Of a DNA stretch of 64,000 nucleotides, positions 1 through 64,000 are shown piece by piece. Below the pieces are notes generated by a model, which was not told the origin of the DNA, did no database searches, and saw only the letters and a program-made list of their open reading frames with translations. Numbering within the stretch: the stretch's first letter is position 1; each line of letters starts with the position of its first letter. The stretch spans positions 1,303,501-1,367,500 of the forward strand of contig NZ_AP027270.1 of the NCBI RefSeq assembly GCF_036322705.1. The letters are read 5' to 3'. The translations under genes and the position numbers were made by a program. The DNA comes from Maricaulis maris (GTDB lineage Bacteria; Pseudomonadota; Alphaproteobacteria; Caulobacterales; Maricaulaceae).

Positions 1-1
1 G

Positions 2-964
2 CCGACGATCTTCTCCTTCGTGCAGGGCGATCACTACGACTATTCCGTCCGGTCCGATGTGGCCGCGCTCTACGGCCAGACACGCTGGCAGCTCTTGGAC
101 AGTTTCCGCCTGCAGGCCGGCTTGCGGCTGGAACATGTGACCTATGACTATGACAATGCGCTCGCCGACAATGCTGTCGGGCGTTTCCTTCGCGTTGCCG
201 ATCGCGAGGACAGCTATGACCTTGTGCTGCCGCATCTCGGTGCCAGCTGGCAGCTGGACGCCGACAGTGCTGTCATTGCGCGTCTCGCCCGCGGCGCGCG
301 GGCGCCGCAGACTACAGAGCTTTACCGGCTGCAGCCCGGACAGGTTATCGAGGGCATCGAGCCGGAAACGCTCGACAGTCTGGAAATTGGTTATCGCCGC
401 GATGCCGGAGGTCCGGTCAGCTATTCGGTGACCGCCTTTGCCATGCAAAAGCGCAATGTCTTCTTCCGCGATGCCGACGGCTTCAACGTCACCGACGGGC
501 GAACCCGGCATCACGGGGTCGAACTGACGCTGGACTATGCGGTGTCGCCGAAGTTGACCCTCGCAGTCGCGGGCAGCTGGTCCGAGCACAGCTATGACTT
601 TGATCAGCCGGTGACGACGCCGAGTGAGGTGATCCGCTCCGGCGCGCGCATCGATACCGCGCCGGACTGGCTCTGGAATGCCCGGCTCAACTGGGTGCCG
701 TCGGACAGCTTCACGGGTTCGCTGGAATGGGTCTATGTCGGCAGCTATTATACCGACGCGGCAAACCTCAACCGATATGACGGACATGATCTCGTCAATC
801 TGCGCGCTCGCTATCGTATTGCTGACGGGGTTGAAGTCTTCGGCGCGGTGCGCAACCTGCTCGATACACGCTATGCCGAGCGGGCTGATTTCGCCTTCGG
901 AAATGATCGCTATTTTCCGGGTGAGGAGCGCGGGGTGAGTGTCGGGATACGGGTGCGCCGCTAG
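2..964 (+). CDS. TonB-dependent outer-membrane receptor, C-terminal part
   Basis: The reading frame is open from the first bases of the window, so the N-terminus, plug domain and TonB box lie outside. The visible 320 residues are alternating aromatic beta-strands of a 22-strand barrel. The end has the typical TonB-dependent receptor layout: a strand with VFGAVRNLLDTRYAER, then a loop with FPGEERGVSVGIRVRR. Most receptors end in an aromatic residue; this one ends in Arg-Arg. The protein would import a siderophore, vitamin or oligosaccharide across the outer membrane using TonB energy. The substrate cannot be told from this part. Family certain, specificity unknown. Confidence 0.9.
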   Translation, partial: PTIFSFVQGDHYDYSVRSDVAALYGQTRWQLLDSFRLQAGLRLEHVTYDYDNALADNAVGRFLRVADREDSYDLVLPHLGASWQLDADSAVIARLARGARAPQTTELYRLQPGQVIEGIEPETLDSLEIGYRRDAGGPVSYSVTAFAMQKRNVFFRDADGFNVTDGRTRHHGVELTLDYAVSPKLTLAVAGSWSEHSYDFDQPVTTPSEVIRSGARIDTAPDWLWNARLNWVPSDSFTGSLEWVYVGSYYTDAANLNRYDGHDLVNLRARYRIADGVEVFGAVRNLLDTRYAERADFAFGNDRYFPGEERGVSVGIRVRR

Positions 965-987
965 GCGCTGAAAGCGGGGAGACGGGC

Positions 988-2196
988 ATGCTTCAGTCAA
1001 CAATGGGCCACCTGACCGGGCTGGCCGCCGCCCTTGTACTGGGCGCGGGCGCGCTGGCACAGGACTACGTCCCGGCACGCGGTGATGCGGACTGGGAGCG
1101 ACGCGAGCCGTCCAGCCTCGGCCTTGATCCAGTCGCCCTTCAATCCGCGATCAATTTCGCCATCGCCAACGAGACCGCCCCGCGTGAGGGCTGGGAAGGC
1201 GTTGATGTGCGCGACCTTTCCGTCATGGTCCCGCTGACCTGGGCCTTCGAGCCGTTTTCCAGCCCGGTCGGTGAGCTGCGCCCGCGCGGTGGACCGGCCG
1301 GCATCATCCTGCGCGATGGCTATATCGTCGCCGAGTGGGGTGATCTCGAGCGGGTCGATATGACCTTCTCGATCTCCAAGACCTTCCTGTCCCACACCGT
1401 CGGCCTTGCGGTCGAGGATGGTCTCATCGCGGATGTGAACGCGCCGGTGTCGGCCTCGGTTGAGGATCCGCTCTTCCATACCGATCACAACAGGCCGATC
1501 ACTTGGGACCAGATGCTGCGTCAGACGTCGGGCTGGTGGGGCACGCTGTGGGACAAACCGGCCTGGGCGGACCGTCCGGCGCGGGACAATCCGGCCCGCG
1601 ATCTCGTCGCCGGTCCGCCGGTTCCCGGGAGTGCCTGGGAGTATAATGATGTACGCGTGAATGCGCTGGCGCTGGCCGCGCTTCATGTCTGGCAGCGGCC
1701 GCTGCCCGAGGTTCTCGCCGAACGCATCATGGACCCGATCGGATCATCCGGGACATGGGAATGGCAGGGCTATGAGAACAGCCATGTCACGATCAATGGC
1801 GAGACCATGTGGTCAGTTTCCGGCGGTGGTCACTGGGGCGGCGGCATGATGCTGTCAGCCTACGACCAGGCGCGCTTTGGCCTGCTCGGCCTGCGTCGCG
1901 GCAATTGGTGTGGCACGCAATTGCTGTCGCAAGACTGGTATGACGCGTCGTTGACCCCGACCGATGTGATGCCGTCCTACGGCTACATGAATTTCTTTCT
2001 GAACTCGCCCGGTGACGATGCCGCCGCGATCAATGTGGCGAGCGCGCCGGCCAGCAGTTTCGCCTATCTCGGAGCCGGGGCGAACATGATCTATATCGAT
2101 CCCGAGCACGATATCGTCGCGGTCGTCCGCTGGATCGAAGCGTCCGAGCGCGGGGCCTTTATCGACCATCTGATGGCGGCAATCCGCGAGGACTGA
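988..2196 (+). CDS. Exported serine beta-lactamase-family hydrolase
   Basis: A 402-residue protein with a signal peptide (about residues 1-25, ending AGALAQ). It carries the class C beta-lactamase/DD-peptidase fold signatures: SISK (SxxK nucleophile motif), then YND in WEYNDVRVNALA (YxN motif), and a Gly/His-rich SGGGHWGGGM segment where the KTG-like third motif is expected. The start is an ATG with GGGGAG a few bases upstream. Members of this family are often esterases or D-aminopeptidases rather than antibiotic resistance enzymes, and the substrate is unknown. It follows the receptor gene by 23 bp and may be co-transcribed with it. Confidence 0.85.
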   Translation: MLQSTMGHLTGLAAALVLGAGALAQDYVPARGDADWERREPSSLGLDPVALQSAINFAIANETAPREGWEGVDVRDLSVMVPLTWAFEPFSSPVGELRPRGGPAGIILRDGYIVAEWGDLERVDMTFSISKTFLSHTVGLAVEDGLIADVNAPVSASVEDPLFHTDHNRPITWDQMLRQTSGWWGTLWDKPAWADRPARDNPARDLVAGPPVPGSAWEYNDVRVNALALAALHVWQRPLPEVLAERIMDPIGSSGTWEWQGYENSHVTINGETMWSVSGGGHWGGGMMLSAYDQARFGLLGLRRGNWCGTQLLSQDWYDASLTPTDVMPSYGYMNFFLNSPGDDAAAINVASAPASSFAYLGAGANMIYIDPEHDIVAVVRWIEASERGAFIDHLMAAIRED

Positions 2197-2219
2197 CGCC
2201 ATCAGAGATGGTGATGGCG
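2197..2219. terminator. Hairpin between convergent genes
   Basis: CGCCATCA pairs with TGATGGCG over a 7-nt loop, directly after the stop codon of the hydrolase gene and just before the end of the convergent small exported protein gene. There is no U-tract, so it is a possible weak bidirectional terminator. Confidence 0.35.
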
Positions 2220-2224
2220 CGGGC

Positions 2225-2710
2225 TCAGTCCGGCTGGCGTTCGCAGCGAAGGGTCGCGGCGATGCGGTCGCCCGCAGGCGCGATCGAGAGATAGATCGCA
2301 TTGGATCCGGCGGTGTCGATGGCGGCACCGTCATTGTCATAAGCCGAGCCTGCGGACAGGGCTGCGTCCACGGCGTCGAGTGTAACGTCGTACTGGTCGT
2401 AATCCGCGATCGGGCAATCGATAAAACGGTCAAACTGCCCGAAGACCTGGCGCAGGCGCATGATGTTCTGGGCGTCAGACGGCGCATCCATGGTCAGGTC
2501 GAAGGCCGGGTCAGTGCAATAATCCGCGCTCAGCGTAACCACGGTGCCATCGGGGAAGGCGCCGCGCTCGGCCCGGCCGGACGGCTCACTGCGCACGATT
2601 TCGACATTGCGAAGGCGCGTCTCGGCGAGATTGAAGCTGTAGGTGGAGTGATCGGTGCAGCCGTCCGAGGCGAGGGCGGTCACCGCCACGAGTGCAAAAA
2701 GGTCAATCAT
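2225..2710 (-). CDS. Small exported protein of unknown function
   Basis: 161 residues if started at the internal ATG at 2710, which gives a hydrophobic leader (MIDLFALVAVTALASDGCTD). The longer frame to 2776 adds a charged N-terminus that would bury this leader, so the shorter start is preferred. Cysteines occur in the mature part (DYCTDP, DCPIAD, LRCERQ), as in periplasmic disulphide proteins. No domain was recognised. It stands alone between the hydrolase gene and hutC. Confidence 0.6.
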   Translation of the reverse strand: MIDLFALVAVTALASDGCTDHSTYSFNLAETRLRNVEIVRSEPSGRAERGAFPDGTVVTLSADYCTDPAFDLTMDAPSDAQNIMRLRQVFGQFDRFIDCPIADYDQYDVTLDAVDAALSAGSAYDNDGAAIDTAGSNAIYLSIAPAGDRIAATLRCERQPD

Positions 2711-2793
2711 CCGATATCCGGTCCCTGTTCTGAACGCCCGCCGCGAATCGGTCGGGCGGGGATAGTTTGACGGCAAGGCGCGGGCCCTGTCAC

Positions 2794-3546
2794 TCAGTCT
2801 CGTCGCAGCCCGCCCGAGCTGAAGCGTTCGCTCATCACATGCCGGTCACCGGGATGGGTCAGGCGCGCAAGGGTGACCACGTCGCTACCCTGGAAGGTGC
2901 GGCGCTCCAGAACGAGGCAGGCCGCTCCGGCGTTGATCGCAAGGCAGTCGGCGAGCGCCTTGTCCGCATTGACCGCCGACACGGTGTGTTCGGCCTCGGT
3001 CCATGGCGTCTTGCGGAGCAGCCAGCCGCCCGGTCCCTCACCAGAGAAATCGGCCTGACCGGCGTCCGGCAGAAGCGCGAGATTGATCCAGCGCTCCTCA
3101 AACTCGATGACATCACCATCGGCCGTATGCAGGCAGCGGATGTGCTGAACGCGCGCGCCGGGCAGAAGCCGCATCTGGCGGGCGACCTCATCGCTGGCGG
3201 GTACGGTCTGGCTGTCGAGGCAGCGATAGCCATATTGTTGACCGCGGGCCGGGATGGCGCTCGCCATGTCGACAATCTTGAGCAGGGCCGTCGGCGTTTC
3301 GGGCTGGGCAACGAAGCTGCCGGCGCGGCGCTTGCGGACGACCAGGCCGTCCTCGGTCAGCGTTCTCAAAGCCCGGCTGACGGTCATGCGGGCGGTTCCG
3401 AAATGGTCGCACAGCTCGGCCTCCGACGGCAGCCGGAAGCCCGGCTCCCAGCTCCCGCTGCGGATCTGCCCGAGAATGGCCAAGCGGATCTGGTCGTAGA
3501 CCGGACCTTCCCCATCCAGCTTCAGCGCGTCTCGCCAGTCCGTCAT
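2794..3546 (-). CDS. hutC: HutC, histidine utilisation repressor
   Basis: GntR-family regulator of the HutC/UTRA type, 250 residues. The N-terminal winged helix contains SEAELCDHFGTARMTVSRAL and is followed by the UTRA ligand-binding domain (from about residue 90, with FEERWINLALLPD). In this family urocanate is the inducer that releases the repressor. The ATG at 3546 overlaps the hutF stop codon as ATGA, so hutF and hutC are translationally coupled; a start 9 bases upstream is also open. The likely operator is the palindrome at 4956-4967 between hutF and hutI. Confidence 0.93.
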   Translation of the reverse strand: MTDWRDALKLDGEGPVYDQIRLAILGQIRSGSWEPGFRLPSEAELCDHFGTARMTVSRALRTLTEDGLVVRKRRAGSFVAQPETPTALLKIVDMASAIPARGQQYGYRCLDSQTVPASDEVARQMRLLPGARVQHIRCLHTADGDVIEFEERWINLALLPDAGQADFSGEGPGGWLLRKTPWTEAEHTVSAVNADKALADCLAINAGAACLVLERRTFQGSDVVTLARLTHPGDRHVMSERFSSGGLRRD

Positions 3547-4916
3547 GACGTCCATCCGTCCATGATCCCTTTCAACGCCCTCCCATAGGCCTGCTCCACC
3601 GCGCTGCGGACCAGGGACCGTCCGTCGTGAACCCGCGCCACGCCGCCGACGTAAACACTTCGCACCTGGCGGGCATCGCCGGCGAAGATCCAGCTGTCCA
3701 GCAGCGTGTCGCCCCGGCGTTCCGCAAGAACGGGATTGCGGGTGTCCAGCTCGACGAGGTCGGCGCGAGAGCCCACCGCCAACTGTCCCATGGCTTGCCC
3801 CAGCGCTTGCGCCCCGCCCGCCGAGCAGGCGTCAAACAGGGTGCGGCCGGTGCTCGATCCGGCCTGACCGAGAAGGTTGCGTTCGCGCCGTGTCAGTCGC
3901 TGGCCGTATTCGAGCAGGCGCAGTTCTTCTGCCAGGTCGATACGGATATGGCTGTCCGATCCGATGCCGATCCGTCCAATGGCGGCCAGATAGTCAATGG
4001 CCGGGAAGAGGCCGTCGCCGAGGCTGGCCTCGGTCAGCGGGCACAGGCCTGCGACCGCTCCGGAGCGAGCCAGGGTGTGTGTCTCCTCTGCATCCATATG
4101 GGTCGCATGGACCAGACACCATCGGGAATCCACCGGCTGATGGTCGAACAGGTACCGCACCGGGCGCTGACCGGTCGCGGCGAGACAGGCATCCACCTCG
4201 GCGGTCTGTTCAGCGATATGGATATGCACCGGTCCGGCCTCGGCCAGCGGCAGGATCTCGGTGATGTCGGCCATCGATGCCGCCCGCAGTGAGTGCGGCG
4301 CGATACCGATGCGGGCTTGGGGCAGCTGTGCAGCGTGATGACGGGCACGATCAACCAGCCGCCCGTAGAGCTCCGGATCAGCGAGGAAGCGTCGCTGTCC
4401 TGGTGTGGCAGGGGTCTCGTTGAACCCGGAATGGCGATAGAAGACCGGCATCAGGGTGAGGGCGATGCCCGTTGTTTCCGCCGCCGCACAGATGCGCCCG
4501 GCCATCTCGCCGATATCGTCATAAAGGCCCCCGTCAGGGGCGTGGTGGAGATAGTGGAACTCGCCGACCGCGGTAAAGCCGGCTTCGAGCATCTCGACCT
4601 GGACCATGGCTGCAATCGCTTGAACCACGTCCGGGTCGAGACGGTCGAGGAAGCGGTACATGACCTCGCGCCAGGACCAGAAACTGTCGGTGCCCGGACC
4701 GCGCTTTTCCGACAGGCCTGCCATGGCGCGCTGGAAGGCGTGCGAGTGAAGATTGGCCATGCCGGGAATAACGCAGCCGAGTCTGTGGTCCCCGGGACCG
4801 GCGGACTGGCCGGGCTGCAACTGCGTGATCAGGCCGTCCGCGCCGACCGTGAGGCGAACATTCTCGGCCCAGCCATCGGGCAGCAGGGCCTGCGCGAGAT
4901 GAAAGTCAGCGGACAC
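3543..4916 (-). CDS. hutF: HutF, formimidoylglutamate deiminase
   Basis: 457-residue amidohydrolase that converts N-formimino-L-glutamate to N-formyl-L-glutamate and ammonia. Metal-binding features are NLHSHAFQRAMAG near residue 55, the EFHYLHH segment, the conserved HSLRA and HIHIAEQ motifs, and GSDSHIRIDLAEELRLLEY near the C-terminus, all typical of HutF. The start is GTG at 4916 with GGGAG upstream. Together with HutG it defines the two-step formylglutamate branch rather than direct release of formamide. It is divergent from hutI and coupled to hutC. Confidence 0.95.
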   Translation of the reverse strand: MSADFHLAQALLPDGWAENVRLTVGADGLITQLQPGQSAGPGDHRLGCVIPGMANLHSHAFQRAMAGLSEKRGPGTDSFWSWREVMYRFLDRLDPDVVQAIAAMVQVEMLEAGFTAVGEFHYLHHAPDGGLYDDIGEMAGRICAAAETTGIALTLMPVFYRHSGFNETPATPGQRRFLADPELYGRLVDRARHHAAQLPQARIGIAPHSLRAASMADITEILPLAEAGPVHIHIAEQTAEVDACLAATGQRPVRYLFDHQPVDSRWCLVHATHMDAEETHTLARSGAVAGLCPLTEASLGDGLFPAIDYLAAIGRIGIGSDSHIRIDLAEELRLLEYGQRLTRRERNLLGQAGSSTGRTLFDACSAGGAQALGQAMGQLAVGSRADLVELDTRNPVLAERRGDTLLDSWIFAGDARQVRSVYVGGVARVHDGRSLVRSAVEQAYGRALKGIMDGWTS

Positions 4917-4955
4917 AGCGTCTCCCGGCTGGACAGACTCGAAAACCGGGACTTA

Positions 4956-4967
4956 TTGTATAGACAA
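4956..4967. promoter_or_regulatory. Probable HutC operator between hutF and hutI
   Basis: The 88-bp gap between the divergent hutF and hutI genes contains the near-palindrome TTGTATAGACAA (half sites TTGTAT and TTGTCT). It resembles known HutC sites of the TTGTAT-N-ACAA type. It lies about 40 bp from each start codon, where one bound dimer could control both directions. Confidence 0.6.
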
Positions 4968-5004
4968 ATATGCGCTTGCAAAGACCCGCCAGGAGCTTGA
5001 CCGC

Positions 5005-6213
5005 ATGCAGTTTGATCGACTTCTCACCGAGGCCCGTCTGGCGACCCTGGGCGCTGGCGATGACGGGTATGGCGTGATCGAGAAGGCCGCTCTGGGCATA
5101 AAGGACGGTCGCATCGCCTGGATCGGTCCCATGGACCGGGTGCCGGGCGAGGCGCGAGCGGTGGAGCGTCTTGCCAGCCGCTGGGTCACGCCGGCGCTGA
5201 TAGATTGTCACACCCATCTCGTCTTTGCCGGTGACCGGTCGGACGAATTTGAGCGGCGTCTCGGTGGCGAAAGCTATGAGAGTATCGCGCGCTCGGGTGG
5301 CGGCATTGCGCGCACGGTCGAGGCCACCCGGGGTGCCGGGGCGGCCGAGCTCGCCGCGAGCGCCCTGACGCGGCTCGACGCACTGGCCCAGGAAGGCGTC
5401 GGCACGGTTGAAATCAAGTCGGGATATGGCCTGACGCTCGATAGCGAGCGGACCATGCTGCGGGCCGCTCGTGGTGTGGCCCGGGCGTCCGGCATGCGGG
5501 TGTCAGCCACGCTTCTCGCTGCCCATGCCGTGCCCCCGGAATTCATTGGCGAAAGCGGGCGTTATATCGATGAAATCTGTATTCCGTTGATCCGCGAAGC
5601 GGCCCGTGAGGGGCTGGCGGATGCGGTGGATGCCTATTGCGAGGGTATCGGCTTTTCGCCGGAGGAGACGCGGCGCCTCTTCATCGCGGCCAAGGCCGCC
5701 GGCCTGCCGGTCAAACTCCATGCCGATCAGCTGTCTGATACCGGCGGCGCGAGGCTGGTCGCGGAGTTCGGCGGCCTGTCGGCAGACCATATCGAGTACA
5801 GCAATGCCGACGGGATCGCGGCAATGGCGAAGGCCGGCACGGTGGGTGTTCTCCTGCCGGGCGCCTTCTATTCGATTGGCGAGACCCGGAAGCCGCCTGT
5901 GGCCGAGATGCGTGCCGCCGGCGTCCGGATGGCGGTCGCAACCGACGCCAATCCCGGCACCTCGCCCATGGTCTCTCTGCTCACTGCGGCCAACATGGCC
6001 TGCCGGCTCTTTGGCCTGACCGTGCCGGAAGCTTTTGCGGGCATGACCCGCAACGCCGCGGCGGCTCTGGGCCTGCAGGACGAGATCGGTACGCTGGAAG
6101 TCGGCAAAGCGGCCGATCTCGCCATCTGGGACGTCGAACGACCGGCAGAAATCATCCAATGGATCGGACGCCGGCCGCTGCATGGCCGCATCCTCGCAGG
6201 AGAGTGGCAGTGA
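5005..6213 (+). CDS. hutI: HutI, imidazolonepropionase
   Basis: 402-residue amidohydrolase that opens the imidazolone ring to give N-formimino-L-glutamate. Family hallmarks are [19 protein letters not shown] (metal HxH), [34 protein letters not shown] and [10 protein letters not shown]. The start is ATG with AGGAG at 4991-4995. The stop codon overlaps the GTG start of hutH as GTGA. It is the first gene of the rightward hutIHGU operon, downstream of the putative HutC operator. Confidence 0.97.
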
Positions 6214-7733
6214 GTGTTGTGGTGATCAAACCGGGCGCCATGGCGCTGGCCGACTGGGCGCAGATCTGGCGCGGAGCGGCGATCCGTATCGACCCCGACG
6301 CCCGCGCCGGTGTCGACGCCGCCGCCGCGACGGTCGACCGGCTTATTGCCTCGGGTGCCGCCGTCTATGGCCTCAATACCGGTTTCGGAAAACTGGCCCA
6401 GACCCGCATTGCAGATGAGGAACTGGCGACCTTGCAGGAACGTTTGGTCCTGTCGCATGCCGCCGGGATCGGCGAACCGCTCGAAGCGCGCATTGTGCGC
6501 CTGATCATGGCGCTCAAACTGGCCAGCCTCGGGCGCGGCGCGTCGGGTATCCGCTGGTCGACGATCGAAGCCATTCAGGCCCTGCTTGATGCCGACCTTC
6601 TGCCGGTGATCCCGTCCCAGGGCTCGGTCGGGGCGTCCGGGGACCTCGCGCCGCTCGCGCACATGTCGGCGGTGCTCATCGGTGCCGGTGAAGCGACCCT
6701 TGAGGGCGTACGCATGCCCGCTGATGCCGCCCTCGCGAAAGCCGGGCTCAAGCCGGTCCGGCTCGGCCCCAAGGAGGGGCTGGCGCTGCTCAATGGCACC
6801 CAGACTTCGACCGCCCTGGCCCTGGCCGGCCTGTTCGAAGTCGAGACGGGGTTCCAGGCAGCCCTGGTTTCTGGCGCATTGAGCGTCGACGCCGCCAAGG
6901 GCTCGGTCGCGCCGTTCGATCCGCGCATCCACGCCTTGCGCGGTCACCCCGGCCAGATCGATGTCGCTGCCAGCCTGCGCGACCTGCTCGGCGGGTCCGG
7001 CATACTGGCCAGCCATCAGGGTTGCGAGAAGATCCAGGATCCCTACTGCCTGCGCTGCCAGCCGCAGGTCATGGGAGCCGTCCTTGACCTCCTGCGCCAG
7101 GCTGGCGCCGTGCTCGAACGTGAAGCCAATGCGGTGACTGACAATCCGCTCATTTTCACCGATACCGACGAAGCCATTTCCGGCGGCAATTTCCACGCCG
7201 AGCCGGTCGCCTTCGCCGCCGACCAGATTGCCATGGCTGCTTGTGAAATCGGTTCGATCAGCGAGCGCCGGATTGCGCTCCTCACCGACCCGGCGGTCAG
7301 CGGCCTGCCGGCCTTCCTGACGCCCAATCCGGGGATCAATTCCGGCTTCATGATCGCCCATGTCACCGCCGCGGCGCTGGTTTCGGAGAACAAGCAGAAA
7401 GCCTATCCGGCCTCGGTCGACAGCATTCCCACCAGTGCCAACCAGGAAGACCATGTCTCGATGGCGACGCACGGCGCCTTCCGACTGCTGAAGATGGCGC
7501 AGAACCTTCATGCCGTCATCGGCATCGAGCTGCTGTGCGGCGCGCAGGGTACGGACTTCCATGTCGGCCTGACATCCTCGCCCGCGCTCGAAAGCGCCAA
7601 GACCCTGTTGCGCAAGACGGTTCCCGCCTATGGCGATGATCGCTACTTTGCCACCGATATCGCAAGCGCACGCGATCTGGTGACGGGCAGGGGGCTTGTT
7701 GCGGTGGCGGGCGCGCTTCCCGGGATTGCCTGA
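6210..7733 (+). CDS. hutH: HutH, histidine ammonia-lyase
   Basis: 507 residues from the GTG at 6210. A longer open frame back to 6159 lies inside hutI and is rejected, because the GTG overlaps the hutI stop (GTGA) and has AGGAG just upstream. The enzyme deaminates L-histidine to urocanate using the self-made MIO cofactor; the cyclising tripeptide Ala-Ser-Gly is at about residues 142-144 within [16 protein letters not shown]. Other family motifs are [31 protein letters not shown] and [11 protein letters not shown]. It is coupled to hutG by a one-base TGATG overlap. Confidence 0.97.
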
Positions 7734-8545
7734 TGACTGTTTTCCTCCAGACGCGCGGAACTTCGCCCCTGGTCGTCTCCATGCCCCATTCGGGGACCTT
7801 CCTTCCGGACGGTCTGGGCGACCGGCTGACCGATGAGGCCCGGGGGTTGCCGGATACGGACTGGCACGTGCCGGAGCTCTACAATTTTCTTGGCGAGCTG
7901 GGGGCCAGTTCGATCCGGGCGACCCATTCTCGCTATGTCGTCGACCTCAATCGCGATCCGACCGGATCCTCGCTCTATCCCGGTCAGGCGACGACCGAGC
8001 TGGTCCCGACCACGCTGTTTGACGGTCGTCCCGTTTACAAGCCGGGCGAGGAACCGGACGAGGCCGAGATCGAGCAGCGTCGCACTGATTATTTCGATCC
8101 CTATCACCGCGCGCTGACCGAACTTCTGGTCAAGACCCGGATGGAGCACGGATTTGCACTTTTGTGGGACGCCCACTCGATCGCCGATGAGGTGCCGCGG
8201 CTGTTTGACGGTGTGTTGCCCGACCTCAATCTGGGCACGCATGGCGGCGAGAGCTGTGACCGCACGATCGAGCGCTGGGCGGTCAAGGCGATGATGGATC
8301 ACGAGGAATACGCCTCGATCGTCAATGGCCGCTTCAAGGGCGGCTGGATCACCCGCGCCTATGGCCGTCCCAGCCAGAACATTCATGCCGTGCAGATGGA
8401 GCTGGCGATGTCGGCCTATGCCGATGAGGGCCTGCCGTGGACCTACAATGAGGCGAAGGCGGACACGCTTCGCAAGGCGCTGAAAGACGTGATGAAAGCC
8501 GCACTTGATGCGGCCCGAAGTCTGTATTCCGGAGAGGTGAAGTAG
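7733..8545 (+). CDS. hutG: HutG, N-formylglutamate deformylase
   Basis: 270 residues, N-formylglutamate amidohydrolase family. It cleaves N-formyl-L-glutamate to formate and glutamate, the last step of the pathway. Motifs seen are [10 protein letters not shown] (metal His), [16 protein letters not shown] and [15 protein letters not shown] at 7733 overlaps the hutH stop by one base and the stop overlaps the GTG of hutU by one base. This unbroken coupling of hutI-H-G-U suggests balanced production of the four enzymes. Confidence 0.95.
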
Positions 8546-10212
8546 TGACCCAGACCCGCCGCGACAATTCCCGCATCATCCGCGCCAAGCATGGCAGCGA
8601 GCTCGACGCGACCCATTGGGCCGCCGAGGCGCCGTTGCGCATGCTGATGAATAATCTCGACCCTGAAGTGGCCGAGAAGCCGGAAGAGCTGGTTGTCTAT
8701 GGCGGGATTGGCCGGGCGGCGCGCGACTGGGAAAGCTATGACCGCATCGTCGCGACCCTGAAACGCCTCAAGGAAGACGAGACGCTTCTGGTCCAGTCCG
8801 GCAAGCCGGTCGGTGTGTTCCGCACCCATCGCGATGCACCGCGCGTGCTGATCGCCAATTCCAATCTCGTGCCCAACTGGGCCAATTGGGACCATTTCCG
8901 CGAGCTCGATAAGAAGGGTCTGATGATGTACGGCCAGATGACGGCCGGCTCCTGGATCTATATCGGCTCCCAGGGCATCGTTCAGGGTACGTACGAGACC
9001 TTCGTCGAGGCCGGTCGCCAGCATTATGACGGCGATCTCACCGGCAAGTGGATCCTCACCGGTGGCCTGGGTGGCATGGGCGGCGCCCAGCCGCTTGCCG
9101 CGACCATGGCCGGCGCCTCCATGCTGGCGGTGGAGTGTCAGCCGAGCCGGATCGAGATGCGCCTTAAGACCGGCTATCTCGACAAGAGCGCGGACAATCT
9201 CGACGACGCTCTGGCCATGATCGACGAAGCCTGCGCCCGGGGTGAGGCGGTTTCGGTCGGCCTGCTGGGAAATGCCGCAGAGATTTTCCCGGAACTGGTT
9301 CGCCGCGGCGTGAAGCCGGACATGGTCACTGACCAGACCTCGGCCCACGACCCGGTCAATGGCTATCTGCCCGCCGGCTGGAGCCTCGCCGAATGGGATG
9401 ACAAGCGCGAGAGCGATCCCGCCACCGTCGAAGCGGCCGCCAAGGCCTCCATGGCGACACAGGTCAAGGCGATGCTGGCTTTCTGGGAGCAGGGCATCCC
9501 GACGCTCGATTACGGCAATAATATCCGCCAGATGGCCCAGGATATGGGCGTCGAGAACGCGTTTGATTTCCCCGGCTTCGTGCCGGCCTATATCCGCCCC
9601 TTGTTCTGCCGCGGCATTGGTCCTTTCCGCTGGGCGGCGCTGTCGGGTGATCCCGAAGACATCTACAAGACCGACGCCAAGGTGAAGGAACTCATCCCGG
9701 ACAATCCGCATCTTCACCGCTGGCTCGACATGGCGCGCGAGCGCATCCATTTCCAGGGCCTGCCGGCGCGCATCTGCTGGGTCGGTCTGGGCGAGCGCCA
9801 CAAGCTGGGCCTCGCCTTCAACGAGATGGTCCGCACCGGCGAGCTCTCCGCCCCGGTCGTGATCGGCCGCGACCATCTCGACTCAGGCTCGGTCGCCAGC
9901 CCCAATCGGGAGACCGAAGCGATGATGGACGGCTCCGACGCCGTCGCCGACTGGCCCTTGCTGAACGCGCTCCTCAACACCGCCTCCGGCGCGACCTGGG
10001 TCTCGCTGCACCATGGCGGCGGCGTCGGCATGGGCTATTCGCTCCATTCCGGCCAGGTCGTCCTCGCCGACGGCACCCCGGAAGCCGCCGAGCGCGTGGG
10101 CCGCGTCTTGTGGAATGATCCGGGCACGGGCGTGATGCGTCATGCGGATGCGGGGTATGAGATCGCCAAGGACTGCGCGCGCGAGCAGGGGCTGGATTTG
10201 CCGAGCGTTTAG
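8545..10212 (+). CDS. hutU: HutU, urocanate hydratase
   Basis: 555 residues, normal length for the family. It hydrates urocanate to imidazolonepropionate with a tightly bound NAD acting as an electrophile. Conserved segments include [19 protein letters not shown], the NAD-binding region [38 protein letters not shown] and the C-terminal [20 protein letters not shown]. The start is GTG at 8545, overlapping the hutG stop. It is the last gene of the operon; no clear terminator follows, but a repeat-rich region begins right after it. Confidence 0.97.
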
Positions 10213-10661
10213 CGGCTTTCCTCCCCACCTTGTGAGGAGGTGTCCCGCAGGGACGGAGGGGCGGCCTAGCCGTTTGTCCTCGCTGCGCTCGGCCCCATCG
10301 ACCCGCTGCTCTCATTTTTCCCGGAAGCGCGTCAGCGCTATCCGGCACCGACGGGATACTCATCGCTTGTGAAGACGCGCAGTCGGTCCCGGCTCTGCAA
10401 CCGGCTTTTGCCGGATTTCGGCCGGGAAAAATGAGCGTTGCTTGGCCCAGGGAAGCCCATCTTTTTGTCATCCCGGCCGGATAGCCTGCAAAAGCAGGCT
10501 GGAGAGCCGGGACCTATAGGCCCGGTGTTTATAAGTCCCGGCTCTGCGCCCCGCCTTCGCGGGGCAGAAGCCCGCGCCCGCGAAAGCGGGTGGCCGGGAT
10601 GACAAGCCAGAGGCAGGGCAATAGAAGGTGGTCAACACACACTCACCCTTGGGAGCCCTCC
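10213..10661. repeat. Non-coding region with two nested inverted-repeat elements
   Basis: This 449-bp gap has no credible gene. It holds two imperfect palindromic elements side by side. Element A is bounded by CTCATTTTTCCCGG at 10311-10324 and its exact complement at 10422-10435. Element B is bounded by TTGTCATCCCGGCC at 10465-10478 and its exact complement at 10592-10605. Both contain GTCCCGGCTCTGC (10386-10398 and 10535-10547), and element B has a further internal inverted copy near 10502-10513. The look is that of REP/MITE-like intergenic repeats common in alphaproteobacteria. They would fold into long hairpins in the hutU 3' or kbl 5' transcript. Confidence 0.75.
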
Positions 10662-11864
10662 ATGTCCGACGCCTTCTTCGCCGACCTCAAAGCCGAGCTT
10701 GCCCAGATCGAGGCGGATGGTCTCTACAAGCGCGAGCGGATCATCACGTCGGAGCAGTTCTCCGAGATCGATGTGACGGCGGACGGGGTGTCCAGCCATG
10801 TGATCAATTTTTGCGCCAATAATTATCTCGGCCTGGCCAACCGGCCGGAACTGGTCGAGGCGGCGAAGGCGACGCTCGACAGTCATGGCTTCGGTGTCGC
10901 CTCGGTGCGCTTCATCTGCGGCACCCAGGATCTGCACAAGCAGCTGGAAGCCAAGATCGCGGCTTTCACCGGCTGCGAGGACGCCATCCTCTATGCCGCT
11001 GCCTTTGACGCCAATGGCGGTGTGTTCGAGCCGCTTCTGGGGCCGGAGGATGCGATCATCTCGGACGCGCTCAACCATGCCTCGATCATTGATGGCGTGC
11101 GCCTGTGCAAGGCGAAACGCTATCGCTACGCCAATTCCGACATGGCCGACCTCGAGACCCAGCTCAAACAGGCGCGGGCTGATGGCGCGCGGCATATCCT
11201 GATTGTCACCGATGGTGTGTTCTCGATGGACGGCTATATCGCCGACCTCCAATCCATCGTGAAACTGGCCAAGCAGTATGACGCGCTGACCATGGTCGAT
11301 GATTGTCACGCCCATGGCTTCATGGGCGCCAAGGGGCGCGGCACGCCCGAGCATTGCGGCGTTCTGGGCGAGATCGACATCATTACCGGCACGCTGGGCA
11401 AGGCGCTGGGCGGGGCGATGGGTGGCTTCACCGCGGCGCGCAAGGAGATCATCGACATGCTGCGCCAGCGATCGCGGCCCTATCTGTTCTCCAACTCGCT
11501 GGCGCCCGCCATTGTCGGCGCCTCGCTGAAAGCGCTCGACATGGTCGCCGAGGGCGATGCGCTGCGTACCCGCCTGTTCGACAATGCCAAACGCTTCCGC
11601 AAGGGGATGAGCGAAGCCGGCTTCGATCTCCTGCCCGGCGAGCACCCGATCATCCCGGTCATGCTGGGCGACGCCAAGCTGGCCCAGCAGATGGCGTCAA
11701 AGCTGATGGAGGAGGGCGTCTATGTGATCGGCTTCTTCTTCCCGGTCGTGCCCAAGGGCAAGGCCCGCATCCGCACCCAGATGTCCGCCGCCCATACGCC
11801 CGAGCAGATAGACCGCGCGGTTGCGGCGTTCACGAAGGTGGGCAAGGAGCTGGGCGTTATCTGA
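10662..11864 (+). CDS. kbl: Glycine C-acetyltransferase (2-amino-3-ketobutyrate CoA ligase)
   Basis: 400-residue PLP enzyme of the alpha-oxoamine synthase family. It splits 2-amino-3-oxobutyrate with CoA into glycine and acetyl-CoA, the second step of threonine degradation after Tdh. The PLP lysine is in [15 protein letters not shown] (about residue 247); other motifs are [39 protein letters not shown] and [11 protein letters not shown]. The ATG at 10662 is preceded by GGGAG; the frame is open further upstream but runs into the repeat region. The tdh gene lies 4.7 kb downstream on the same strand instead of next to it. Confidence 0.95.
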
Positions 11865-12034
11865 CCGGAACACCGGGAGCCCCTTTTGGGGGGACGGGCG
11901 TCTTCCGGGTCTCGCTATCTGATCGATCGCTTTCCTGTAGAGTCACGATGTATGGATTCGCCTTCCCGGCGAATTTTGCATCCGTTTGAACGCTAGGGGG
12001 CATCCAACGGGTATCGGGACACAAGGGGACTGAT

Positions 12035-13213
12035 ATGACAGAGACACGCCAGGTGCAGGCCAGCAGCGCGCGAGCGCAGGACGAGATGCTGCCCTTCCTG
12101 AACAATTTCCACGACATTTTCACCACGATCGGTGTGGTGATCCTATTGGCTGGACTGGGCGTTGGCGCCGGCCAGGTGATGACCGGGCTGGGCCTGGAAG
12201 AAGGCGAGCAGGGTTGGCAGAATGCGCTGATGGCGCTGGTTGGCGGTATCGGGCTGTTTGCCTGGTTGCTGTCGGCCCTGCTGGTCGGCAAGCAAAGGCG
12301 CATCCTTCCCGGTATCGTTCTGGCAACCGTGTTCGGGATCGCGACCGGTGTGGTCCTGCTCTGGGGATATGCCCAATTCCTCGTTCACGGTGCCGGCCTC
12401 GACGAGGCGGCACTTGAGCGAACCTTCGACGGCGTCGACGGGATGGCCTTTGGCCGTGAGGCGGTCGCCCTGGTGCTGGCCCAGCTCCCGATCACGATCC
12501 GGGTCATGCCGGTCATTGCCGGTCTAGCCTTCCTGCTGCCGGTGACGGCTTATTATCTCAGTTTCCGTCTGCCCTTCGCAGGTGGTCTGATGGGTTTGGG
12601 TGTGGTCCTGACCGCGGTGATGACCCTGCTGGTCGTTGATCCCTACCTGGTGGTCATCAATGCGCCGGCGATCAATGTCATGGTGGGCCTGGCCCTGCTG
12701 CTCGGCGGCATCCTGTTCGACATGCGCGATCCGGGCCGCGAGACGCGTCTGTCAGGCACCGCCTTCTGGCTGCACTTCTTTGCAGCCCCGATCCTTCTGG
12801 GGGCTGTCCTGAATGTGACGCAGATCGGCTGGACCTTGCAGGAAAGCGATTTCGCCGATCCGCAATCGGTCAACCTGTTTGCGGCCATGGCCAGCGACAG
12901 CGCCGAAGCCTTCCGGTTGGCGGTCACGGCCCTGGTCGTGATCGGCCTGTTCGCCCTGGTTTCGCTGCTGATCAATCGCCGCGCCCTGATCGTCTCGGGA
13001 CTGGTCACGGCGGGCGTGTCGATCGGTGCGATTGTCAATGCCTCCGATCTCGGTGCCGGAGCGGTGGTTGCCGTGACCTTGCTGGTTCTCGGCGGCGTGG
13101 TCGTGCTGCTGGGGGCCGCCTGGAACCCGGTTCGCCGCCTTCTGCTGCTGCCGATCCCGCAGGCGGGACCCTTGGCACGCATCTTCCCGCCGGTCAGTGC
13201 CGTCGAGGGCTGA
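12035..13213 (+). CDS. Multi-pass membrane protein of unknown function
   Basis: 392 residues with about ten to eleven hydrophobic segments separated by very short loops, after a short soluble N-terminus. Several segments are rich in Gly, Val and Leu (e.g. VVILLAGLGVGAGQVM, LVVIGLFALVSLLI). No transporter signature, metal motif or enzyme motif was found. It stands alone after kbl and is followed by a strong hairpin terminator. Uncharacterised membrane protein, probably in the inner membrane. Confidence 0.75.
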   Translation: MTETRQVQASSARAQDEMLPFLNNFHDIFTTIGVVILLAGLGVGAGQVMTGLGLEEGEQGWQNALMALVGGIGLFAWLLSALLVGKQRRILPGIVLATVFGIATGVVLLWGYAQFLVHGAGLDEAALERTFDGVDGMAFGREAVALVLAQLPITIRVMPVIAGLAFLLPVTAYYLSFRLPFAGGLMGLGVVLTAVMTLLVVDPYLVVINAPAINVMVGLALLLGGILFDMRDPGRETRLSGTAFWLHFFAAPILLGAVLNVTQIGWTLQESDFADPQSVNLFAAMASDSAEAFRLAVTALVVIGLFALVSLLINRRALIVSGLVTAGVSIGAIVNASDLGAGAVVAVTLLVLGGVVVLLGAAWNPVRRLLLLPIPQAGPLARIFPPVSAVEG

Positions 13214-13234
13214 GGCGTTCGGCAAGACGCACAA

Positions 13235-13267
13235 AAAGCCGCCGGGTGAGGCTCACCCGGCGGCTTT
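13235..13267. terminator. Bidirectional rho-independent terminator
   Basis: AAAGCCGCCGGGTGAG pairs perfectly with CTCACCCGGCGGCTTT around a one-base centre, flanked by A-rich sequence on the left and TTTCTT on the right. It sits between the convergent membrane-protein and sheath-like genes and should work in both directions. Confidence 0.85.
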
Positions 13268-13293
13268 CTTGTGTATAGCGGCGGTGTCGCCGG

Positions 13294-14481
13294 TCAGGGC
13301 TGATCGAGCATGATTTCGCTGTCGAGAACGATGAACTCGGCCGGGCGGAGTGGCGCGAAGCCCAGCTGGACGCGGACCCGACCCTGATCGAGATCGTCCT
13401 GGGTCATGGTGGAGCCGAGGCCACACTGCACGAAATAGGACTGGCTTGGTGTCGCGCCCATAAACGCGCCCTCGCGGTACAGGCCGTTGAGGAAGTCGCC
13501 CAGTTGTGTGCGGATCGCCTGCCACAGCGACGGGACGTTGGGCTCGGCCTCGACCCAGTCGAGCAGGCGCGGCAGGCTGCCTTCGATCCAGCGCGCCAGG
13601 CGGCGAACGGAGATGTAACGGTATTCCGGATCGGTTGAGAGGGTCCGCGCGCCCCAGATCAGCGTGTCGTTGGTCGGGCTGGTCCAGATCGGGTTGACGT
13701 GGGCCGCAGTCATCGCACCAACATCGGTCTGGGACAGCGCGCGGGCACTGTAGCCGACCAGGCCAGCACTCATTCCGGCCGGTGCTTTCCAGACACCCGC
13801 GGTACTGGTCATTGCCATGATCTGTCCCATCACGGCAGGCCCTGGCGGGATCAGTGCGCCAGTCTGATCGCGGAGCCAGGGGGCGTAGGCAATGGCGTCC
13901 GGGTCATCAATCGCGAGCTCCCGGCGCCATAGCGCATAGTCCGGATGGCTGTCAGGGGCGTCGATCACCAGCGTCGCATAGTTTGACCGCGCGGACCGCA
14001 AGCCGCGCGCATAGAGGCCAGACCGGGCCGCTGGATCGTCGGCCAGATGGCGGCCGGCGTCGACAAGGTGGAGCAGGGTGAAATCCCCGGCGTCGGCCGC
14101 ATCCAGGGCGTCGAGCGCTCGCATGTAGTCTGGCCGGCCCGACGCGTCGGGCGCAGCCTGGACGAGGAGGCATCGACCGCCACCCTGACGGTTGTAGGGC
14201 GTGGTCACCCCTGATGCGAGATCGAAGCGCGGATCCAGTTCTGACGGGGTGTCCAACGTCTGGAGGGCACCGCTTGGCAGGTCCGTCGACAATGGGCCGA
14301 CAAAGACCGCGGTATCGAGGGCACGGGGCGGTGTGCCGGTAAACCTCGCGCGCTCCTGGACATAGACCCCCGGCGCGAGTGTCGGCGACAAGCGTCTCTG
14401 TGCCGATGCGACACCGGTCGAGGATGCCATGAGACTGGCCGAGGCGGCGCTCGCTGACAGAAGAAGTTGGCGTCGGTTCAT
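13294..14481 (-). CDS. Tail-sheath-like protein with an export signal
   Basis: 395 residues. The body matches contractile tail sheath proteins (Phage_sheath family): PGVYVQERARF with DTAVFVGPL at the N-terminus, YAPWLRDQTG followed by PPGPAVMGQIMAM and GVWKAPAG in the middle, and a complete C-terminal sheath domain with LIWGARTLS, YRYISVRRLARWIEGSL, EPNVPSLWQAIRTQL, FLNGLYREGAFMG and FAPLRPAEFIVL. Unlike normal sheaths, residues 1-28 (MNRRQLLLSASAASASLMAS and on to VASAQ) form a signal peptide with a twin arginine and an AxA cleavage site. No tube, baseplate, spike or ATPase genes are nearby. Family assignment is firm; export and function are inferred. It could be a domesticated surface or periplasmic protein rather than part of an injection machine. 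Confidence 0.85.
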   Translation of the reverse strand: MNRRQLLLSASAASASLMASSTGVASAQRRLSPTLAPGVYVQERARFTGTPPRALDTAVFVGPLSTDLPSGALQTLDTPSELDPRFDLASGVTTPYNRQGGGRCLLVQAAPDASGRPDYMRALDALDAADAGDFTLLHLVDAGRHLADDPAARSGLYARGLRSARSNYATLVIDAPDSHPDYALWRRELAIDDPDAIAYAPWLRDQTGALIPPGPAVMGQIMAMTSTAGVWKAPAGMSAGLVGYSARALSQTDVGAMTAAHVNPIWTSPTNDTLIWGARTLSTDPEYRYISVRRLARWIEGSLPRLLDWVEAEPNVPSLWQAIRTQLGDFLNGLYREGAFMGATPSQSYFVQCGLGSTMTQDDLDQGRVRVQLGFAPLRPAEFIVLDSEIMLDQP

Positions 14482-14604
14482 GCTCGGATATCCCCTCGAA
14501 GCCAGGTCACGGGTGACCGGATGTCATCATGGCGCATTTACCCGACGTCGTCGCGGGACAATCATGAAGCGAGTCGGAGGTCCGGCCAGAAGGAGCGTGC
14601 CGCC

Positions 14605-15714
14605 ATGGGTTTCGAGACGGACGTGATCATTGTTGGCGCCGGAGCCGTCGGTCTGGCGACCGGGCGGGCCTTTGCGCGACGCGGTTTCGAGACCATCGTG
14701 CTGGAAGCGGGTTCGATGATCGGGCAGGGCGTGTCCTCGCGCAATTCCGAGGTGATCCATGGCGGGCTCTACTATCCGACAGGATCGCTGAAAGCCCGGC
14801 TCTGCGTGGCAGGACGCCGTCTGCTCTATGCTTTCCTCGAAAAGCATCACGTGCCGTACAGCAAGTGCGGCAAGCTGGTGGTTGCCACGGAACCCCACGA
14901 GATCGAGCGCCTCGATGCCATTCTCGACCAGGCGCAGGCCAACCAGGTTGAGGGCATGCGACGGCTCAGCGCGGCTGAATCACGCGCCCTCGAACCGGAA
15001 CTGAAGGTCGAGGCGGCCCTTCTTTCGCAGGAGAGCGGGGTGATGGACAGTCATGCCTATATGGACGCGCTGGCGGGTGAAATCTCCGCTCATGGCGGTG
15101 CAATCGCCATCAACACGCCCTTCGCCGGTGCGGCGCCGCGCTCCGGCGGGGGTTTTGTGGTGCGTACCGGCGGCGAGCATGCGACCGAGGTCACGACACG
15201 CTATCTGGTCATTGCCGCAGGGCTGGGCGCCCAGTCGGCGGCGGCAGCGATCGAGGGGCTACCGGCAGCGCATGTCCCCAAACTCCACTTTGGCAAGGGT
15301 GTCTATTTCACCATGGCGGGCAAGGCGCCGTTCTCCCATCTCGTCTATCCGCTGCCGATCCCGGGCGCGCTCGGGACGCATTATCGCCGTGATCTTGGCG
15401 GACAGGCGCGCTTTGGTCCGGACCTCGCCTTCGTCAACAGCGAGGACTACACGGTCGACCCGGCGCGAGCCGAGGCGTTCTACGCGACGATCCGCCGGTT
15501 CTGGCCGACGCTTGCGGAGGGCGCGCTTGTGCCCGACTATGCCGGCATCCGCCCCAAGCTGCACGGTCCTGGCCAGCCGCAGCCCGATTTCCGGATCGAC
15601 GGTCCGGAGGTTCACGGGCTGGGCGGTCTGATCGCCCTGTTCGGGATTGAAAGCCCGGGCCTGACTTCGTCGCTGGCCATTGGTGAGACGGTGGCCGAAC
15701 GCTTATCCGCTTGA
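14605..15714 (+). CDS. FAD-dependent oxidoreductase, LhgO-like
   Basis: 369 residues, DAO/GlpD-type flavoprotein. The N-terminal dinucleotide-binding motif is DVIIVGAGAVGLATGRAFARRG, followed by SSRNSEVIHGGLYYPTGSLKARLCVAGRRLL, characteristic of L-2-hydroxyglutarate oxidase and related enzymes. The C-terminal part has YAGIRPKLHGPG and FGIESPGLTSSLAIGE, also typical. It probably oxidises an L-2-hydroxy acid to the 2-oxo acid, feeding electrons to the quinone pool. The ATG at 14605 has AGAAGGAG upstream; the longer frame from 14467 would start inside the promoter area of the divergent sheath-like gene. Exact substrate unproven. Confidence 0.85.
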   Translation: MGFETDVIIVGAGAVGLATGRAFARRGFETIVLEAGSMIGQGVSSRNSEVIHGGLYYPTGSLKARLCVAGRRLLYAFLEKHHVPYSKCGKLVVATEPHEIERLDAILDQAQANQVEGMRRLSAAESRALEPELKVEAALLSQESGVMDSHAYMDALAGEISAHGGAIAINTPFAGAAPRSGGGFVVRTGGEHATEVTTRYLVIAAGLGAQSAAAAIEGLPAAHVPKLHFGKGVYFTMAGKAPFSHLVYPLPIPGALGTHYRRDLGGQARFGPDLAFVNSEDYTVDPARAEAFYATIRRFWPTLAEGALVPDYAGIRPKLHGPGQPQPDFRIDGPEVHGLGGLIALFGIESPGLTSSLAIGETVAERLSA

Positions 15715-15764
15715 TCGGGCACGGTGACGGCGCATGATAACCGGGCACCGGGTTGGGGACTGTC

Positions 15765-16604
15765 ATGACACCTTCGCGCTGGGCCTTTGTGGTCACACTG
15801 GTACTGACACTGGCGACGCTGGCCTTCCCGCTGGCCCTGTTCGGTACGCCGCCGGATCTCGGCAGCGCGCCGATGGCGAACGGCTTTCAGACCCCGATTC
15901 TCGCCTTCGAGTTTGCCAAGGGCATTGACGATATCGCCTTCCTGCAGGGCGAAGACGCGGCGGCGCTCCGGGCCTGGCTGGTCGATGTCCAGTTCAAGGA
16001 TAACGTCTTCCCGATCGCCTATGCCGGGATGGCAGCCGTCTTCTTCCTCGGCATGGCGCTGCGCGGGCGGTTTCTGGCGGTGATCGGAATCGGCCTCGCC
16101 CTGGCCACCATCCCGGCTGACTGGCAGGAAAACGCCACGATGAACGCCATTCTCGCGGAGCTTGAGACACCGGTATGCGGTCACGATGTCGAGCCGGCGG
16201 AGGGCCGTGACCAGGTGGTGCTGCGCGACTGTCTGCCCGAAGGATATTTCGATCAGGCCAGCCCGGAGGCCGAGCTGGTGTCCTACGCCTTCGACAGCTT
16301 CCTGCCGGTTCGCATCGAGATGCTGCGCGTCGATACCTGGATCAAATGGGGGCTGATCGGCGCCTATGCCGCCTGGCTGGCGGCTCTTTTGTGGATGAAC
16401 AAGCGCCGCATTCTGGCAATTGCACCGGTGCTGGCAGGCCTCTCGGTCCTGGTCACATTCCTGAGTGGCTCGAACGGCCATGTGGCCGAGGTGATGAGCA
16501 AGCTGCTCATTCCGATGATGCTCACTTTCCCCATCGCTGCGGTGATGTATCTTCGCGACAAACCCGCCAAGACGGGCACGCCACAGATCGAGGAAGCCGC
16601 ATGA
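15765..16604 (+). CDS. Membrane protein of unknown function upstream of tdh
   Basis: 279 residues from the ATG at 15765. It has a first hydrophobic helix ([19 protein letters not shown]), a soluble stretch, helices around residues 80-125, a second soluble part with two cysteines (PVCGHD, RDCLPEG), and three C-terminal helices. No recognised domain. Its stop codon overlaps the tdh start as ATGA, so it is translationally coupled to threonine dehydrogenase. This may be positional only; nothing in the protein suggests an amino-acid transporter. Confidence 0.75.
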
Positions 16605-17629
16605 AAGCCCTGGTCAAAGCCAAGCCGCAAGAAGGCATCTGGATGGAGGATGTCCCCGAGCCGCAGATCGGCCCGGATGATGTCCTGATCAAGATCAAGC
16701 GGACCGCGATCTGCGGCACCGACATCCATATCTACAACTGGGATGACTGGGCCGCCAAGAATGTCCCGACCCCAATGGTGGTCGGCCATGAATATGCCGG
16801 CGAGATCGTCGATATCGGCTCCAATGTGACGCGGGTGAAAGTCGGCCAGCGGGTCTCCGGTGAGGGCCATGTTGTTGGTGTCACCAGCCGCGCTGCCCGC
16901 GCCGGTCGCTTCCATCTCGATCCCGAAACCCGCGGTGTCGGGGTCAATATCCCCGGCGCCTTTGCCGAATACATGAAACTGCCGGCCTTCAATGTCGTGC
17001 CGCTGCCGGAAGACGTGCCCGACGAGATCGGTGCCATCCTCGACCCGCTTGGCAATGCCGTTCACACCGCGCTGCAGTTCGACATGATCGGTGAGGACGT
17101 GCTGATCACCGGGGCCGGCCCGATTGGCATCATGGCCGCGGCGATCGCGCGTCATGTCGGTGCACGCCACGTCGTGCTGACCGATATCAACACCCATCGC
17201 CTGCACCTGGCCAGCCAGGTCGCGCCGAAAATCCGCACCGTCGATGTCTCCAAGGAAAACATCGCCGATGTCGCCAGATCACTCGGCATGACCGAGGGTT
17301 TTGATGTCGGGCTGGAAATGTCCGGCGCGCCGCAGGCCTTCGGCTCCATGCTCAACAATATGGTGATGGGCGGAAAGGTCGCCATGCTCGGCCTGCCGTC
17401 CAAGCCGATCGAGGTCGATTTCGGCCAGCTCGTGCTCAAGGCCATTACCCTGAAGGGCATTTACGGCCGCGAGATGTTCGAGACCTGGTACAAGATGATC
17501 GCCATGCTCGAAAGCGGGCTGGACATCTCGCGGATCATCACCCACCGCTACAAGGCGGATGAGTTCCAGAAGGGTTTCGACGCCATGCGTGCTGGCAAGT
17601 CCGGCAAGGTGGTTCTGGACTGGGATTGA
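16601..17629 (+). CDS. tdh: L-threonine 3-dehydrogenase lacking the structural zinc site
   Basis: 342-residue zinc-dependent medium-chain dehydrogenase that oxidises L-threonine to 2-amino-3-oxobutyrate with NAD. The catalytic zinc ligands are kept: Cys38 in [16 protein letters not shown] and His63-Glu64 in GHEYAG. The Rossmann motif is [20 protein letters not shown]. The structural zinc lobe, which in E. coli Tdh has Cys93, Cys96, Cys99 and Cys107, reads [15 protein letters not shown] here. Gly93, Ser96, Ala99 and Asp107 replace all four cysteines without a change in length. The ATG at 16601 overlaps the previous stop (ATGA). It works with Kbl to make glycine and acetyl-CoA. Confidence 0.93.
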
Positions 17630-17659
17630 TCACTGTCAGACGGGCCGGGGAGGGTCCTG

Positions 17660-18334
17660 ATGGGTATGGAAAAACGTGTGCCGCTGGAAAACTACGTCCA
17701 GTATCCCGAAGCCGAGATGCGCGAGCGGGTCAGCCGCTTCACGCAGAACCTGCTGCGTCGTCGCACGGTGCGGGATTATTCCGACCGGCCGGTTGAACGG
17801 GCGGTGATCGAACAGGCCATCATGGCGGCCGGTTCGGCCCCGTCGGGCGCCAATCACCAGCCTTGGCATTTCGTGGTGCTCAGCGATCCGGCCAAGCGCA
17901 AGGCGCTGCGCGAGGCCGCCGAGGCCGAGGAGAAGGCCTTCTACAATGGCAAGGCGCCGCAGGAATGGCTCGATGCGCTGGCGCCGCTCGGCACGGATGC
18001 CAGCAAGCCCTTCCTTGAGCATGCCCCGGTGCTGATCGCGGTTTTTGCCCAGAAGCGCGGCGGCGAGCAGGTCGGTCAGGACAAGAAGAATTACTACATC
18101 CATGAAAGCGTCGGCATTGCCTGCGGCTTCCTGCTGGCGGCCCTGCACGAGGCCGGCCTGGTGACGCTGACCCACACGCCCAATCCGATGCGCTTTCTCA
18201 ACGAGGTCTGCGAACGCCCGGTCGAGGAAAAGCCCTATATGCTGATCGTCGGTGGCTATCCGGCCGAGGATGCCACCGTGCCGGAGCATGCCCTGGTCAA
18301 GAAAAGCCTCGACGAGATCACGACCTGGCTTTGA
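17660..18334 (+). CDS. Nitroreductase-family flavoprotein
   Basis: 224 residues, FMN-dependent nitroreductase/iodotyrosine-deiodinase-like fold. Seen are the FMN-binding start RRRTVRDYSDRPVERAVIEQAIMAAGSAPSGANHQPWHFVVL, the central helix with ESVGIACGFLLAALHEAGLVTLTHTP and the C-terminal PYMLIVGGYPAEDATVP. The ATG at 17660 has GGGGAGGG upstream. Members reduce nitro compounds, quinones, enones or halogenated aromatics. The physiological substrate is unknown. It lies 30 bp after tdh, on the same strand. Confidence 0.88.
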   Translation: MGMEKRVPLENYVQYPEAEMRERVSRFTQNLLRRRTVRDYSDRPVERAVIEQAIMAAGSAPSGANHQPWHFVVLSDPAKRKALREAAEAEEKAFYNGKAPQEWLDALAPLGTDASKPFLEHAPVLIAVFAQKRGGEQVGQDKKNYYIHESVGIACGFLLAALHEAGLVTLTHTPNPMRFLNEVCERPVEEKPYMLIVGGYPAEDATVPEHALVKKSLDEITTWL

Positions 18335-18376
18335 GGCGCCACCTTCTGGTAGTCCCTCGTCGTCACAACAAAAAAA

Positions 18377-18405
18377 CGCCCGGATCGATGGGGGCGATCC
18401 GGGCG
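18377..18405 (-). terminator. Rho-independent terminator, leftward
   Basis: CGCCCGGATCG (18377-18387) pairs with CGATCCGGGCG (18395-18405); read leftwards it is followed by eight Ts (A-run at 18369-18376). It would end the transcript of the small membrane protein gene at 18516-18719 and may also stop the rightward nitroreductase transcript. Confidence 0.75.
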
Positions 18406-18515
18406 CAGCATTGTCCGGTTTGGGGCCGGTTGGGGTAGGCGCGTTTGCCAGGGCTGACCGGTGGGGTGTGAGGCTTGGGCGGTCAGCCCGCAAGTTCGAG
18501 GTCTTGGGGAAACCC

Positions 18516-18719
18516 CTAGGCCCGCACGCGCCGGCGGATGGCTGTGAAGGACCAGATCAGCGCGACGATCCAGCCGATCATCGTCCAGCCCAGAAGCAGG
18601 TTGGTCAGGAAGATCGCGAAGGTGTTGTCGTGCCCGCGCAGCAGCGCGATCAGGGTCGGTATGAAATAGGCCAGCAGGCCAATCACCGCGACTTCTCCAC
18701 CCATGACGTAAATCTCCAT
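18516..18719 (-). CDS. Small membrane protein, superinfection-immunity (Imm) type
   Basis: 67 residues with two transmembrane helices. The second contains NLLLGWTMIGWIVALIWSF, the signature of the family named after the T4 superinfection immunity protein. The first helix is followed by PTLIALLRGHDNTFAIF, also typical. Such small proteins are widespread in bacterial chromosomes and their role outside phage T4 is not established. Upstream, at 18751-18763, is the inverted repeat ATCGAATTTCGAT, a possible operator. The transcript ends at the hairpin at 18377-18405. Confidence 0.8.
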   Translation of the reverse strand: MEIYVMGGEVAVIGLLAYFIPTLIALLRGHDNTFAIFLTNLLLGWTMIGWIVALIWSFTAIRRRVRA

Positions 18720-18853
18720 GATCCTGTCTCCTTCGCCCTCGGAAGGGCTTATCGAATTTCGATATGAATGTAGGAGGGGTTGTGAAACCGCACAAGGGAG
18801 GACGAGGGGGGATTAAACCGATTTAAGTCCCGGGTCAGATTGCCTCCACGAAA

Positions 18854-18879
18854 AAGCCCCGGCCGATGGGCCGGGGCTT
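18854..18879 (-). terminator. Rho-independent terminator of the acyl-CoA synthetase gene
   Basis: AAGCCCCGGCC (18854-18864) pairs with GGCCGGGGCTT (18869-18879) over a 4-nt loop. Leftwards it continues into a T-run (A-run at 18851-18855). It lies 24 bp after the stop codon at 18903. Confidence 0.85.
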
Positions 18880-18902
18880 GATCATTTCGGCTTTGTTGGC
18901 AC

Positions 18903-20546
18903 TTACGCGTCGACGGTCGGGAACTCATAATCCTTGTAGATTTCCCGCAGTTTGGTCTTGAGGATCTTGCCGGTCGCGCCGATCGGCATTTCCTCGATGA
19001 ACTCGACCGCGTCAGGCAGCCACCATTTCGGCACCTCGCCACGCAGATACTCGATGATCGAGGCCCCGTCCGGCTCGGCGCCCGGCTTGAGCTGGACGAC
19101 AAGAAGCGGGCGCTCCTGCCATTTCGGGTGCGGCATGCCGACGGCGGCCGCCATACCGACCGAGGGATGACCCATGGCGGCGTTTTCCAGATCGATCGAG
19201 GAAATCCACTCGCCGCCGGTCTTGATGACGTCCTTGGAGCGGTCTGTGATGGTCATGAAGCCATTGCCGTCGAGATGGGCGACATCGCCGGTCTCGAACC
19301 AGCCATCATCGGTGAAACTTTCCGCGCCGGCGCCGCGGTAATAGCCCGACGCGATCCAAGGTCCGCGGACCTGGACATGGCCGGAGGACTTGCCGTCCCA
19401 GGGCAGTTCCTTGCCTTCATCGTCGACGATGCGCATGCCGACGCCAAAGACGAGACGGCCCTGCTTGAGCTTGACCTTGATGATCTCCTCGCGATCGAGG
19501 CCGTCATGCTTGGGCAGCAGCGCGTTGACCGTGCCCAGCGGGCTCATCTCGGTCATGCCCCAGCCTTGCTGCATGACGACGCCATACTTGTCCTCATAGG
19601 CGCGCAGCAGCGCTTCCGGCAGGGCCGAGCCGCCGATCAGCACGCGCTCGACCGTGTCGATGCGCTTGCCCTCGGCTTCAAGATAGTTGAGCAGTCCAAG
19701 CCAGACGGTCGGGACGCCGGCGACGTAATTGACCTTCTCGCTTTCGATCAGCTCGTGAATGCTGGCGCCATCCATCTGCGCGCCCGGCATGATCAGCTTG
19801 GCGCCGTTCATCGGCGCCGCGTACGGAATGCCCCAGGCATTGACGTGGAACATCGGCACGACCGGCATGATATTGCCGCGGGCGCCGACACCGATCACAT
19901 CCGCGGCGGCGCAGGCCATGGCGTGCAGCACGTTGGAGCGGTGCGAATAGAGCACGCCCTTGGGATCACCCGTGGTGCCGGAGGTGTAGCACAGGCCGGC
20001 GGCCGCATATTCGTCGAAGACCGGCCAGTCGAACGCCGCCGGATGCTCGGCGATCAGTTCCTCGTAGGACTTGCACTTGGTCTGCACCGAATCGAGATGG
20101 CTCTTGTCCGACAGCAGGACCCAGTTCTTGACCGATTTGCAGGCCTTGGAGATCGCATCGACCAGCGGCGCAAACTGCTTGTCGAAGAACACCGTCTTCG
20201 ACTGGGCGTGGTCGAGCATCCAGATCAGCTGTTTCGGATCAAGGCGCGGATTGACCGTGTGGACCACAGCGCCGATGCCGGAGATCCCGTAATAGAGTTC
20301 GAAATGGCGGTGCGAATTCCAGGCGATGGTCGCGACGCGGTCGCCTTCGCGAATCTTGAGCTTCTTCTGCAGGGCATTGGCCAGCTGCTGTGTCCGCTCA
20401 TACGTTTTCGCGTAGGTCTGGCGGTGTATCTGTCTGCTTTCCGGCAGACGCGTCACGATCTCCTGATCGCCATGGCATTTTGCTGCGTGGACCAGAATGT
20501 CCGAGATCATCAACGGACAGTCCATCATGTGTGCGCGCAAAGTCAT
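18903..20546 (-). CDS. Fatty-acid/carboxylate CoA ligase (AMP-forming)
   Basis: 547 residues, ANL superfamily. It activates a carboxylic acid with ATP to the acyl-adenylate and then to the CoA thioester. Core motifs are [20 protein letters not shown] (P-loop-like A3), [14 protein letters not shown] (A5), [35 protein letters not shown] (A7-A8) and [14 protein letters not shown] with the catalytic Lys near the C-terminus. The start [27 protein letters not shown] resembles the medium-chain AlkK/DmdB-like subgroup. Soluble, no signal peptide. Chain length or methylmercaptopropionate specificity cannot be decided. It ends at a clear terminator. Confidence 0.9.
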
Positions 20547-20709
20547 GTATTTCCCCTAAAAATCAACCGTTGCTTCGTGTTTGTGTTTTGCCAATCAAAC
20601 GGTCTATCGCGCCACGGCGCAATCCCTTTGCTCAACCGGACTGAATTGCTTATGCGTTTTCGACAAATATGGCGTCGTTTTTCACGCCGTCCAGTGCCGG
20701 AGTGAGCCC

Positions 20710-21699
20710 GTGACCCATCGAGTAGACCTGCCCACCTACGCCAACATTGTGGACGCGGCGCAACGGCTCGCCGGTCACGCTGTCCATACCCCGCTCCTGC
20801 TTAATGACCGCCTCGACGCCGAACTCGGAGCGCGGCTTTTCGTCAAGGCGGAATGCCTGCAGCGCACCGGATCCTTCAAGTTTCGCGGTGCCTTCAACCG
20901 AATCTCCCGCCTCACGGATGCGGAGAAGGTCCGGGGTGTTCTGGCTTATTCGTCGGGCAATCATGCCCAGGGGGTCGCGGCCGCGGCGAGGCTCAACGGC
21001 ACCACTGCAAAGATCTTGATGCCGGCCGATGCCCCGCGCTCCAAGGTCGACGGCGTGCATTTCTGGGGCGGGGAGGTCGTCACCTATGACCGCGCCAGCC
21101 AAAGCCGTGAGGCCATGGGCCAGGCGATTGCCGAAGCGGAAGGCCGGATTCTGGTCCCGCCCTATGAGGACCCGTTTATCATCGCGGGACAGGGCACCGC
21201 CGGCCTCGAAGCGGCCGGGCAGATAAAGGCCGTGGGCGAGGTCGCGGATATCGTCGTCTGCTGCGCCGGTGGCGGCGGCTTGATCGCCGGCGTCGGGCTG
21301 GCCATGCGCGAGGCTTTTCCGGACATCGAGATCTGGGCCGCCGAGCCGGACGGCTTTGATGATCACAGGCGCTCGCTCGCCAGTGGTCGCCGCGAGACCA
21401 ATGAGCGACTGACCGGCTCGATCTGCGACGCGATCATCACGCCAACGCCGGGTGAGCTGACCTGGGCGCTGAACGCGACCCAGCTGACCGGTGGTGCCGC
21501 CATCACTGACGATGAGGCGCTTGACGCCATGGCGACGGCCTGGCGCCATCTCAAGGTTGTGGTCGAGCCGGGGGGTGTGGCTGCGCTGGCCGCTGTCCTG
21601 TCCGGCAAGATCGACATCGCCGGAAAGACGGTTTGCGTGATTGCGACCGGCGGCAATGTCGACGCCGATTTATTCCGGAAGGCCCTTCAGCGGGGCTGA
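20710..21699 (+). CDS. Threonine dehydratase/serine racemase-like PLP enzyme
   Basis: 329 residues, fold-type II PLP enzyme. The Schiff-base lysine is in RTGSFKFRGAFNR, the substrate-binding loop is SSGNHAQGVA, and the PLP-phosphate loop is GGGGLIAG. The start is GTG at 20710 with GGAG at 20699-20702; the frame is open further upstream but that extension has no family similarity. The protein ends without the regulatory ACT domain of biosynthetic IlvA, so it looks catabolic: threonine to 2-oxobutyrate, or serine/hydroxyaspartate chemistry. Together with tdh and kbl it is a second possible threonine-degrading route in the region. Confidence 0.85.
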   Translation: MTHRVDLPTYANIVDAAQRLAGHAVHTPLLLNDRLDAELGARLFVKAECLQRTGSFKFRGAFNRISRLTDAEKVRGVLAYSSGNHAQGVAAAARLNGTTAKILMPADAPRSKVDGVHFWGGEVVTYDRASQSREAMGQAIAEAEGRILVPPYEDPFIIAGQGTAGLEAAGQIKAVGEVADIVVCCAGGGGLIAGVGLAMREAFPDIEIWAAEPDGFDDHRRSLASGRRETNERLTGSICDAIITPTPGELTWALNATQLTGGAAITDDEALDAMATAWRHLKVVVEPGGVAALAAVLSGKIDIAGKTVCVIATGGNVDADLFRKALQRG

Positions 21700-21800
21700 G
21701 CGCGGGCCCTCTCACACAATGCCCAGGGCGAGCCTCGCGTTTGCGTTGCCGGGCTTGCATTTGCTTGTTAACTTCTCCTGTCAGGAGAGGCCACACGCTG

Positions 21801-22580
21801 ATGTCCAGATCAGGTCCTGCCCGTTGGGGATGCGTTGCAATAGCGGTCCTGGCCGCGCCATCGACCGTTTTGGCCCAGCCGCCCCTTGATGATCGGGCGC
21901 CGGAAGAAGCCGCCCCTCAGGACGTCGAGCTTCGGAACCCGCAGACCGGAGACGAGCTGCCGGATGACCCGTCCGCGACCGAGACGCCGTTGAGTGATGT
22001 CGAGCTTGGCATCCTCGCGGATATCCGGGCCGCCGGGCCGATCGAGCCCGCCACCGACCGTCCTTGCAGCTTCGGGGTCTACGGGCCGCCACTCAATGTT
22101 CGCGATCCCAACCTGGCCGTGTCCGGGGTCGAGATATTTGATCCGTGCGGGCTCCGCTTTACGGACCTGTCGGGGCTCTGGGCGTTGTCGGGAAGCTTTC
22201 AGGTGATCGCCTATCATGAGCGCCGGGGCGGTGGGCTGAGCATGCGCTTCACGCATATTGACCCCGACAATGACTACTACCGGATCTGGGGCTACATGTT
22301 CGGCGATGACTGGTACCGCGGCGTCATCGCGCCGGACGCGGTGGAGCTGCTCGCGATCGCGCGCTATCCCGAGTCCATGCGCGAGGTTTGTCCGGACGAC
22401 TGGGAGACCCCGTTTCCGGTTCATTCCATCCATCTCGGATACGCCCCCACGGGTCAGGTCACGATAACGGGCAGCCGGATCCGCAACACGCTCTCCCCGC
22501 AATGCGAAATGACCTATCTGGACACGGTTGTGGATTCCTTCGCCCGCGTTGAACCGGGAGTGCGCGAATGGACCGACTGA
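21801..22580 (+). CDS. Exported protein of unknown function
   Basis: 259 residues from the ATG at 21801. It has a signal peptide (residues 1-26, ending STVLAQ), then an acidic, proline-rich linker to about residue 80, then a compact domain with four cysteines (RPCSFG, DPCGLR, REVCPDD, PQCEMT) suggesting disulphides in the periplasm. No family was recognised. It overlaps the following 996-residue gene by 13 bp, so the two are co-translated and probably act together. Confidence 0.75.
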   Translation: MSRSGPARWGCVAIAVLAAPSTVLAQPPLDDRAPEEAAPQDVELRNPQTGDELPDDPSATETPLSDVELGILADIRAAGPIEPATDRPCSFGVYGPPLNVRDPNLAVSGVEIFDPCGLRFTDLSGLWALSGSFQVIAYHERRGGGLSMRFTHIDPDNDYYRIWGYMFGDDWYRGVIAPDAVELLAIARYPESMREVCPDDWETPFPVHSIHLGYAPTGQVTITGSRIRNTLSPQCEMTYLDTVVDSFARVEPGVREWTD

Positions 22581-25558
22581 GCCGTCATGTGACGCCGCGT
22601 CGAGCCGGCCTGGCCGCGCTTGTCGTGCTGATCCTTGTCGTGATGCTGGTGTGGCTGCGTGGCGACAGCCGGCAGGCGGAACAGCGCGACATCCTCGAGC
22701 TCCTGCGGGCCGTCGAGGCCGATTACGCGCTGCCGGGCCTGACGGTCGCAGAGGCAGCGCCGGTTCTCGGCTCGCCGGACGCCAGTCTGGATTTCGTGCG
22801 CGACGGGGTCTGGCTGCAATTCTATGGCGGTCGGGCCCTGACGCCGGACGATGTTCTGGTCCTGCGGGGCGCCAATTCTGCCGACAAGGCGATGCTGCTC
22901 GCTGCGCTGATCAGCGCGCAGGACGTGTCTGTCCGACTGGTCAGCGCAGCATGGCCGGACGCTGAGCCGATCTTGGGGCAGGTCACGTCGGACCGCCGCG
23001 AAAGCCTGTCCCGGCTTTATGCCGCGCTCGAGGTGGACGAGGAGCGGGCGCGCGCCGAGACCGTCGAGGCGGCCCGCGCCATCCCCGCTCGTCTGGAGGA
23101 CGGGTTTTCGGCTGCGCAAGCGCTGCTGGCCCGATATTGGGCGGGTGATCCGGTCCCGGCGCCGGACCGCGCAGCCCAGGCCTGGGTCTGGCTGGAATAC
23201 CGGTCGGGCAATGACTGGGTGGTGGCAGACCCTGTCTTTCCGGACCTTCCGCGACCGGCCGATGCGCGACCCTATATTGACCCGGGCCTGACCCCGACCG
23301 AGCTCGCGGTGGATCTGGTCACGACCGGTGGCGCTCGCCAACGCCTGATCGACTGGTCTGGCCGGATGATCGACGAGCCGGTTCTGAGCTTTCTGCCATC
23401 GGCCGAGCTACGGGCCTTTCTTGACAGCGCGCCCGTTGAGATCAGCGTTCCGGCCTGGCGCCCGGTCATTACCGGCAGCGCTGGTGCGGCTGCGGGGCTG
23501 GGTTTTTCAACCGGTGGGGACCTTCTGCCGGTGCCCGAGAGTGGGCCGCTCGATCTGTCCGGTGGCCTGCCGCCACCTCCAGCGATCGGCTCTGCCGAGC
23601 TTGTTGCCGTCGACACCCAGGCCTGGCCCGAGGTCGCGCTGAGAGTTCAGACCGATACGCCGGATGGCGCGCTCTGGTATGCCCCGCACCTCCATCTGGA
23701 GATCGACGGCGTTGCCGTCACGCCCCGTATCTTCGCCCAGCCGCGACAGTCGCCGGAACTTGTCATCATAACCGACGTGTCGCCCTCGATGATCGATGAC
23801 GGGTCCATCTTCTCGGCAGGCCTGTTGGGACGAGCCCTGGTCGAGGCGATGGGACGACGTGACCGTTTTGTCGCCGTATCGGCGGCCGCTGAGCCGCGTC
23901 TGGCAGCGCCCAGTCAGCTCTATTTTGGTCGCCGGGATGCGGTTCTGGCGTATAATTCCGGCTTGTTGATCCGCGAGGGTGACGACCTTCCGGCGGCGCT
24001 CCGGTTTGCCGCCGCGCAGGCCGCTCGGGATGCGGTTTTTCTGGTCATGACGGACGGCCGGCTGGGCGCGGATGAGGCCGGTTTTCTGGCCGCGATCGAG
24101 GCTCTGCCGGGCCGCGTGTTCGGCGTCGTGCCGGAAGGCGAGACGGATCGGTTCCAGCGGGTGTTTGACCGGGTCTGGGCCTTGCCGCCGGACGACCGTC
24201 CGTCACTGACGGCAGCCTCGATCCGACAGGCGTTCGGCACCGAGCTGGATGTGCGCTTTACCGCCCCGGCGGGCGAGTCGGGGGACATCCAGGCGCTCGA
24301 CCTGACGCTCGGTGATCGCGGCGTCGCGGTAGCCGGTGAGTATGCCGTGCCGGATGCTGTCGTCGGCCTGCCGGCCCGACTGGAGGTTCAGCTGGCGCGC
24401 GGTGGCCGTCCGCTTGGCCAGAGGCGCACACTGGTCGAGCTTGGTGGTGACGATGTTCAGGATCAGCTGCTCGGCAGCCGGGCAATCTTTCTCGCCGGCG
24501 GGCAGTTCGCGCCGTCGGCCCTGCGCCGCCGCTATTTCGCCGAGTGGCGGGTTGAGCTTGAAACCCGGCTTGCGCGGGAGGCTGAGACCGAACAGCCCGT
24601 TCCGGCCCCGGCAGGACCAAGCTTTGAGGCCGTGGCCAGCGCCAACCAGCTCATCGGACAGGTGGACCGTCTGCTTGGCGAGCCGGCTCGCCGGTTCGAC
24701 CCGGTCGCGTCGGTCCGGACCGCTTATGTCGATATTAGGGGCACGGACACCGCTGATATCGTGCGCAGTCTTGATATCCTGCATGATGGTGATGCCCGCC
24801 ACGCTAATGGGACCGTCTCACCGCGTCTCGGCCTGGCACTGGCGACGGTCGAGGCGTGGTCATTGGGCGGGGAGGGCGTCAATACACGGCTCGCCGACAG
24901 CCCGTCTGTCACGGTGATCAATCCGGCGACCGAGATTCCCGGCGATTGGCCGGCCGCTGTGACGCGGACCCTGGCCGAGAAGGGGGGCACGCTGCTCGCC
25001 ACCGAAACCGGCCAAGCCGGATGGCTGATCCAGCCGTCGGGGCATTTGCAGGCGCGGCTGTTTGGTCCCGACGCCAAGGGCGCGCGCGCCCGGGAAGCCA
25101 TCGCGGAATTCGCTCGCATCCGGAAAATGCTGACCGTGCTCGGCATTGGCGCCAGCGGGGTCGGTTCTCCGCTCGGCGTGAGCGGGGCCCAGCTCGGCGG
25201 GATTGTCGGCTTGCTCGACACGGATCTTCGGCTCTGGTGCTTCTCCACCGTCATGCTCGGCTTTGTCACGGATGCCATCGAAACCGGCGAATTCGAGGAC
25301 GACGCCTATGCCCAGGCAGCTGAAGGCTGCGAGATCGATCCGGAGAATCTCCAGGCTGCCTACTACGCCGGTTTCGCCCAAGGCTATATCACCGGACGGT
25401 GGGGTGACCGGGCGACTGACGCTGTCAAGGGCCTTGCCGGCGGCTCGCTGCCGGCGGTAACCGAGATGTTGGTCAATACCGACGCGGGCGCGCTCATCGA
25501 GCTGAGCGGTATCGGTTCGCCAATCGGTGAGGCCCTGCGCAATGTTGTCTACGACTGA
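22568..25558 (+). CDS. Membrane-anchored transglutaminase-like/vWA protein
   Basis: 996 residues. An N-terminal transmembrane anchor (about residues 14-31) is followed by a domain resembling transglutaminase-like proteins: NSADKAMLLAALISAQDVSVRLV, then WVWLEYRSGNDWVVADPVFPD. The position of the catalytic Cys is a Ser, so this domain is probably inactive. From about residue 395 there is a von Willebrand A domain with the MIDAS motif DVSPS and a later LVMTDGR. The rest (about 560-996) is unassigned, with a glycine-rich helical stretch near GIGASGVGSPLGVSGAQLGG. It probably faces the periplasm and binds a partner through the vWA domain, the preceding exported protein being the first candidate. 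Confidence 0.75.
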   Translation: MDRLSRHVTPRRAGLAALVVLILVVMLVWLRGDSRQAEQRDILELLRAVEADYALPGLTVAEAAPVLGSPDASLDFVRDGVWLQFYGGRALTPDDVLVLRGANSADKAMLLAALISAQDVSVRLVSAAWPDAEPILGQVTSDRRESLSRLYAALEVDEERARAETVEAARAIPARLEDGFSAAQALLARYWAGDPVPAPDRAAQAWVWLEYRSGNDWVVADPVFPDLPRPADARPYIDPGLTPTELAVDLVTTGGARQRLIDWSGRMIDEPVLSFLPSAELRAFLDSAPVEISVPAWRPVITGSAGAAAGLGFSTGGDLLPVPESGPLDLSGGLPPPPAIGSAELVAVDTQAWPEVALRVQTDTPDGALWYAPHLHLEIDGVAVTPRIFAQPRQSPELVIITDVSPSMIDDGSIFSAGLLGRALVEAMGRRDRFVAVSAAAEPRLAAPSQLYFGRRDAVLAYNSGLLIREGDDLPAALRFAAAQAARDAVFLVMTDGRLGADEAGFLAAIEALPGRVFGVVPEGETDRFQRVFDRVWALPPDDRPSLTAASIRQAFGTELDVRFTAPAGESGDIQALDLTLGDRGVAVAGEYAVPDAVVGLPARLEVQLARGGRPLGQRRTLVELGGDDVQDQLLGSRAIFLAGGQFAPSALRRRYFAEWRVELETRLAREAETEQPVPAPAGPSFEAVASANQLIGQVDRLLGEPARRFDPVASVRTAYVDIRGTDTADIVRSLDILHDGDARHANGTVSPRLGLALATVEAWSLGGEGVNTRLADSPSVTVINPATEIPGDWPAAVTRTLAEKGGTLLATETGQAGWLIQPSGHLQARLFGPDAKGARAREAIAEFARIRKMLTVLGIGASGVGSPLGVSGAQLGGIVGLLDTDLRLWCFSTVMLGFVTDAIETGEFEDDAYAQAAEGCEIDPENLQAAYYAGFAQGYITGRWGDRATDAVKGLAGGSLPAVTEMLVNTDAGALIELSGIGSPIGEALRNVVYD

Positions 25559-25739
25559 TTGAAGCTGCTGGAGTGACGCGCTAGTCCTGTCTCAGGGCAA
25601 TTTTTGGGGCTTTATCGCGGAGATGGCGGCTGCCTGGCGTCGAGCTGGCGTGTCTTTGGCGCAGGCCTGGCGTGGAAGGCCTTGGCGCATTCTGGTTCCT
25701 CGGACCCATCACTCAAGCCGAGCCACCCAGGAGACTTTC

Positions 25740-26186
25740 ATGGCTTTCAAGACAGACGCCGCCAAAATCAGACGTTGGCGGGATGAGCGGCACTGGTCGC
25801 AGGAACACCTGGCCGAATTGGCCGGTATCGGTCTGAGGACCGTACAGCGGATCGAGAACGGTGATCCCGCCTCGCGGGAATCGCTGATGGCGCTGGCGGC
25901 GGCCTTCGACGTCGATGCCATGGCCCTGTGTGTCGACCCCGATGTCGAGGCAACGGATCGGGTGCGCGAAAAGAACAGGCGCGTCCGGGAGGGGCTTCGC
26001 CTTTCCTTGTGGATCCACTTGGCAAGCTATGGGCTTGGCATGGTCATCTTCGCGGGTATCGGCCTCGGGATGGGCGATGGACGGATCATGCTCTGGCCTG
26101 CGATCTGGTGGACCGTCGGCGCGGTTGCCCATGTTGCTACTGTCGTGATTGTGGACCGGGCCACCCGCTATATCGAGCAAGGCTAG
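25740..26186 (+). CDS. HTH (XRE) regulator fused to a 2TM domain
   Basis: 148 residues from the ATG at 25740, with AGGAG at 25729-25733. The N-terminal Cro/CI-type helix-turn-helix is WRDERHWSQEHLAELAGIGLRTVQRIENG (about residues 13-41). After a charged linker come two transmembrane helices (GLGMVIFAGIGLGM and WWTVGAVAHVATVVIV) of the 2TM type, with the family-like RLSLWIHLASYGLGM start. A membrane-tethered DNA-binding protein is the simplest reading. Targets are unknown. It ends convergently with the transglycosylase gene. Confidence 0.85.
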   Translation: MAFKTDAAKIRRWRDERHWSQEHLAELAGIGLRTVQRIENGDPASRESLMALAAAFDVDAMALCVDPDVEATDRVREKNRRVREGLRLSLWIHLASYGLGMVIFAGIGLGMGDGRIMLWPAIWWTVGAVAHVATVVIVDRATRYIEQG

Positions 26187-26257
26187 CCGCACTTCGGTTT
26201 GCGGTCCTGAGCGGTCTTGCCCGGTTCTGACTGGTTCTGACCGGTCGCGGCCAGTCT

Positions 26258-26293
26258 CGGGCCGATCCGGCGTGACCGCGCCGGATCGGCCCG
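26258..26293. terminator. Strong hairpin between convergent genes
   Basis: CGGGCCGATCCGGCG (26258-26272) pairs perfectly with CGCCGGATCGGCCCG (26279-26293) over 6 nt, exactly in the gap between the HTH-2TM gene and the lytic transglycosylase gene. There is no U-tract on either side, so termination strength is uncertain. Just to its left, around 26222-26242, the sequence has tandem GGTTCTGAC repeats. Confidence 0.55.
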
Positions 26294-26300
26294 AAGACCG

Positions 26301-28361
26301 CTATTCCTCCGGATCCACCATCACCCGGACCGGCATTGAGCCGCGCAGCAAATCGTCTTCGATCAGGAGCGGGACCGCGGCGTCGTCATTCAGGCGTGAG
26401 CGATAGACCTGCAGGTTTTCCATCACGCGCTGGACGTAGTTGCGGGTCTCCGAGAAGGGGATGCTTTCCACCCAGTCAACCGGATCGACATCCGGGTCGC
26501 GCGGATCACCATAATCCTCGATCCAGCGATTGGCGCGATGCGAGCCGGCATTGTAGGCCGCGAGGGCAAGCACATAGGAGCCGTCGAAATCATCCACCAC
26601 TTCGGCCAGATGGTGCATGGCCAGCATGAGGTTGTAATCGAGATCATCGGTCAGCCAGCTGAACCGGTATTCTTCGCCAAGCTGTCGCGCGGTTTCCCGG
26701 GCGGTCGCCGGCATGAGCTGCATCATCCCGCGCGCGCCTGCACCGGAAACCGCGTGCTGTCCGAACTCTGTTTCCTGGCGGATGATGGAGTGTACCAGAG
26801 CATCCTCCGGACGCTGGGCGCGGACATTGGTCTGGGCCGGCAGATGGATGGTCGGGTAGGCGCTTTGGGGCAGGATGATGCCACGCAAGCGGGCCGCCTT
26901 TGCCGCCCGGACTGACTGGCGCAGGAAGAGGTAATTGCTGGCGAGGCGCGATAGCAGCACGGCTTCCTGCGGGTCGGTCAGCTGGTCATCGAGCCGGTAG
27001 CTGAACAGGCGGAAGTAATATTCCTCATTCTGTTCCGCCAGCAGGCGCATGGCGCGAACCAGGGGCCGGGCCTCGAAGCGGATCACAGCCTCCGGTGTCG
27101 GTTCGGGCTCGCGCTCAAGGGCCAGCTGCCGACCGGTCCCGGTGATCTGGGTCAGCGCGATCTGGCCGTAATAGGCGGTCGAGTGCTGACCGGCCTCGGC
27201 ATAGAGCGCGGCGGCCTCGTCCGGCCGGCCGAGTGTGTCGAGGGCGCGCGCCATCCAGTACGAGCCGCGCGACTGGCTCACCGGCGTCGAGACATTGTCC
27301 CGCAGGCGGGTGAAATGCGCGAGGGCGTCCTCGGGTCGATCGAGATGAACCAGGGCGAGCCAGCCGGCCATGAATTCGGCATCGGCGAAATCGGCGCCGG
27401 CATTCAGTCCGTGAGCGCGGGCGAGCTGATAGGCCGTGCCGTAGTCACGATCGCGGATCAGCGTGAGGATCATCAGCTTGCGCTCGGTCCACATCAGTTC
27501 CAGCGCGGTGACGTCGGCATAGCTGTCGGGCAATTGCAGCAGAAGCGGCAGCGTGCTGTCGCTCATTCCTGACCGGCGACGCCATCGCGCGCGCTCGAAA
27601 ATCAGGCCGGGATCATTCGACAGGCTCGCCGGGATCCGGTCGACCGCCCGGTCGACCCCGCTCTGGCGGCCGGCCAGCCGCAGGCGCGCATCCGCCAGAT
27701 TGCGATTATTGCCGGACAGGAGCGGCAGGATGCGGCGGGCGAGGGTGCGTTGATCCGACCAGATCAGATAGTCGATGCGGGCCATGTGGTCGTCTTCGGT
27801 GAAGAAGTCGCTATGGCGCTGATAGGTCTCGCTTTGCACCGTGGAGGCCAGGCGGCCCGAGCGCCAGGTGTCACGCAGCAGGGTTTCGCCTTCGACGATC
27901 CGGCCGACCTCGATCAAGGCCTCGGCAAAACTGACCCGACCGCGTCCGGTCGTCGGCGGGTTGTCTTCAAACCAGGTCACGATGAAGGGCGCTGTCAGGC
28001 CCGACCCGTCAATCTTCGATTCCGCTTCCGAGCGGATGAAGCTGTCACGCGGCCAATTGTCGAGCTCGGTCAAAGCGAGATCGAGCTCCAAAAAGCTCGA
28101 GCGGGGATCGTTGAGCGCAATGCGCCACAACAGGATGTCGCGGGCGGCCGTATCGGTCAGCTCCAGACGTAGCTCGCGGACCCGGTCCCAGTCCTCGTCG
28201 TCGGCCGCATCCAGGCCCTCCCGGAAACGGGTGAAATCCGCGTCTGACAGGAATTGCGAAAAATTCAACGGTTCCGGACGGATGCGCGGCGCGGGTATCT
28301 GCGCCTGCACAGGAACGGAGACAGCAAGGAGCACAAGCGCGGCGAGGCAACGTGCGATCAT
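26301..28361 (-). CDS. Soluble lytic murein transglycosylase
   Basis: 686 residues from the ATG at 28361, which gives a signal peptide (MIARCLAALVLLAVSVPVQA); the frame open to 28547 would bury it. A long alpha-helical superhelix (residues about 40-500) precedes the C-terminal SLT domain. The catalytic Glu is at about residue 530 in IIRQETEFGQHAVSGAGARG, followed by MMQLMPATA, the family core, and ALAAYNAGSHRANRWI. It cleaves the MurNAc-GlcNAc bond with 1,6-anhydro product formation during cell-wall turnover in the periplasm. It is divergent from dapA, an amusing pairing since dapA supplies the peptidoglycan diaminopimelate. Confidence 0.93.
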   Translation of the reverse strand: MIARCLAALVLLAVSVPVQAQIPAPRIRPEPLNFSQFLSDADFTRFREGLDAADDEDWDRVRELRLELTDTAARDILLWRIALNDPRSSFLELDLALTELDNWPRDSFIRSEAESKIDGSGLTAPFIVTWFEDNPPTTGRGRVSFAEALIEVGRIVEGETLLRDTWRSGRLASTVQSETYQRHSDFFTEDDHMARIDYLIWSDQRTLARRILPLLSGNNRNLADARLRLAGRQSGVDRAVDRIPASLSNDPGLIFERARWRRRSGMSDSTLPLLLQLPDSYADVTALELMWTERKLMILTLIRDRDYGTAYQLARAHGLNAGADFADAEFMAGWLALVHLDRPEDALAHFTRLRDNVSTPVSQSRGSYWMARALDTLGRPDEAAALYAEAGQHSTAYYGQIALTQITGTGRQLALEREPEPTPEAVIRFEARPLVRAMRLLAEQNEEYYFRLFSYRLDDQLTDPQEAVLLSRLASNYLFLRQSVRAAKAARLRGIILPQSAYPTIHLPAQTNVRAQRPEDALVHSIIRQETEFGQHAVSGAGARGMMQLMPATARETARQLGEEYRFSWLTDDLDYNLMLAMHHLAEVVDDFDGSYVLALAAYNAGSHRANRWIEDYGDPRDPDVDPVDWVESIPFSETRNYVQRVMENLQVYRSRLNDDAAVPLLIEDDLLRGSMPVRVMVDPEE

Positions 28362-28506
28362 GATAACGGGAACACTCTCTGATCGTCTGAATTGCCTATC
28401 ATCACAGCAAATCCCGGCCCCTGTCCAGACTTGACAAGAAGACTTGGCCCTGTGCGGCGCGGCCGATATGGTCGCGCGCTGATTTGGCCGTATCCGGGAA
28501 TGAAAC

Positions 28507-29388
28507 ATGTTCAAAGGGTCCATCACTGCGCTCGTTACCCCCTTCAAGAACGGGGCCGTTGATGAAGCCGCCGTTATCGCGCTGACGGAGCGTCAGATTG
28601 CAGCGGGAACGCACGGCCTGGTGCCCTGCGGAACCACCGGTGAAAGCGCCACCTTGACCTTCGAGGAGCACATGCGTGTCGTCGAGATCGTGGTCGAGAC
28701 CGCCAAGGGCCGCGTTCCGGTCATTGCAGGGACAGGCTCGAACAATACGGCGGTGGCGATCGAGAACCAGCGCCGCGCCCGCGAACTGGGCGCGGATGCA
28801 GGGCTGGTGGTTGCGCCCTACTATAACAAACCGAATGCGGAGGGCCTGTTCCAACACTTCAAGGCCATTCACGACGCCGTCGATCTGCCGATCGTGGTCT
28901 ACAATGTCCCGGGCCGGACCGTGGTTGATATCCAGCCCGAGACGGTGGCCCGGATCGCCGGGCTCGAACGGGTTGTCGGGGTCAAGGATGCCACGGGCGA
29001 CACTGCGCGGGTCTCGGCCCATCGTCGCCTTATTGGTGCCGACTTCGTGCAATTGTCCGGTGATGATCCGTCAGCGCTCGGCTTCAATGCGACCGGCGGT
29101 GTCGGTGCGATCTCGGTGACCTCGAATGTGGCTCCGGCCTTGTGTGCGGCCTTCCAGGACGCCACATTGACAGGAGACTGGGAAACAGCGCGCGCGCTCA
29201 ATGACCGCTTGATGCCGCTACACCACGCGCTGTTTACCTCGTCCAGCCCGGGACCGACAAAATACGCCCTGTCCGTGCTGGGTGTGATGAATACCGAATT
29301 GCGGCTGCCGCTGACCGAACCGAATGAGGCGTCCAACGCGGCCGTGCGGTCCGCACTCGTCCATGCCGGCCTGCTTGACCGGGCCTGA
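28507..29388 (+). CDS. dapA: DapA, 4-hydroxy-tetrahydrodipicolinate synthase
   Basis: 293 residues, normal length. It condenses pyruvate and aspartate semialdehyde in lysine/diaminopimelate synthesis. Seen are [30 protein letters not shown], the VYNVPGRT loop with the conserved Tyr, and the Schiff-base lysine in [10 protein letters not shown] (about residue 161). It is followed 11 bp later by smpB. The 145-bp gap to the divergent transglycosylase gene includes TTGACA at about 28428-28433, a possible -35 element without an obvious -10. Confidence 0.96.
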
Positions 29389-29399
29389 TTGAAAGCGCC

Positions 29400-29870
29400 A
29401 TGAGCAAACCCAAGACCGAGACCGGAGCTGTCGCCGTTAACCGGCGCGCCCGCTATGATTACGAGATCGAGGAGACGTTCGAAGCCGGGCTGATGCTGAT
29501 GGGTTCGGAGGTCAAATCCCTGCGTGAGGGGCGGGCCAATATCGCCGAGAGCTATGTCAGCCCGGAGCGCGAGGGCCTGTGGCTGATCAATGCGGATATC
29601 CCGCTCTACGGACCGGCCAACCGGTTCAATCATGAGCCTCGGCGTCACCGCAAACTGCTTCTGAAAGCCAAGGAAATTGCCAAGCTGTCCGGGGCTGCGA
29701 CCCAGCAGGGGCGAACGATTGTCGCCTTGAGGCTCTATTTCAATGGCCGCGGCCTGGCCAAGCTGCAGATCGGGCTCGCGACCGGCAAGAAGACGGTCGA
29801 CAAGCGCCAGACGATCAAGGATCGCGAGTGGAACAAGCAGAAGTCGCGCCTGATGAAGACTTACGGCTGA
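29400..29870 (+). CDS. smpB: SmpB, tmRNA-binding protein
   Basis: 156 residues. It binds tmRNA and delivers it to stalled ribosomes for trans-translation. Family motifs are [54 protein letters not shown] and the basic C-terminal tail [24 protein letters not shown] that enters the mRNA channel. It follows dapA as in many alphaproteobacteria. Its last 10 bases overlap the 3' end of the convergent gene at 29861. Confidence 0.97.
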
Positions 29871-30223
29871 CGCAGCATGCCTTCATTGTCGGCCCGGTCG
29901 ATCGCAGCCCGGTCCTGACGTCTGGATCGGCGGTCCCTGAGTTCGGCAATCATCGCCCGGGCGGTCGACAGGTCGTGTTCGATCCCGCTGCGCCAGACAC
30001 AATCCAGCTCGTCGGGATCCAGGACGACCTGTTGCGTCTCACCGGTCATGCCGGACCAGTTCAGGGTCAGTCGGGGCTGCTGATAGGTGATGAAGGTCAG
30101 GCCCGACACACAGCGTTCGCGGGTTTCGACCGTATAAAGTCCCGGCAGCAGTGGTTCCGCGCGACGGCTGACCGTGATCGGAGCCTTCAGCTCGAGGCGC
30201 CTAATGCGGGTTCGGTATTTCAT
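29861..30223 (-). CDS. Small protein of unknown function, convergent with smpB
   Basis: 120 residues from the ATG at 30223, preceded by AAAGG in its own orientation; the frame is open to 30271. The sequence begins with basic strands ([20 protein letters not shown]), then a beta-rich core with [20 protein letters not shown] and two cysteines, and ends in a charged helix. The [28 protein letters not shown] part looks helical and might mediate interactions. No family was recognised. The 10-bp 3' overlap with smpB is unusual but the coding pattern is convincing. Confidence 0.6.
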
Positions 30224-30307
30224 GAGCTTGGCCTTTCGGCGCGACACCCGGCGCCTGCCGATGCAGGGCACCGGCAGGCGTAGGGATGCTGTCAGAGTGA
30301 CCGGAGA

Positions 30308-30640
30308 TTAGCTGCGGACGGGCTCTTTCTTGCCGTCCGCCTTGCCGGACTCATCGGGATTGATCTGGGATCGCGGCGTGTCTGCCGTTGCCTGGCGGCT
30401 GTCCGCTTTGGCACCCTGCTGCTTGTTCTGACCGCTGACCGACTCGGTCTTCTTCGACTTCGCGTCGGCGTCACCGGTCTGGCGCTTGGCCTGGCTCACG
30501 GCTTCGTCCAGCGTCGCGTAGTGATGGGAGCCGATATGGAACTGCTTGTCAGAGGAACGCGTGATGCCAAGCTTGGTCATCAGGGCTTCGCTCTCCGCAC
30601 TGATGGTGCGGGTCTGGGAATTATGGGTTTCGGTCTTCAT
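30308..30640 (-). CDS. Small hydrophilic protein, disordered C-terminus
   Basis: 110 residues from the ATG at 30640, which has GGAG upstream; the frame open to 30772 is less likely. The first half may form a small fold (LMTKLGITRSSDKQFHIGSHHYATLDEAVSQAKRQ, a strand-helix pattern). The second half is rich in Lys, Ser, Gln, Asp and Gly and is probably unstructured. It lies 28 bp downstream of the CsbD-like gene on the same strand and may be transcribed with it, perhaps as a stress-related pair. Function unknown. Confidence 0.6.
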   Translation of the reverse strand: MKTETHNSQTRTISAESEALMTKLGITRSSDKQFHIGSHHYATLDEAVSQAKRQTGDADAKSKKTESVSGQNKQQGAKADSRQATADTPRSQINPDESGKADGKKEPVRS

Positions 30641-30668
30641 GATAATCTCCAAGTAAATATAGGGTAAG

Positions 30669-30890
30669 TCAGGCAGCGGGCTGCTGCTCGAACCACTGGT
30701 GAACATCATCTCGTGCAGTCTCTTCCGATACAGACATTCGCGTCTGCACCATGGCGCTGAGTTGCCGTTCATCCTTGATAGTGCTGCAGTCGAAGTTAGT
30801 CAGAAATGGCCACTTCAGCTGTGCGCTATGCATCGCGGATTTTTGACGCGATAGTACAGCAGGGCTTTCGCCCCCACGAAATCCAAACAT
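30669..30890 (-). CDS. Small CsbD-like protein (divergent)
   Basis: 73 residues. The ATG at 30890 has a near-perfect AGGAG (30898-30902) seven bases upstream, so this short gene is probably real. The part KWPFLTNFDCSTIKDERQLS followed by AMVQTRMSVSEETARDDVHQWF follows the spacing of CsbD/YjbJ general-stress proteins (KWGKLTDDDL, then I-x3-R-x2-L, IQERYG, S-x-E-x-A, V-x2-W). The usual N-terminal WNQIEG repeat is missing or changed. CsbD proteins are stress-induced with unknown mechanism. Assignment by eye only. Confidence 0.5.
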   Translation of the reverse strand: MFGFRGGESPAVLSRQKSAMHSAQLKWPFLTNFDCSTIKDERQLSAMVQTRMSVSEETARDDVHQWFEQQPAA

Positions 30891-30991
30891 TTTGGAACTC
30901 CTGGCAAGCGAGGATTGAGCCTGCTTTTGGATGCAGTAAGCGTCTCGCTTGATTTATTATATATAGAGGAAATTTATAAAAAAGTACAGCG

Positions 30992-31021
30992 ATTAAATAA
31001 ATCCGAATATATAACCGTCAA
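30992..31021 (-). promoter_or_regulatory. Putative promoter of the CsbD-like gene
   Basis: Read leftwards, TTGACG (31021-31016) and TTTAAT (30997-30992) are separated by 18 bp in a strikingly AT-rich stretch (about 30950-31020) in this GC-rich genome. The roughly 100-bp leader to the start codon at 30890 holds nothing else recognised. Confidence 0.45.
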
Positions 31022-31049
31022 CATGCCGAATGTTTGAGCGTATTGCGGA

Positions 31050-32060
31050 TCAGCTGCCTTCAACGGCGAAGCGCTCGCGATAGGCCTGCGGTGTCACGCC
31101 GATCAGGCGGGCAAAGGAGCGCCGCATGCGCTCGTCATTGCCGAAGCCGGTATGACTGGCGACCGTCTTGATCGAGACATTGGGGTTTTCCAGCATCGCC
31201 CGGGCGGCATCGACCCGGAATTGCTCCACCGCGCGGGCCGGCGTCAGGCCTGTATCATCGGTATAGAGACGGGCGAAATTGCGCGCACTCATGCCCGAGC
31301 GTTCCGCCAGGGCCTCGACCTTCAGATCGGCCTGGAGATTGTCCTTCATCCAGAAGTGGAGGGCATCGAAGCGACCGGTGACCGATCGTTGCTGCTGTTT
31401 GAGCGCTTCGGAGAATTGCGATTGCCCGCCTGGGCGCTTCACGTAAACGAGCAGGGAGCGCGCGAGCTCGAGGGCGAGGTCGCGGCCGTGATCGCGCTCG
31501 ACCAGGGCCAGTGCCAGATCAATGCCGGCAGTTACGCCTGCCGAGGTCCAGATACGGCCATCCTCGATGAATATCGGATCGGGATCGACGTCGGTATCGG
31601 GGCAGTCGTCTGCCAGCTGGTCGCAATGGCGCCAGTGGGTGACCGCCCGCTTGCCCTTCAGCAAGCCCGCGCTCCCCAGCAGGAAGGCACCTGTGCAGGT
31701 GGCGGCAATTCGGCCGGCCTTCTCGGCCGATTTCTGGACCGCGTGCACGAAGCGGGTGTCGCGCGTGGCCGCGAATACACCGTCACCCCCGGCGATCATC
31801 AGCGTATCGCCTTCGTCCAGCCCGATACCGGCCAGGCGTCGGGTGTTGAGGAGGACGCCTGTATCGGTCTCGACAGGACCGCCATGATGGGATGCGATCG
31901 GTGTCGCGTAGGCGGAGCGGCCGAGAAAGGTGTTGGCGTCCTGGAAGACCTGCAGGGGTCCGGTCACGTCCAGCAGTTTGACACCGGGAAAGGTGACAAA
32001 GGCGACGCTGCGTTCGGTTTCTTCAGGTTTGGCAGAAAAAGGGAGCATGGCGGTATTCAT
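31050..32060 (-). CDS. GlxA-type transcriptional regulator (DJ-1/PfpI + AraC)
   Basis: 336 residues from the ATG at 32060; an upstream frame to 32156 is open but unsupported. The N-terminal DJ-1/PfpI-like domain starts ERSVAFVTFPGVKLLDVTGP and has the nucleophile-elbow sequence AATCTGAFLLGSAGLLKGKRAVTHW with its Cys. The C-terminal AraC domain has two helix-turn-helix units: LAERSGMSARNFARLYTDDTGLTPA and VASHTGFGNDERMRRSFARLIGVTPQAYRERF. Relatives respond to small metabolites such as carnitine, betaine or arginine. Neighbours give no clue to the ligand. No signal peptide. Confidence 0.9.
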   Translation of the reverse strand: MNTAMLPFSAKPEETERSVAFVTFPGVKLLDVTGPLQVFQDANTFLGRSAYATPIASHHGGPVETDTGVLLNTRRLAGIGLDEGDTLMIAGGDGVFAATRDTRFVHAVQKSAEKAGRIAATCTGAFLLGSAGLLKGKRAVTHWRHCDQLADDCPDTDVDPDPIFIEDGRIWTSAGVTAGIDLALALVERDHGRDLALELARSLLVYVKRPGGQSQFSEALKQQQRSVTGRFDALHFWMKDNLQADLKVEALAERSGMSARNFARLYTDDTGLTPARAVEQFRVDAARAMLENPNVSIKTVASHTGFGNDERMRRSFARLIGVTPQAYRERFAVEGS

Positions 32061-32267
32061 GCCATCAATGGGAATGGATATCCAGTGGCTGATATCCTGA
32101 AACCGGCTAATGGGCCAGTCCCTGCACACCCGTGCGCAATGACGGCAAAAAGGCAATCAGCCGCTATCTAGACGAACCCGGCAGCCGGGCCGGGCGGACC
32201 GTCAGCCGGGGCTTGGGGGCACCGGGACGTCAGGCCATCATGGTTAATTGTTCACAGGTGGCAGGAT

Positions 32268-32927
32268 TTAACCGTGGTCGAGATAGGCGCGAATGTCGGC
32301 GAAGACTCCGTCGAACATGGCCTGCGTCAGGCGTCCGGTATTCGTGTTGTAGCGCGAGCAGTGATAGCTGTCGAAGAGCCGGACCGGCCCACCGGGGCCG
32401 ACAAGATCGGCCGTCGCGGCATGCCCGAAGGTCGCGGCCTTCAGCGGCAGGCCGAGCGCGCGCAGGGTGTTGTCGTGGGAAATCTTGCCGAGGCAGAGAA
32501 TGGCCCGGAGCTGCGACATGGCGGCGATGCGACTGGTGAGATAGGGGCGACAGGCATTGGCCTCTGCACCGACCGGCTTGTTCTCGGGCGGGACACAGCG
32601 CACGGCATTGGTGATCATCGCGTCGACGAGTTCGACGCCATCTCCGGCATGACTGGCATAGGTCCCGCGCGAAAACCCGAAGCGGTCGAGCGTCGCGTAG
32701 AGGAGATCGCCGGCCCAGTCGCCGGTGAAGGGGCGTCCCGTCCGGTTGGCGCCGCGCAGGCCCGGCGCCAGACCGATGATCAGCAGACGCGCATCCGCTT
32801 TCCCGAACGACTCGACCGGGGCGTTGTGCCAGTCGGGATGCTCGGCCGCCGTTTTCTCGCGGAAGGCAACAAGGCGCGGGCAGAGCGGGCAGTCCAGCGG
32901 AGCTTCGGGCGGAATGCCTGCGCTCAT
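32268..32927 (-). CDS. Uracil-DNA glycosylase, family 5 (UDGb-like)
   Basis: 219 residues. The N-terminal cysteine pair DCPLCPRL together with later cysteines (AVRCVPPENK, AILCLGK) fits the iron-sulphur cluster of family 4/5 glycosylases. Motif 1 is LAPGLRGANRTGRPFTGD, typical of family 5, which removes uracil, hypoxanthine and xanthine from DNA. The second motif region reads YHCSRYNTNTGRLT, with Cys where His-Pro is more usual. Its start overlaps the stop codon of the NYN gene as ATGA, so both are made from one transcript. Confidence 0.88.
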   Translation of the reverse strand: MSAGIPPEAPLDCPLCPRLVAFREKTAAEHPDWHNAPVESFGKADARLLIIGLAPGLRGANRTGRPFTGDWAGDLLYATLDRFGFSRGTYASHAGDGVELVDAMITNAVRCVPPENKPVGAEANACRPYLTSRIAAMSQLRAILCLGKISHDNTLRALGLPLKAATFGHAATADLVGPGGPVRLFDSYHCSRYNTNTGRLTQAMFDGVFADIRAYLDHG

Positions 32928-33463
32928 GAAGCGCCTCCGGAACGACCGATCATCGCCCGCAGGTCGTCGAGCTCGATGAAGGCATCGGCTTCGCGGCGCA
33001 GATCGTCGGAAATCATCGACGGGCTGGTCTTCAGCGAGGAGACGACCGAGACCCGCGCGCCCTTCGCCCGGGCGGCGGCCAGCGCGTAGCGGAAGTCACC
33101 ATCGCCGGTAAAGACGATGATGTGGTCGAGATAGGTAGCGGCCTCCAGCATGTCGACGGCGAGCTCGATATCCATGTCGCCCTTGATCCGGCGACGACCA
33201 TGATCGTCGGTGTATTCCTTCGCCGGCTTGGTGATCACCGAGAAGCCGTTGTAATCGAGCCAGTCGACCAGTGGTCGCAGCGGGTTATAGTCCTCGTGCT
33301 CAAGCAGGGCGGTGTAGTAATTGGCCCGGATCAGCTTGCCGCGCTTGCGAAACTCATCGAGAAGGCGTTTGAAATCGATATCAAAGTCGAGCGCTTTCGT
33401 GGTCGAAAAAAGATTGGCGCCGTCAATGAAAAGACCGATGCGTTCGTCGGGATAAAAAGCCAT
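32924..33463 (-). CDS. NYN-domain (LabA/PIN-like) protein
   Basis: 179 residues from the ATG at 33463, with AAGGA upstream. The fold is the NYN variant of the PIN nuclease fold: the first acidic site in IGLFIDGANLFSTTKALDFDIDFKRLL, then RRIKGDMDIELAVDML and DHIIVFTGDGDFRYALAAARAKGARVSVV with conserved Asp residues, ending SDDLRREADAFIELDDL. It probably cleaves RNA with a metal ion. The gene overlaps the downstream glycosylase by ATGA and is divergent from folK with only 22 bp between start codons. Confidence 0.9.
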   Translation of the reverse strand: MAFYPDERIGLFIDGANLFSTTKALDFDIDFKRLLDEFRKRGKLIRANYYTALLEHEDYNPLRPLVDWLDYNGFSVITKPAKEYTDDHGRRRIKGDMDIELAVDMLEAATYLDHIIVFTGDGDFRYALAAARAKGARVSVVSSLKTSPSMISDDLRREADAFIELDDLRAMIGRSGGAS

Positions 33464-33485
33464 GGAAATATCCTTGGAAGAAACA

Positions 33486-34013
33486 ATGAAGACAGAAAAA
33501 CCGTCCGATCGCATTTATATAGCGCTCGGCGCCAACCTGTCACACGGGGCGTGTAGCCCGCGCGCGACCCTTGCCCTGGCGCGGCTCGCCCTGACCGAGG
33601 CCGGCCTGCCGGTCGTGGCGGCCTCGTCGGACTGGCACAGCCCGGCCTGGCCCGATCCGAGTGATCCGCCTTATGTCAACGCAGTCGTCGAGATCGCCTC
33701 GACCGCTTCGGCGCGTGAAATTCTTGATGCCCTGCATACGATCGAGGCCCGGTTTGGGCGCGAGCGTGGCGTCCGCAACGCCCCGCGGCCACTGGACCTC
33801 GACCTGATCGACTGCCGCGGTGAGCGGATTGAAGCCGAAGATGGCCTGGTCGTCCCTCATCCGCGGGCAACAGGGCGGGCTTTCGTTCTGCTGCCACTGG
33901 CCGAGATTGCGCCGGGGTGGACCGATCCCGTGAGCGCCCGCACAATCACCGAACTGATCGCTGCGCTCCCGCAGGCGGATCGCAGCGCAACATACGCGCT
34001 GCAAGAGGGCTGA
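33486..34013 (+). CDS. folK: FolK, hydroxymethyldihydropterin pyrophosphokinase
   Basis: 175 residues from the ATG at 33486 (GGAAG upstream). It transfers pyrophosphate from ATP to 6-hydroxymethyl-7,8-dihydropterin in folate synthesis. Signatures are IYIALGANLS, PYVNAVVEI, IEARFGRERGVRNAPRPLDLDLI (ATP/Mg site) and VPHPRATGRAFVLLPLAEIAPGW. It is not next to folP or folB here. With only 22 bp to the NYN start codon, its promoter must lie inside the divergent NYN coding region. Confidence 0.95.
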   Translation: MKTEKPSDRIYIALGANLSHGACSPRATLALARLALTEAGLPVVAASSDWHSPAWPDPSDPPYVNAVVEIASTASAREILDALHTIEARFGRERGVRNAPRPLDLDLIDCRGERIEAEDGLVVPHPRATGRAFVLLPLAEIAPGWTDPVSARTITELIAALPQADRSATYALQEG

Positions 34014-34106
34014 AAACTCTCACCCCGCAGCCTTGCTTTTACAGGGGGAGGGCGATAGGTAACGCGGTTCCAAAACCTCTAGCGCTGGTTCAAGGAGATC
34101 GCGCGC

Positions 34107-34478
34107 ATGGCTCGCGTCACCGTCGAAGACTGCATTGACAAGATTCCCAATCGTTTCCGTCTGGTCCTGATGGCAGCGCATCGCGCTCGCAACATCTCGG
34201 CCGGCTCCGAGCTGACGATTGATCGTGACAACGACAAGAACCCCGTTGTTGCCCTCCGTGAGATCGCCGACGAGACGCTCGACATGGACTCCCTGAAGGA
34301 CAGCCTGGTCAACGGTCTGCAGCGCGTGCTGCCGAGCGAGGACGAGGAAGAGTCGGCCCGTGAAGAACGTGGCCAGCAACTCGAAGCCCTGCCGGCCCCG
34401 CCGGTCGAGCTCGACGAAGCCGAGATGCTCAAGGCACTCCAGAACGACCGGGACGGCGCGCCTGACGGCCGCCTCTAA
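34107..34478 (+). CDS. rpoZ: RpoZ, RNA polymerase omega subunit
   Basis: 123 residues, a little long because of an acidic C-terminal extension common in alphaproteobacteria. The core [20 protein letters not shown] and [15 protein letters not shown] is diagnostic. Omega helps fold beta-prime and forms part of a ppGpp site on RNA polymerase. It sits directly upstream of spoT, as in E. coli, linking the ppGpp target to its maker. AAGGAGATC at 34092-34100 is its ribosome binding site. Confidence 0.96.
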
Positions 34479-34484
34479 CGCGTC

Positions 34485-36716
34485 TTGACCTCCGGCGCGA
34501 CGGCATCAGACCTGGCATCGTCGCCGCCCGCCATACCCAGTGCGGACGAGTTGATAGCGCGTATCCGGCGCTATTTTCCGAAAGTTGACGCCGACTTCGT
34601 GCGGCGGGCCTATGACTTCGCCGCGGAGGCCCACCGGCCTCAACGGCGCCAGTCGGGTGAGCCCTATTTCGCGCATGTCGCGCAGGTGGCAATGATCCTG
34701 GCCGAATTGCGCATGGATGTCGCGACGGTCTGTACGGGCCTGCTTCACGATACGGTCGAGGATACGCCGGCGACGCTGGAAGACCTGACTGACGCCTTCT
34801 CCGAGGAGGTTGCCGGCCTGGTCAATGGCGTGACCAAGCTTGGCCAGATGGAGCTGCGGTCCAAACGCACCAAGCAGGCCGAAAACCTCCAGAAACTCGT
34901 CGTCGCGATCTCGGCCGATATCCGCGTCCTGATCGTCAAGCTGTGCGACCGCCTCCACAACATGCGCACGCTCGACGCCATTTCGCGGCAGGACAAGCGC
35001 GAACGGATTGCGCTGGAGACGCTCGAGATCTACGCGCCCTTGGCCCGTCGGATCGGCATCAACCGGGTCTGTGTCGAGCTTGAGGACCTGGCGTTCGAGC
35101 ACCTCAACCCCGCCGCCCACGAATCGATCAATACCCGGCTGAAGCGTTTGCGTGAGCAGCACGCGCAAGACGTTTCGATTGTCTCTGCGGCGATGACCGA
35201 GAGCCTGCTTCAGGCGGGCATTGAAGGTCGCATCTTCGGTCGCGAGAAGCGGCCCTACTCGATCTGGCGCAAGCTGGAGCGCAAGGGGCTGACGTTCGAG
35301 GAAATTGCCGACATCTATGCCTTCCGCCTGATCGTCGACACGCCGGATAATTGTTATCGTGCGCTGGGTGTCATTCACCAGGCATGGCGCTGCGTGCCCG
35401 AACGCTTCCGTGATTTCATTTCCCTGCCCAAGCCCAATAATTATCGCTCCCTGCACACCACGGTGATGGGCCCGAAGAATGTCCGGGTCGAGTTGCAGAT
35501 CCGCACCGAGGCCATGGAATCGGTGGCTGAAAGCGGCGTTGCTGCGCATTGGCGCTACAAGAACTCCACCTACACCTATGACGCCACGGCTGCCCAGGCG
35601 GCGGGAGGCGATCCGCTGGAAAGGCTGCGGCCCTTCGTCGAAATTCTCAACCAGGGCGGTGATCCGGAAGAGTTTCTCGAGCACGCCAAGCTCGAGATGT
35701 TTGCCGATCAGGTCTATTGCTTCACGCCCAAGGGCGACCTCATCTCGCTGCCGGTCGGCGCGACACCGCTGGATTTCGCCTACGCCGTCCATACCGAGCT
35801 GGGCCACACCACCGTGGCGGCCAAGATCAATGGCCGCGAGCGACCGCTGCGCACGCAATTGCACAATGGCGACGTGGTCGCGATCGTGAAGGGCGGGGTG
35901 CGTCATCCGCCGGCAGGCTGGGAAAATCTCGCGGTCACCGGTCGGGCCCGCGCCGCGATCCGCCGCCTGATCCGCGAGAGCGAGCGCGACGAGTTCCACC
36001 GGATCGGCAAGATCATGGCCGAGCACGCCTTCCGCCGCGAAGGCCGGACCCTGATCGAGGATGACCTCAAGGACGCGCTGTCACGGCTTGAGATCAAGGA
36101 TGTCGGCGATCTCTACGAGACCCTGGGCCGTGGACGGATCAGCTCGGGTGATCTGCTCAATGCCGCCTTCCCGGGGCGTCTCGACGAACGGCCCGATACG
36201 GTCGGACGTGACCTCATCCAGGATTCCAAGGCGCGCCTTTATGTGCGCGGCCGGGGCCTGACCCAGGGCGTCACCCTGCATTTCGCCGAATGCTGTTCGC
36301 CGCTGCCGGGGGACCGCATCGTCGGCCTGCTGCGCAAGGAAAAGGGAATCGAGATCCACACCATCGACTGCGAACGCCTCGCCCAGTTCGAGGAAAGCGG
36401 GATGGATGAGTGGCTCGATCTCGCCTGGACTGCCGAGGCCGAGGACAATGCCGTGTCGATGGCGCGGATCCGCGCGGTCATGCACAACGAGCCCGGTGCC
36501 CTGGCGGAGATTGCCAAGACGGTGTCGGAAAACCGCGGCAATATCGCCAGCGTCACAACCCGCAACCGCGCGTCGGATTTCTTCGACATGGAATTTGACG
36601 TCGAAGTGTTCGATACCCGCCATCTGGCCAACATCCTGGCCGCGATCCGCATGTGCGAGACCGTTGTCTCGGCCGAGCGGGCGCGTGCGTCGACCGAGGA
36701 GATCAAAGAATCATGA
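34485..36716 (+). CDS. spoT: Bifunctional (p)ppGpp synthetase/hydrolase (RelA/SpoT)
   Basis: 743 residues. Order of domains: HD hydrolase with [16 protein letters not shown] (catalytic HD), synthetase with [19 protein letters not shown] and [15 protein letters not shown] and [20 protein letters not shown] ([27 protein letters not shown]), helical/zinc-finger region with [12 protein letters not shown], and C-terminal ACT ([21 protein letters not shown]). Both active sites look intact. The stop codon of rpoZ is in the same frame just upstream, so the start must be TTG at 34485 or another rare codon; the next candidate is TTG at 34551. It is coupled to pyrE by ATGA. Confidence 0.95.
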
Positions 36717-37297
36717 CCCGCGATGAAGTCCTGGACGAATTCCGCGCCGCCGGTGCCCTGCTCGAGGGCCATTTCATCCTGTCGTCCGGTCTGCGCAGCC
36801 CGGTCTTCCTGCAAAAGGCGCGCGTCTTCTCCGAACCGGCGCGCACCGAACGTCTGTGCAAGGCATTGGCGGAGAAGGTGAAAGCCCAGCTGCATGACAC
36901 GCCGACCGTGATTGTGTCGCCGGCTGTGGGCGGAATTGTTCCCGGCTATGAAACCGCCCGCCAAATGGGTCTCAAGGCGCTTTATGTCGAGCGCGAGAAT
37001 GGCGAGTTCACACTGCGCCGCGGCTTCGAGCTGACCGAACAGGACAAGGTGCTGGTGGTGGAGGACATCGTCACCACCGGTCTGTCGTCGCGCGAATGTA
37101 TCGAGGCGATCAACAAGACCGGCGCCCGTGTCATCGCCGAGGCCTGCCTGGTCGACCGCTCGGGCGGCGAGGCCGATGTCGGCGTACCGCTGATCGCGCT
37201 GACCGAATACAAGGTGCCGGCCTATCCGGCCGATCAATTGCCGCCGGAGCTGGAAGCCATCCCCGCGACCAAGCCGGGCAGCCGCGGCCTCGCCTGA
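36713..37297 (+). CDS. pyrE: PyrE, orotate phosphoribosyltransferase
   Basis: 194 residues from the ATG at 36713 that overlaps the spoT stop. It adds orotate to PRPP to make orotidine 5'-phosphate in pyrimidine synthesis. The PRPP-binding motif is [21 protein letters not shown]; other conserved parts are [15 protein letters not shown] and [18 protein letters not shown]. It is co-transcribed with spoT and pdxJ. Regulation is probably by the shared operon promoter; no attenuator is visible because the gap to spoT is negative. Confidence 0.96.
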
Positions 37298-37328
37298 GGC
37301 CCTCAGGCAAACACATAGGAGCAGGCCG

Positions 37329-38078
37329 GTGAGCATTCGTCTCGGCGTCAATATCGATCACGTGGCCACGATCCGGAACGCCCGGGGCGGCGATCATCCG
37401 GATCCCGTGCGCGCGGCCCGGCAGGCGTCTGAGGCAGGCGCCGACGGGATCACCGCGCACCTGCGCGAAGACCGTCGCCATATCCGCGACACGGATATCG
37501 ACCGGCTGATGGCCGAGATCGACCTGCCGCTCAATCTGGAAATGGCGGCAACGCCGGAAATGCTCGACATCGCCCTGCGTCACAAGCCGCATGCGGTCTG
37601 CCTGGTGCCGGAAAAGCGCGAGGAGCGCACCACCGAGGGCGGGCTGGATGTCGCCGCCGGTCACAATGTGATCGCGCCCTTTGTGCGTCAGCTGCGCGAG
37701 GCCGGCAGCCGCGTCTCGCTCTTCATCGAGCCCGACCCGGTCCAGATCGCCGTCGCCGAAGCCATGGGCGCTGCCGTGGTGGAGCTTCACACCGGCGCCT
37801 ATTGCGAAGCCTGGCTCGCCGGCGATACGGCCCGGCTCGAGCATCACCTCAAACGCCTCCAGGCGGCCTCCACGATCGCCCATGAGCGCGGGCTAGAAGT
37901 CCATGCCGGGCACGGCCTGACCTACGACACCGTCAAACCGATTGCCGCCATCCCGGAAGTGATCGAGCTCAATATCGGCCATTTCCTCATCGGCGAAGCC
38001 ATCTTCCGCGGCCTGCGCGAAGCGGTCGGGACGATGCGCGGGCTGATCGAGGAAGCGCGGGCGGGGCAGGACTCGTGA
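37329..38078 (+). CDS. pdxJ: PdxJ, pyridoxine 5'-phosphate synthase
   Basis: 249 residues. It joins 3-amino-1-hydroxyacetone phosphate and deoxyxylulose 5-phosphate to make pyridoxine 5'-phosphate. Typical parts: [18 protein letters not shown] at the N-terminus, [55 protein letters not shown], and the C-terminal [11 protein letters not shown] and [14 protein letters not shown]. The start is GTG at 37329 with an AGGAG in the leader. As in E. coli it is linked to acpS, with a small membrane protein gene between. Confidence 0.96.
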
Positions 38079-38440
38079 TCAGTTGGCGTGACATATTCCC
38101 TTCCCGCGAAACATGGGCAAGGTTCAGCACTCTTGGAGGTGTCGCGGCGATCCTGATCGCGATTGTGTCCGCTTTGGGTCTGGCGGTTCTGCGATATGGG
38201 GCCGAGCAGCTCGCCTGGGCTGGCCTTGCGATCGTTTTGATGGCCTGTTTGTATCTGGTCTGGCGGACCCACTCCTTGGGTTTTTCGGTGACTGGCGCTG
38301 TCCTGCTGGTTGGAGTCGCGATGCATTTGGCGTTCGGTACCAATTTCGGCGACATTTTCGTCCAAGTGATTGCTGCCATCTACGTATTGCAGGCGGCTTG
38401 GTACGCGCGCTTCCTGCCACAGCGAAAAATGCGACTATGA
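38075..38440 (+). CDS. Small membrane protein between pdxJ and acpS
   Basis: 121 residues with three to four hydrophobic helices (for example [19 protein letters not shown] and [18 protein letters not shown]). The GTG start overlaps the pdxJ stop (GTGA) and the stop overlaps the acpS start (ATGA). This tight fit supports a real gene. Codon composition is somewhat less GC-rich than its neighbours. No family was recognised. Confidence 0.75.
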
Positions 38441-38865
38441 TCATCGGCCTCGGCTCCGACCTGATGGATATTCGGCGTATCGAGAACTCGATCGAACGCT
38501 TCGGGGACCGCTTCATCCAGCGTGTCTTCACCGAGATCGAGCAGGCCAAGTCGGACAAGCGGCGGATGCGGGCGGCCAGCTATGCCAAGCGCTTTGCCGC
38601 CAAGGAGGCCGGCGCCAAGGCGTTGGGTACCGGGATTGCGCGCGGGGTCTCCTGGAAGGAGATCGGCGTTGTCAATCTGCCCGGCGGCAAGCCGACCTTG
38701 GAATTCAAGGGCCGGGCGCTGGAGCGCGCCCTGGCGCTGACCCCGCCCGGCCATGAGCCCTTTGCCCATATCACCATCACCGATGACCATCCCTGGGCCC
38801 AGGCTTTTGTCGTGCTGGAAGCGCGGCCGCTGGGTCACCATCTCGACGGGCTCGCTCATGGCTGA
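38437..38865 (+). CDS. acpS: AcpS, holo-[acyl-carrier-protein] synthase
   Basis: 142 residues from the ATG at 38437. It transfers 4'-phosphopantetheine from CoA to acyl carrier protein. The metal-binding motif is [34 protein letters not shown] and the second is [28 protein letters not shown], both complete. The stop overlaps the rnc start by 8 bp. The pdxJ-acpS-rnc-era order is a conserved bacterial operon. Confidence 0.95.
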
Positions 38866-39544
38866 TCCGATCGCCCAGCTGGAAACCCGGATAGGCTATG
38901 TCTTCACCGACAAGAGCCTGATCGAGCGCGCCCTGACCCATGGCAGTTTCGCCGAGGGCCGCAAGACCATCCCGACCTATGAACGGCTCGAATTTCTCGG
39001 CGATCGCGTGCTTGGCCTGATGACCGCGGAAGCGCTCTTCAAGTCCTTCGACAAGGCCGATGAAGGCGCCCTCGCGCCACGGCTGAACTCGATGGTCCGC
39101 AAGGAGACCTGCGCCGATGTGGCGCGTGCGGTCGATCTCGGCGCGGCGCTGCGGATTGGCCGTTCGGAAGAGAAGGGCGGCGGTCGCAACAAGAATTCCA
39201 TCCTCGGCGATGCCTGCGAGTCGCTGATGGCGGCGATCTACCTCGATGGCGGCCGCCCGGCGGTCCAGGCCTTCTTTGATCATCATTGGGGGCCGCGCAT
39301 CGAGGCGCTCAAGGCCAAGCCGCTGGACGGCAAGTCGGCGCTGCAGGAATGGGCCGCGAAGACCGGCCATGGCGTTCCGCGCTATACACTCACCGAACGA
39401 TCCGGGCCGGATCACCGCCCCGTTTTCACCGTGCAGGTCACGGTCACACCCCTTGCGCCCGAGACGGGCGAGGGCAGTTCCAAGCAGGCGGCCGAGCGGG
39501 CCGCCGCCGAGGCGCTGCTGAAACGCGAAGGACAGCATGTCTGA
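38858..39544 (+). CDS. rnc: Rnc, ribonuclease III
   Basis: 228 residues from the ATG at 38858. It cuts double-stranded RNA in rRNA processing and regulation. The signature [19 protein letters not shown] and the second acidic site in [20 protein letters not shown] are intact, followed by a double-stranded RNA-binding domain with [21 protein letters not shown] and [14 protein letters not shown]. It overlaps acpS and era by 8 bp each. Confidence 0.96.
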
Positions 39545-40481
39545 TACTCCCAAACGCTGCGGCTTTGTCGCCGTCATCGGTTCGCCCAATGCCGGCAAGT
39601 CGACCCTGGTCAATGCGCTGGTCGGCGAGAAGGTCACCATCGTCACCCACAAGGTGCAGACGACCCGCTTCGCCGTGCGCGGCGTGGCGCTGGCCGGTGA
39701 GGCCCAGATCGTCCTTGTCGACACGCCCGGCGTGTTCGCGCCCAAGACCCGGCTCGACAAGTCGATGGTGGCGGCGGCCTGGACCGGAGCCGGTGAGGCA
39801 GACTCGATCATGCATGTGGTCGATGCCGGCGCCCGTGCCCGCATGGAGCATGGCGGCTCCAAGAGCGGCGATAGCCGCATGGTCGAAGATGATGACCGCG
39901 TCACCGAAGGCCTGCGCAAGAGCCAGCAGAAGGCCATTCTCGTGCTCAACAAGGTCGATCTGATGCCGCGCGACCAGCTGCTGGCGATGTCGCAGGACCT
40001 CTACGAGACCGGCGTCTATTCCGAAGTCTTCATGATCTCCGCCAAGACCGGCTCTGGCGTGCCGCAGCTGCGCGCCTTTCTCGCCGACCTGATGCCGGAA
40101 GGCGTCTGGCACTATCCGGCCGACCAGGTCGCCGACCTGCCGGCCCGGATCCTCGCGGCCGAGATCACCCGCGAGAAAGTCTATCTGCGCCTGCACGAGG
40201 AATTGCCCTACGCCTCGATGGTCGAGACCGAGGTCTGGAAGAAGCTGCGCGACGGTTCGCTGCGCATTGAGCAATCCATCATCGTCGAGCGCGAGACCCA
40301 GAAACCCATCGTGCTGGGCAAGGGCGGCAGCGCCGTGAAAGCCATCGGCGAAGCCTCCCGCCGCGAACTTGAAGAGGTGCTGGGCTGCAAGGTCCACCTC
40401 TTCCTCAATGTGAAAGTCGACGCCAAATGGATGGCGCGGCGCTCGCACTACAAGGATGTGGGTCTGGATTTCGACGTCTGA
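39537..40481 (+). CDS. era: Era, ribosome-maturation GTPase
   Basis: 314 residues. G1 motif GSPNAGKST, G2 region VQTTRFAVRG, G3 VDTPGVF, G4 NKVD, and a C-terminal KH domain with VERETQKPIVLGKGGSAVKAIGEASRRELEEVLGCKVHLFLNVKV. It binds the 3' end of 16S rRNA in 30S assembly. In relatives recO normally follows directly; here an 8-kb accessory region separates the two. Confidence 0.96.
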   Translation: MSDTPKRCGFVAVIGSPNAGKSTLVNALVGEKVTIVTHKVQTTRFAVRGVALAGEAQIVLVDTPGVFAPKTRLDKSMVAAAWTGAGEADSIMHVVDAGARARMEHGGSKSGDSRMVEDDDRVTEGLRKSQQKAILVLNKVDLMPRDQLLAMSQDLYETGVYSEVFMISAKTGSGVPQLRAFLADLMPEGVWHYPADQVADLPARILAAEITREKVYLRLHEELPYASMVETEVWKKLRDGSLRIEQSIIVERETQKPIVLGKGGSAVKAIGEASRRELEEVLGCKVHLFLNVKVDAKWMARRSHYKDVGLDFDV

Positions 40482-41776
40482 TCGGTGCGCGGCCTGGTTA
40501 TCAAGGGCTTGATACTCAGGTTTCCAAATGTCAGGCGGCAAAAATATCTGTTTCCAGTAGACGGTACACATTCATCTTCGGAGTGATGAGCGGAGCTAAT
40601 GTTCGTTGCATAAACTTTCGGGCTGAGTTTCCACACTTTGTAAGTGCTAGTTTTCGTTTCACTTCGGTGTAAATCAATCCGGAAGCTGCTTTAATGTCGT
40701 CGGGCGCCTTCTTGCGGCTGTGTAGACCAGCCACCGCTGTATCAAAGGCTGCATGGACTTCGTCCACCTTTTCGGGCGATCCGACGTGTTCGCAAAGTGC
40801 AGAAAGTACCTCTTTGTCGAATAAATATGATTCAATATTGCGCATCGATAGCACGTTTATTCATTCACGCTTCTTCTCAGCTACATCTTCTTTGCTGTGG
40901 TCGTCTCGATCAATGAGCCGGATTATTCTTGATCCTGCAAGTAGTACGCTCAAGCCGTATAGGAAGCTTTGTCGATCGCCCTCTACTTCGTGACAGTTCC
41001 CCACGCCAAGAAATTTGATCGACGGATACTTGGAACAAAATATTGCTTCGTAGCATGAAGCATCAAATCCCGCGTCGGTTCGGGACATCTCGCCTTCGCA
41101 CAATACGACTGTTTCTGGCGCCACGAGTGAAGCGAAATCGTCGAGCGCAACATTTAGAACCTCGTCCCAAAATCTTCTGTCTGGCACTTCGGGTTCGAGC
41201 GTTACGCTGGAGTCAAAATCGCATTTGCCAAAATCCAGAAAGACAACCTGATCTGAGTTTTCTTTATATAAGTCACGTGCTCGCCGCATCATCCCAATGG
41301 AGTGGGTGGCGAGCCATAGTTGGCTGCGATCTGGTACAAGCTTGAACAACTCTTCTAGCAGCTTCGCTTGTAACCTCGGGTTCATGTGCGCCTCGGGCTC
41401 GTCAATGCAATAAACCGTCTCGTTAAATGCTTTGCGTTTCACGATAATGTCGAGGATCAAGTCGAATGCGGCTTTCTCGCCACCGGAGAGGTTCTGATAT
41501 GGAAATCTTTTGCTAGTTCCTTTATCAAAAAAGAAGGTGCCGTCTTCGAGCGGGTCTCCAAAGTCATTCAGAGTTAGGTCGCCAAACAGGCGCTTCATTG
41601 ACGCTCGAATGTCGCCAATAGTCTTCCGTCTAAATTCACCAATAGTTGTGTCTTCGCTTTCATCCTTGTAAACGGATGCAAAGACCTGTGAAATCATTCG
41701 GCTGTAATTCTTTGATACTGTCGCATCATTGTCGCTGAACCTGTTAATACTATTTTCGTCTAAGGGGGAGCCTAGG

Positions 41777-42808
41777 TGTGAACTCTCATAAGGTTGTTCA
41801 TCGGGATTGAGTCCTTGAGACTGGTTGTTGCGACACAATCAGCAGGAGGATCGCCCCCGATGAACAGCCATAGAAATGCCAGAACCACACCGTTTTCGCG
41901 AGCCCTGATTGTCGAACGCCGACTGTCGGGCGAGAGTGTTGAGGTGATTGCCGCCTCTTTGGGCATCTCCGTCCGCACCGTCTACAAGTGGATTTCGCGT
42001 CACCGCGAGGGCGGGTGCGCGGCGCTTGAAGATGGCGCAAGCGCGCCCGCCCGGCCTGCCGGGGCTTACGATAACTGGTGGGTTGAGGCGGCCGCGCAGC
42101 TGCGCCGGGATTACCGCATGACGGCGTCCGAGATCGCCGAGCGGCTGCGGCTGGCGCGCTCGACCGTGGCCCGTTGGCTCAAGCGGCTCGGCCTGGGCCG
42201 GCTGGGCGCGTTGACACCGCGTGCGCCGGTAATCCGCTATCAGCGCGAAAGGCCTGGCGAGCTCATCCATCTGGACATCAAGAAGCTGGGACGCTTCGAA
42301 AAACCGGGTCATCGCGTCACCGGACAGCGCAAGGGCAACCGCAATCGCGGTGCCGGCTGGGAGTGTGTCCACGTCGCCATCGATGACGCGACCCGGCTGG
42401 CCTATGTCGAGGTCCTGCCCGACGAGAAACGCGCCACCACGACCGGCTTCATGGTCCGGGCGCTGCGCTGGTTCAAGGCGCGCGGCATCATCGTCGAACG
42501 CATCATGACAGACAATGGCAGCCCCTACGTCTCGCGCCTGTTCGCAAAGGTGCTGGGCTGGCTCAAGATCCGCCACATCCGTACCCGGCCTTACACCCCG
42601 CGCACCAACGGTAAGGCCGAGCGCTTTATCCAGACCCTGCTCAGAGAATGGGCTTATGCCATCCCCTACCGCTCATCGGACAGCCGAAATCTCGATCTCC
42701 AGCGCTATCTCGACTGGTACAACACCGCCAGACCGCACTATGCTCTCGCCAAGCAATCGCCAGCCAATAGGCTCAACGACCTGCTGAACAACGTCTTGAG
42801 AAACGACA
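41777..42808 (+). mobile_element. IS481-family insertion sequence, copy 1
   Basis: 1032 bp. It starts TGTGAACTCTCATAAGGTTG and its end, read inwards, is TGTCGTTTCTCAAGACGTTG, imperfect terminal repeats of IS481 type. It is flanked by CCTAGG (41771-41776) on the left and GCTAGG (42809-42814) on the right, i.e. the NCTAGN 6-bp target known for IS481, with one base different. It carries one transposase gene and interrupts the AAA/TOPRIM gene. Copy 2 at 49608-50639 is in the same orientation and differs at only a few bases. Confidence 0.93.
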
Positions 42809-42813
42809 GCTAG
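41860..42813 (+). CDS. IS481-family DDE transposase, copy 1
   Basis: 317 residues from the ATG at 41860 (MNSHRNARTTPFSR), with AGGAGG at 41844-41849. N-terminal helix-turn-helix ESVEVIAASLGISVRTVYKWIS, a second HTH MTASEIAERLRLARSTVARWL, then the rve catalytic core with the DDE residues in HLDIKKLG, IMTDNGSPYVS and TNGKAERFIQTL, and the end YNTARPHYALAKQSPANRL. The element itself ends inside the last sense codon: the third last residue triplet and the TAG stop are completed by the GCTAGG target copy, giving Ser then stop. Probably active. Confidence 0.93.
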   Translation: MNSHRNARTTPFSRALIVERRLSGESVEVIAASLGISVRTVYKWISRHREGGCAALEDGASAPARPAGAYDNWWVEAAAQLRRDYRMTASEIAERLRLARSTVARWLKRLGLGRLGALTPRAPVIRYQRERPGELIHLDIKKLGRFEKPGHRVTGQRKGNRNRGAGWECVHVAIDDATRLAYVEVLPDEKRATTTGFMVRALRWFKARGIIVERIMTDNGSPYVSRLFAKVLGWLKIRHIRTRPYTPRTNGKAERFIQTLLREWAYAIPYRSSDSRNLDLQRYLDWYNTARPHYALAKQSPANRLNDLLNNVLRNDS

Positions 42814-43351
42814 GCGATTCAACGAAGTTACTTGGAAAGCGGGATCGTTTCGGTAGGCAGACCTCGCGTAAAAGGCTTTCTTCCGATCATCTTGCTCCGT
42901 TGGGATACTGTCATGTAGTTCAACGTCGATGCCGCGTTGGACCGCTTGGGTTACGTTTTGGCGCATAACAGCAACGTCGGCGTCATCAGCTGCGGCAATA
43001 GACTTTACGTAGTAGGCTGGATCCCAGTTCACGCCATTGCCCTTTATTTTTGTTCGGAACCAAACGTTCAAAGCTTCAAAGAATGACGACTTCCCGCATC
43101 CGTTAGGCCCGGCAATTACCACTAAACGCGTCTCTGCAGGTATGTTCATCACCTGAAAATCAGTGAAGCGTTTGAATTTCTTTATTCTTATGTTGCGAAT
43201 TTTCATGTCAGACCTCACCGTAGCGACCCGGGAAATAGTTTTGGCTGTCAGTTGGTCGCTAGATTCTTCCCAGACCCGAATATAAGACTACAACTTAACC
43301 GAGAGCGTTGGAAAGGCATCCGGCTCACCCACGGTGTCCCGGGAACAAGAC

Positions 43352-43753
43352 TCACCTACAACCGCCCGCATGGAATGGCGTGATCAAGGCATAATCCTTG
43401 CCGTGCGGCCGCATGGCGAGACCTCGGCGATTGTCGAGGTGTTGACCCGTGAGCAGGGCCGGCATGCCGGGTTGGTGCGTGGCGGACGGTCTCGCTCGAT
43501 GCGGCCGATCCTCCAGCCAGGCAACCAGATCACGGCGAATTGGCGGGCGCGGCTGTCGGAACATCTCGGCATGTTCCAGATCGAGGCCGACGACCTGACG
43601 GCCGGCCTGGTGATGGAAGATCGCACCGCGCTGGCCGGTCTCAACGCCGCCCGGGCCATCGCTGTCATGTCGCCGCCCGAAGGCGAGGGTCACCCGCAAG
43701 GTCCATGCAGGCTTTCATCTCCTGCTGAACGCCTTCGACAATTTGCGCGTTGA
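43352..43753 (+). pseudogene. recO: recO 5'-end duplicate, frameshifted and truncated
   Basis: Bases 43352-43742 are a nearly identical copy of 48620-49009, covering the last 18 bases before recO and its first 124 codons (ATG at 43370). The first 108 or so codons differ from the intact gene at few sites. An extra A near 43699 (CCGCAAGGTCC against CCACAGGTCC) shifts the frame, and homology ends at TTCGACAAT (43742). A stop follows at 43751-43753. It encodes only the OB-fold N-terminus, so it is non-functional. Confidence 0.92.
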
Positions 43754-43754
43754 G

Positions 43755-46700
43755 CTATTTTGGGGTCCCGGTGCCCGGCGAGACGAATTGCGTGCCATCG
43801 CGACCCGGCCCGGCGATGGCCGCCTGATAGGACTCTTCGGTCGGCCAAGCGAGCAGGCTGCGTTGATGCCCGTCCGCAGTCGGGAAGAGGCCGCTCATCG
43901 AGCTTAGGTATTGCGGTTCAGGTCGCGCGATTCCACCTGTCAGTTCGGCGATCCATTCCGCGAGCTCGTAATAGTCGTCGAGATTGGCTTCATCGCCCGA
44001 GAAAACCTGGCAACCAGGCAGGTCCATGAAGCTCGTGCATTCCTCCGGGGTATGCTCGCTGAGGGAAAGATCCAGCAAGCGCTCGGTTTCATCTTGCAGA
44101 TGGTCGATCTCGGTGATCAGCCGCGGTATGGCGATCTGGGTCAGGGAATGCTGCACCTGGGTCCATGTGCGCAGACCTCTGAGCGTTTCTTCCGCATTTG
44201 CCAGCGCGCCATCCCCGAGCATTTCCAGGTCGAGGCCCACGGCAAAGAATGACACCTGCTGCATCATGGCCATCATTTCCCGGGGCATAGTGGGGCCGCC
44301 TCCGGGGCTGTTTGTCTGACTGGCCTGAAAGCCCCGCTCGAGAACCTCTTCAACGCTGCCGGCCGACCACATCAGTTCGGAAATGTCCACGCTGCCCCGG
44401 GTCAGCGGCGGATTGGAGGCATAGGCCCGGGCCCATGCCTGCACCATCAGGTCAGTGCCATCAAGAAATCCGATGGAGCCCTGCAATTGCTCGATATAGG
44501 TCGTGTAGAGATCTTGCCACAGGTCGATATCGGACTGGTCATGGGGCGGAGAATTGACCATCATCCCGATGGAGACGGGTTCACTCAACTGGGTCAGGAA
44601 ATAATACTGACCGCGTCTAGCCTCGATCAGGGCGACGCCTGACTCAGCTCCCTCCTGGAGCGTCTGTCTTCGTTCACCGGCGAGCTCTTGCATGCAGACC
44701 AATTGATCGGAGAAGTACTCGCGTACGCGGGTAACGTCTTCGGAAAATTCGCTGGCGAGATCGGTCAGCTCGGCCGGCGTCATGCTCGGGGTGATGGTTT
44801 GTCGCAGATTGACGATCTCGAAGTCCGGGATTGCCGTCATGCACGGCCCGGAACCGCCCAGGTCCAGCGTGACCGTTTCCAATTCCATCGGTTCACGTAC
44901 CCGCAGGTAGTACTCGCCAACCGTTGGTCCCCGCGTCCAGAGGCTGGTTTCGTAGGCTGGCCGGAGGGTAAGGATGTAGTCATCGCCCGGATCCCAGTCA
45001 TAGTCGGAGACATCCAGAACCACCTGGGTATCGCGCCAGCTGATCACGCTCTCAAGGGCTCGGTGCCGACCGATCCCGGGCGGTTCGGCCATGACGAGTC
45101 CGGGCTGATCCCCAAAATCGCGGCCGTTCAGGATCAGCCGGTTATCGTCGACATAAAGAACGGCGGCGACGTTTTGATCTCGCAGCTCCGGATCATCCAA
45201 CAAAGTGATGACAGGGACGCGTGCGCACCAATTTGTAACCGCAGCGTCGTCGGTGAAGCGGGGTCGGTGACTTTGTCGCGTTGCGTCTGAAGGCACATAT
45301 CCCTGGTCGAGCCAGTAGGGGTTGTCCGGGTCATCGATTTCGTCTGATTCAACACCGCTGCCAGAGATCTGGCACATCGAGCGTACGGGGACGGACTGAA
45401 ACTCCCGTTCCCGGGAATTGCGCCCGCCATAGCTGGGGTGAGTCCCCTGATACATGCGTCCCGCCATGACTTCACACAGCTGGCGATTGCGGTCAGTGGG
45501 CTCGGCGCGCAGTTCTCGCAGCACGTCACGGTGCTCGCACCAATAGTCGGATCGCGCACCCGTGAAGGCACCATAAAGCGTCTGGATATCGCGCCCTCGG
45601 ACATCCGTTTCCGCTAGCGGCGCTACCGGCCCGCCATCGCTCTCGGCGATCAATCCGACCGGTTCGACATAACTGGGAAGGCCATACGAACCGCCTTCCT
45701 CAAAGCCCCAGACGGTGTTGGGATTGGCCAGGTCTTCCTGACCGAACAGGCTCGCGAGGCTGTGCGCGAATGAGATCATCTCGCCGCGCGCGACCTGTGT
45801 CCCGTCGGGTTCATCGCGGCCATAGAGCCATAGCCGGGCCGCATAGGCGACCAGTTCCGCGCGATCACCGAGAGCCTGGGTGGCGCTCGAGATTTGGTAT
45901 TCCGCCAGGGTCGGGCCGTCGAGGGGAACAGCAAAATCCACGGCGGCAATGAAGGCGAGCGAGCGCTCGGGATTGGGACCCAACAGACCGATCATCATCG
46001 ACTGGTTGGTTGCCCACATATTCCAGCAATCCTCCCGGTCGATGACGGCAAAATCCGGTGCGGACGCCGAGAGCGGGGCCTGATAAATGCCAAAGCCGCC
46101 CGCGTCATTGGGTCCGAGGGCGCGGATCACCTCTGACCACCCGGCGCCGGCGCACTGCCGCAGTCCCGCCAACTGGGTTGGGACATCCAGTGCCTGATCG
46201 GACGCGCCGGCAGCGTAGCTGCTCAGGCTGAAATTTCTGTCCAAGGCGTCCTGGAAGCGCTCATCCCCGATGCCCGGGGTGACGGGGCCGGCCTCGTCGG
46301 CACCGACGTGACGGTATTGCATCGGCACAGCAACATCGCCCGGCCCGGCAACGGGTGAGGACATGGGGTCCGCCCGCGTCAGGAGTATTTCCATCCAGCG
46401 GTGTTGGTTTACCAGGGATTCAGAGCCGTGGATGAGCCCGGCGAGGCCGCCGATCACGATGTGCTCTGGCAGGCTGGCGGGCTCCTGCTGTGGGTCTGGC
46501 GCGTTCCAGCGCTCCCACATGTGACCGATCGCCCAACGGTCCTGGAGGAAGTGCTGAGCATAGCCTTCATAGGCCAGTGCCAGCAACTCGGCCTCTTTCA
46601 ATTCGTTGGAAAACTGGTCGCGCTCAGCGTCGGTCATCGTTTCGCGCATCTCGCGGGCCCGCCGGGCGAGTGCGAGCGCATTGCGATGGTGATGCGCGTA

Positions 46701-47207
46701 CATCTCGGTCGCCTGCGATCCGAAATGGACCGAATTCAAGCCTCCCAGCCAGCCGAAAAACTCATGGCAGCGCGACGTGTAGGACGAATCCTGGAAGGCC
46801 GGACAGGTCGTGTTCTTGTTGAGCCAGTCATAAAGTCCGTAGCTATAATCGGGCAGGCCGGCGAAGTGCCCCGGCGGCGGTATCCGGCGCTCTTCGACGG
46901 CGGTCTCCGGATCATCCCCGGCGCGGGCCGTGTCGGCCATCTCATCCGCCCGGAAGTAGCTGGCATTGAGATCCACCACATCCAGAGTCGCGCTGCCGCC
47001 TCGCCCGAACAACCGGCGCAATTCACCGGTCGGGTCGAGATGATCAAAGGTCACGTCGCTGACATGGCTGTGTTCCGGCAAGCTCGCAGACGGCGCCTCC
47101 TGATAGATCGACATCCAGGGATGGCCGGTGATGACGCGGGTATCCCAGGCCGTCAGCGCAAGTCCGATTGCGGCTGCGACGGTCAGCGTTGCAAGTTTGC
47201 GGTTCAT
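43755..47207 (-). CDS. Very large exported Zn-phospholipase C/nuclease-like protein
   Basis: 1150 residues with a signal peptide (MNRKLATLTVAAAIGLALTA). Residues about 45-235 are helical and histidine-rich: EHSHVSDVTFDHLDPTG, LNSVHFGSQATEMYAHHHRNALAL, and YAQHFLQDRWAIGHMWERW, where His219, Asp223 and His229 have the H-x3-D-x5-H spacing of zinc-dependent phospholipase C and S1/P1 nuclease. The middle (about 650-790) looks beta-rich and IPT/TIG-like (NRLILNGRDFGDQPG). The rest is unassigned. Its start overlaps the stop of the upstream lipoprotein (ATGA). It is the main cargo of the block between the two recO copies. Enzyme activity is inferred only from the motif. Confidence 0.75.
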   Translation of the reverse strand: MNRKLATLTVAAAIGLALTAWDTRVITGHPWMSIYQEAPSASLPEHSHVSDVTFDHLDPTGELRRLFGRGGSATLDVVDLNASYFRADEMADTARAGDDPETAVEERRIPPPGHFAGLPDYSYGLYDWLNKNTTCPAFQDSSYTSRCHEFFGWLGGLNSVHFGSQATEMYAHHHRNALALARRAREMRETMTDAERDQFSNELKEAELLALAYEGYAQHFLQDRWAIGHMWERWNAPDPQQEPASLPEHIVIGGLAGLIHGSESLVNQHRWMEILLTRADPMSSPVAGPGDVAVPMQYRHVGADEAGPVTPGIGDERFQDALDRNFSLSSYAAGASDQALDVPTQLAGLRQCAGAGWSEVIRALGPNDAGGFGIYQAPLSASAPDFAVIDREDCWNMWATNQSMMIGLLGPNPERSLAFIAAVDFAVPLDGPTLAEYQISSATQALGDRAELVAYAARLWLYGRDEPDGTQVARGEMISFAHSLASLFGQEDLANPNTVWGFEEGGSYGLPSYVEPVGLIAESDGGPVAPLAETDVRGRDIQTLYGAFTGARSDYWCEHRDVLRELRAEPTDRNRQLCEVMAGRMYQGTHPSYGGRNSREREFQSVPVRSMCQISGSGVESDEIDDPDNPYWLDQGYVPSDATRQSHRPRFTDDAAVTNWCARVPVITLLDDPELRDQNVAAVLYVDDNRLILNGRDFGDQPGLVMAEPPGIGRHRALESVISWRDTQVVLDVSDYDWDPGDDYILTLRPAYETSLWTRGPTVGEYYLRVREPMELETVTLDLGGSGPCMTAIPDFEIVNLRQTITPSMTPAELTDLASEFSEDVTRVREYFSDQLVCMQELAGERRQTLQEGAESGVALIEARRGQYYFLTQLSEPVSIGMMVNSPPHDQSDIDLWQDLYTTYIEQLQGSIGFLDGTDLMVQAWARAYASNPPLTRGSVDISELMWSAGSVEEVLERGFQASQTNSPGGGPTMPREMMAMMQQVSFFAVGLDLEMLGDGALANAEETLRGLRTWTQVQHSLTQIAIPRLITEIDHLQDETERLLDLSLSEHTPEECTSFMDLPGCQVFSGDEANLDDYYELAEWIAELTGGIARPEPQYLSSMSGLFPTADGHQRSLLAWPTEESYQAAIAGPGRDGTQFVSPGTGTPK

Positions 47208-47827
47208 GGCTGACCGTCCTCGGGGCGACAGGGGCCTCCCGCTGTCAAGAACACGGCATCAAAGGCCGCCAGCTCATCGGCGAGCCCGGACAGCCGGACA
47301 AATTCATCCTTGCAGGATTGTTCGACGGCTGCCGCTGCGACGCAGGCGCCGAGCGTGTTGCCGCCATCGGCGCAAGCGACGATGCCGCCCAGAGCGTTGC
47401 CCCAGCGGACGACCGCGTCATTGCGTTCCGGGTCATAGTAGATCTCGATCCCCGGTGCCCCATGCCCGCCGGAGATTGATCCCGCATTCACGCAAGTCGG
47501 TGATCCGCCACAGGGTTGGCGTGGTTCCACGGTGGGAAGCGACCCCACGGTCATTCCAGCCGGAACGGGCAGGGCAGGATCCATGGTCGCCGGGGCGGTT
47601 CCGGCTTCAGTCCGGTCAGGCGACTTGCCAGGCAACAGCGTTTCTTCCGGTTCAACCGGCGCCGGCAAGGCCGTGTCCCGTCCGAGATCAGCTTGCTGTT
47701 CAATCTGCGGAGGGGGAAGTTTGTCGGCGATTTCTGTCTCTTGCGTGTCGTCGCCACCACCGCAAGCCATCAGAAAACTGGCCAAGAGTCCGACAATGGC
47801 AGGCCGGATTTTGCCTGATGCAGCCAT
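47204..47827 (-). CDS. Lipoprotein coupled to the 1150-residue protein
   Basis: 207 residues from the ATG at 47827. The leader has a lipobox LMAC (MAASGKIRPAIVGLLASFLMACGGG), so it should be a lipoprotein. Residues about 30-90 are a Pro/Glu/Thr/Ala-rich linker; the C-terminal domain (from about 100) has six or more cysteines (QPCGGSPTC, IVACADGG, LGACVAAAAVEQSCKDEF, GGPCRPE) and probably disulphides. The stop codon overlaps the start of the large gene as ATGA. It may anchor or chaperone the large protein. The frame is open to 47881, but the lipobox start is preferred. Confidence 0.75.
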   Translation of the reverse strand: MAASGKIRPAIVGLLASFLMACGGGDDTQETEIADKLPPPQIEQQADLGRDTALPAPVEPEETLLPGKSPDRTEAGTAPATMDPALPVPAGMTVGSLPTVEPRQPCGGSPTCVNAGSISGGHGAPGIEIYYDPERNDAVVRWGNALGGIVACADGGNTLGACVAAAAVEQSCKDEFVRLSGLADELAAFDAVFLTAGGPCRPEDGQP

Positions 47828-48046
47828 GCGTTCCCCCCAAGTTTTCAGGCCAAACACTAGCAGCAGGCGTGAGTAGTGCAAGCCAGAGGCGAGGGCGGTG
47901 TTGAAAGGCTATGAAACTATAGAGCTTGCCGTGCGCACGCTGCGCCGCTTAGAATTGCGATGATCTACAAGATTGCTGCCGGTCAGGTCGCGGCCTGTCT
48001 CAGGAATACTGACTAAACATTTTGATTGAAGACACGGATGGGACGC

Positions 48047-48520
48047 ATGGCTGATTTTTCATTGACGGGATTTCTCAAGATAGCAACGTCTACGCTTTTT
48101 GCAGTGACGGCTTCTGCCTCGGTCATGGCCCAAAGTGCCGACCCGAAGGCGACTGAGGATGACATGCTGAGCGCCCAGGTGATTGAAGCGCTCATCCTCG
48201 CCGGCGCCGATCATCCCATCGATCTGGAGGGCTCAGACTATGTCGGGGTTCTCGAAGCACAGGGGCTTTCGCCCAGCCTGCCCGGGGTGTTGGCGAGCCT
48301 GTTCGGATCGCTGCCAACGGCCAGCGACGGGGCAGGTGCCCCCAATCATGCCGAACTGATGGATAGCTGTGAGAGCGCGTCGGGGGAGTGCAGTCTGAGT
48401 GTTCTCTATATCGACATGTTTGACGGCGAGAGATCAGAGTCCGCCGTGATTCTGACCTTCACACTCCTTGATGGACGGTTGGCGCCGGGCGTCCCCGTTC
48501 GACTGGATCTGGCGGGCTAG
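48047..48520 (+). CDS. Small secreted protein of unknown function
   Basis: 157 residues from the ATG at 48047; starts at 48026 and 48038 are also open. A signal peptide (to about residue 29, ending SASVMAQ) is followed by an acidic protein with two cysteines (DSCESASGEC). No family was recognised. It is divergent from the lipoprotein gene across a 219-bp gap, in which no clear operator was seen. It ends about 100 bp before the repeated segment that begins the intact recO. Confidence 0.65.
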   Translation: MADFSLTGFLKIATSTLFAVTASASVMAQSADPKATEDDMLSAQVIEALILAGADHPIDLEGSDYVGVLEAQGLSPSLPGVLASLFGSLPTASDGAGAPNHAELMDSCESASGECSLSVLYIDMFDGERSESAVILTFTLLDGRLAPGVPVRLDLAG

Positions 48521-48637
48521 AATTCAGGCCGTTTCGACTGTCCGGCCTGTTTTAGATGGCGTGTCGACACGGAAATACCGCTCCGGTCCGACATTTGCCG
48601 GATGCGGCTTTGCCAAGAGTCACCTACAACCGCCCGC

Positions 48638-49366
48638 ATGGAATGGCGTGATCAAGGCATAATCCTTGCCGTGCGGCCGCATGGCGAGACTTCGGCAATT
48701 GTCGAGGTGCTGACCCGTGAGCAGGGCCGGCATGCCGGGTTGGTGCGTGGCGGACGGTCTCGCTCGATGCGGCCGATCCTCCAGCCAGGCAACCAGATCA
48801 CTGTGAATTGGCGAGCGCGGCTGTCGGAACATCTCGGCATGTTCCAGATCGAAGCCGACGACCTGACGGCCGGCCTGGTGATGGAAGATCGCACCGCGCT
48901 GGCCGGTCTCAACGCCGCCTGCGCCATCGCGGTCATGTCGCTGCCCGAACGCGAGGCCCACCCACAGGTCCATGCCGGCTTTGAGCTACTGCTGAACGCT
49001 TTCGACAATCCCGATATCTGGCCAGCGCTCTATGTGCGCTGGGAGGCGGGTCTGTTGTCGGATCTCGGCTATGGGCTCGACATGTCGGCCTGTGCCGTTA
49101 CCGGCGTGACCGAGGACCTCACCCATATCTCCCCACGCACCGGCCGCGCTGTCTGCCGCGAGGAGGCCGCGCCCTACGCCCCCAAACTCCTGGAACTCCC
49201 GCCCTTCATGGCAGGCTCTGGCAAGATCGAGGATGGCGACATCGCCCGCGGTTTGGCGCTAACCGGCTATTTCCTCGAACGCCGGGTCCTCTGGCCGATC
49301 GACAAGCAATTGCCGGAAGCGCGGGGAAGGTTGATGGCGGAGCTGGAACGGGTGGGGCGGTTGTGA
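48638..49366 (+). CDS. recO: RecO, recombination mediator protein
   Basis: 242 residues from the ATG at 48638. RecO helps RecF/RecR load RecA on SSB-coated gaps. The N-terminal OB fold is MEWRDQGIILAVRPHGETSAIVEVLTREQGRHAGLVRGG; the C-terminal part has FELLLNAFDNPDIWPALYVRWEAGLLSDLGYGLDMSACAVTG (zinc-finger region with reduced cysteines) and ends RLMAELERVGRL. This copy is intact. The frame open to 48602 is not used, because the duplicated copy shares only the region from about 18 bases upstream. The TGA overlaps the next gene's ATG. Confidence 0.95.
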   Translation: MEWRDQGIILAVRPHGETSAIVEVLTREQGRHAGLVRGGRSRSMRPILQPGNQITVNWRARLSEHLGMFQIEADDLTAGLVMEDRTALAGLNAACAIAVMSLPEREAHPQVHAGFELLLNAFDNPDIWPALYVRWEAGLLSDLGYGLDMSACAVTGVTEDLTHISPRTGRAVCREEAAPYAPKLLELPPFMAGSGKIEDGDIARGLALTGYFLERRVLWPIDKQLPEARGRLMAELERVGRL

Positions 49367-49607
49367 TGGCAGTGAAATGGAGCCGCCTTCCATACACGCC
49401 TGACCTTGTCCTGTTTGAGACAGGCGTCGGATGTGTTTCGCTTGATCCTCCCAATATCGCATCCAAGCTTGGCATGTCGTGTGATTCCGGGCTCGATGAG
49501 CTTGATCATTTTCAGGTTCTGGTTTTGGAACGCGATGGTGAGCGGATTGGCTTTCTTCGTCACAGTGGAACTCCTCGATTGGAATTCAGCACGGTCTGCG
49601 ACCTAGG

Positions 49608-50639
49608 TGTGAACTCTCATAAGGTTGTTCATCGGGATTGAGTCCTTGAGACTGGTTGTTGCGACACAATCAGCAGGAGGATCGCCCCCGATGAACAGCC
49701 ATAGAAATGCCAGAACCACACCGTTTTCGCGAGCCCTGATTGTCGAACGCCGACTGTCGGGCGAGAGTGTTGAGGTGATTGCCGCCTCTTTGGGCATCTC
49801 CGTCCGCACCGTCTACAAGTGGATTTCGCGTCACCGCGAGGGCGGGTGCGCGGCGCTTGAAGATGGCGCAAGCGCGCCCGCCCGGCCTGCCGGGGCTTAC
49901 GATAACTGGTGGGTTGAGGCGGCCGCGCAGCTGCGCCGGGATTACCGCATGACGGCGTCCGAGATCGCCGAGCGGCTGCGGCTGGCGCGCTCGACCGTGG
50001 CCCGTTGGCTCAAGCGGCTCGGCCTGGGCCGGCTGGGCGCGTTGACACCGCGTGCGCCGGTAATCCGCTATCAGCGCGAAAGGCCTGGCGAGCTCATCCA
50101 TCTGGACATCAAGAAGCTGGGACGCTTCGAAAAACCGGGTCATCGCGTCACCGGACAGCGCAAGGGCAACCGCAATCGCGGTGCCGGCTGGGAGTGTGTC
50201 CACGTCGCCATCGATGACGCGACCCGGCTGGCCTATGTCGAGGTCCTGCCCGACGAGAAACGCGCCACCACGACCGGCTTCATGGTCCGGGCGCTGCGCT
50301 GGTTCAAGGCGCGCGGCATCATCGTCGAACGCATCATGACAGACAATGGCAGCCCCTACGTCTCGCGCCTGTTCGCAAAGGTGCTGGGCTGGCTCAAGAT
50401 CCGCCACATCCGTACCCGGCCTTACACCCCGCGCACCAACGGCAAGGCCGAGCGCTTTATCCAGACCCTGCTCAGAGAATGGGCTTATGCCATCCCTTAC
50501 CGCTCATCGGACAGCCGAAATCTCGATCTCCAGCGCTATCTCGACTGGTACAACACCGCCAGACCGCACTATGCTCTCGCCAAGCAATCGCCAGCCAATA
50601 GGCTCAACGACCTGCTGAACAACGTCTTGAGAAACGACA
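49608..50639 (+). mobile_element. IS481-family insertion sequence, copy 2
   Basis: 1032 bp, almost identical to copy 1 and in the same orientation. It is flanked by a perfect 6-bp duplication CCTAGG (49602-49607 and 50640-50645). Differences to copy 1 are a few single bases (for example GGC/GGT and CTT/CCT codons in the 3' third). The perfect duplication and near identity indicate a recent insertion. Confidence 0.95.
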
Positions 50640-50644
50640 CCTAG
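49691..50644 (+). CDS. IS481-family DDE transposase, copy 2
   Basis: 317 residues, same as copy 1 except that the last residue is Thr instead of Ser, because the final codon (ACC) and the TAG stop are completed by the CCTAGG target copy. All HTH and DDE motifs listed for copy 1 are present. Start ATG at 49691 with AGGAGG upstream. Probably active. Confidence 0.93.
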   Translation: MNSHRNARTTPFSRALIVERRLSGESVEVIAASLGISVRTVYKWISRHREGGCAALEDGASAPARPAGAYDNWWVEAAAQLRRDYRMTASEIAERLRLARSTVARWLKRLGLGRLGALTPRAPVIRYQRERPGELIHLDIKKLGRFEKPGHRVTGQRKGNRNRGAGWECVHVAIDDATRLAYVEVLPDEKRATTTGFMVRALRWFKARGIIVERIMTDNGSPYVSRLFAKVLGWLKIRHIRTRPYTPRTNGKAERFIQTLLREWAYAIPYRSSDSRNLDLQRYLDWYNTARPHYALAKQSPANRLNDLLNNVLRNDT

Positions 50645-50880
50645 GGGGTGGCGCTGGCAACGGGATTGAAGAACGCTTGGCGAGTGTTTTGCCGGAACTC
50701 GCCCAATCTTTCGTGAGGTATTCAGAGCGCTGGTGAACGTATTGGAGTCTTGACTTTTTGTCTGTTCTCCGGTACGTCGTCCTACTATCCGATGAGGTGG
50801 GAACAGCCACCCCACACACCCGAAAGGGTAGAGGCTTCGAGCCGAGAGATCGCGGTTGGCAACGCGCTCGGATATGCATG

Positions 50881-50909
50881 GGGTCGCGCAATGCGCGGCC
50901 CTTTTTCTG
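50881..50909 (+). terminator. Terminator of the recO operon
   Basis: GGTCGCGC pairs with GCGCGGCC over AAT with one mismatch and is followed by CTTTTTCTG. It lies downstream of the recO-coupled gene on the plus strand and just before the end of the convergent PBECR-like gene. Confidence 0.6.
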
Positions 50910-50917
50910 TTTCCATT

Positions 50918-51298
50918 TCAGGCGATCCATAGATGGCCCGCTGCGCGATACCGTTGGATGTCGGTGTGCGAGACAGTGTAGGCACTGCGCAGGTTATAGG
51001 TCCCATGCTTGTTGAGCCGGATCCCGATGGCGACAAGGACAGAACTGTCCAGGCCCGGGACATTGCGGACAAGGTAGAAATTGTCCGCATTGCCAGGCTT
51101 TTGCCCGATGTATCCCGGGTCTTCGATCACCAGGCCAAGGTTGGCCACGACGAGGTTGTAGTCATCAGGATGATCGACAGCGAAATGGCGATGGGCGGCC
51201 TTGCTTGCCCAGACGTCTGCATCGACAAGCTCGGTTCCCAACCGCCGATTGATTTCAGCAGTTTTCAACAGTCCGATGCGGATGGCCTTGTATCTCAT
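50918..51298 (-). CDS. PBECR-like small nuclease (Barnase/EndoU/RelE-like)
   Basis: 126 residues from the ATG at 51298, with AGGAG upstream. The layout matches the phage-barnase-EndoU-colicinE5/D-RelE-like (PBECR) families: a helical start, then ASKAAHRHFAVDHPDDYNLV with His36, His38 and His43, NLGLVIEDPGYIGQKPGNAD, and beta-strands NFYLVRNVPG, SSVLVAIGIRL and YNLRSAYTVSHTDI. Such domains occur in phage polyproteins and toxins and are predicted RNases. No antitoxin-like gene is adjacent. Assigned by pattern, not by search. It could also be a solitary regulatory RNase. Confidence 0.6.
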   Translation of the reverse strand: MRYKAIRIGLLKTAEINRRLGTELVDADVWASKAAHRHFAVDHPDDYNLVVANLGLVIEDPGYIGQKPGNADNFYLVRNVPGLDSSVLVAIGIRLNKHGTYNLRSAYTVSHTDIQRYRAAGHLWIA

Positions 51299-51335
51299 CG
51301 ATCTCCTGGGGCGGGTCGTTTGATTGATTGTGGAT

Positions 51336-51357
51336 ATTATAGGTTGTGTTAGCACAA
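51336..51357 (-). promoter_or_regulatory. Promoter -10 and palindromic operator of the PBECR-like gene
   Basis: Read leftwards, a perfect TATAAT lies at 51341-51336, about 40 bp before the start codon. Directly upstream, at 51344-51357, is the near-palindrome TTGTGTTAGCACAA (12 of 14 positions symmetric), placed within the -10/-35 spacer as expected for a repressor site. The region 51358-51464 up to parC holds nothing else recognised. Confidence 0.5.
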
Positions 51358-51464
51358 TTAGAAGGCGAGTTGTCTGCACCCCCATTCCCCACAGCTAATC
51401 CTGTGTCCGGCCCCTGCGCAGCTCGCCAGCCCTGCCTATACTGATCCAAACGCGAATCAGTCAG

Positions 51465-53750
51465 GTGGGCTTCATGGGCGATCATTTTGATCCCGACGGC
51501 GGGCATATCATCGAGGAGAAGTTCGACGAGGCGCTGTCGCGGCGATACCTTGCCTACGCGCTTTCGACGATCACCCAGCGGGCCCTGCCCGATGCCCGCG
51601 ACGGGCTGAAACCGGTCCACCGGCGTCTCCTCTACGCCATGCGCGAGCTGAAGCTGAACCCGGACCAGGCCTTCAAGAAATCGGCCCGTGTCGTCGGTGA
51701 CGTGATCGGTAAATACCACCCGCATGGCGACCAGTCGGTCTATGAAGCGCTGGTCCGCCTGGCCCAGGATTTCGCCTCGCGCTATCCGCTGGTCGAGGGG
51801 CAGGGCAATTTCGGTAACATCGACGGCGATGGCGCCGCCGCCATGCGATACACCGAAGCGCGCCTGACCAAGGCGGCCGAGTTCCTGCTTCAGGACATCG
51901 ACCAGGGTACGGTGGATTTCGAGGAAACCTATGACGGGTCCGAGCGCGAACCGCTGGTCCTGCCGGGCGCTTTTCCGAACCTTCTGGCCAATGGTTCGAC
52001 GGGGATTGCCGTGGGCATGGCGACCTCTGTGCCGCCGCATAATGTCGCCGAGATCTGTGCCGCCGCGATGGCGCTCATCGACGAACCGGAAACTCCCACC
52101 GCCGCCCTGCTGACGCATATCAAGGGCCCGGACTTGCCGACCGGCGGCACCATCGTCGAACCCGCCGAAGCAATCCGCTCGGCCTACGAGACAGGACGCG
52201 GGGGCTTCCGTGTTCGCGCGAAGTGGGAAAAGGAAGATATCGGCCGAGGCATGTGGCGCATCGTCGTCACCGAGATCCCGTACCTGGTGCAAAAGTCAAA
52301 GCTGGTTGAGCGCATTGCCCAGCTGATGGACGCCAAGCGCCTGCCGCTGCTCGACGATGTGCTCGACGAGAGTACCGAGGACATCCGTCTGGTTCTTGAG
52401 CCGAAGAGCAAGCTGGTCGATCCGGACATGCTGATGGAGAGCCTGTTCAAGCTGACCGACCTTGAAACCCGCATCTCATTGAATCTCAATGTTCTTGACC
52501 CGAATGGCGTGCCACGGGTGATGGGCCTGCGCGAAGTGCTGCAGATCTGGCTCGAGCACCGCCGTGATGTTGCGGTTCGCCGGGCCATAACGCGTCTGGC
52601 CAAGGTCGAGGACCGCCTCGAAGTGCTGGCCGGCTATCTGATCGTCTATGCCGATCTCGACGAAGTGATCCGGATCATCCGCTTCGAGGATGAGCCGAAG
52701 GCCAAGCTGATGGCGCATTTCGAGCTGTCGGAGCGCCAGGCCGAAGCCATTCTGAACATGCGCCTGCGCGCCTTGCGCAAGCTGGAAGAGCTGGAAATCC
52801 GCAAGGAAGACACCAATCTCCGGGGCGAACGCAAATCCCTGCAGGCGCTGATCGGTTCGACCGCGCTGCAATGGGACAAGGTACGCGGTGAAGTCGTCCA
52901 CCTTGGCGAGGTCTATGCCGAGACGACGCCGCTGGGCAAGCGCCGGACCGTGTTCGGCGACGCGCCGGATATCTCGGGCGATGCACCGATCGAGGCTTTC
53001 GTCGTGCGCGAGCCGATTACCGCCGTCCTGTCCGAACGTGGCTGGGTCCGCGCCTTGAAGGGCCATATCAACGACGTCACCGAATTGAAGTTCAAGGAGG
53101 GCGACAGGTCGGCCTTCGCGGTCAAGTGCGAGACCACTGACAAGCTCTTGATGTTCGCCACGGACGGCAAGTTCTACACGCTGGAGGCCTCCAAGCTCCC
53201 CGGCGGGCGCGGTCATGGCGAGCCGGTGCGCCTGCATGTTGATCTGCCCGACGATGCCGCACCGATCGGCCTGTTCAAATTTGATCCCGAACGCACCCTG
53301 CTGGTCGCGTCCGACGGCAATTCCGGCTTCCGTATCCAGGAAAAGGACTGCGTCGCCATGAAGAAGGGCGGCAAGCAGATCCTCAACCTCGCCGAGGGCG
53401 ACGAGGCTTTCCTGTGCATTCCGGCAACCGGTGACCGCGTGGCCCTGATCGGCGAAAACAAGAAACTGCTGGTCTTCGAGCTTGAGGAAATCCCGGTCAT
53501 GAGCCGTGGCAAGGGTGTCCGGCTCCTCGGTGGCAAGGGAGCCAAGCTGGCCGATGCCACGGTGTTCAACGCCGAGGACGGCCTGACCTGGCTCGACGGC
53601 GCCGGTCGGCGCTTCAACCTCGATGATTGGCATTTGTGGACTGCCAAGCGGGCGCAGGCCGGCAAGATGGCACCGCGCGGATTCCCGCGCTCGCTGCGCT
53701 TTGCGCCGCGCGGCTCGGAATTCCTCGCTTCACAGGCGAAAGCGGGATAG
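51465..53750 (+). CDS. parC: ParC, DNA topoisomerase IV subunit A
   Basis: 761 residues from the GTG at 51465; the ATG at 51474 is an equal candidate. It unlinks replicated chromosomes with ParE. Seen are the N-terminal [34 protein letters not shown], the winged helix with [22 protein letters not shown], the catalytic Tyr in [12 protein letters not shown], the coiled coil with [15 protein letters not shown], and a C-terminal beta-pinwheel shorter than in GyrA. It normally follows recO in this lineage; here IS copy 2 and the PBECR-like gene are in between. Confidence 0.96.
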
Positions 53751-53825
53751 GTAGTGATTTGAACGGGCACCACCCGACCGGGCGGTGAACCCAACCCAGT
53801 TTTGCCCCCTCAAGGAGAGACAGGC

Positions 53826-54377
53826 ATGGATACCGGCGTCATTCTTCTGATCGTGATCATCGCCCTCGGCGTATTTCTGGTCATGGTCTACAACCGCCTC
53901 GTCGCGCTGCGGCAGACCTGCAACCAGGCTTGGGGCGATATCGACGTCCAGCTGAAGCAGCGGCACGACCTTGTGCCAAACCTCGTCGACACCGTGAAGG
54001 GCTATGCCAGCCACGAAAAAGAGACGCTTGAGAACGTCGTCAAGGCGCGCCAGACCGCGATTGACGCCACCTCCGTCAAGGATCTGGCCGGGGCCGAGAA
54101 CATGCTGTCCGGTGCGCTGCGTCAGCTGTTTGCCCTGTCGGAAGCCTATCCTGACCTGAAGGCCAACCAGAACTTCATGCAGTTGCAGTCCGAGCTCGCC
54201 GATCTGGAAAACAAGATCGCCGCCGCTCGCCGCTTCTTCAACAATGCGGTCAATGAGTACAACACGTCGACCGAGCAGTTCCCGGCCGTGGTGATTGCCA
54301 ATTCGATGGGCTTCAAACAGCGGGAATATTTCGAGGTTGGCGATGCCGAGCGGGCTGCCCCGAAGGTGCAGTTCTAG
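53826..54377 (+). CDS. LemA family protein
   Basis: 183 residues from the ATG at 53826, with AAGGAGAG upstream. One N-terminal transmembrane helix (GVILLIVIIALGVFLVMVYNRLV) is followed by the conserved WGDIDVQLKQRHDLVPNLVDTVKGYASHE and a long helical bundle ending RRFFNNAVNEYNTSTEQFPAVVIANSMGF. The role of LemA proteins is not settled. They are commonly encoded next to M48 proteases, as here: the next gene starts 4 bp later. Confidence 0.92.
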   Translation: MDTGVILLIVIIALGVFLVMVYNRLVALRQTCNQAWGDIDVQLKQRHDLVPNLVDTVKGYASHEKETLENVVKARQTAIDATSVKDLAGAENMLSGALRQLFALSEAYPDLKANQNFMQLQSELADLENKIAAARRFFNNAVNEYNTSTEQFPAVVIANSMGFKQREYFEVGDAERAAPKVQF

Positions 54378-54380
54378 GTC

Positions 54381-55409
54381 ATGAGCTGGGGAACGGCCGG
54401 GCTCCGCACGCATATCTGGAACAATAATCTGCGTTCCATTGTGCTGCTGGCCTTCTTCCCTGTTCTGCTGGTCGGCGTGGGATACGCGCTGACGATCCTG
54501 CTCACCGGGTTCACGGATCCGGCGCAGCTGGTTCCGGTCAATACGGGCGGCAGCTTTTCCGTGGGCCCGATCTGGGCGGCGGAATTCGCGCGCCTGCCCC
54601 AGATCGGTGTCTGGTCCCTGATCATCGCCGGTATCTGGTTTGTCATCGCCTGGTTCTTTCACCAGGCGATGATCAATGCCGCAACCGGTGCCAGGCCGGT
54701 TGCCCGCAAGGATGAGCCGGAACTCTATAACCTGCTGGAAAACCTGTGCATCTCGCGCGGCCTTCAAATGCCCAAACTGGCCATCATCGAGAGTGAGGCG
54801 CTGAATGCCTATGCCTCGGGTGTACGCGAGGGGCAGTATACGGTGACGGTCACGCGGGGCTTGATGCAACGCCTCGACACGGCGGAACTCGAAGCGGTGC
54901 TGGCCCACGAGCTCTCGCATATCCGTCATCAGGATGTCCGCCTGCTGGTGGTCTCGATCATCTTCGTCGGCATCATCTCCTTTGCTGCCGAGATCGTCTT
55001 CCGCCGGATATTCTGGGTTGGCATGCGGGCCGGCGGCGATCGTCGCTCCGGGGGACGCAGTGGCGGGATGGTCATTGTCGTCGCCCTGGCCATCCTGGCC
55101 ATCGCCTATCTCCTGGCCATCGTCATCCGTTTCTCGCTGTCGCGGCAAAGAGAATACATGGCTGACGCCGGCGCGGTGGAACTCACCCATAACCCGGACG
55201 CAATGATCGGTGCGCTCGAGAAGATTTCCGGCCATTCGGACCTCAAGAACGCGCCGGAAGAAGTCCGTGAGATGTTCATCGACAATCCCGCAACGGGGTT
55301 CATGGGCATGTTTGCCACCCATCCGCCCATCGAGAAGCGTATCGAGATGCTGGTCGAACACGCCGGCGGCCGGCTGGTGGCCCGGGGCACGAGTGTGCCG
55401 CAAGTCTAG
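54381..55409 (+). CDS. M48-family membrane metalloprotease (HtpX-like)
   Basis: 342 residues. Two N-terminal transmembrane helices, the zinc site LAHELSHIRHQD (HExxH variant HELSH, about residue 176), two further helices (LLVVSIIFVGIISFAAEIVF, IVVALAILAIAYLLAIVIRF) and the third zinc ligand region YMADAGAVELTHNPDAMIGALEKI. Ends FATHPPIEKRIEMLVEHAGG. Probably degrades damaged membrane proteins; the LemA partner is likely a substrate or cofactor. Start 4 bp after the lemA stop. Confidence 0.92.
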   Translation: MSWGTAGLRTHIWNNNLRSIVLLAFFPVLLVGVGYALTILLTGFTDPAQLVPVNTGGSFSVGPIWAAEFARLPQIGVWSLIIAGIWFVIAWFFHQAMINAATGARPVARKDEPELYNLLENLCISRGLQMPKLAIIESEALNAYASGVREGQYTVTVTRGLMQRLDTAELEAVLAHELSHIRHQDVRLLVVSIIFVGIISFAAEIVFRRIFWVGMRAGGDRRSGGRSGGMVIVVALAILAIAYLLAIVIRFSLSRQREYMADAGAVELTHNPDAMIGALEKISGHSDLKNAPEEVREMFIDNPATGFMGMFATHPPIEKRIEMLVEHAGGRLVARGTSVPQV

Positions 55410-55513
55410 CATCCCTCGCGCCTGACGCCTTATTTGCCGGCTGCCATGGTTCAACCCGGGCCTGCGGGGTAGGCTGTCGACCAGGGGCAATGATTGCCTC
55501 GGGGGAGACTGCC

Positions 55514-56335
55514 ATGAAAAACCTGTTCCGGACCGCCGCGCTGGCCTCGTTATGCGGGCTCGCGGCCTGTTCCACGCCGGGCTATCGCAGCCTTAATCCG
55601 AGCTGCCTGGAGGCCAATGGCCAGCCGAAATATCAGCGGGATGGTCACCAGGATACGACCTATGTGATCGCCCGGTTCGCCGGTCATTCGGACGAGGACG
55701 CGGCGCGGCTGGCGTTTTTCAATCAGGCGGCGGACGATCTCGCCCTGCGCTATGCGGCGCCACAGGTCAGCGTCTGGGGGCTGGTCGGGGGCTGGTCCTA
55801 TCGTCACCGGATCAATGCGGTCCTGCACTCCTTGCATGGCGGAAACCCCGAGGCGGTCGCCCAGCGCCGACTCGACCTCGCCGAGCTGATCGAGCAGCGA
55901 AATCGCACCACGCCCCGTGCGGATTGGCAGACTGGCTTTCTCATTCACGCGCTTGGCGACAGCTATGCCCACACCAATCCGGCGGGCGAAGCCTATGGTG
56001 AGCTTTACGGCCACGTCTTCGACGGGCACTGGCCGGATCTCGTCGGCAATCGTCGGGAGCTTTACATCGATTACATCGAAGCCCTCTTCGATGCGCTGGA
56101 GATGCCGACCGCCAGCGACCGCATGGCCCTGTCGCAATTGAAGCGCTCGCTGCGCGCCGTGCCGGATGGCGATATCGAAGGCTTTCGCACGGCCATATTG
56201 GCGATGCGGGACTATTATTCCGGCACCCCGCGTCTGGAATGTGATGCGCTGGCACGAACGCTCAACATGCGCGATGTCAGCCGCTTCCTACGCGAGGTCG
56301 AGGCCGGGTTTACCCGCGAGCCGGCCGGCAGCTAA
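55514..56335 (+). CDS. Lipoprotein with Zn-phospholipase-like His/Asp motif
   Basis: 273 residues from the ATG at 55514. Lipobox LAAC at Cys19 (SLCGLAACSTPG). The helical body has FIHA-type segment WQTGFLIHALGDSYAHTNPAGEAYGELYGHVFDGHWPDLV with His145, Asp149 and His153, the LHxxxDxYAH pattern of zinc-dependent phospholipase C-like proteins. Further histidines (RHRINAVLHSLHGG) may complete a site. A related but canonical motif occurs in the 1150-residue protein at 43755-47207. No other enzyme evidence. It stands alone, 104 bp after the M48 gene. Confidence 0.7.
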   Translation: MKNLFRTAALASLCGLAACSTPGYRSLNPSCLEANGQPKYQRDGHQDTTYVIARFAGHSDEDAARLAFFNQAADDLALRYAAPQVSVWGLVGGWSYRHRINAVLHSLHGGNPEAVAQRRLDLAELIEQRNRTTPRADWQTGFLIHALGDSYAHTNPAGEAYGELYGHVFDGHWPDLVGNRRELYIDYIEALFDALEMPTASDRMALSQLKRSLRAVPDGDIEGFRTAILAMRDYYSGTPRLECDALARTLNMRDVSRFLREVEAGFTREPAGS

Positions 56336-56344
56336 CCCGCCGGC

Positions 56345-57526
56345 CTAGTGCGACGGGTCGGTGTCGGTTGCGGGTGGGGCGCTGTCTTCTGCGTCGGCCG
56401 GAGGCGGCGTGCTGCCCCCATTGTCGCCGTCATCCCCGGCTTGCGTGTCTTCTTCTTCCTCGTCTTCCAGCAAGCCGGCAAAGCTTTCGCGGAAGATAAA
56501 CCACACCGATGTGAAGAGCGCGGCGATGACCGGGCCGATGATGATGCCGACGGCGCCAAACAGTGTCAGCCCGCCGAGCGTGGAGATCAGCACCATCAGG
56601 TCGGACATCTTGGCGTCCTTGCCGACGAGGACCGGTCGCAGGAGATTGTCCGAGGTCGAGATCACGATCACGCCCCAGGCGGTCAGTCCGACCGCGGGAA
56701 TGAGATGCCCGGTCGCGCCAAGCCAGATGGCCGCGGGGACCCAGATCAGCGGCGGCCCGATCATCGGGATGATGGAGAGCAGCGACGCGACCGCAGCCCA
56801 GAAGATGGCCCCGGGAACGCCGGCGGCGAACAGGCCGATCCCCGTCAGGCTGCCTTGCACAAGGGCGATCAGGAAGGAGCCCTTCACGGTCGCGCGAATG
56901 GTCGAGACAGCCCGTTCGGCCAGCAATTCGCGCGCTTCGGTCGTCATCGGCAGCAGGCTGACGGCCGAGCGCGCAGCCTTGCGTCCGGTCATGAGGAAGA
57001 AGAAGAGCGCATAGACCAGTATGAAGAAGTTCAGCGTCGCGATCAGGAACCCGCCGGTTCCGGCCCGAAGCGAGTTGACCAGGACCCGCCCGACCGTGCC
57101 CGCCAGATTGCCGATCTGGGCCGTGATCGTGGCCTGGTACTCAATCATCTCGTCGCGGAAGGGGAGCCAGTCTGGCAGACCGTCCAGCCCGTTCTGGCGG
57201 ATCTGGCTGACCTGCTCCTGGACCCAGGGCGTGACCATTCCGGTCACCTCGATCGCCTGCTCGGCGACGAGGCCAAGCAGGATGGCCGCGGGGATCACGA
57301 AAGCGAGGACAGCCACGGTGACCAGAAGGCCCGCGGCCAGTCCGCGTCGCTTTCCGAGGCGCGCCGTCAGCCAGTCATGTGGCCGCGCCAGGAAGAGCGT
57401 CACGACGGCAGCCAGGAAGAGCGCGGCCAGATAGTCGCGGATCATCCACAGGAAGATGGCGGAGATGAACAGCGCCAGCGCGGCAATGAAGGCACGCTGC
57501 AGCTCGAGTTTGCGGTGGGGGCTCAT
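56345..57526 (-). CDS. AI-2E/PerM-family transporter
   Basis: 393 residues with about eight transmembrane helices. Typical pattern: N-terminal helices with FLWMIRDYLAALFLAAVVTLFLARPHDWL, a periplasmic loop, then VKGSFLIALVQGSLTGIGLFAAGVPGAIFWAAVASLLSIIPMIGPPLIWVPAAIWL and VGKDAKMSDLMVLISTLGGLTLFGAVGIIIGPVIAALF, the hallmark of the family. The tail is acidic and disordered. Members export autoinducer-2 or act as sodium/proton antiporters; the substrate here is unknown. Ends 9 bp from the convergent lipoprotein gene. Confidence 0.9.
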   Translation of the reverse strand: MSPHRKLELQRAFIAALALFISAIFLWMIRDYLAALFLAAVVTLFLARPHDWLTARLGKRRGLAAGLLVTVAVLAFVIPAAILLGLVAEQAIEVTGMVTPWVQEQVSQIRQNGLDGLPDWLPFRDEMIEYQATITAQIGNLAGTVGRVLVNSLRAGTGGFLIATLNFFILVYALFFFLMTGRKAARSAVSLLPMTTEARELLAERAVSTIRATVKGSFLIALVQGSLTGIGLFAAGVPGAIFWAAVASLLSIIPMIGPPLIWVPAAIWLGATGHLIPAVGLTAWGVIVISTSDNLLRPVLVGKDAKMSDLMVLISTLGGLTLFGAVGIIIGPVIAALFTSVWFIFRESFAGLLEDEEEEDTQAGDDGDNGGSTPPPADAEDSAPPATDTDPSH

Positions 57527-57529
57527 GAT

Positions 57530-59122
57530 CTAGCCATAAAGCCAGTTCGGCAGCCCGGTGGCGAGCCATGGCAGGGTAGCCACGGCGATGATCGCCAGGA
57601 TCTGGATGATCACAAACGGGATGGCGCCGCGATAAATGTCGGTCGTCTTGACCGATTTGGGGGCCACGCCGCGCAGATAGAACAGCGCGAAGCCGAAGGG
57701 TGGGGTCAGGAAGCTGGTCTGCAGGTTCATGGCCATCAGCACACCGAGCCACACCGGGTCCACGCCCATCATCAGAAGGATTGGCGCGACGATCGGGACA
57801 ACCACGAAGGTGATCTCGATGAAGTCCAAGAAGAAGCCCAGGATGAACATCACCAGCATGACCACCGCGACCGCTCCGAACACGCCCCCGGGAACGGCCT
57901 GCAGAGCCGCGGCGACCGTATCGTCGCCGCCCAGCTCCCGGAAGATGAGCGAGAAGAGTGAAGCCCCGATCAGGATCACGAAGACCATCGCCGAAATGGT
58001 CGCGGTCGAGGTCATGACGTCATCCAGCACGCCGGAGCGTTTCAGGCGGAGAAGGCTCCAGCCTGTTCCCAGGAGGGTGAGTGTCACCAATGCGCCGGCA
58101 AACACGCCGCCAAGGGTGCCCAGTTCGGTGACATAGAGACGTCGTTCGGCGCCGATATTGGCAACCACCACGAGGGCAATCAGGCCAAGCAGCGCGGCCA
58201 GACCCAGATAGCTGACCAGCTGGCCGAGCTTTGGATTGCCCTGAGCGCCGGCATTGCGGGCACCGGCGATGAAGGTCGCACCGACGGCGCCAACGCCGGC
58301 TGCTTCGGTCGGAGTCGCCAGACCGGTCAGGATGGAGCCAAGCACGCCGATAATCAGGGCGAGGGGCGGGATGAGGGCGTGCAGAAGTCCGCCGAGGCTG
58401 ACCGTCCCTTCGGCCGGTGCTGCCGGTGCGCTGTCGGGACGCAGGATCGCGACGACGATCTGATACCCGATATAGAGGCTGACCAGCAGGATGCCCGGAA
58501 TCAACGCGCCAGCGAACAGGTCCCCGACCGAAACGATATCGGGCGAGAAGATGCCCTGCGCGCGCTGGGCTTCCTGATAGGCGTTGGAAATCTGGTCCCC
58601 GAGCAGCACGAGGACGATGGAGGGCGGGATGATCTGCCCGAGTGTACCCGACGCCGCGATCGTGCCGGTCGCAAGGGCCGGGTCATAGCCGCGCTTGAGC
58701 ATGGTTGGCAGCGACAAGAGGCCCATCGTGACAACCGTGGCGCCGACAATGCCGGTCGACGCGGCGAGCAGGCCACCGACGATGACAACGGAGATGCCGA
58801 GGCCGCCGCGCATGGTCCCGAACAGCGCGCCCATCGCTTCCAGCAATTCCTCGGCGATCTTCGACTTTTCCAGCATCACTCCCATGAAGACGAAGAGTGG
58901 TACGGCGACGAGAATCTGCCGGTCCATCTCCATCAAATTGCCGTAGATGCGCTGCGGAAAGGCGCGGAAATGGATCGGGTCAAACTCGCCGATTGCCATG
59001 CCGATCAAGGCAAAGGCGAGGGCAACGCCGGCCAGGGTGAAGGCGACCGGGTAGCCGCGCAGCAGGGCTGCGAAAGCCGCGAGAAACATCAGGAAGGGCA
59101 AGAGTTCGATGAAGTGGGTCAC
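57530..59122 (-). CDS. dctM: TRAP transporter large membrane subunit (DctM-type)
   Basis: 530 residues, 13-14 helices. Starts FIELLPFLMFLAAFAALLRGYPVAFTLAGVALAFALIGM with the family motif, then KSKIAEELLEAMGALFGTMRGGLGISVVIVG and SGTLGQIIPPSIVLVLLGDQISNAYQEAQ. It is about 100 residues longer than the simple C4-dicarboxylate type, with an extra helical insert around residues 300-390, as in the mannitol/chloroaromatic and 2-oxo-acid branch. Drives sodium-coupled uptake with the small and binding subunits encoded just upstream. Confidence 0.93.
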   Translation of the reverse strand: MTHFIELLPFLMFLAAFAALLRGYPVAFTLAGVALAFALIGMAIGEFDPIHFRAFPQRIYGNLMEMDRQILVAVPLFVFMGVMLEKSKIAEELLEAMGALFGTMRGGLGISVVIVGGLLAASTGIVGATVVTMGLLSLPTMLKRGYDPALATGTIAASGTLGQIIPPSIVLVLLGDQISNAYQEAQRAQGIFSPDIVSVGDLFAGALIPGILLVSLYIGYQIVVAILRPDSAPAAPAEGTVSLGGLLHALIPPLALIIGVLGSILTGLATPTEAAGVGAVGATFIAGARNAGAQGNPKLGQLVSYLGLAALLGLIALVVVANIGAERRLYVTELGTLGGVFAGALVTLTLLGTGWSLLRLKRSGVLDDVMTSTATISAMVFVILIGASLFSLIFRELGGDDTVAAALQAVPGGVFGAVAVVMLVMFILGFFLDFIEITFVVVPIVAPILLMMGVDPVWLGVLMAMNLQTSFLTPPFGFALFYLRGVAPKSVKTTDIYRGAIPFVIIQILAIIAVATLPWLATGLPNWLYG

Positions 59123-59125
59123 GGC

Positions 59126-59905
59126 TCAGATCTCCCCCTCGATCACGGTTGGCAGCGGCGGCGGGTCTTGTCGACCCAGCGTCATCGCGGCCCGTGCAGC
59201 CATCGAGAAGCCTTGCAGGATCATCAGGATCGCAAAGAGTGGAATGGCGGTCTTCAAGAGGAAGACGAAGGCAAGCCCGTCACTCTCGCGGGAGCTCTCG
59301 AGGATCCGCCAGCTCGACGAGAGATAGCCGGTCGAGGACCAGAGGATAAGCGCACTCATCGGCATGAGCGCGAAATAAGTGCCAAGCAGGTCGATCCAGG
59401 CCCGGCCCCGCTCTGTCATTCGGGCAAAGAAGACATCCACCCGGACGTGACCACCATGCAGGAGCGCCGCGCCCGAGGAGAGCAGGAAGAGGAGCGCGTG
59501 CATGTAGATCACGCTCTCGGCCAGCTTGGTCGAGGCGTAACCGAAGACATAGCGCTGGATCACGATGATGGCGGTGGCAATCACCAGGCCGAGGGCGAAC
59601 CAGCGCGCTGCGCCGCCAATGCTTTCGGTGATCGCGTCAAACAAGCGGATTGCGTGACGCTGGAGTGACCAGACCGGACCGGGCAAGCCGATGAACCGTC
59701 CTGTCAGACCGCTGATGAGGGGTAGAAGCAGGAGTGGCGACAGCCATAGACCCGCGCGCCCGAGCCATGTCCCGATCGCTTGGGCGATACCGGGCAAGTG
59801 AGCGCCCGACCAGTCGGCAACACCGCCGCCGGTTATCATGTCGATCACTAACAGGAAGACCGACAGGACCAGTATGACCGCGAGTAGCCCGTCCCCCTTG
59901 CGCAT
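59126..59905 (-). CDS. dctQ: TRAP transporter small membrane subunit (DctQ-type)
   Basis: 259 residues, longer than the usual 160-200. The family part is in the C-terminal half: FDAITESIGGAARWFALGLVIATAIIVIQRYVF, LAESVIYMHALLFLLSSGAALLHGGHVRVDVFFARMTERGRAWIDLLG and PLFAILMILQGFSMAARA. The N-terminal 80 residues add two helices. Stop and start are 3 bp from the large-subunit gene and 2 bp from the binding-protein gene. Confidence 0.9.
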   Translation of the reverse strand: MRKGDGLLAVILVLSVFLLVIDMITGGGVADWSGAHLPGIAQAIGTWLGRAGLWLSPLLLLPLISGLTGRFIGLPGPVWSLQRHAIRLFDAITESIGGAARWFALGLVIATAIIVIQRYVFGYASTKLAESVIYMHALLFLLSSGAALLHGGHVRVDVFFARMTERGRAWIDLLGTYFALMPMSALILWSSTGYLSSSWRILESSRESDGLAFVFLLKTAIPLFAILMILQGFSMAARAAMTLGRQDPPPLPTVIEGEI

Positions 59906-59907
59906 GA

Positions 59908-61029
59908 TCAGCCGCCCAGAACGCGTTCGCGCTGCACCATGTAGGGCATTTCCGAGATCCGGCCCCAGCCGCGCATGGTGTCGCGCGCGGCGAGATAGCT
60001 GTCATAGACGCGGCGTGTAAACGGATCGGCATTGCCTGTGTCCGCTACGACCTGCTCGGAGATTTCACCGATCCGGGTCCAGATCTCGTCCGAGAACTGG
60101 CGCAGCTCGACACCGTGCTCATTGACCAGCACATTGAGGGCAAGGCCATTCTGGTACTGGAATTCCGCAATAGAGATATTGTTCGCGGTCCGGCAGGCCG
60201 AGGCGATGATCGCCTGATGATCGCTGGCGAGCCCATCCCAGACCGTCTTGTTGATGCCAACCCCGAGGCAGGAGCCCGGCTCGTGGAAACCCGGACCATA
60301 ATAGTAGGGTGCTTCGCGATAAAAGCCGAAGGCGAGGTCATTCCACGGGCCGACCCACTCGGTACCATCAATCGCTCCGGACTGGAGCGCGGGATAGATC
60401 TCGCCGCCCGACAGGGTCACCGCGGCGCCGCCGAGCTCGCGCAGGACGTTACCGCCAAGCCCGGGAATTCGCATCCGCAAGCCCCGAAAATCTTCCAGCG
60501 TGTTGATTTCGCGTTTGAACCAGCCGCCCATCTGGTGGCCGGAATTGCCGGCCTGGAACGGCTTGATGTTGAACTGGCCGGACAGCTCGTCCCACAACAT
60601 CTGACCGCCACCGGCTTCGACCCAGCCCATGATCTCATAAGCGGTCATACCCATCGGGACGGCGGTAAAGAAGTTGAAAGCCGGTGACTTGCCTTGCCAG
60701 TAGTATTCGGCTCCGTGGTACATGTCGGCCGTGCCCTCGGACACGGCATCGAAGGCCTCGAAGGCCGAGACGATCTCGCCCGCCGCATAGACGCGGACTT
60801 CCAGCGATCCGCCGGACATGCGGTTGATATAGTCGGCGACATTATTGGCGGCAGTCCCCAGGCCGGGGAAATTCGCCGGCCAGGTGGTCACCATGCGCAG
60901 GCGTTTGACGCCGCGATTGACTGCCGGTGCGGCCGGACCGCTGGCCGTGTCCTGTCCGGTTTCACCGCAGGCCGTGGCCACCGTCGCCGCAGCGACGGCA
61001 CCGCCGCTGATGAATGTGCGTCGATCCAT
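59908..61029 (-). CDS. dctP: TRAP substrate-binding protein, TakP/FcbT1-like
   Basis: 373 residues from the ATG at 61029. A Tat-type signal DRRTFISGG leads to a lipobox-like ATAC, so it may be a Tat-exported lipoprotein. The mature part RLRMVTTWPANFPGLGTAANNVADYINRMSGG, MYHGAEYYWQGKSPAFNFFTAVPMGM and GTEWVGPWNDLAFGFY fits the mannitol/chloroaromatic group, which includes the 2-oxo-acid binder TakP. A substrate such as pyruvate or another 2-oxo acid is the best guess. Confidence 0.9.
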   Translation of the reverse strand: MDRRTFISGGAVAAATVATACGETGQDTASGPAAPAVNRGVKRLRMVTTWPANFPGLGTAANNVADYINRMSGGSLEVRVYAAGEIVSAFEAFDAVSEGTADMYHGAEYYWQGKSPAFNFFTAVPMGMTAYEIMGWVEAGGGQMLWDELSGQFNIKPFQAGNSGHQMGGWFKREINTLEDFRGLRMRIPGLGGNVLRELGGAAVTLSGGEIYPALQSGAIDGTEWVGPWNDLAFGFYREAPYYYGPGFHEPGSCLGVGINKTVWDGLASDHQAIIASACRTANNISIAEFQYQNGLALNVLVNEHGVELRQFSDEIWTRIGEISEQVVADTGNADPFTRRVYDSYLAARDTMRGWGRISEMPYMVQRERVLGG

Positions 61030-61066
61030 ATCTATCTCCCCCAGAGATCCCGCCAAGCATCAGGGC

Positions 61067-61831
61067 TCACGCGAAATCGTCGTATTCCTCATTGTCGTCA
61101 TGGTTAGCGAGTTCGGCATAAGGCTGCCAGCCCGAGGGCGTCAAAACTTGCAGCGGCTGATACTGCGCCTTGTAGCTCATCTTGCGGCTCTTGCTCACCC
61201 AATAGCCCAGATAGACAAAGGGCAGACCGGCCAGTTCAGCCTGCCGAATGGCGTCAAGGATCATGTAGGCGCCTGGGCTGCGGCGTTCCCAGTCGGGATC
61301 GAAATAGCTGTAGATGAGCGACAGGCCGTCCTTGAGCACATCGGTCAGGGCCGCAGCGCGGAGCACGCCGTCGCCGTCGCGATACTCGGTAACATGGGTG
61401 CGCTGGGCCCCGTCCTCGACCATCATGACGTATTCCCCGAAGGACATGCCGACCATGTCGCCGTCACCGTGGCGGCTGTCGAGATAGCGCGTCAGAAGAT
61501 CGAACTGCTCCATGGTCGCGGTCTGGGCGTCGATCGAAACGTGCCAATCACGGTTGCGGTTGACGATTTTCCGCCAGCGCCGCTTCCAATCAAAAGCTTC
61601 CGCGTCGATGCGGACGGACTTGCAGGCATCACAGGCTTCACAGGCAGGGCGGTAAAGCACGCCCTGGGAACGTCGAAAGCCGGCATGCGTGAGCGCATCG
61701 TTGAGAGCCGGGCCTTCGCCGACCTCGATCCGCGTGAATACCTTGCGCTCGAACCGTCCGGGCAGGTACGGGCACGGCGCGGACGCCGTGAGGAAGAAGG
61801 GAATTTGCTTGGTTGCAAACGGGTGGGTCAC
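61067..61831 (-). CDS. bpt: Bpt, aspartate/glutamate leucyltransferase
   Basis: 254 residues from the GTG at 61831, the start that fits the family N-terminus FFLTASAPCPYLPGRFERKVFTRI; the frame is open to 61981 inside the upstream gene. It moves Leu from leucyl-tRNA to proteins with N-terminal Asp or Glu for ClpS/ClpAP degradation. Conserved are GFRRSQGVLYRPACEACDACKSVRI (cysteine cluster), SLIYSYFDPDWERRSPGAYMILDAI and YLGYWVSKSRKMSYKAQYQPLQVL. The stop is 37 bp from the start of the TRAP binding-protein gene. Confidence 0.95.
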   Translation of the reverse strand: MTHPFATKQIPFFLTASAPCPYLPGRFERKVFTRIEVGEGPALNDALTHAGFRRSQGVLYRPACEACDACKSVRIDAEAFDWKRRWRKIVNRNRDWHVSIDAQTATMEQFDLLTRYLDSRHGDGDMVGMSFGEYVMMVEDGAQRTHVTEYRDGDGVLRAAALTDVLKDGLSLIYSYFDPDWERRSPGAYMILDAIRQAELAGLPFVYLGYWVSKSRKMSYKAQYQPLQVLTPSGWQPYAELANHDDNEEYDDFA

Positions 61832-61883
61832 GCCTTTCGCCTCATTCCTTGCGTCCGGATCTTGCCGTAGCAGGGTCTCACAC

Positions 61884-63725
61884 TCAAGCGAGACCCAATG
61901 CGTAAAGCAGGCTGACATAGACCGTGTAGGCAATCCAGAAGAGAACCACCATCGGCGAGCCGGCGCGCAGGTAGTCGGCAAAATTGTAATGCCCCGGGCC
62001 CATCACGAGCAAGTTGGTCTGATATCCGATCGGTGTGGCAAAACAGGTGTTTGCGGCAAACAAGACCGTCATTGCGAACAAGGTCGGGTCGGCACCGATC
62101 TGGTTGGCAGCCCCCACCGCGATCGGGGTGAACAAGATCGCGGTCGCACTGTTGGAGAGCACGTTGGTGAGGATTGCCACCAGCAGGAAGAGCGCTGACA
62201 TCAGGACCACAGGCCCGAATGGCGCAAAGACCGACACAACGCCTGTCGCCATCAGATCGGCCGCGCCGGTCACCTGCATGGCGGTGCCCAGCGCGATGGC
62301 CGAGCCGATCAGGAGATAGACACGCATGTCGAAGGCGCGTGCGGCCTGGCGGGTATTGAGACAGCCCGCCATGATCATCGCCACAGCTCCGAGGAAGGAA
62401 GCCAGTACAATCGGCAGCAGACCCGTGGCCGCGGTCAGGACAACACCGCCAAAAATGGCCCGGGCAAAATTGGAGCGCCGCGGATCGGCGATCGAGGTCG
62501 TTGCCCAATCCATCACCAGCAGGTCGCGGTCGGCTCGCAGTCCCCGCAGAGAGGCCGAGGCGCCGAACAGAAGCAGGGTGTCGCCAGCCTCAAGCCGAAT
62601 CTCACCCATGCGTGAGCGGATCATCCGGGAACGGCGCTGGATCCCGAGCACGATACACCCAGTGACATGGCGAAAGCCGATCTGCCGGATGGTGCGCCCG
62701 ATGAGGCGCGACCCCGGCGCAACAACGGCCTCGGCCATGACCAGGCTATCGCCCGGCGTCGGGTTATCACCCGGTCCCGAGGCTTCCAGCATGCCGCGCA
62801 TGAAGTCGGCCCGCTTGGCCAGGAGATTGGTCAGGGTTTGACGGGTCGCGGCGACGATAACGAGATCGCCGGCTTTCAGCTCGATCTGGTCGAAGGGCGG
62901 AAGCAGCGCATGTTCGCCGCGCTGAATCATCCGCACGGTCATGTCGGGCAGGTCGGCAAACATGCCGGCGACCGGCTTCTTGCCGATCAGCGGGTGGTCG
63001 CTCGTGACGTCCAGCTGGGCGATGTATTGCTTGCCGCCGCCGCCCGCGATCTCGGCTTCCATCGACGCTCGGTCGGGTAGCAGGTGCGGGAGGATCACGA
63101 TGATATAGACAATCCCGACGGCGGCCAGAAACAGCCCGGGGATCGACGGGTCGAAAAAGCTCAGTTGTTCCCCGGTGACGCTCATCAGCGTGTCGGCGAC
63201 AAGCAGGTTGGTGGATGAACCAATCAGCGTCGTCATCCCGGCAAGGATGCACATATAGCTGAGGGGGATCATCAGCTTGGACGGGCTTTTTTCCATCCGT
63301 TTGGCGATCGCCACCAAAATCGGCACGAACATCACCACGACGGGCGTGTTGTTGATGAAGGCGCTGATCACGAAGACAAAGGCGAACATGCCAATAAGCG
63401 TCGCCTTGGGGTGCTGGTCGTAAGCGTCGAGAAGGCGCTGGGTCGGACCCTCCATGGCGCCGGTCTGGAATATGCCCTGACCGACAATCAGCAGGCACAG
63501 GATGGTGATCAGGGCCGGGTTGGCAAAGCCCGCGAGCAGGTCAGCCGTCGTCGGATTGCTCGCTTCCAGCGGGAAGAGGTGGAAAAACGCCATCAGGATG
63601 GCGACAATCGAGGCCGAGACGATCTCGATCGGCACCCGGTCCCAGACATAAAAGACAATCGCCAGCGTCAGTCCGCCGAGGATTGCCCACATTTGCCACA
63701 CATCAAGTGACGCTGATTCAATCAT
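61884..63725 (-). CDS. SLC13-family permease with RCK_C (TrkA-C) domains
   Basis: 613 residues from the ATG at 63725; upstream starts to 63767 exist and no start has a strong ribosome site. Membrane part with helices from residue about 10 and the family motif FINNTPVVVMFVPILVAIAKRMEKSPSKLMIPLSYMCILAGMTTLIGSSTNLLV. Two cytosolic TrkA-C domains follow around residues 205-285 and 300-385 (LKAGDLVIVAATRQTL; IRLEAGDTLLLFGASASL), then the second membrane half ending NTCFATPIGYQTNLLVMGPGHYNF. It probably takes up sulphate or a dicarboxylate with sodium. Confidence 0.92.
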   Translation of the reverse strand: MIESASLDVWQMWAILGGLTLAIVFYVWDRVPIEIVSASIVAILMAFFHLFPLEASNPTTADLLAGFANPALITILCLLIVGQGIFQTGAMEGPTQRLLDAYDQHPKATLIGMFAFVFVISAFINNTPVVVMFVPILVAIAKRMEKSPSKLMIPLSYMCILAGMTTLIGSSTNLLVADTLMSVTGEQLSFFDPSIPGLFLAAVGIVYIIVILPHLLPDRASMEAEIAGGGGKQYIAQLDVTSDHPLIGKKPVAGMFADLPDMTVRMIQRGEHALLPPFDQIELKAGDLVIVAATRQTLTNLLAKRADFMRGMLEASGPGDNPTPGDSLVMAEAVVAPGSRLIGRTIRQIGFRHVTGCIVLGIQRRSRMIRSRMGEIRLEAGDTLLLFGASASLRGLRADRDLLVMDWATTSIADPRRSNFARAIFGGVVLTAATGLLPIVLASFLGAVAMIMAGCLNTRQAARAFDMRVYLLIGSAIALGTAMQVTGAADLMATGVVSVFAPFGPVVLMSALFLLVAILTNVLSNSATAILFTPIAVGAANQIGADPTLFAMTVLFAANTCFATPIGYQTNLLVMGPGHYNFADYLRAGSPMVVLFWIAYTVYVSLLYALGLA

Positions 63726-63846
63726 CGCAAGATTCAGGAAGCCGTGGATCCGATACATCCACAGCAAACGCTAGCATGCAGGATATCGGCTTGCGAAGCC
63801 TTTGTGTCGGTTCGACCGTGGAAAGCGCGAGGGCGATGCGGCCTGG

Positions 63847-64000
63847 TTAGAGCTCGTGGCCGCTCGGCATGACAGGGGCTTCCCGCAGCAGCACGACCGA
63901 GATGCGCCGATTGCCCGGCATGTAGGGATCGTCGGGATAGAGCGGTTCGGAACCCGCCTTGCCGCGCACCTCATAAATCCGGTCGTCACTGATCCCCGCG
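63847..64000 (-). CDS. motB: MotB-type flagellar motor protein, C-terminal end
   Basis: The last 50 codons are visible, ending at TAA (63849-63847); the gene continues beyond the window. The sequence IYEVRGKAGSEPLYPDDPYM and NRRISVVLLREAPVMPSG is the end of the OmpA-like peptidoglycan-binding domain of MotB, with NRRIS and LLRE as hallmarks. MotB with MotA forms the stator that anchors to the cell wall. The 76-bp gap to the transporter start at 63725-63767 shows no clear signal. Confidence 0.85.
   Translation of the reverse strand, partial: AGISDDRIYEVRGKAGSEPLYPDDPYMPGNRRISVVLLREAPVMPSGHEL

Follow-up and report, generated by a model that had tools for sequence, protein, structure and literature searches.

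Can the sheath of a contractile tail be put to use outside the cytoplasm? The question is raised by a gene of Maricaulis maris in the window analysed here, the whole stretch of 64,000 nucleotides, whose product (P0001) reads as a sheath homologue preceded by a Tat-like signal peptide and standing without tail genes. To our knowledge, sheath assembly is cytoplasmic, starting at a baseplate and enclosing a tube; we know of no sheath of an extracellular contractile injection system (eCIS) with an export signal, and of no exported sheath at all. In the parts of the open-access literature that were accessible (preprints excluded), no report of an exported sheath was found. Below, a sheath or tube with an export signal is called signed.

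Sequence searches revealed that the minus-strand ORF, with an ATG at 14481, encodes a sheath homologue, in agreement with the initial annotation of this locus (Table 1). Residues 282–389 match Phage_sheath_1C (PF17482; E-value 2.7e-10; 40.6 bits against a cut-off of 26.9), and the protein further matches tail-sheath PHROGs (PHROG 17610, 1e-42; PHROG 23, 8e-28) and solved eCIS sheaths, the best three at 4e-38 to 8e-35. The initial annotation had also credited the protein with all recognisable segments of a sheath, which applies to the fold model but not to Pfam: in the Pfam profile search PF04984 gave no match in P0001, nor anywhere in its genome, while the PF04984 cut-off was passed by the relative L013 and marginally missed by L010 and L025. 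The AlphaFold model has a mean pLDDT of 89.3 and a pTM of 0.85, with low pLDDT up to about residue 44. Foldseek placed the PlPVC1 sheath on top (2.4e-24; TM 0.66/0.74); eCIS sheath entries were the best of 85 PDB matches at E ≤ 0.001, and the 50 listed of these 85 were all contractile-tail or sheath-protein entries. In the structure comparison the eCIS sheath match spans the chain of P0001, and the model shows the sheath fold throughout the mature protein. By domain and fold, P0001 is a member of the sheath protein family. It resembles the eCIS sheaths Afp2, Pvc2, PlPVC1 and those of the Streptomyces and Anabaena CIS in its compact fold, PF17482 domain, N- and C-terminal arms and core motifs; however, those sheaths belong to injection systems with a tube and a baseplate, whereas P0001 is lone and bears a Tat-type signal. 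Database records matching P0001 comprise 122 plasmid and 71 phage records. Recent foreign DNA as the source of the gene was rejected on composition, given a GC of 66.6% and a GC3 of 77.0%, near the means of the genes in the window (62.9% and 74.5%).

Table 1. Positions of the features discussed, in the window or, where a locus is named, in that locus
Feature	Position	Strand	Basis
P0001, lone eCIS-type sheath homologue, 395 aa	13294..14481	-	homology searches; AlphaFold and structure matches
Residues 1-27, predicted signal peptide of the Tat type with RR at 3-4 and AxA before Q	14401..14481	-	sequence; RR aligned in 10/10; rule base rate
GAGGGG, possible Shine-Dalgarno of the signal-bearing start	14492..14497	-	sequence; spacing rather long
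Mature N-terminal arm (PGVYVQE) and linker, residues 28-62	14296..14400	-	alignment; PGV-to-strand length 26
PF17482 sheath C-terminal domain, residues 282-389	13315..13638	-	Pfam profile match
C-terminal arm, residues 384-395	13297..13332	-	alignment; length retained, common QQ not
Membrane protein as judged from its hydrophobicity, without a Pfam match over threshold; neighbour also in L002	12035..13213	+	
Intrinsic-terminator-like hairpin (strong), between the membrane-protein gene and the convergent sheath gene	13235..13267	+	
FAD-dependent oxidoreductase (DAO), divergent from the sheath gene; neighbour also in L002	14605..15714	+	
Signed tube, G264	L286:8906-9562		PF06841
Signed tubes, G276 (tandem)	L287:5395-6003 and 4809-5381		PF06841
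Signed tube, G200	L288:9224-9790		PF06841
Signed partial tube, G296, 291 aa	L304:1408-2280		
Signed partial tube, G300, 268 aa	L305:1381-2184		

The N-terminus of P0001 reads MNRRQLLLSASAASASLMASSTGVASA followed by Q, in which a twin arginine at R3–R4, a hydrophobic h-region and an AxA site, the Tat-substrate features, are all present by pattern; the cleavage was placed by eye. Behind the predicted cleavage site stands QRRLSPTLA, and then the sheath arm motif PGVYV. The orthologue in the same genus, L002, is 52–54% identical and has an RR signal of its own. Judged by its sequence, P0001 carries a Tat-type signal, as the initial annotation had put forward. A wrong (too early) start codon was considered and rejected: the signal is present in the orthologue too, and no Shine-Dalgarno match was found before the next in-frame ATG (M18). 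We accepted the signal-bearing start because GAGGGG precedes its ATG and M18 lacks such a match; the downstream true start that had been named as an objection did not hold. Shine-Dalgarno matches of at least 4 nt precede nine of the ten signed-sheath starts described next. The search for a sigma-70-like promoter at the P0001 gene was negative.

Sheaths with an RR signal occur in ten genomes of the order (G000, G068, G264, G220, G160, G240, G276, G411, G387 and G200), in which R3–R4 and L7 align in all ten divergent proteins and the cleavage sites are mostly AxA. The order search returned matches in 28 of 398 genomes; the rows G057 and G382, which matched with an E-value near 9e-4 and are not sheaths, as well as G127/G129, read as phage-like sheaths, are excluded from our statements on sheaths. 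Within the family of M. maris, 8 of 137 genomes had any match and two a signed sheath (its own and G068), with an orthologue in one of 18 congeners; families f5 (6 of 62 genomes) and f2 (2 of 105) contributed eight more, all signed. The many homologues expected in Maricaulales therefore turned out to be a patchy set, given these 2/137, 6/62 and 2/105, although all ten signed loci are without eCIS-type genes in the stretches read, as had been expected too. A strict rule combining RR and h-region flagged 20 of 538 genes, eight of them sheaths by reading of the list, and none of 197 other testable sheath ORFs (183 distinct), a count over sheath ORFs with a PGV anchor that sets aside the 91 of 319 sheath-matching ORFs without one. 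A looser first rule had flagged six more, namely L176, which has an RR, and L092, L101, L149, L223 and L255, which lack it. These were judged false, since their flagged starts were in-frame TTG/GTG or other far-upstream codons in unlikely places, inside the sheath's own domain in L149 and L176, and the strict rule flags none of them. Among the best 80 of 557 relatives in a contig collection, RR signals were seen in L047 (= G068) and L051 (= G276) only, and among the best 80 of 105 relatives on viral contigs there were no signal flags besides the two false ones of L149 and L176. Searches of the class (385 genomes, 32 matching) and the phylum (398 genomes, 47 matching) brought up no further sheath with an RR signal among returned loci with a PGV anchor, matches without a locus and PGV-less ORFs standing apart from this statement.

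P0001 is the only sheath homologue in its 3.14-Mb one-contig genome. Compared with 52 reference proteins from five tail loci, the 64-kb window contained no eCIS component homologue, and neither the gp19-type tube family PF06841 nor the baseplate family gp25 (PF04965) was matched in the complete genome; the tube profile A3 likewise found nothing there. These tube and gp25 searches work, because both families matched in the eCIS/tail controls G136, G019, G402, G210 and G246 of the 20-genome searches; PF06841 gave no match in the 14 built-in control genomes. The gp25 family was absent from all ten signed-sheath genomes. With no baseplate gp25 beside the sheath, the features tested place P0001 outside the contractile injection systems, and in a genome without a detectable tube it would have to work by itself or together with a partner diverged beyond detection. 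The absence of a tube claimed for P0001 thus stood for its own genome as regards the families searched, but three relatives with signed sheaths do encode tubes, themselves signed, as described below. Within the window, a further RR-signal protein is encoded at 59908–61029 (MDRRTFISGGAVAAATVATAC), probably a Tat lipoprotein given its cysteine.

The search for the same fusion and synteny suggested by the initial annotation was productive. The loci of P0001 and L002 share the same two flanking genes, and a single conserved neighbourhood surrounds the signed sheath in three f5 genomes (G264, G220 and G240), where it adjoins a gene that by reading is presumably nadC. No consistent partner gene was found next to the signed copies among those neighbours that were scanned. 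Against the same 52 reference proteins, eCIS-type component homologues were found at none of the ten signed loci, in stretches of 10.9 to 64 kb, in which the short contigs L036 and L038 (about 10.9 kb) show their neighbourhoods incompletely. Matches to L044_07 at two signed loci (L033 and L035) and four unsigned ones (L048, L271, L272 and L274) overlap the sheath itself and were discounted, because L044_07 is an antisense ORF of a sheath. The comparison, with ten signed sheaths and no eCIS-type genes in the stretches read, lends support to the exported stand-alone sheath that had been proposed.

At 22 unsigned loci examined, tube/baseplate-type partners were present in 11 and absent in 11, a split that is not a rate because several partnerless loci were chosen for looking lone. 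Such partners beside unsigned sheaths of relatives had been regarded as counter-evidence to an exported sheath; they are found, and are as expected if signed sheaths derive from such systems. Moreover, the orphan unsigned sheaths mean that the loss of partners does not imply export: orphan state and export are separable, as partnerless unsigned sheaths and sheathless signed partial tubes both illustrate. Lone alphaproteobacterial sheaths of the f44 group and of genus g28 in family f3, which we take for Caulobacteraceae, share with P0001 the lack of eCIS-type partners and have conserved neighbourhoods; unlike P0001, no signal peptide was found in them, and the f44 sheaths start with a short basic segment. 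The lone unsigned sheaths L048, L271, L272 and L273 of a sphingomonad group have a conserved neighbourhood, the N-terminus MALKQVVRWMRSMTR and a tree position near the compact subtype described below, and those of g28 (L046, L275, L276 and L277) are syntenic and about 370–390 aa long. A second kind of sheath, long, lone and unsigned, is encoded at L042:8659–10374 in another genome of the genus of M. maris, where the adjoining genes by reading resemble those for an ABC transporter and a sulfotransferase. In the g28 set, the genomes G250, G218 and G418 bear additional sheath and tube genes at other places.

Phylogenetic analysis separated the signed sheaths into two groups. A compact group comprises P0001, G068, G264, G220, G160 and G240, joined by G276 in the smaller tree, and adjoins the unsigned lone f44 sheaths, whose neighbourhood is shared by L048 from a Sphingomonadales MAG. 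A long group (G411, G387 and G200) is nested among unsigned eCIS sheaths. In these quick trees of 88 and 37 rows, in which some branches are long (L011 and L013), a single clade of all ten signed sheaths was rejected (p-AU 3e-41; lnL difference 210), whereas the six compact-group rows as a single clade were not (p 0.20). Given the rejection of a single clade, signed sheaths arose at least twice.

Tubes with export signals occur in three of the signed-sheath genomes. PF06841 matches, all above cut-off, were found in G264, G276 (two) and G200, and no gp19-type tube was detectable in the other seven, including that of M. maris. The four near-complete tubes all start with export signals by eye, which are Sec-type in G264 and G276 and Tat-type in G200 (TRRGFVQSG). 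GGAGG precedes the start codon in G264; those in G276 and G200 are without a clear Shine-Dalgarno match. Through PF06841 these proteins match the tubes of eCIS and the T4_gp19 family (All3324, AlgoCIS, Afp), from which they differ by their Sec- or Tat-type signals, the position of their genes at loci unlinked to the sheath, and the absence of gp25. The G264 tube gene stands after DUF6607 and DUF4198 genes; its product was modelled with a pLDDT of 71 and an unordered signal region, its best matches are eCIS tubes, and 39 plasmid records match it. Directly downstream of the G200 tube, L288:9798–10223 encodes an unsigned protein of 142 aa that is weakly tube-like (PF06841 4.5e-4, below cut-off).

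In the order as a whole, the tube profile matched 17 of 398 genomes, and no export signal was visible on the tubes of twelve other matching genomes. The remaining two, G296 and G300, encode partial tubes, each of which has a signal-like start and a stretch of low complexity but no more of the gp19-type tube domain than its first part. The former passes the PF06841 cut-off and matches eCIS tubes at 2e-12; the latter is similar and stays below the cut-off at 18.9 bits. Neither of these f5 genomes has a sheath match, G300 being 88% complete. Tubes and sheaths are thus not strictly paired, and the two parts need not go together. Three of the five genomes with signed tubes or tube pieces are also signed-sheath genomes (hypergeometric 1.1e-4 over 398 genomes, 4.9e-3 within f5), as are all three with near-complete tubes (1.2e-5 and 5.3e-4, respectively), values that ignore phylogeny, come from five tube genomes all in f5, and concern a link noticed before it was counted. 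The signed tubes in three signed-sheath genomes point to a reuse of tail parts outside the cytoplasm.

Purifying selection on the signed sheaths is indicated by dN/dS ratios of 0.22 (G220 against G240) and 0.32 (P0001 against G068, dS 1.4); three neighbour genes, with the FAD neighbour left out, gave 0.09, 0.14 and 0.20. Of 96 columns that other sheaths conserve, P0001 retains 70%, and most of the core motifs GVWKAPAG, WGARTL and PAEF is still present in signed sheaths. The linker from PGV to the first strand has 27 residues in all 35 measurable unsigned sheaths of alignment A4 (outside the f44 group, one row cut off) and 27 or 28 in four f44 rows; in signed sheaths it has 27 in seven of ten, 26 in P0001 and 28 in two. 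A two-residue insertion in the N-terminal linker of the T6SS sheath protein VipA abolished contraction, while one residue left killing unaffected (PMC5797969), so that linker length probably matters for assembly geometry. The C-terminal tail has 11–12 residues in all ten signed sheaths. Its QQ, found in 33/36 and 36/36 of the other sheaths, has disappeared from the compact subtype (column 389 in 1/7, column 390 in 0/7) and mostly retained in the long subtype (column 390 in 3/3, column 389 in 2/3). The arm interface of the compact subtype may therefore be altered or gone. A sheath protein can assemble alone, since gp053 of phage FV3 forms polysheaths without tube or baseplate, as reported for that phage (PMC6357053); gp053 there is a recombinant product of a phage gene, whereas P0001 is a predicted exported host protein.

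We tentatively propose, with nearly as much confidence as doubt, that P0001 is a domesticated eCIS sheath that is exported by Tat and probably assembles outside the cytoplasm. The precursor would fold in the cytoplasm with the signal peptide placed directly on the N-terminal arm used in subunit linkage, where it may block the arm until it is cleaved. Tat would then carry the folded monomer across the inner membrane, and the cut by signal peptidase would leave an arm of near-normal length. Finally, once beyond the cytoplasm, the subunits would associate with one another to form a sheath-like polymer or a smaller assembly with a putative structural role, which separately exported gp19-type tubes may join or template in some relatives. 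With more reserve, we consider it possible that some Alphaproteobacteria repeatedly made the sheath of a contractile injection system, and in some cases also its tube, into separately exported blocks of a baseplate-free extracytoplasmic polymer resembling a tail, whether periplasmic or outside the cell, and unlike any known contractile system.

The exported protein might instead be a monomer that has lost polymerisation and reuses the sheath fold as a soluble binder or adaptor in the periplasm. A C-terminal arm without QQ in the compact subtype, a linker off by one in P0001 and two others, and the seven of ten signed-sheath genomes without a tube found would agree with a monomer, and the signed partial tubes without a sheath match suggest a lone reuse of single parts. 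However, arm length, linker length and core motifs are largely retained, the long subtype keeps its QQ, and exported tubes co-occur in three genomes; we regard this monomer as rather unlikely. Another possibility is that exported sheath and tube subunits act as decoys or antagonists which poison or sense incoming contractile tails, tailocins or eCIS. Such a role would suit a distribution as patchy as that of defence genes, conserved subunit interfaces, and the export of sheath and tube without a baseplate, but PADLOC gave no match in three signed sheaths, the G264 tube and five of six neighbours scanned (ten proteins in all, one neighbour lying beside the unsigned L042 sheath), and the weak partial match of the sixth neighbour, an FAD oxidoreductase (1.5e-6, desaturase model), fits a generic FAD domain. 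We consider decoys improbable.

Export itself would be in doubt if the N-terminus were an extension whose hydrophobicity is accidental, or if it stayed uncleaved and anchored the protein in the inner membrane on the cytoplasmic side. Against this stand the RR motif, h-region and mostly AxA sites of the ten sheaths, the Shine-Dalgarno match at the signal-bearing start and not at M18, and the signed tubes in the same order, which together leave a cytoplasmic protein very improbable. The orphan state, the patchy distribution and the absence of eCIS-type partners nearby could also be what a lost injection system or prophage leaves behind, P0001 being a decaying remnant with a signal-like N-terminus by accident. 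Such decay is hard to reconcile with an intact ORF, dN/dS values of 0.22–0.32, an RR retained in ten of ten proteins of at least two origins, and loci kept the same in two congeners and beside the presumed nadC in three f5 genomes; we disfavour it as scarcely credible.

For our preferred reading of P0001 as an exported, domesticated sheath, the ten sheaths, four near-complete tubes and two partial tubes make up a small, testable gene set for a role in the envelope. If export holds true, parts of a tail would be able to serve the cell as material secreted beyond its cytoplasm, a use that would have been acquired at least twice.
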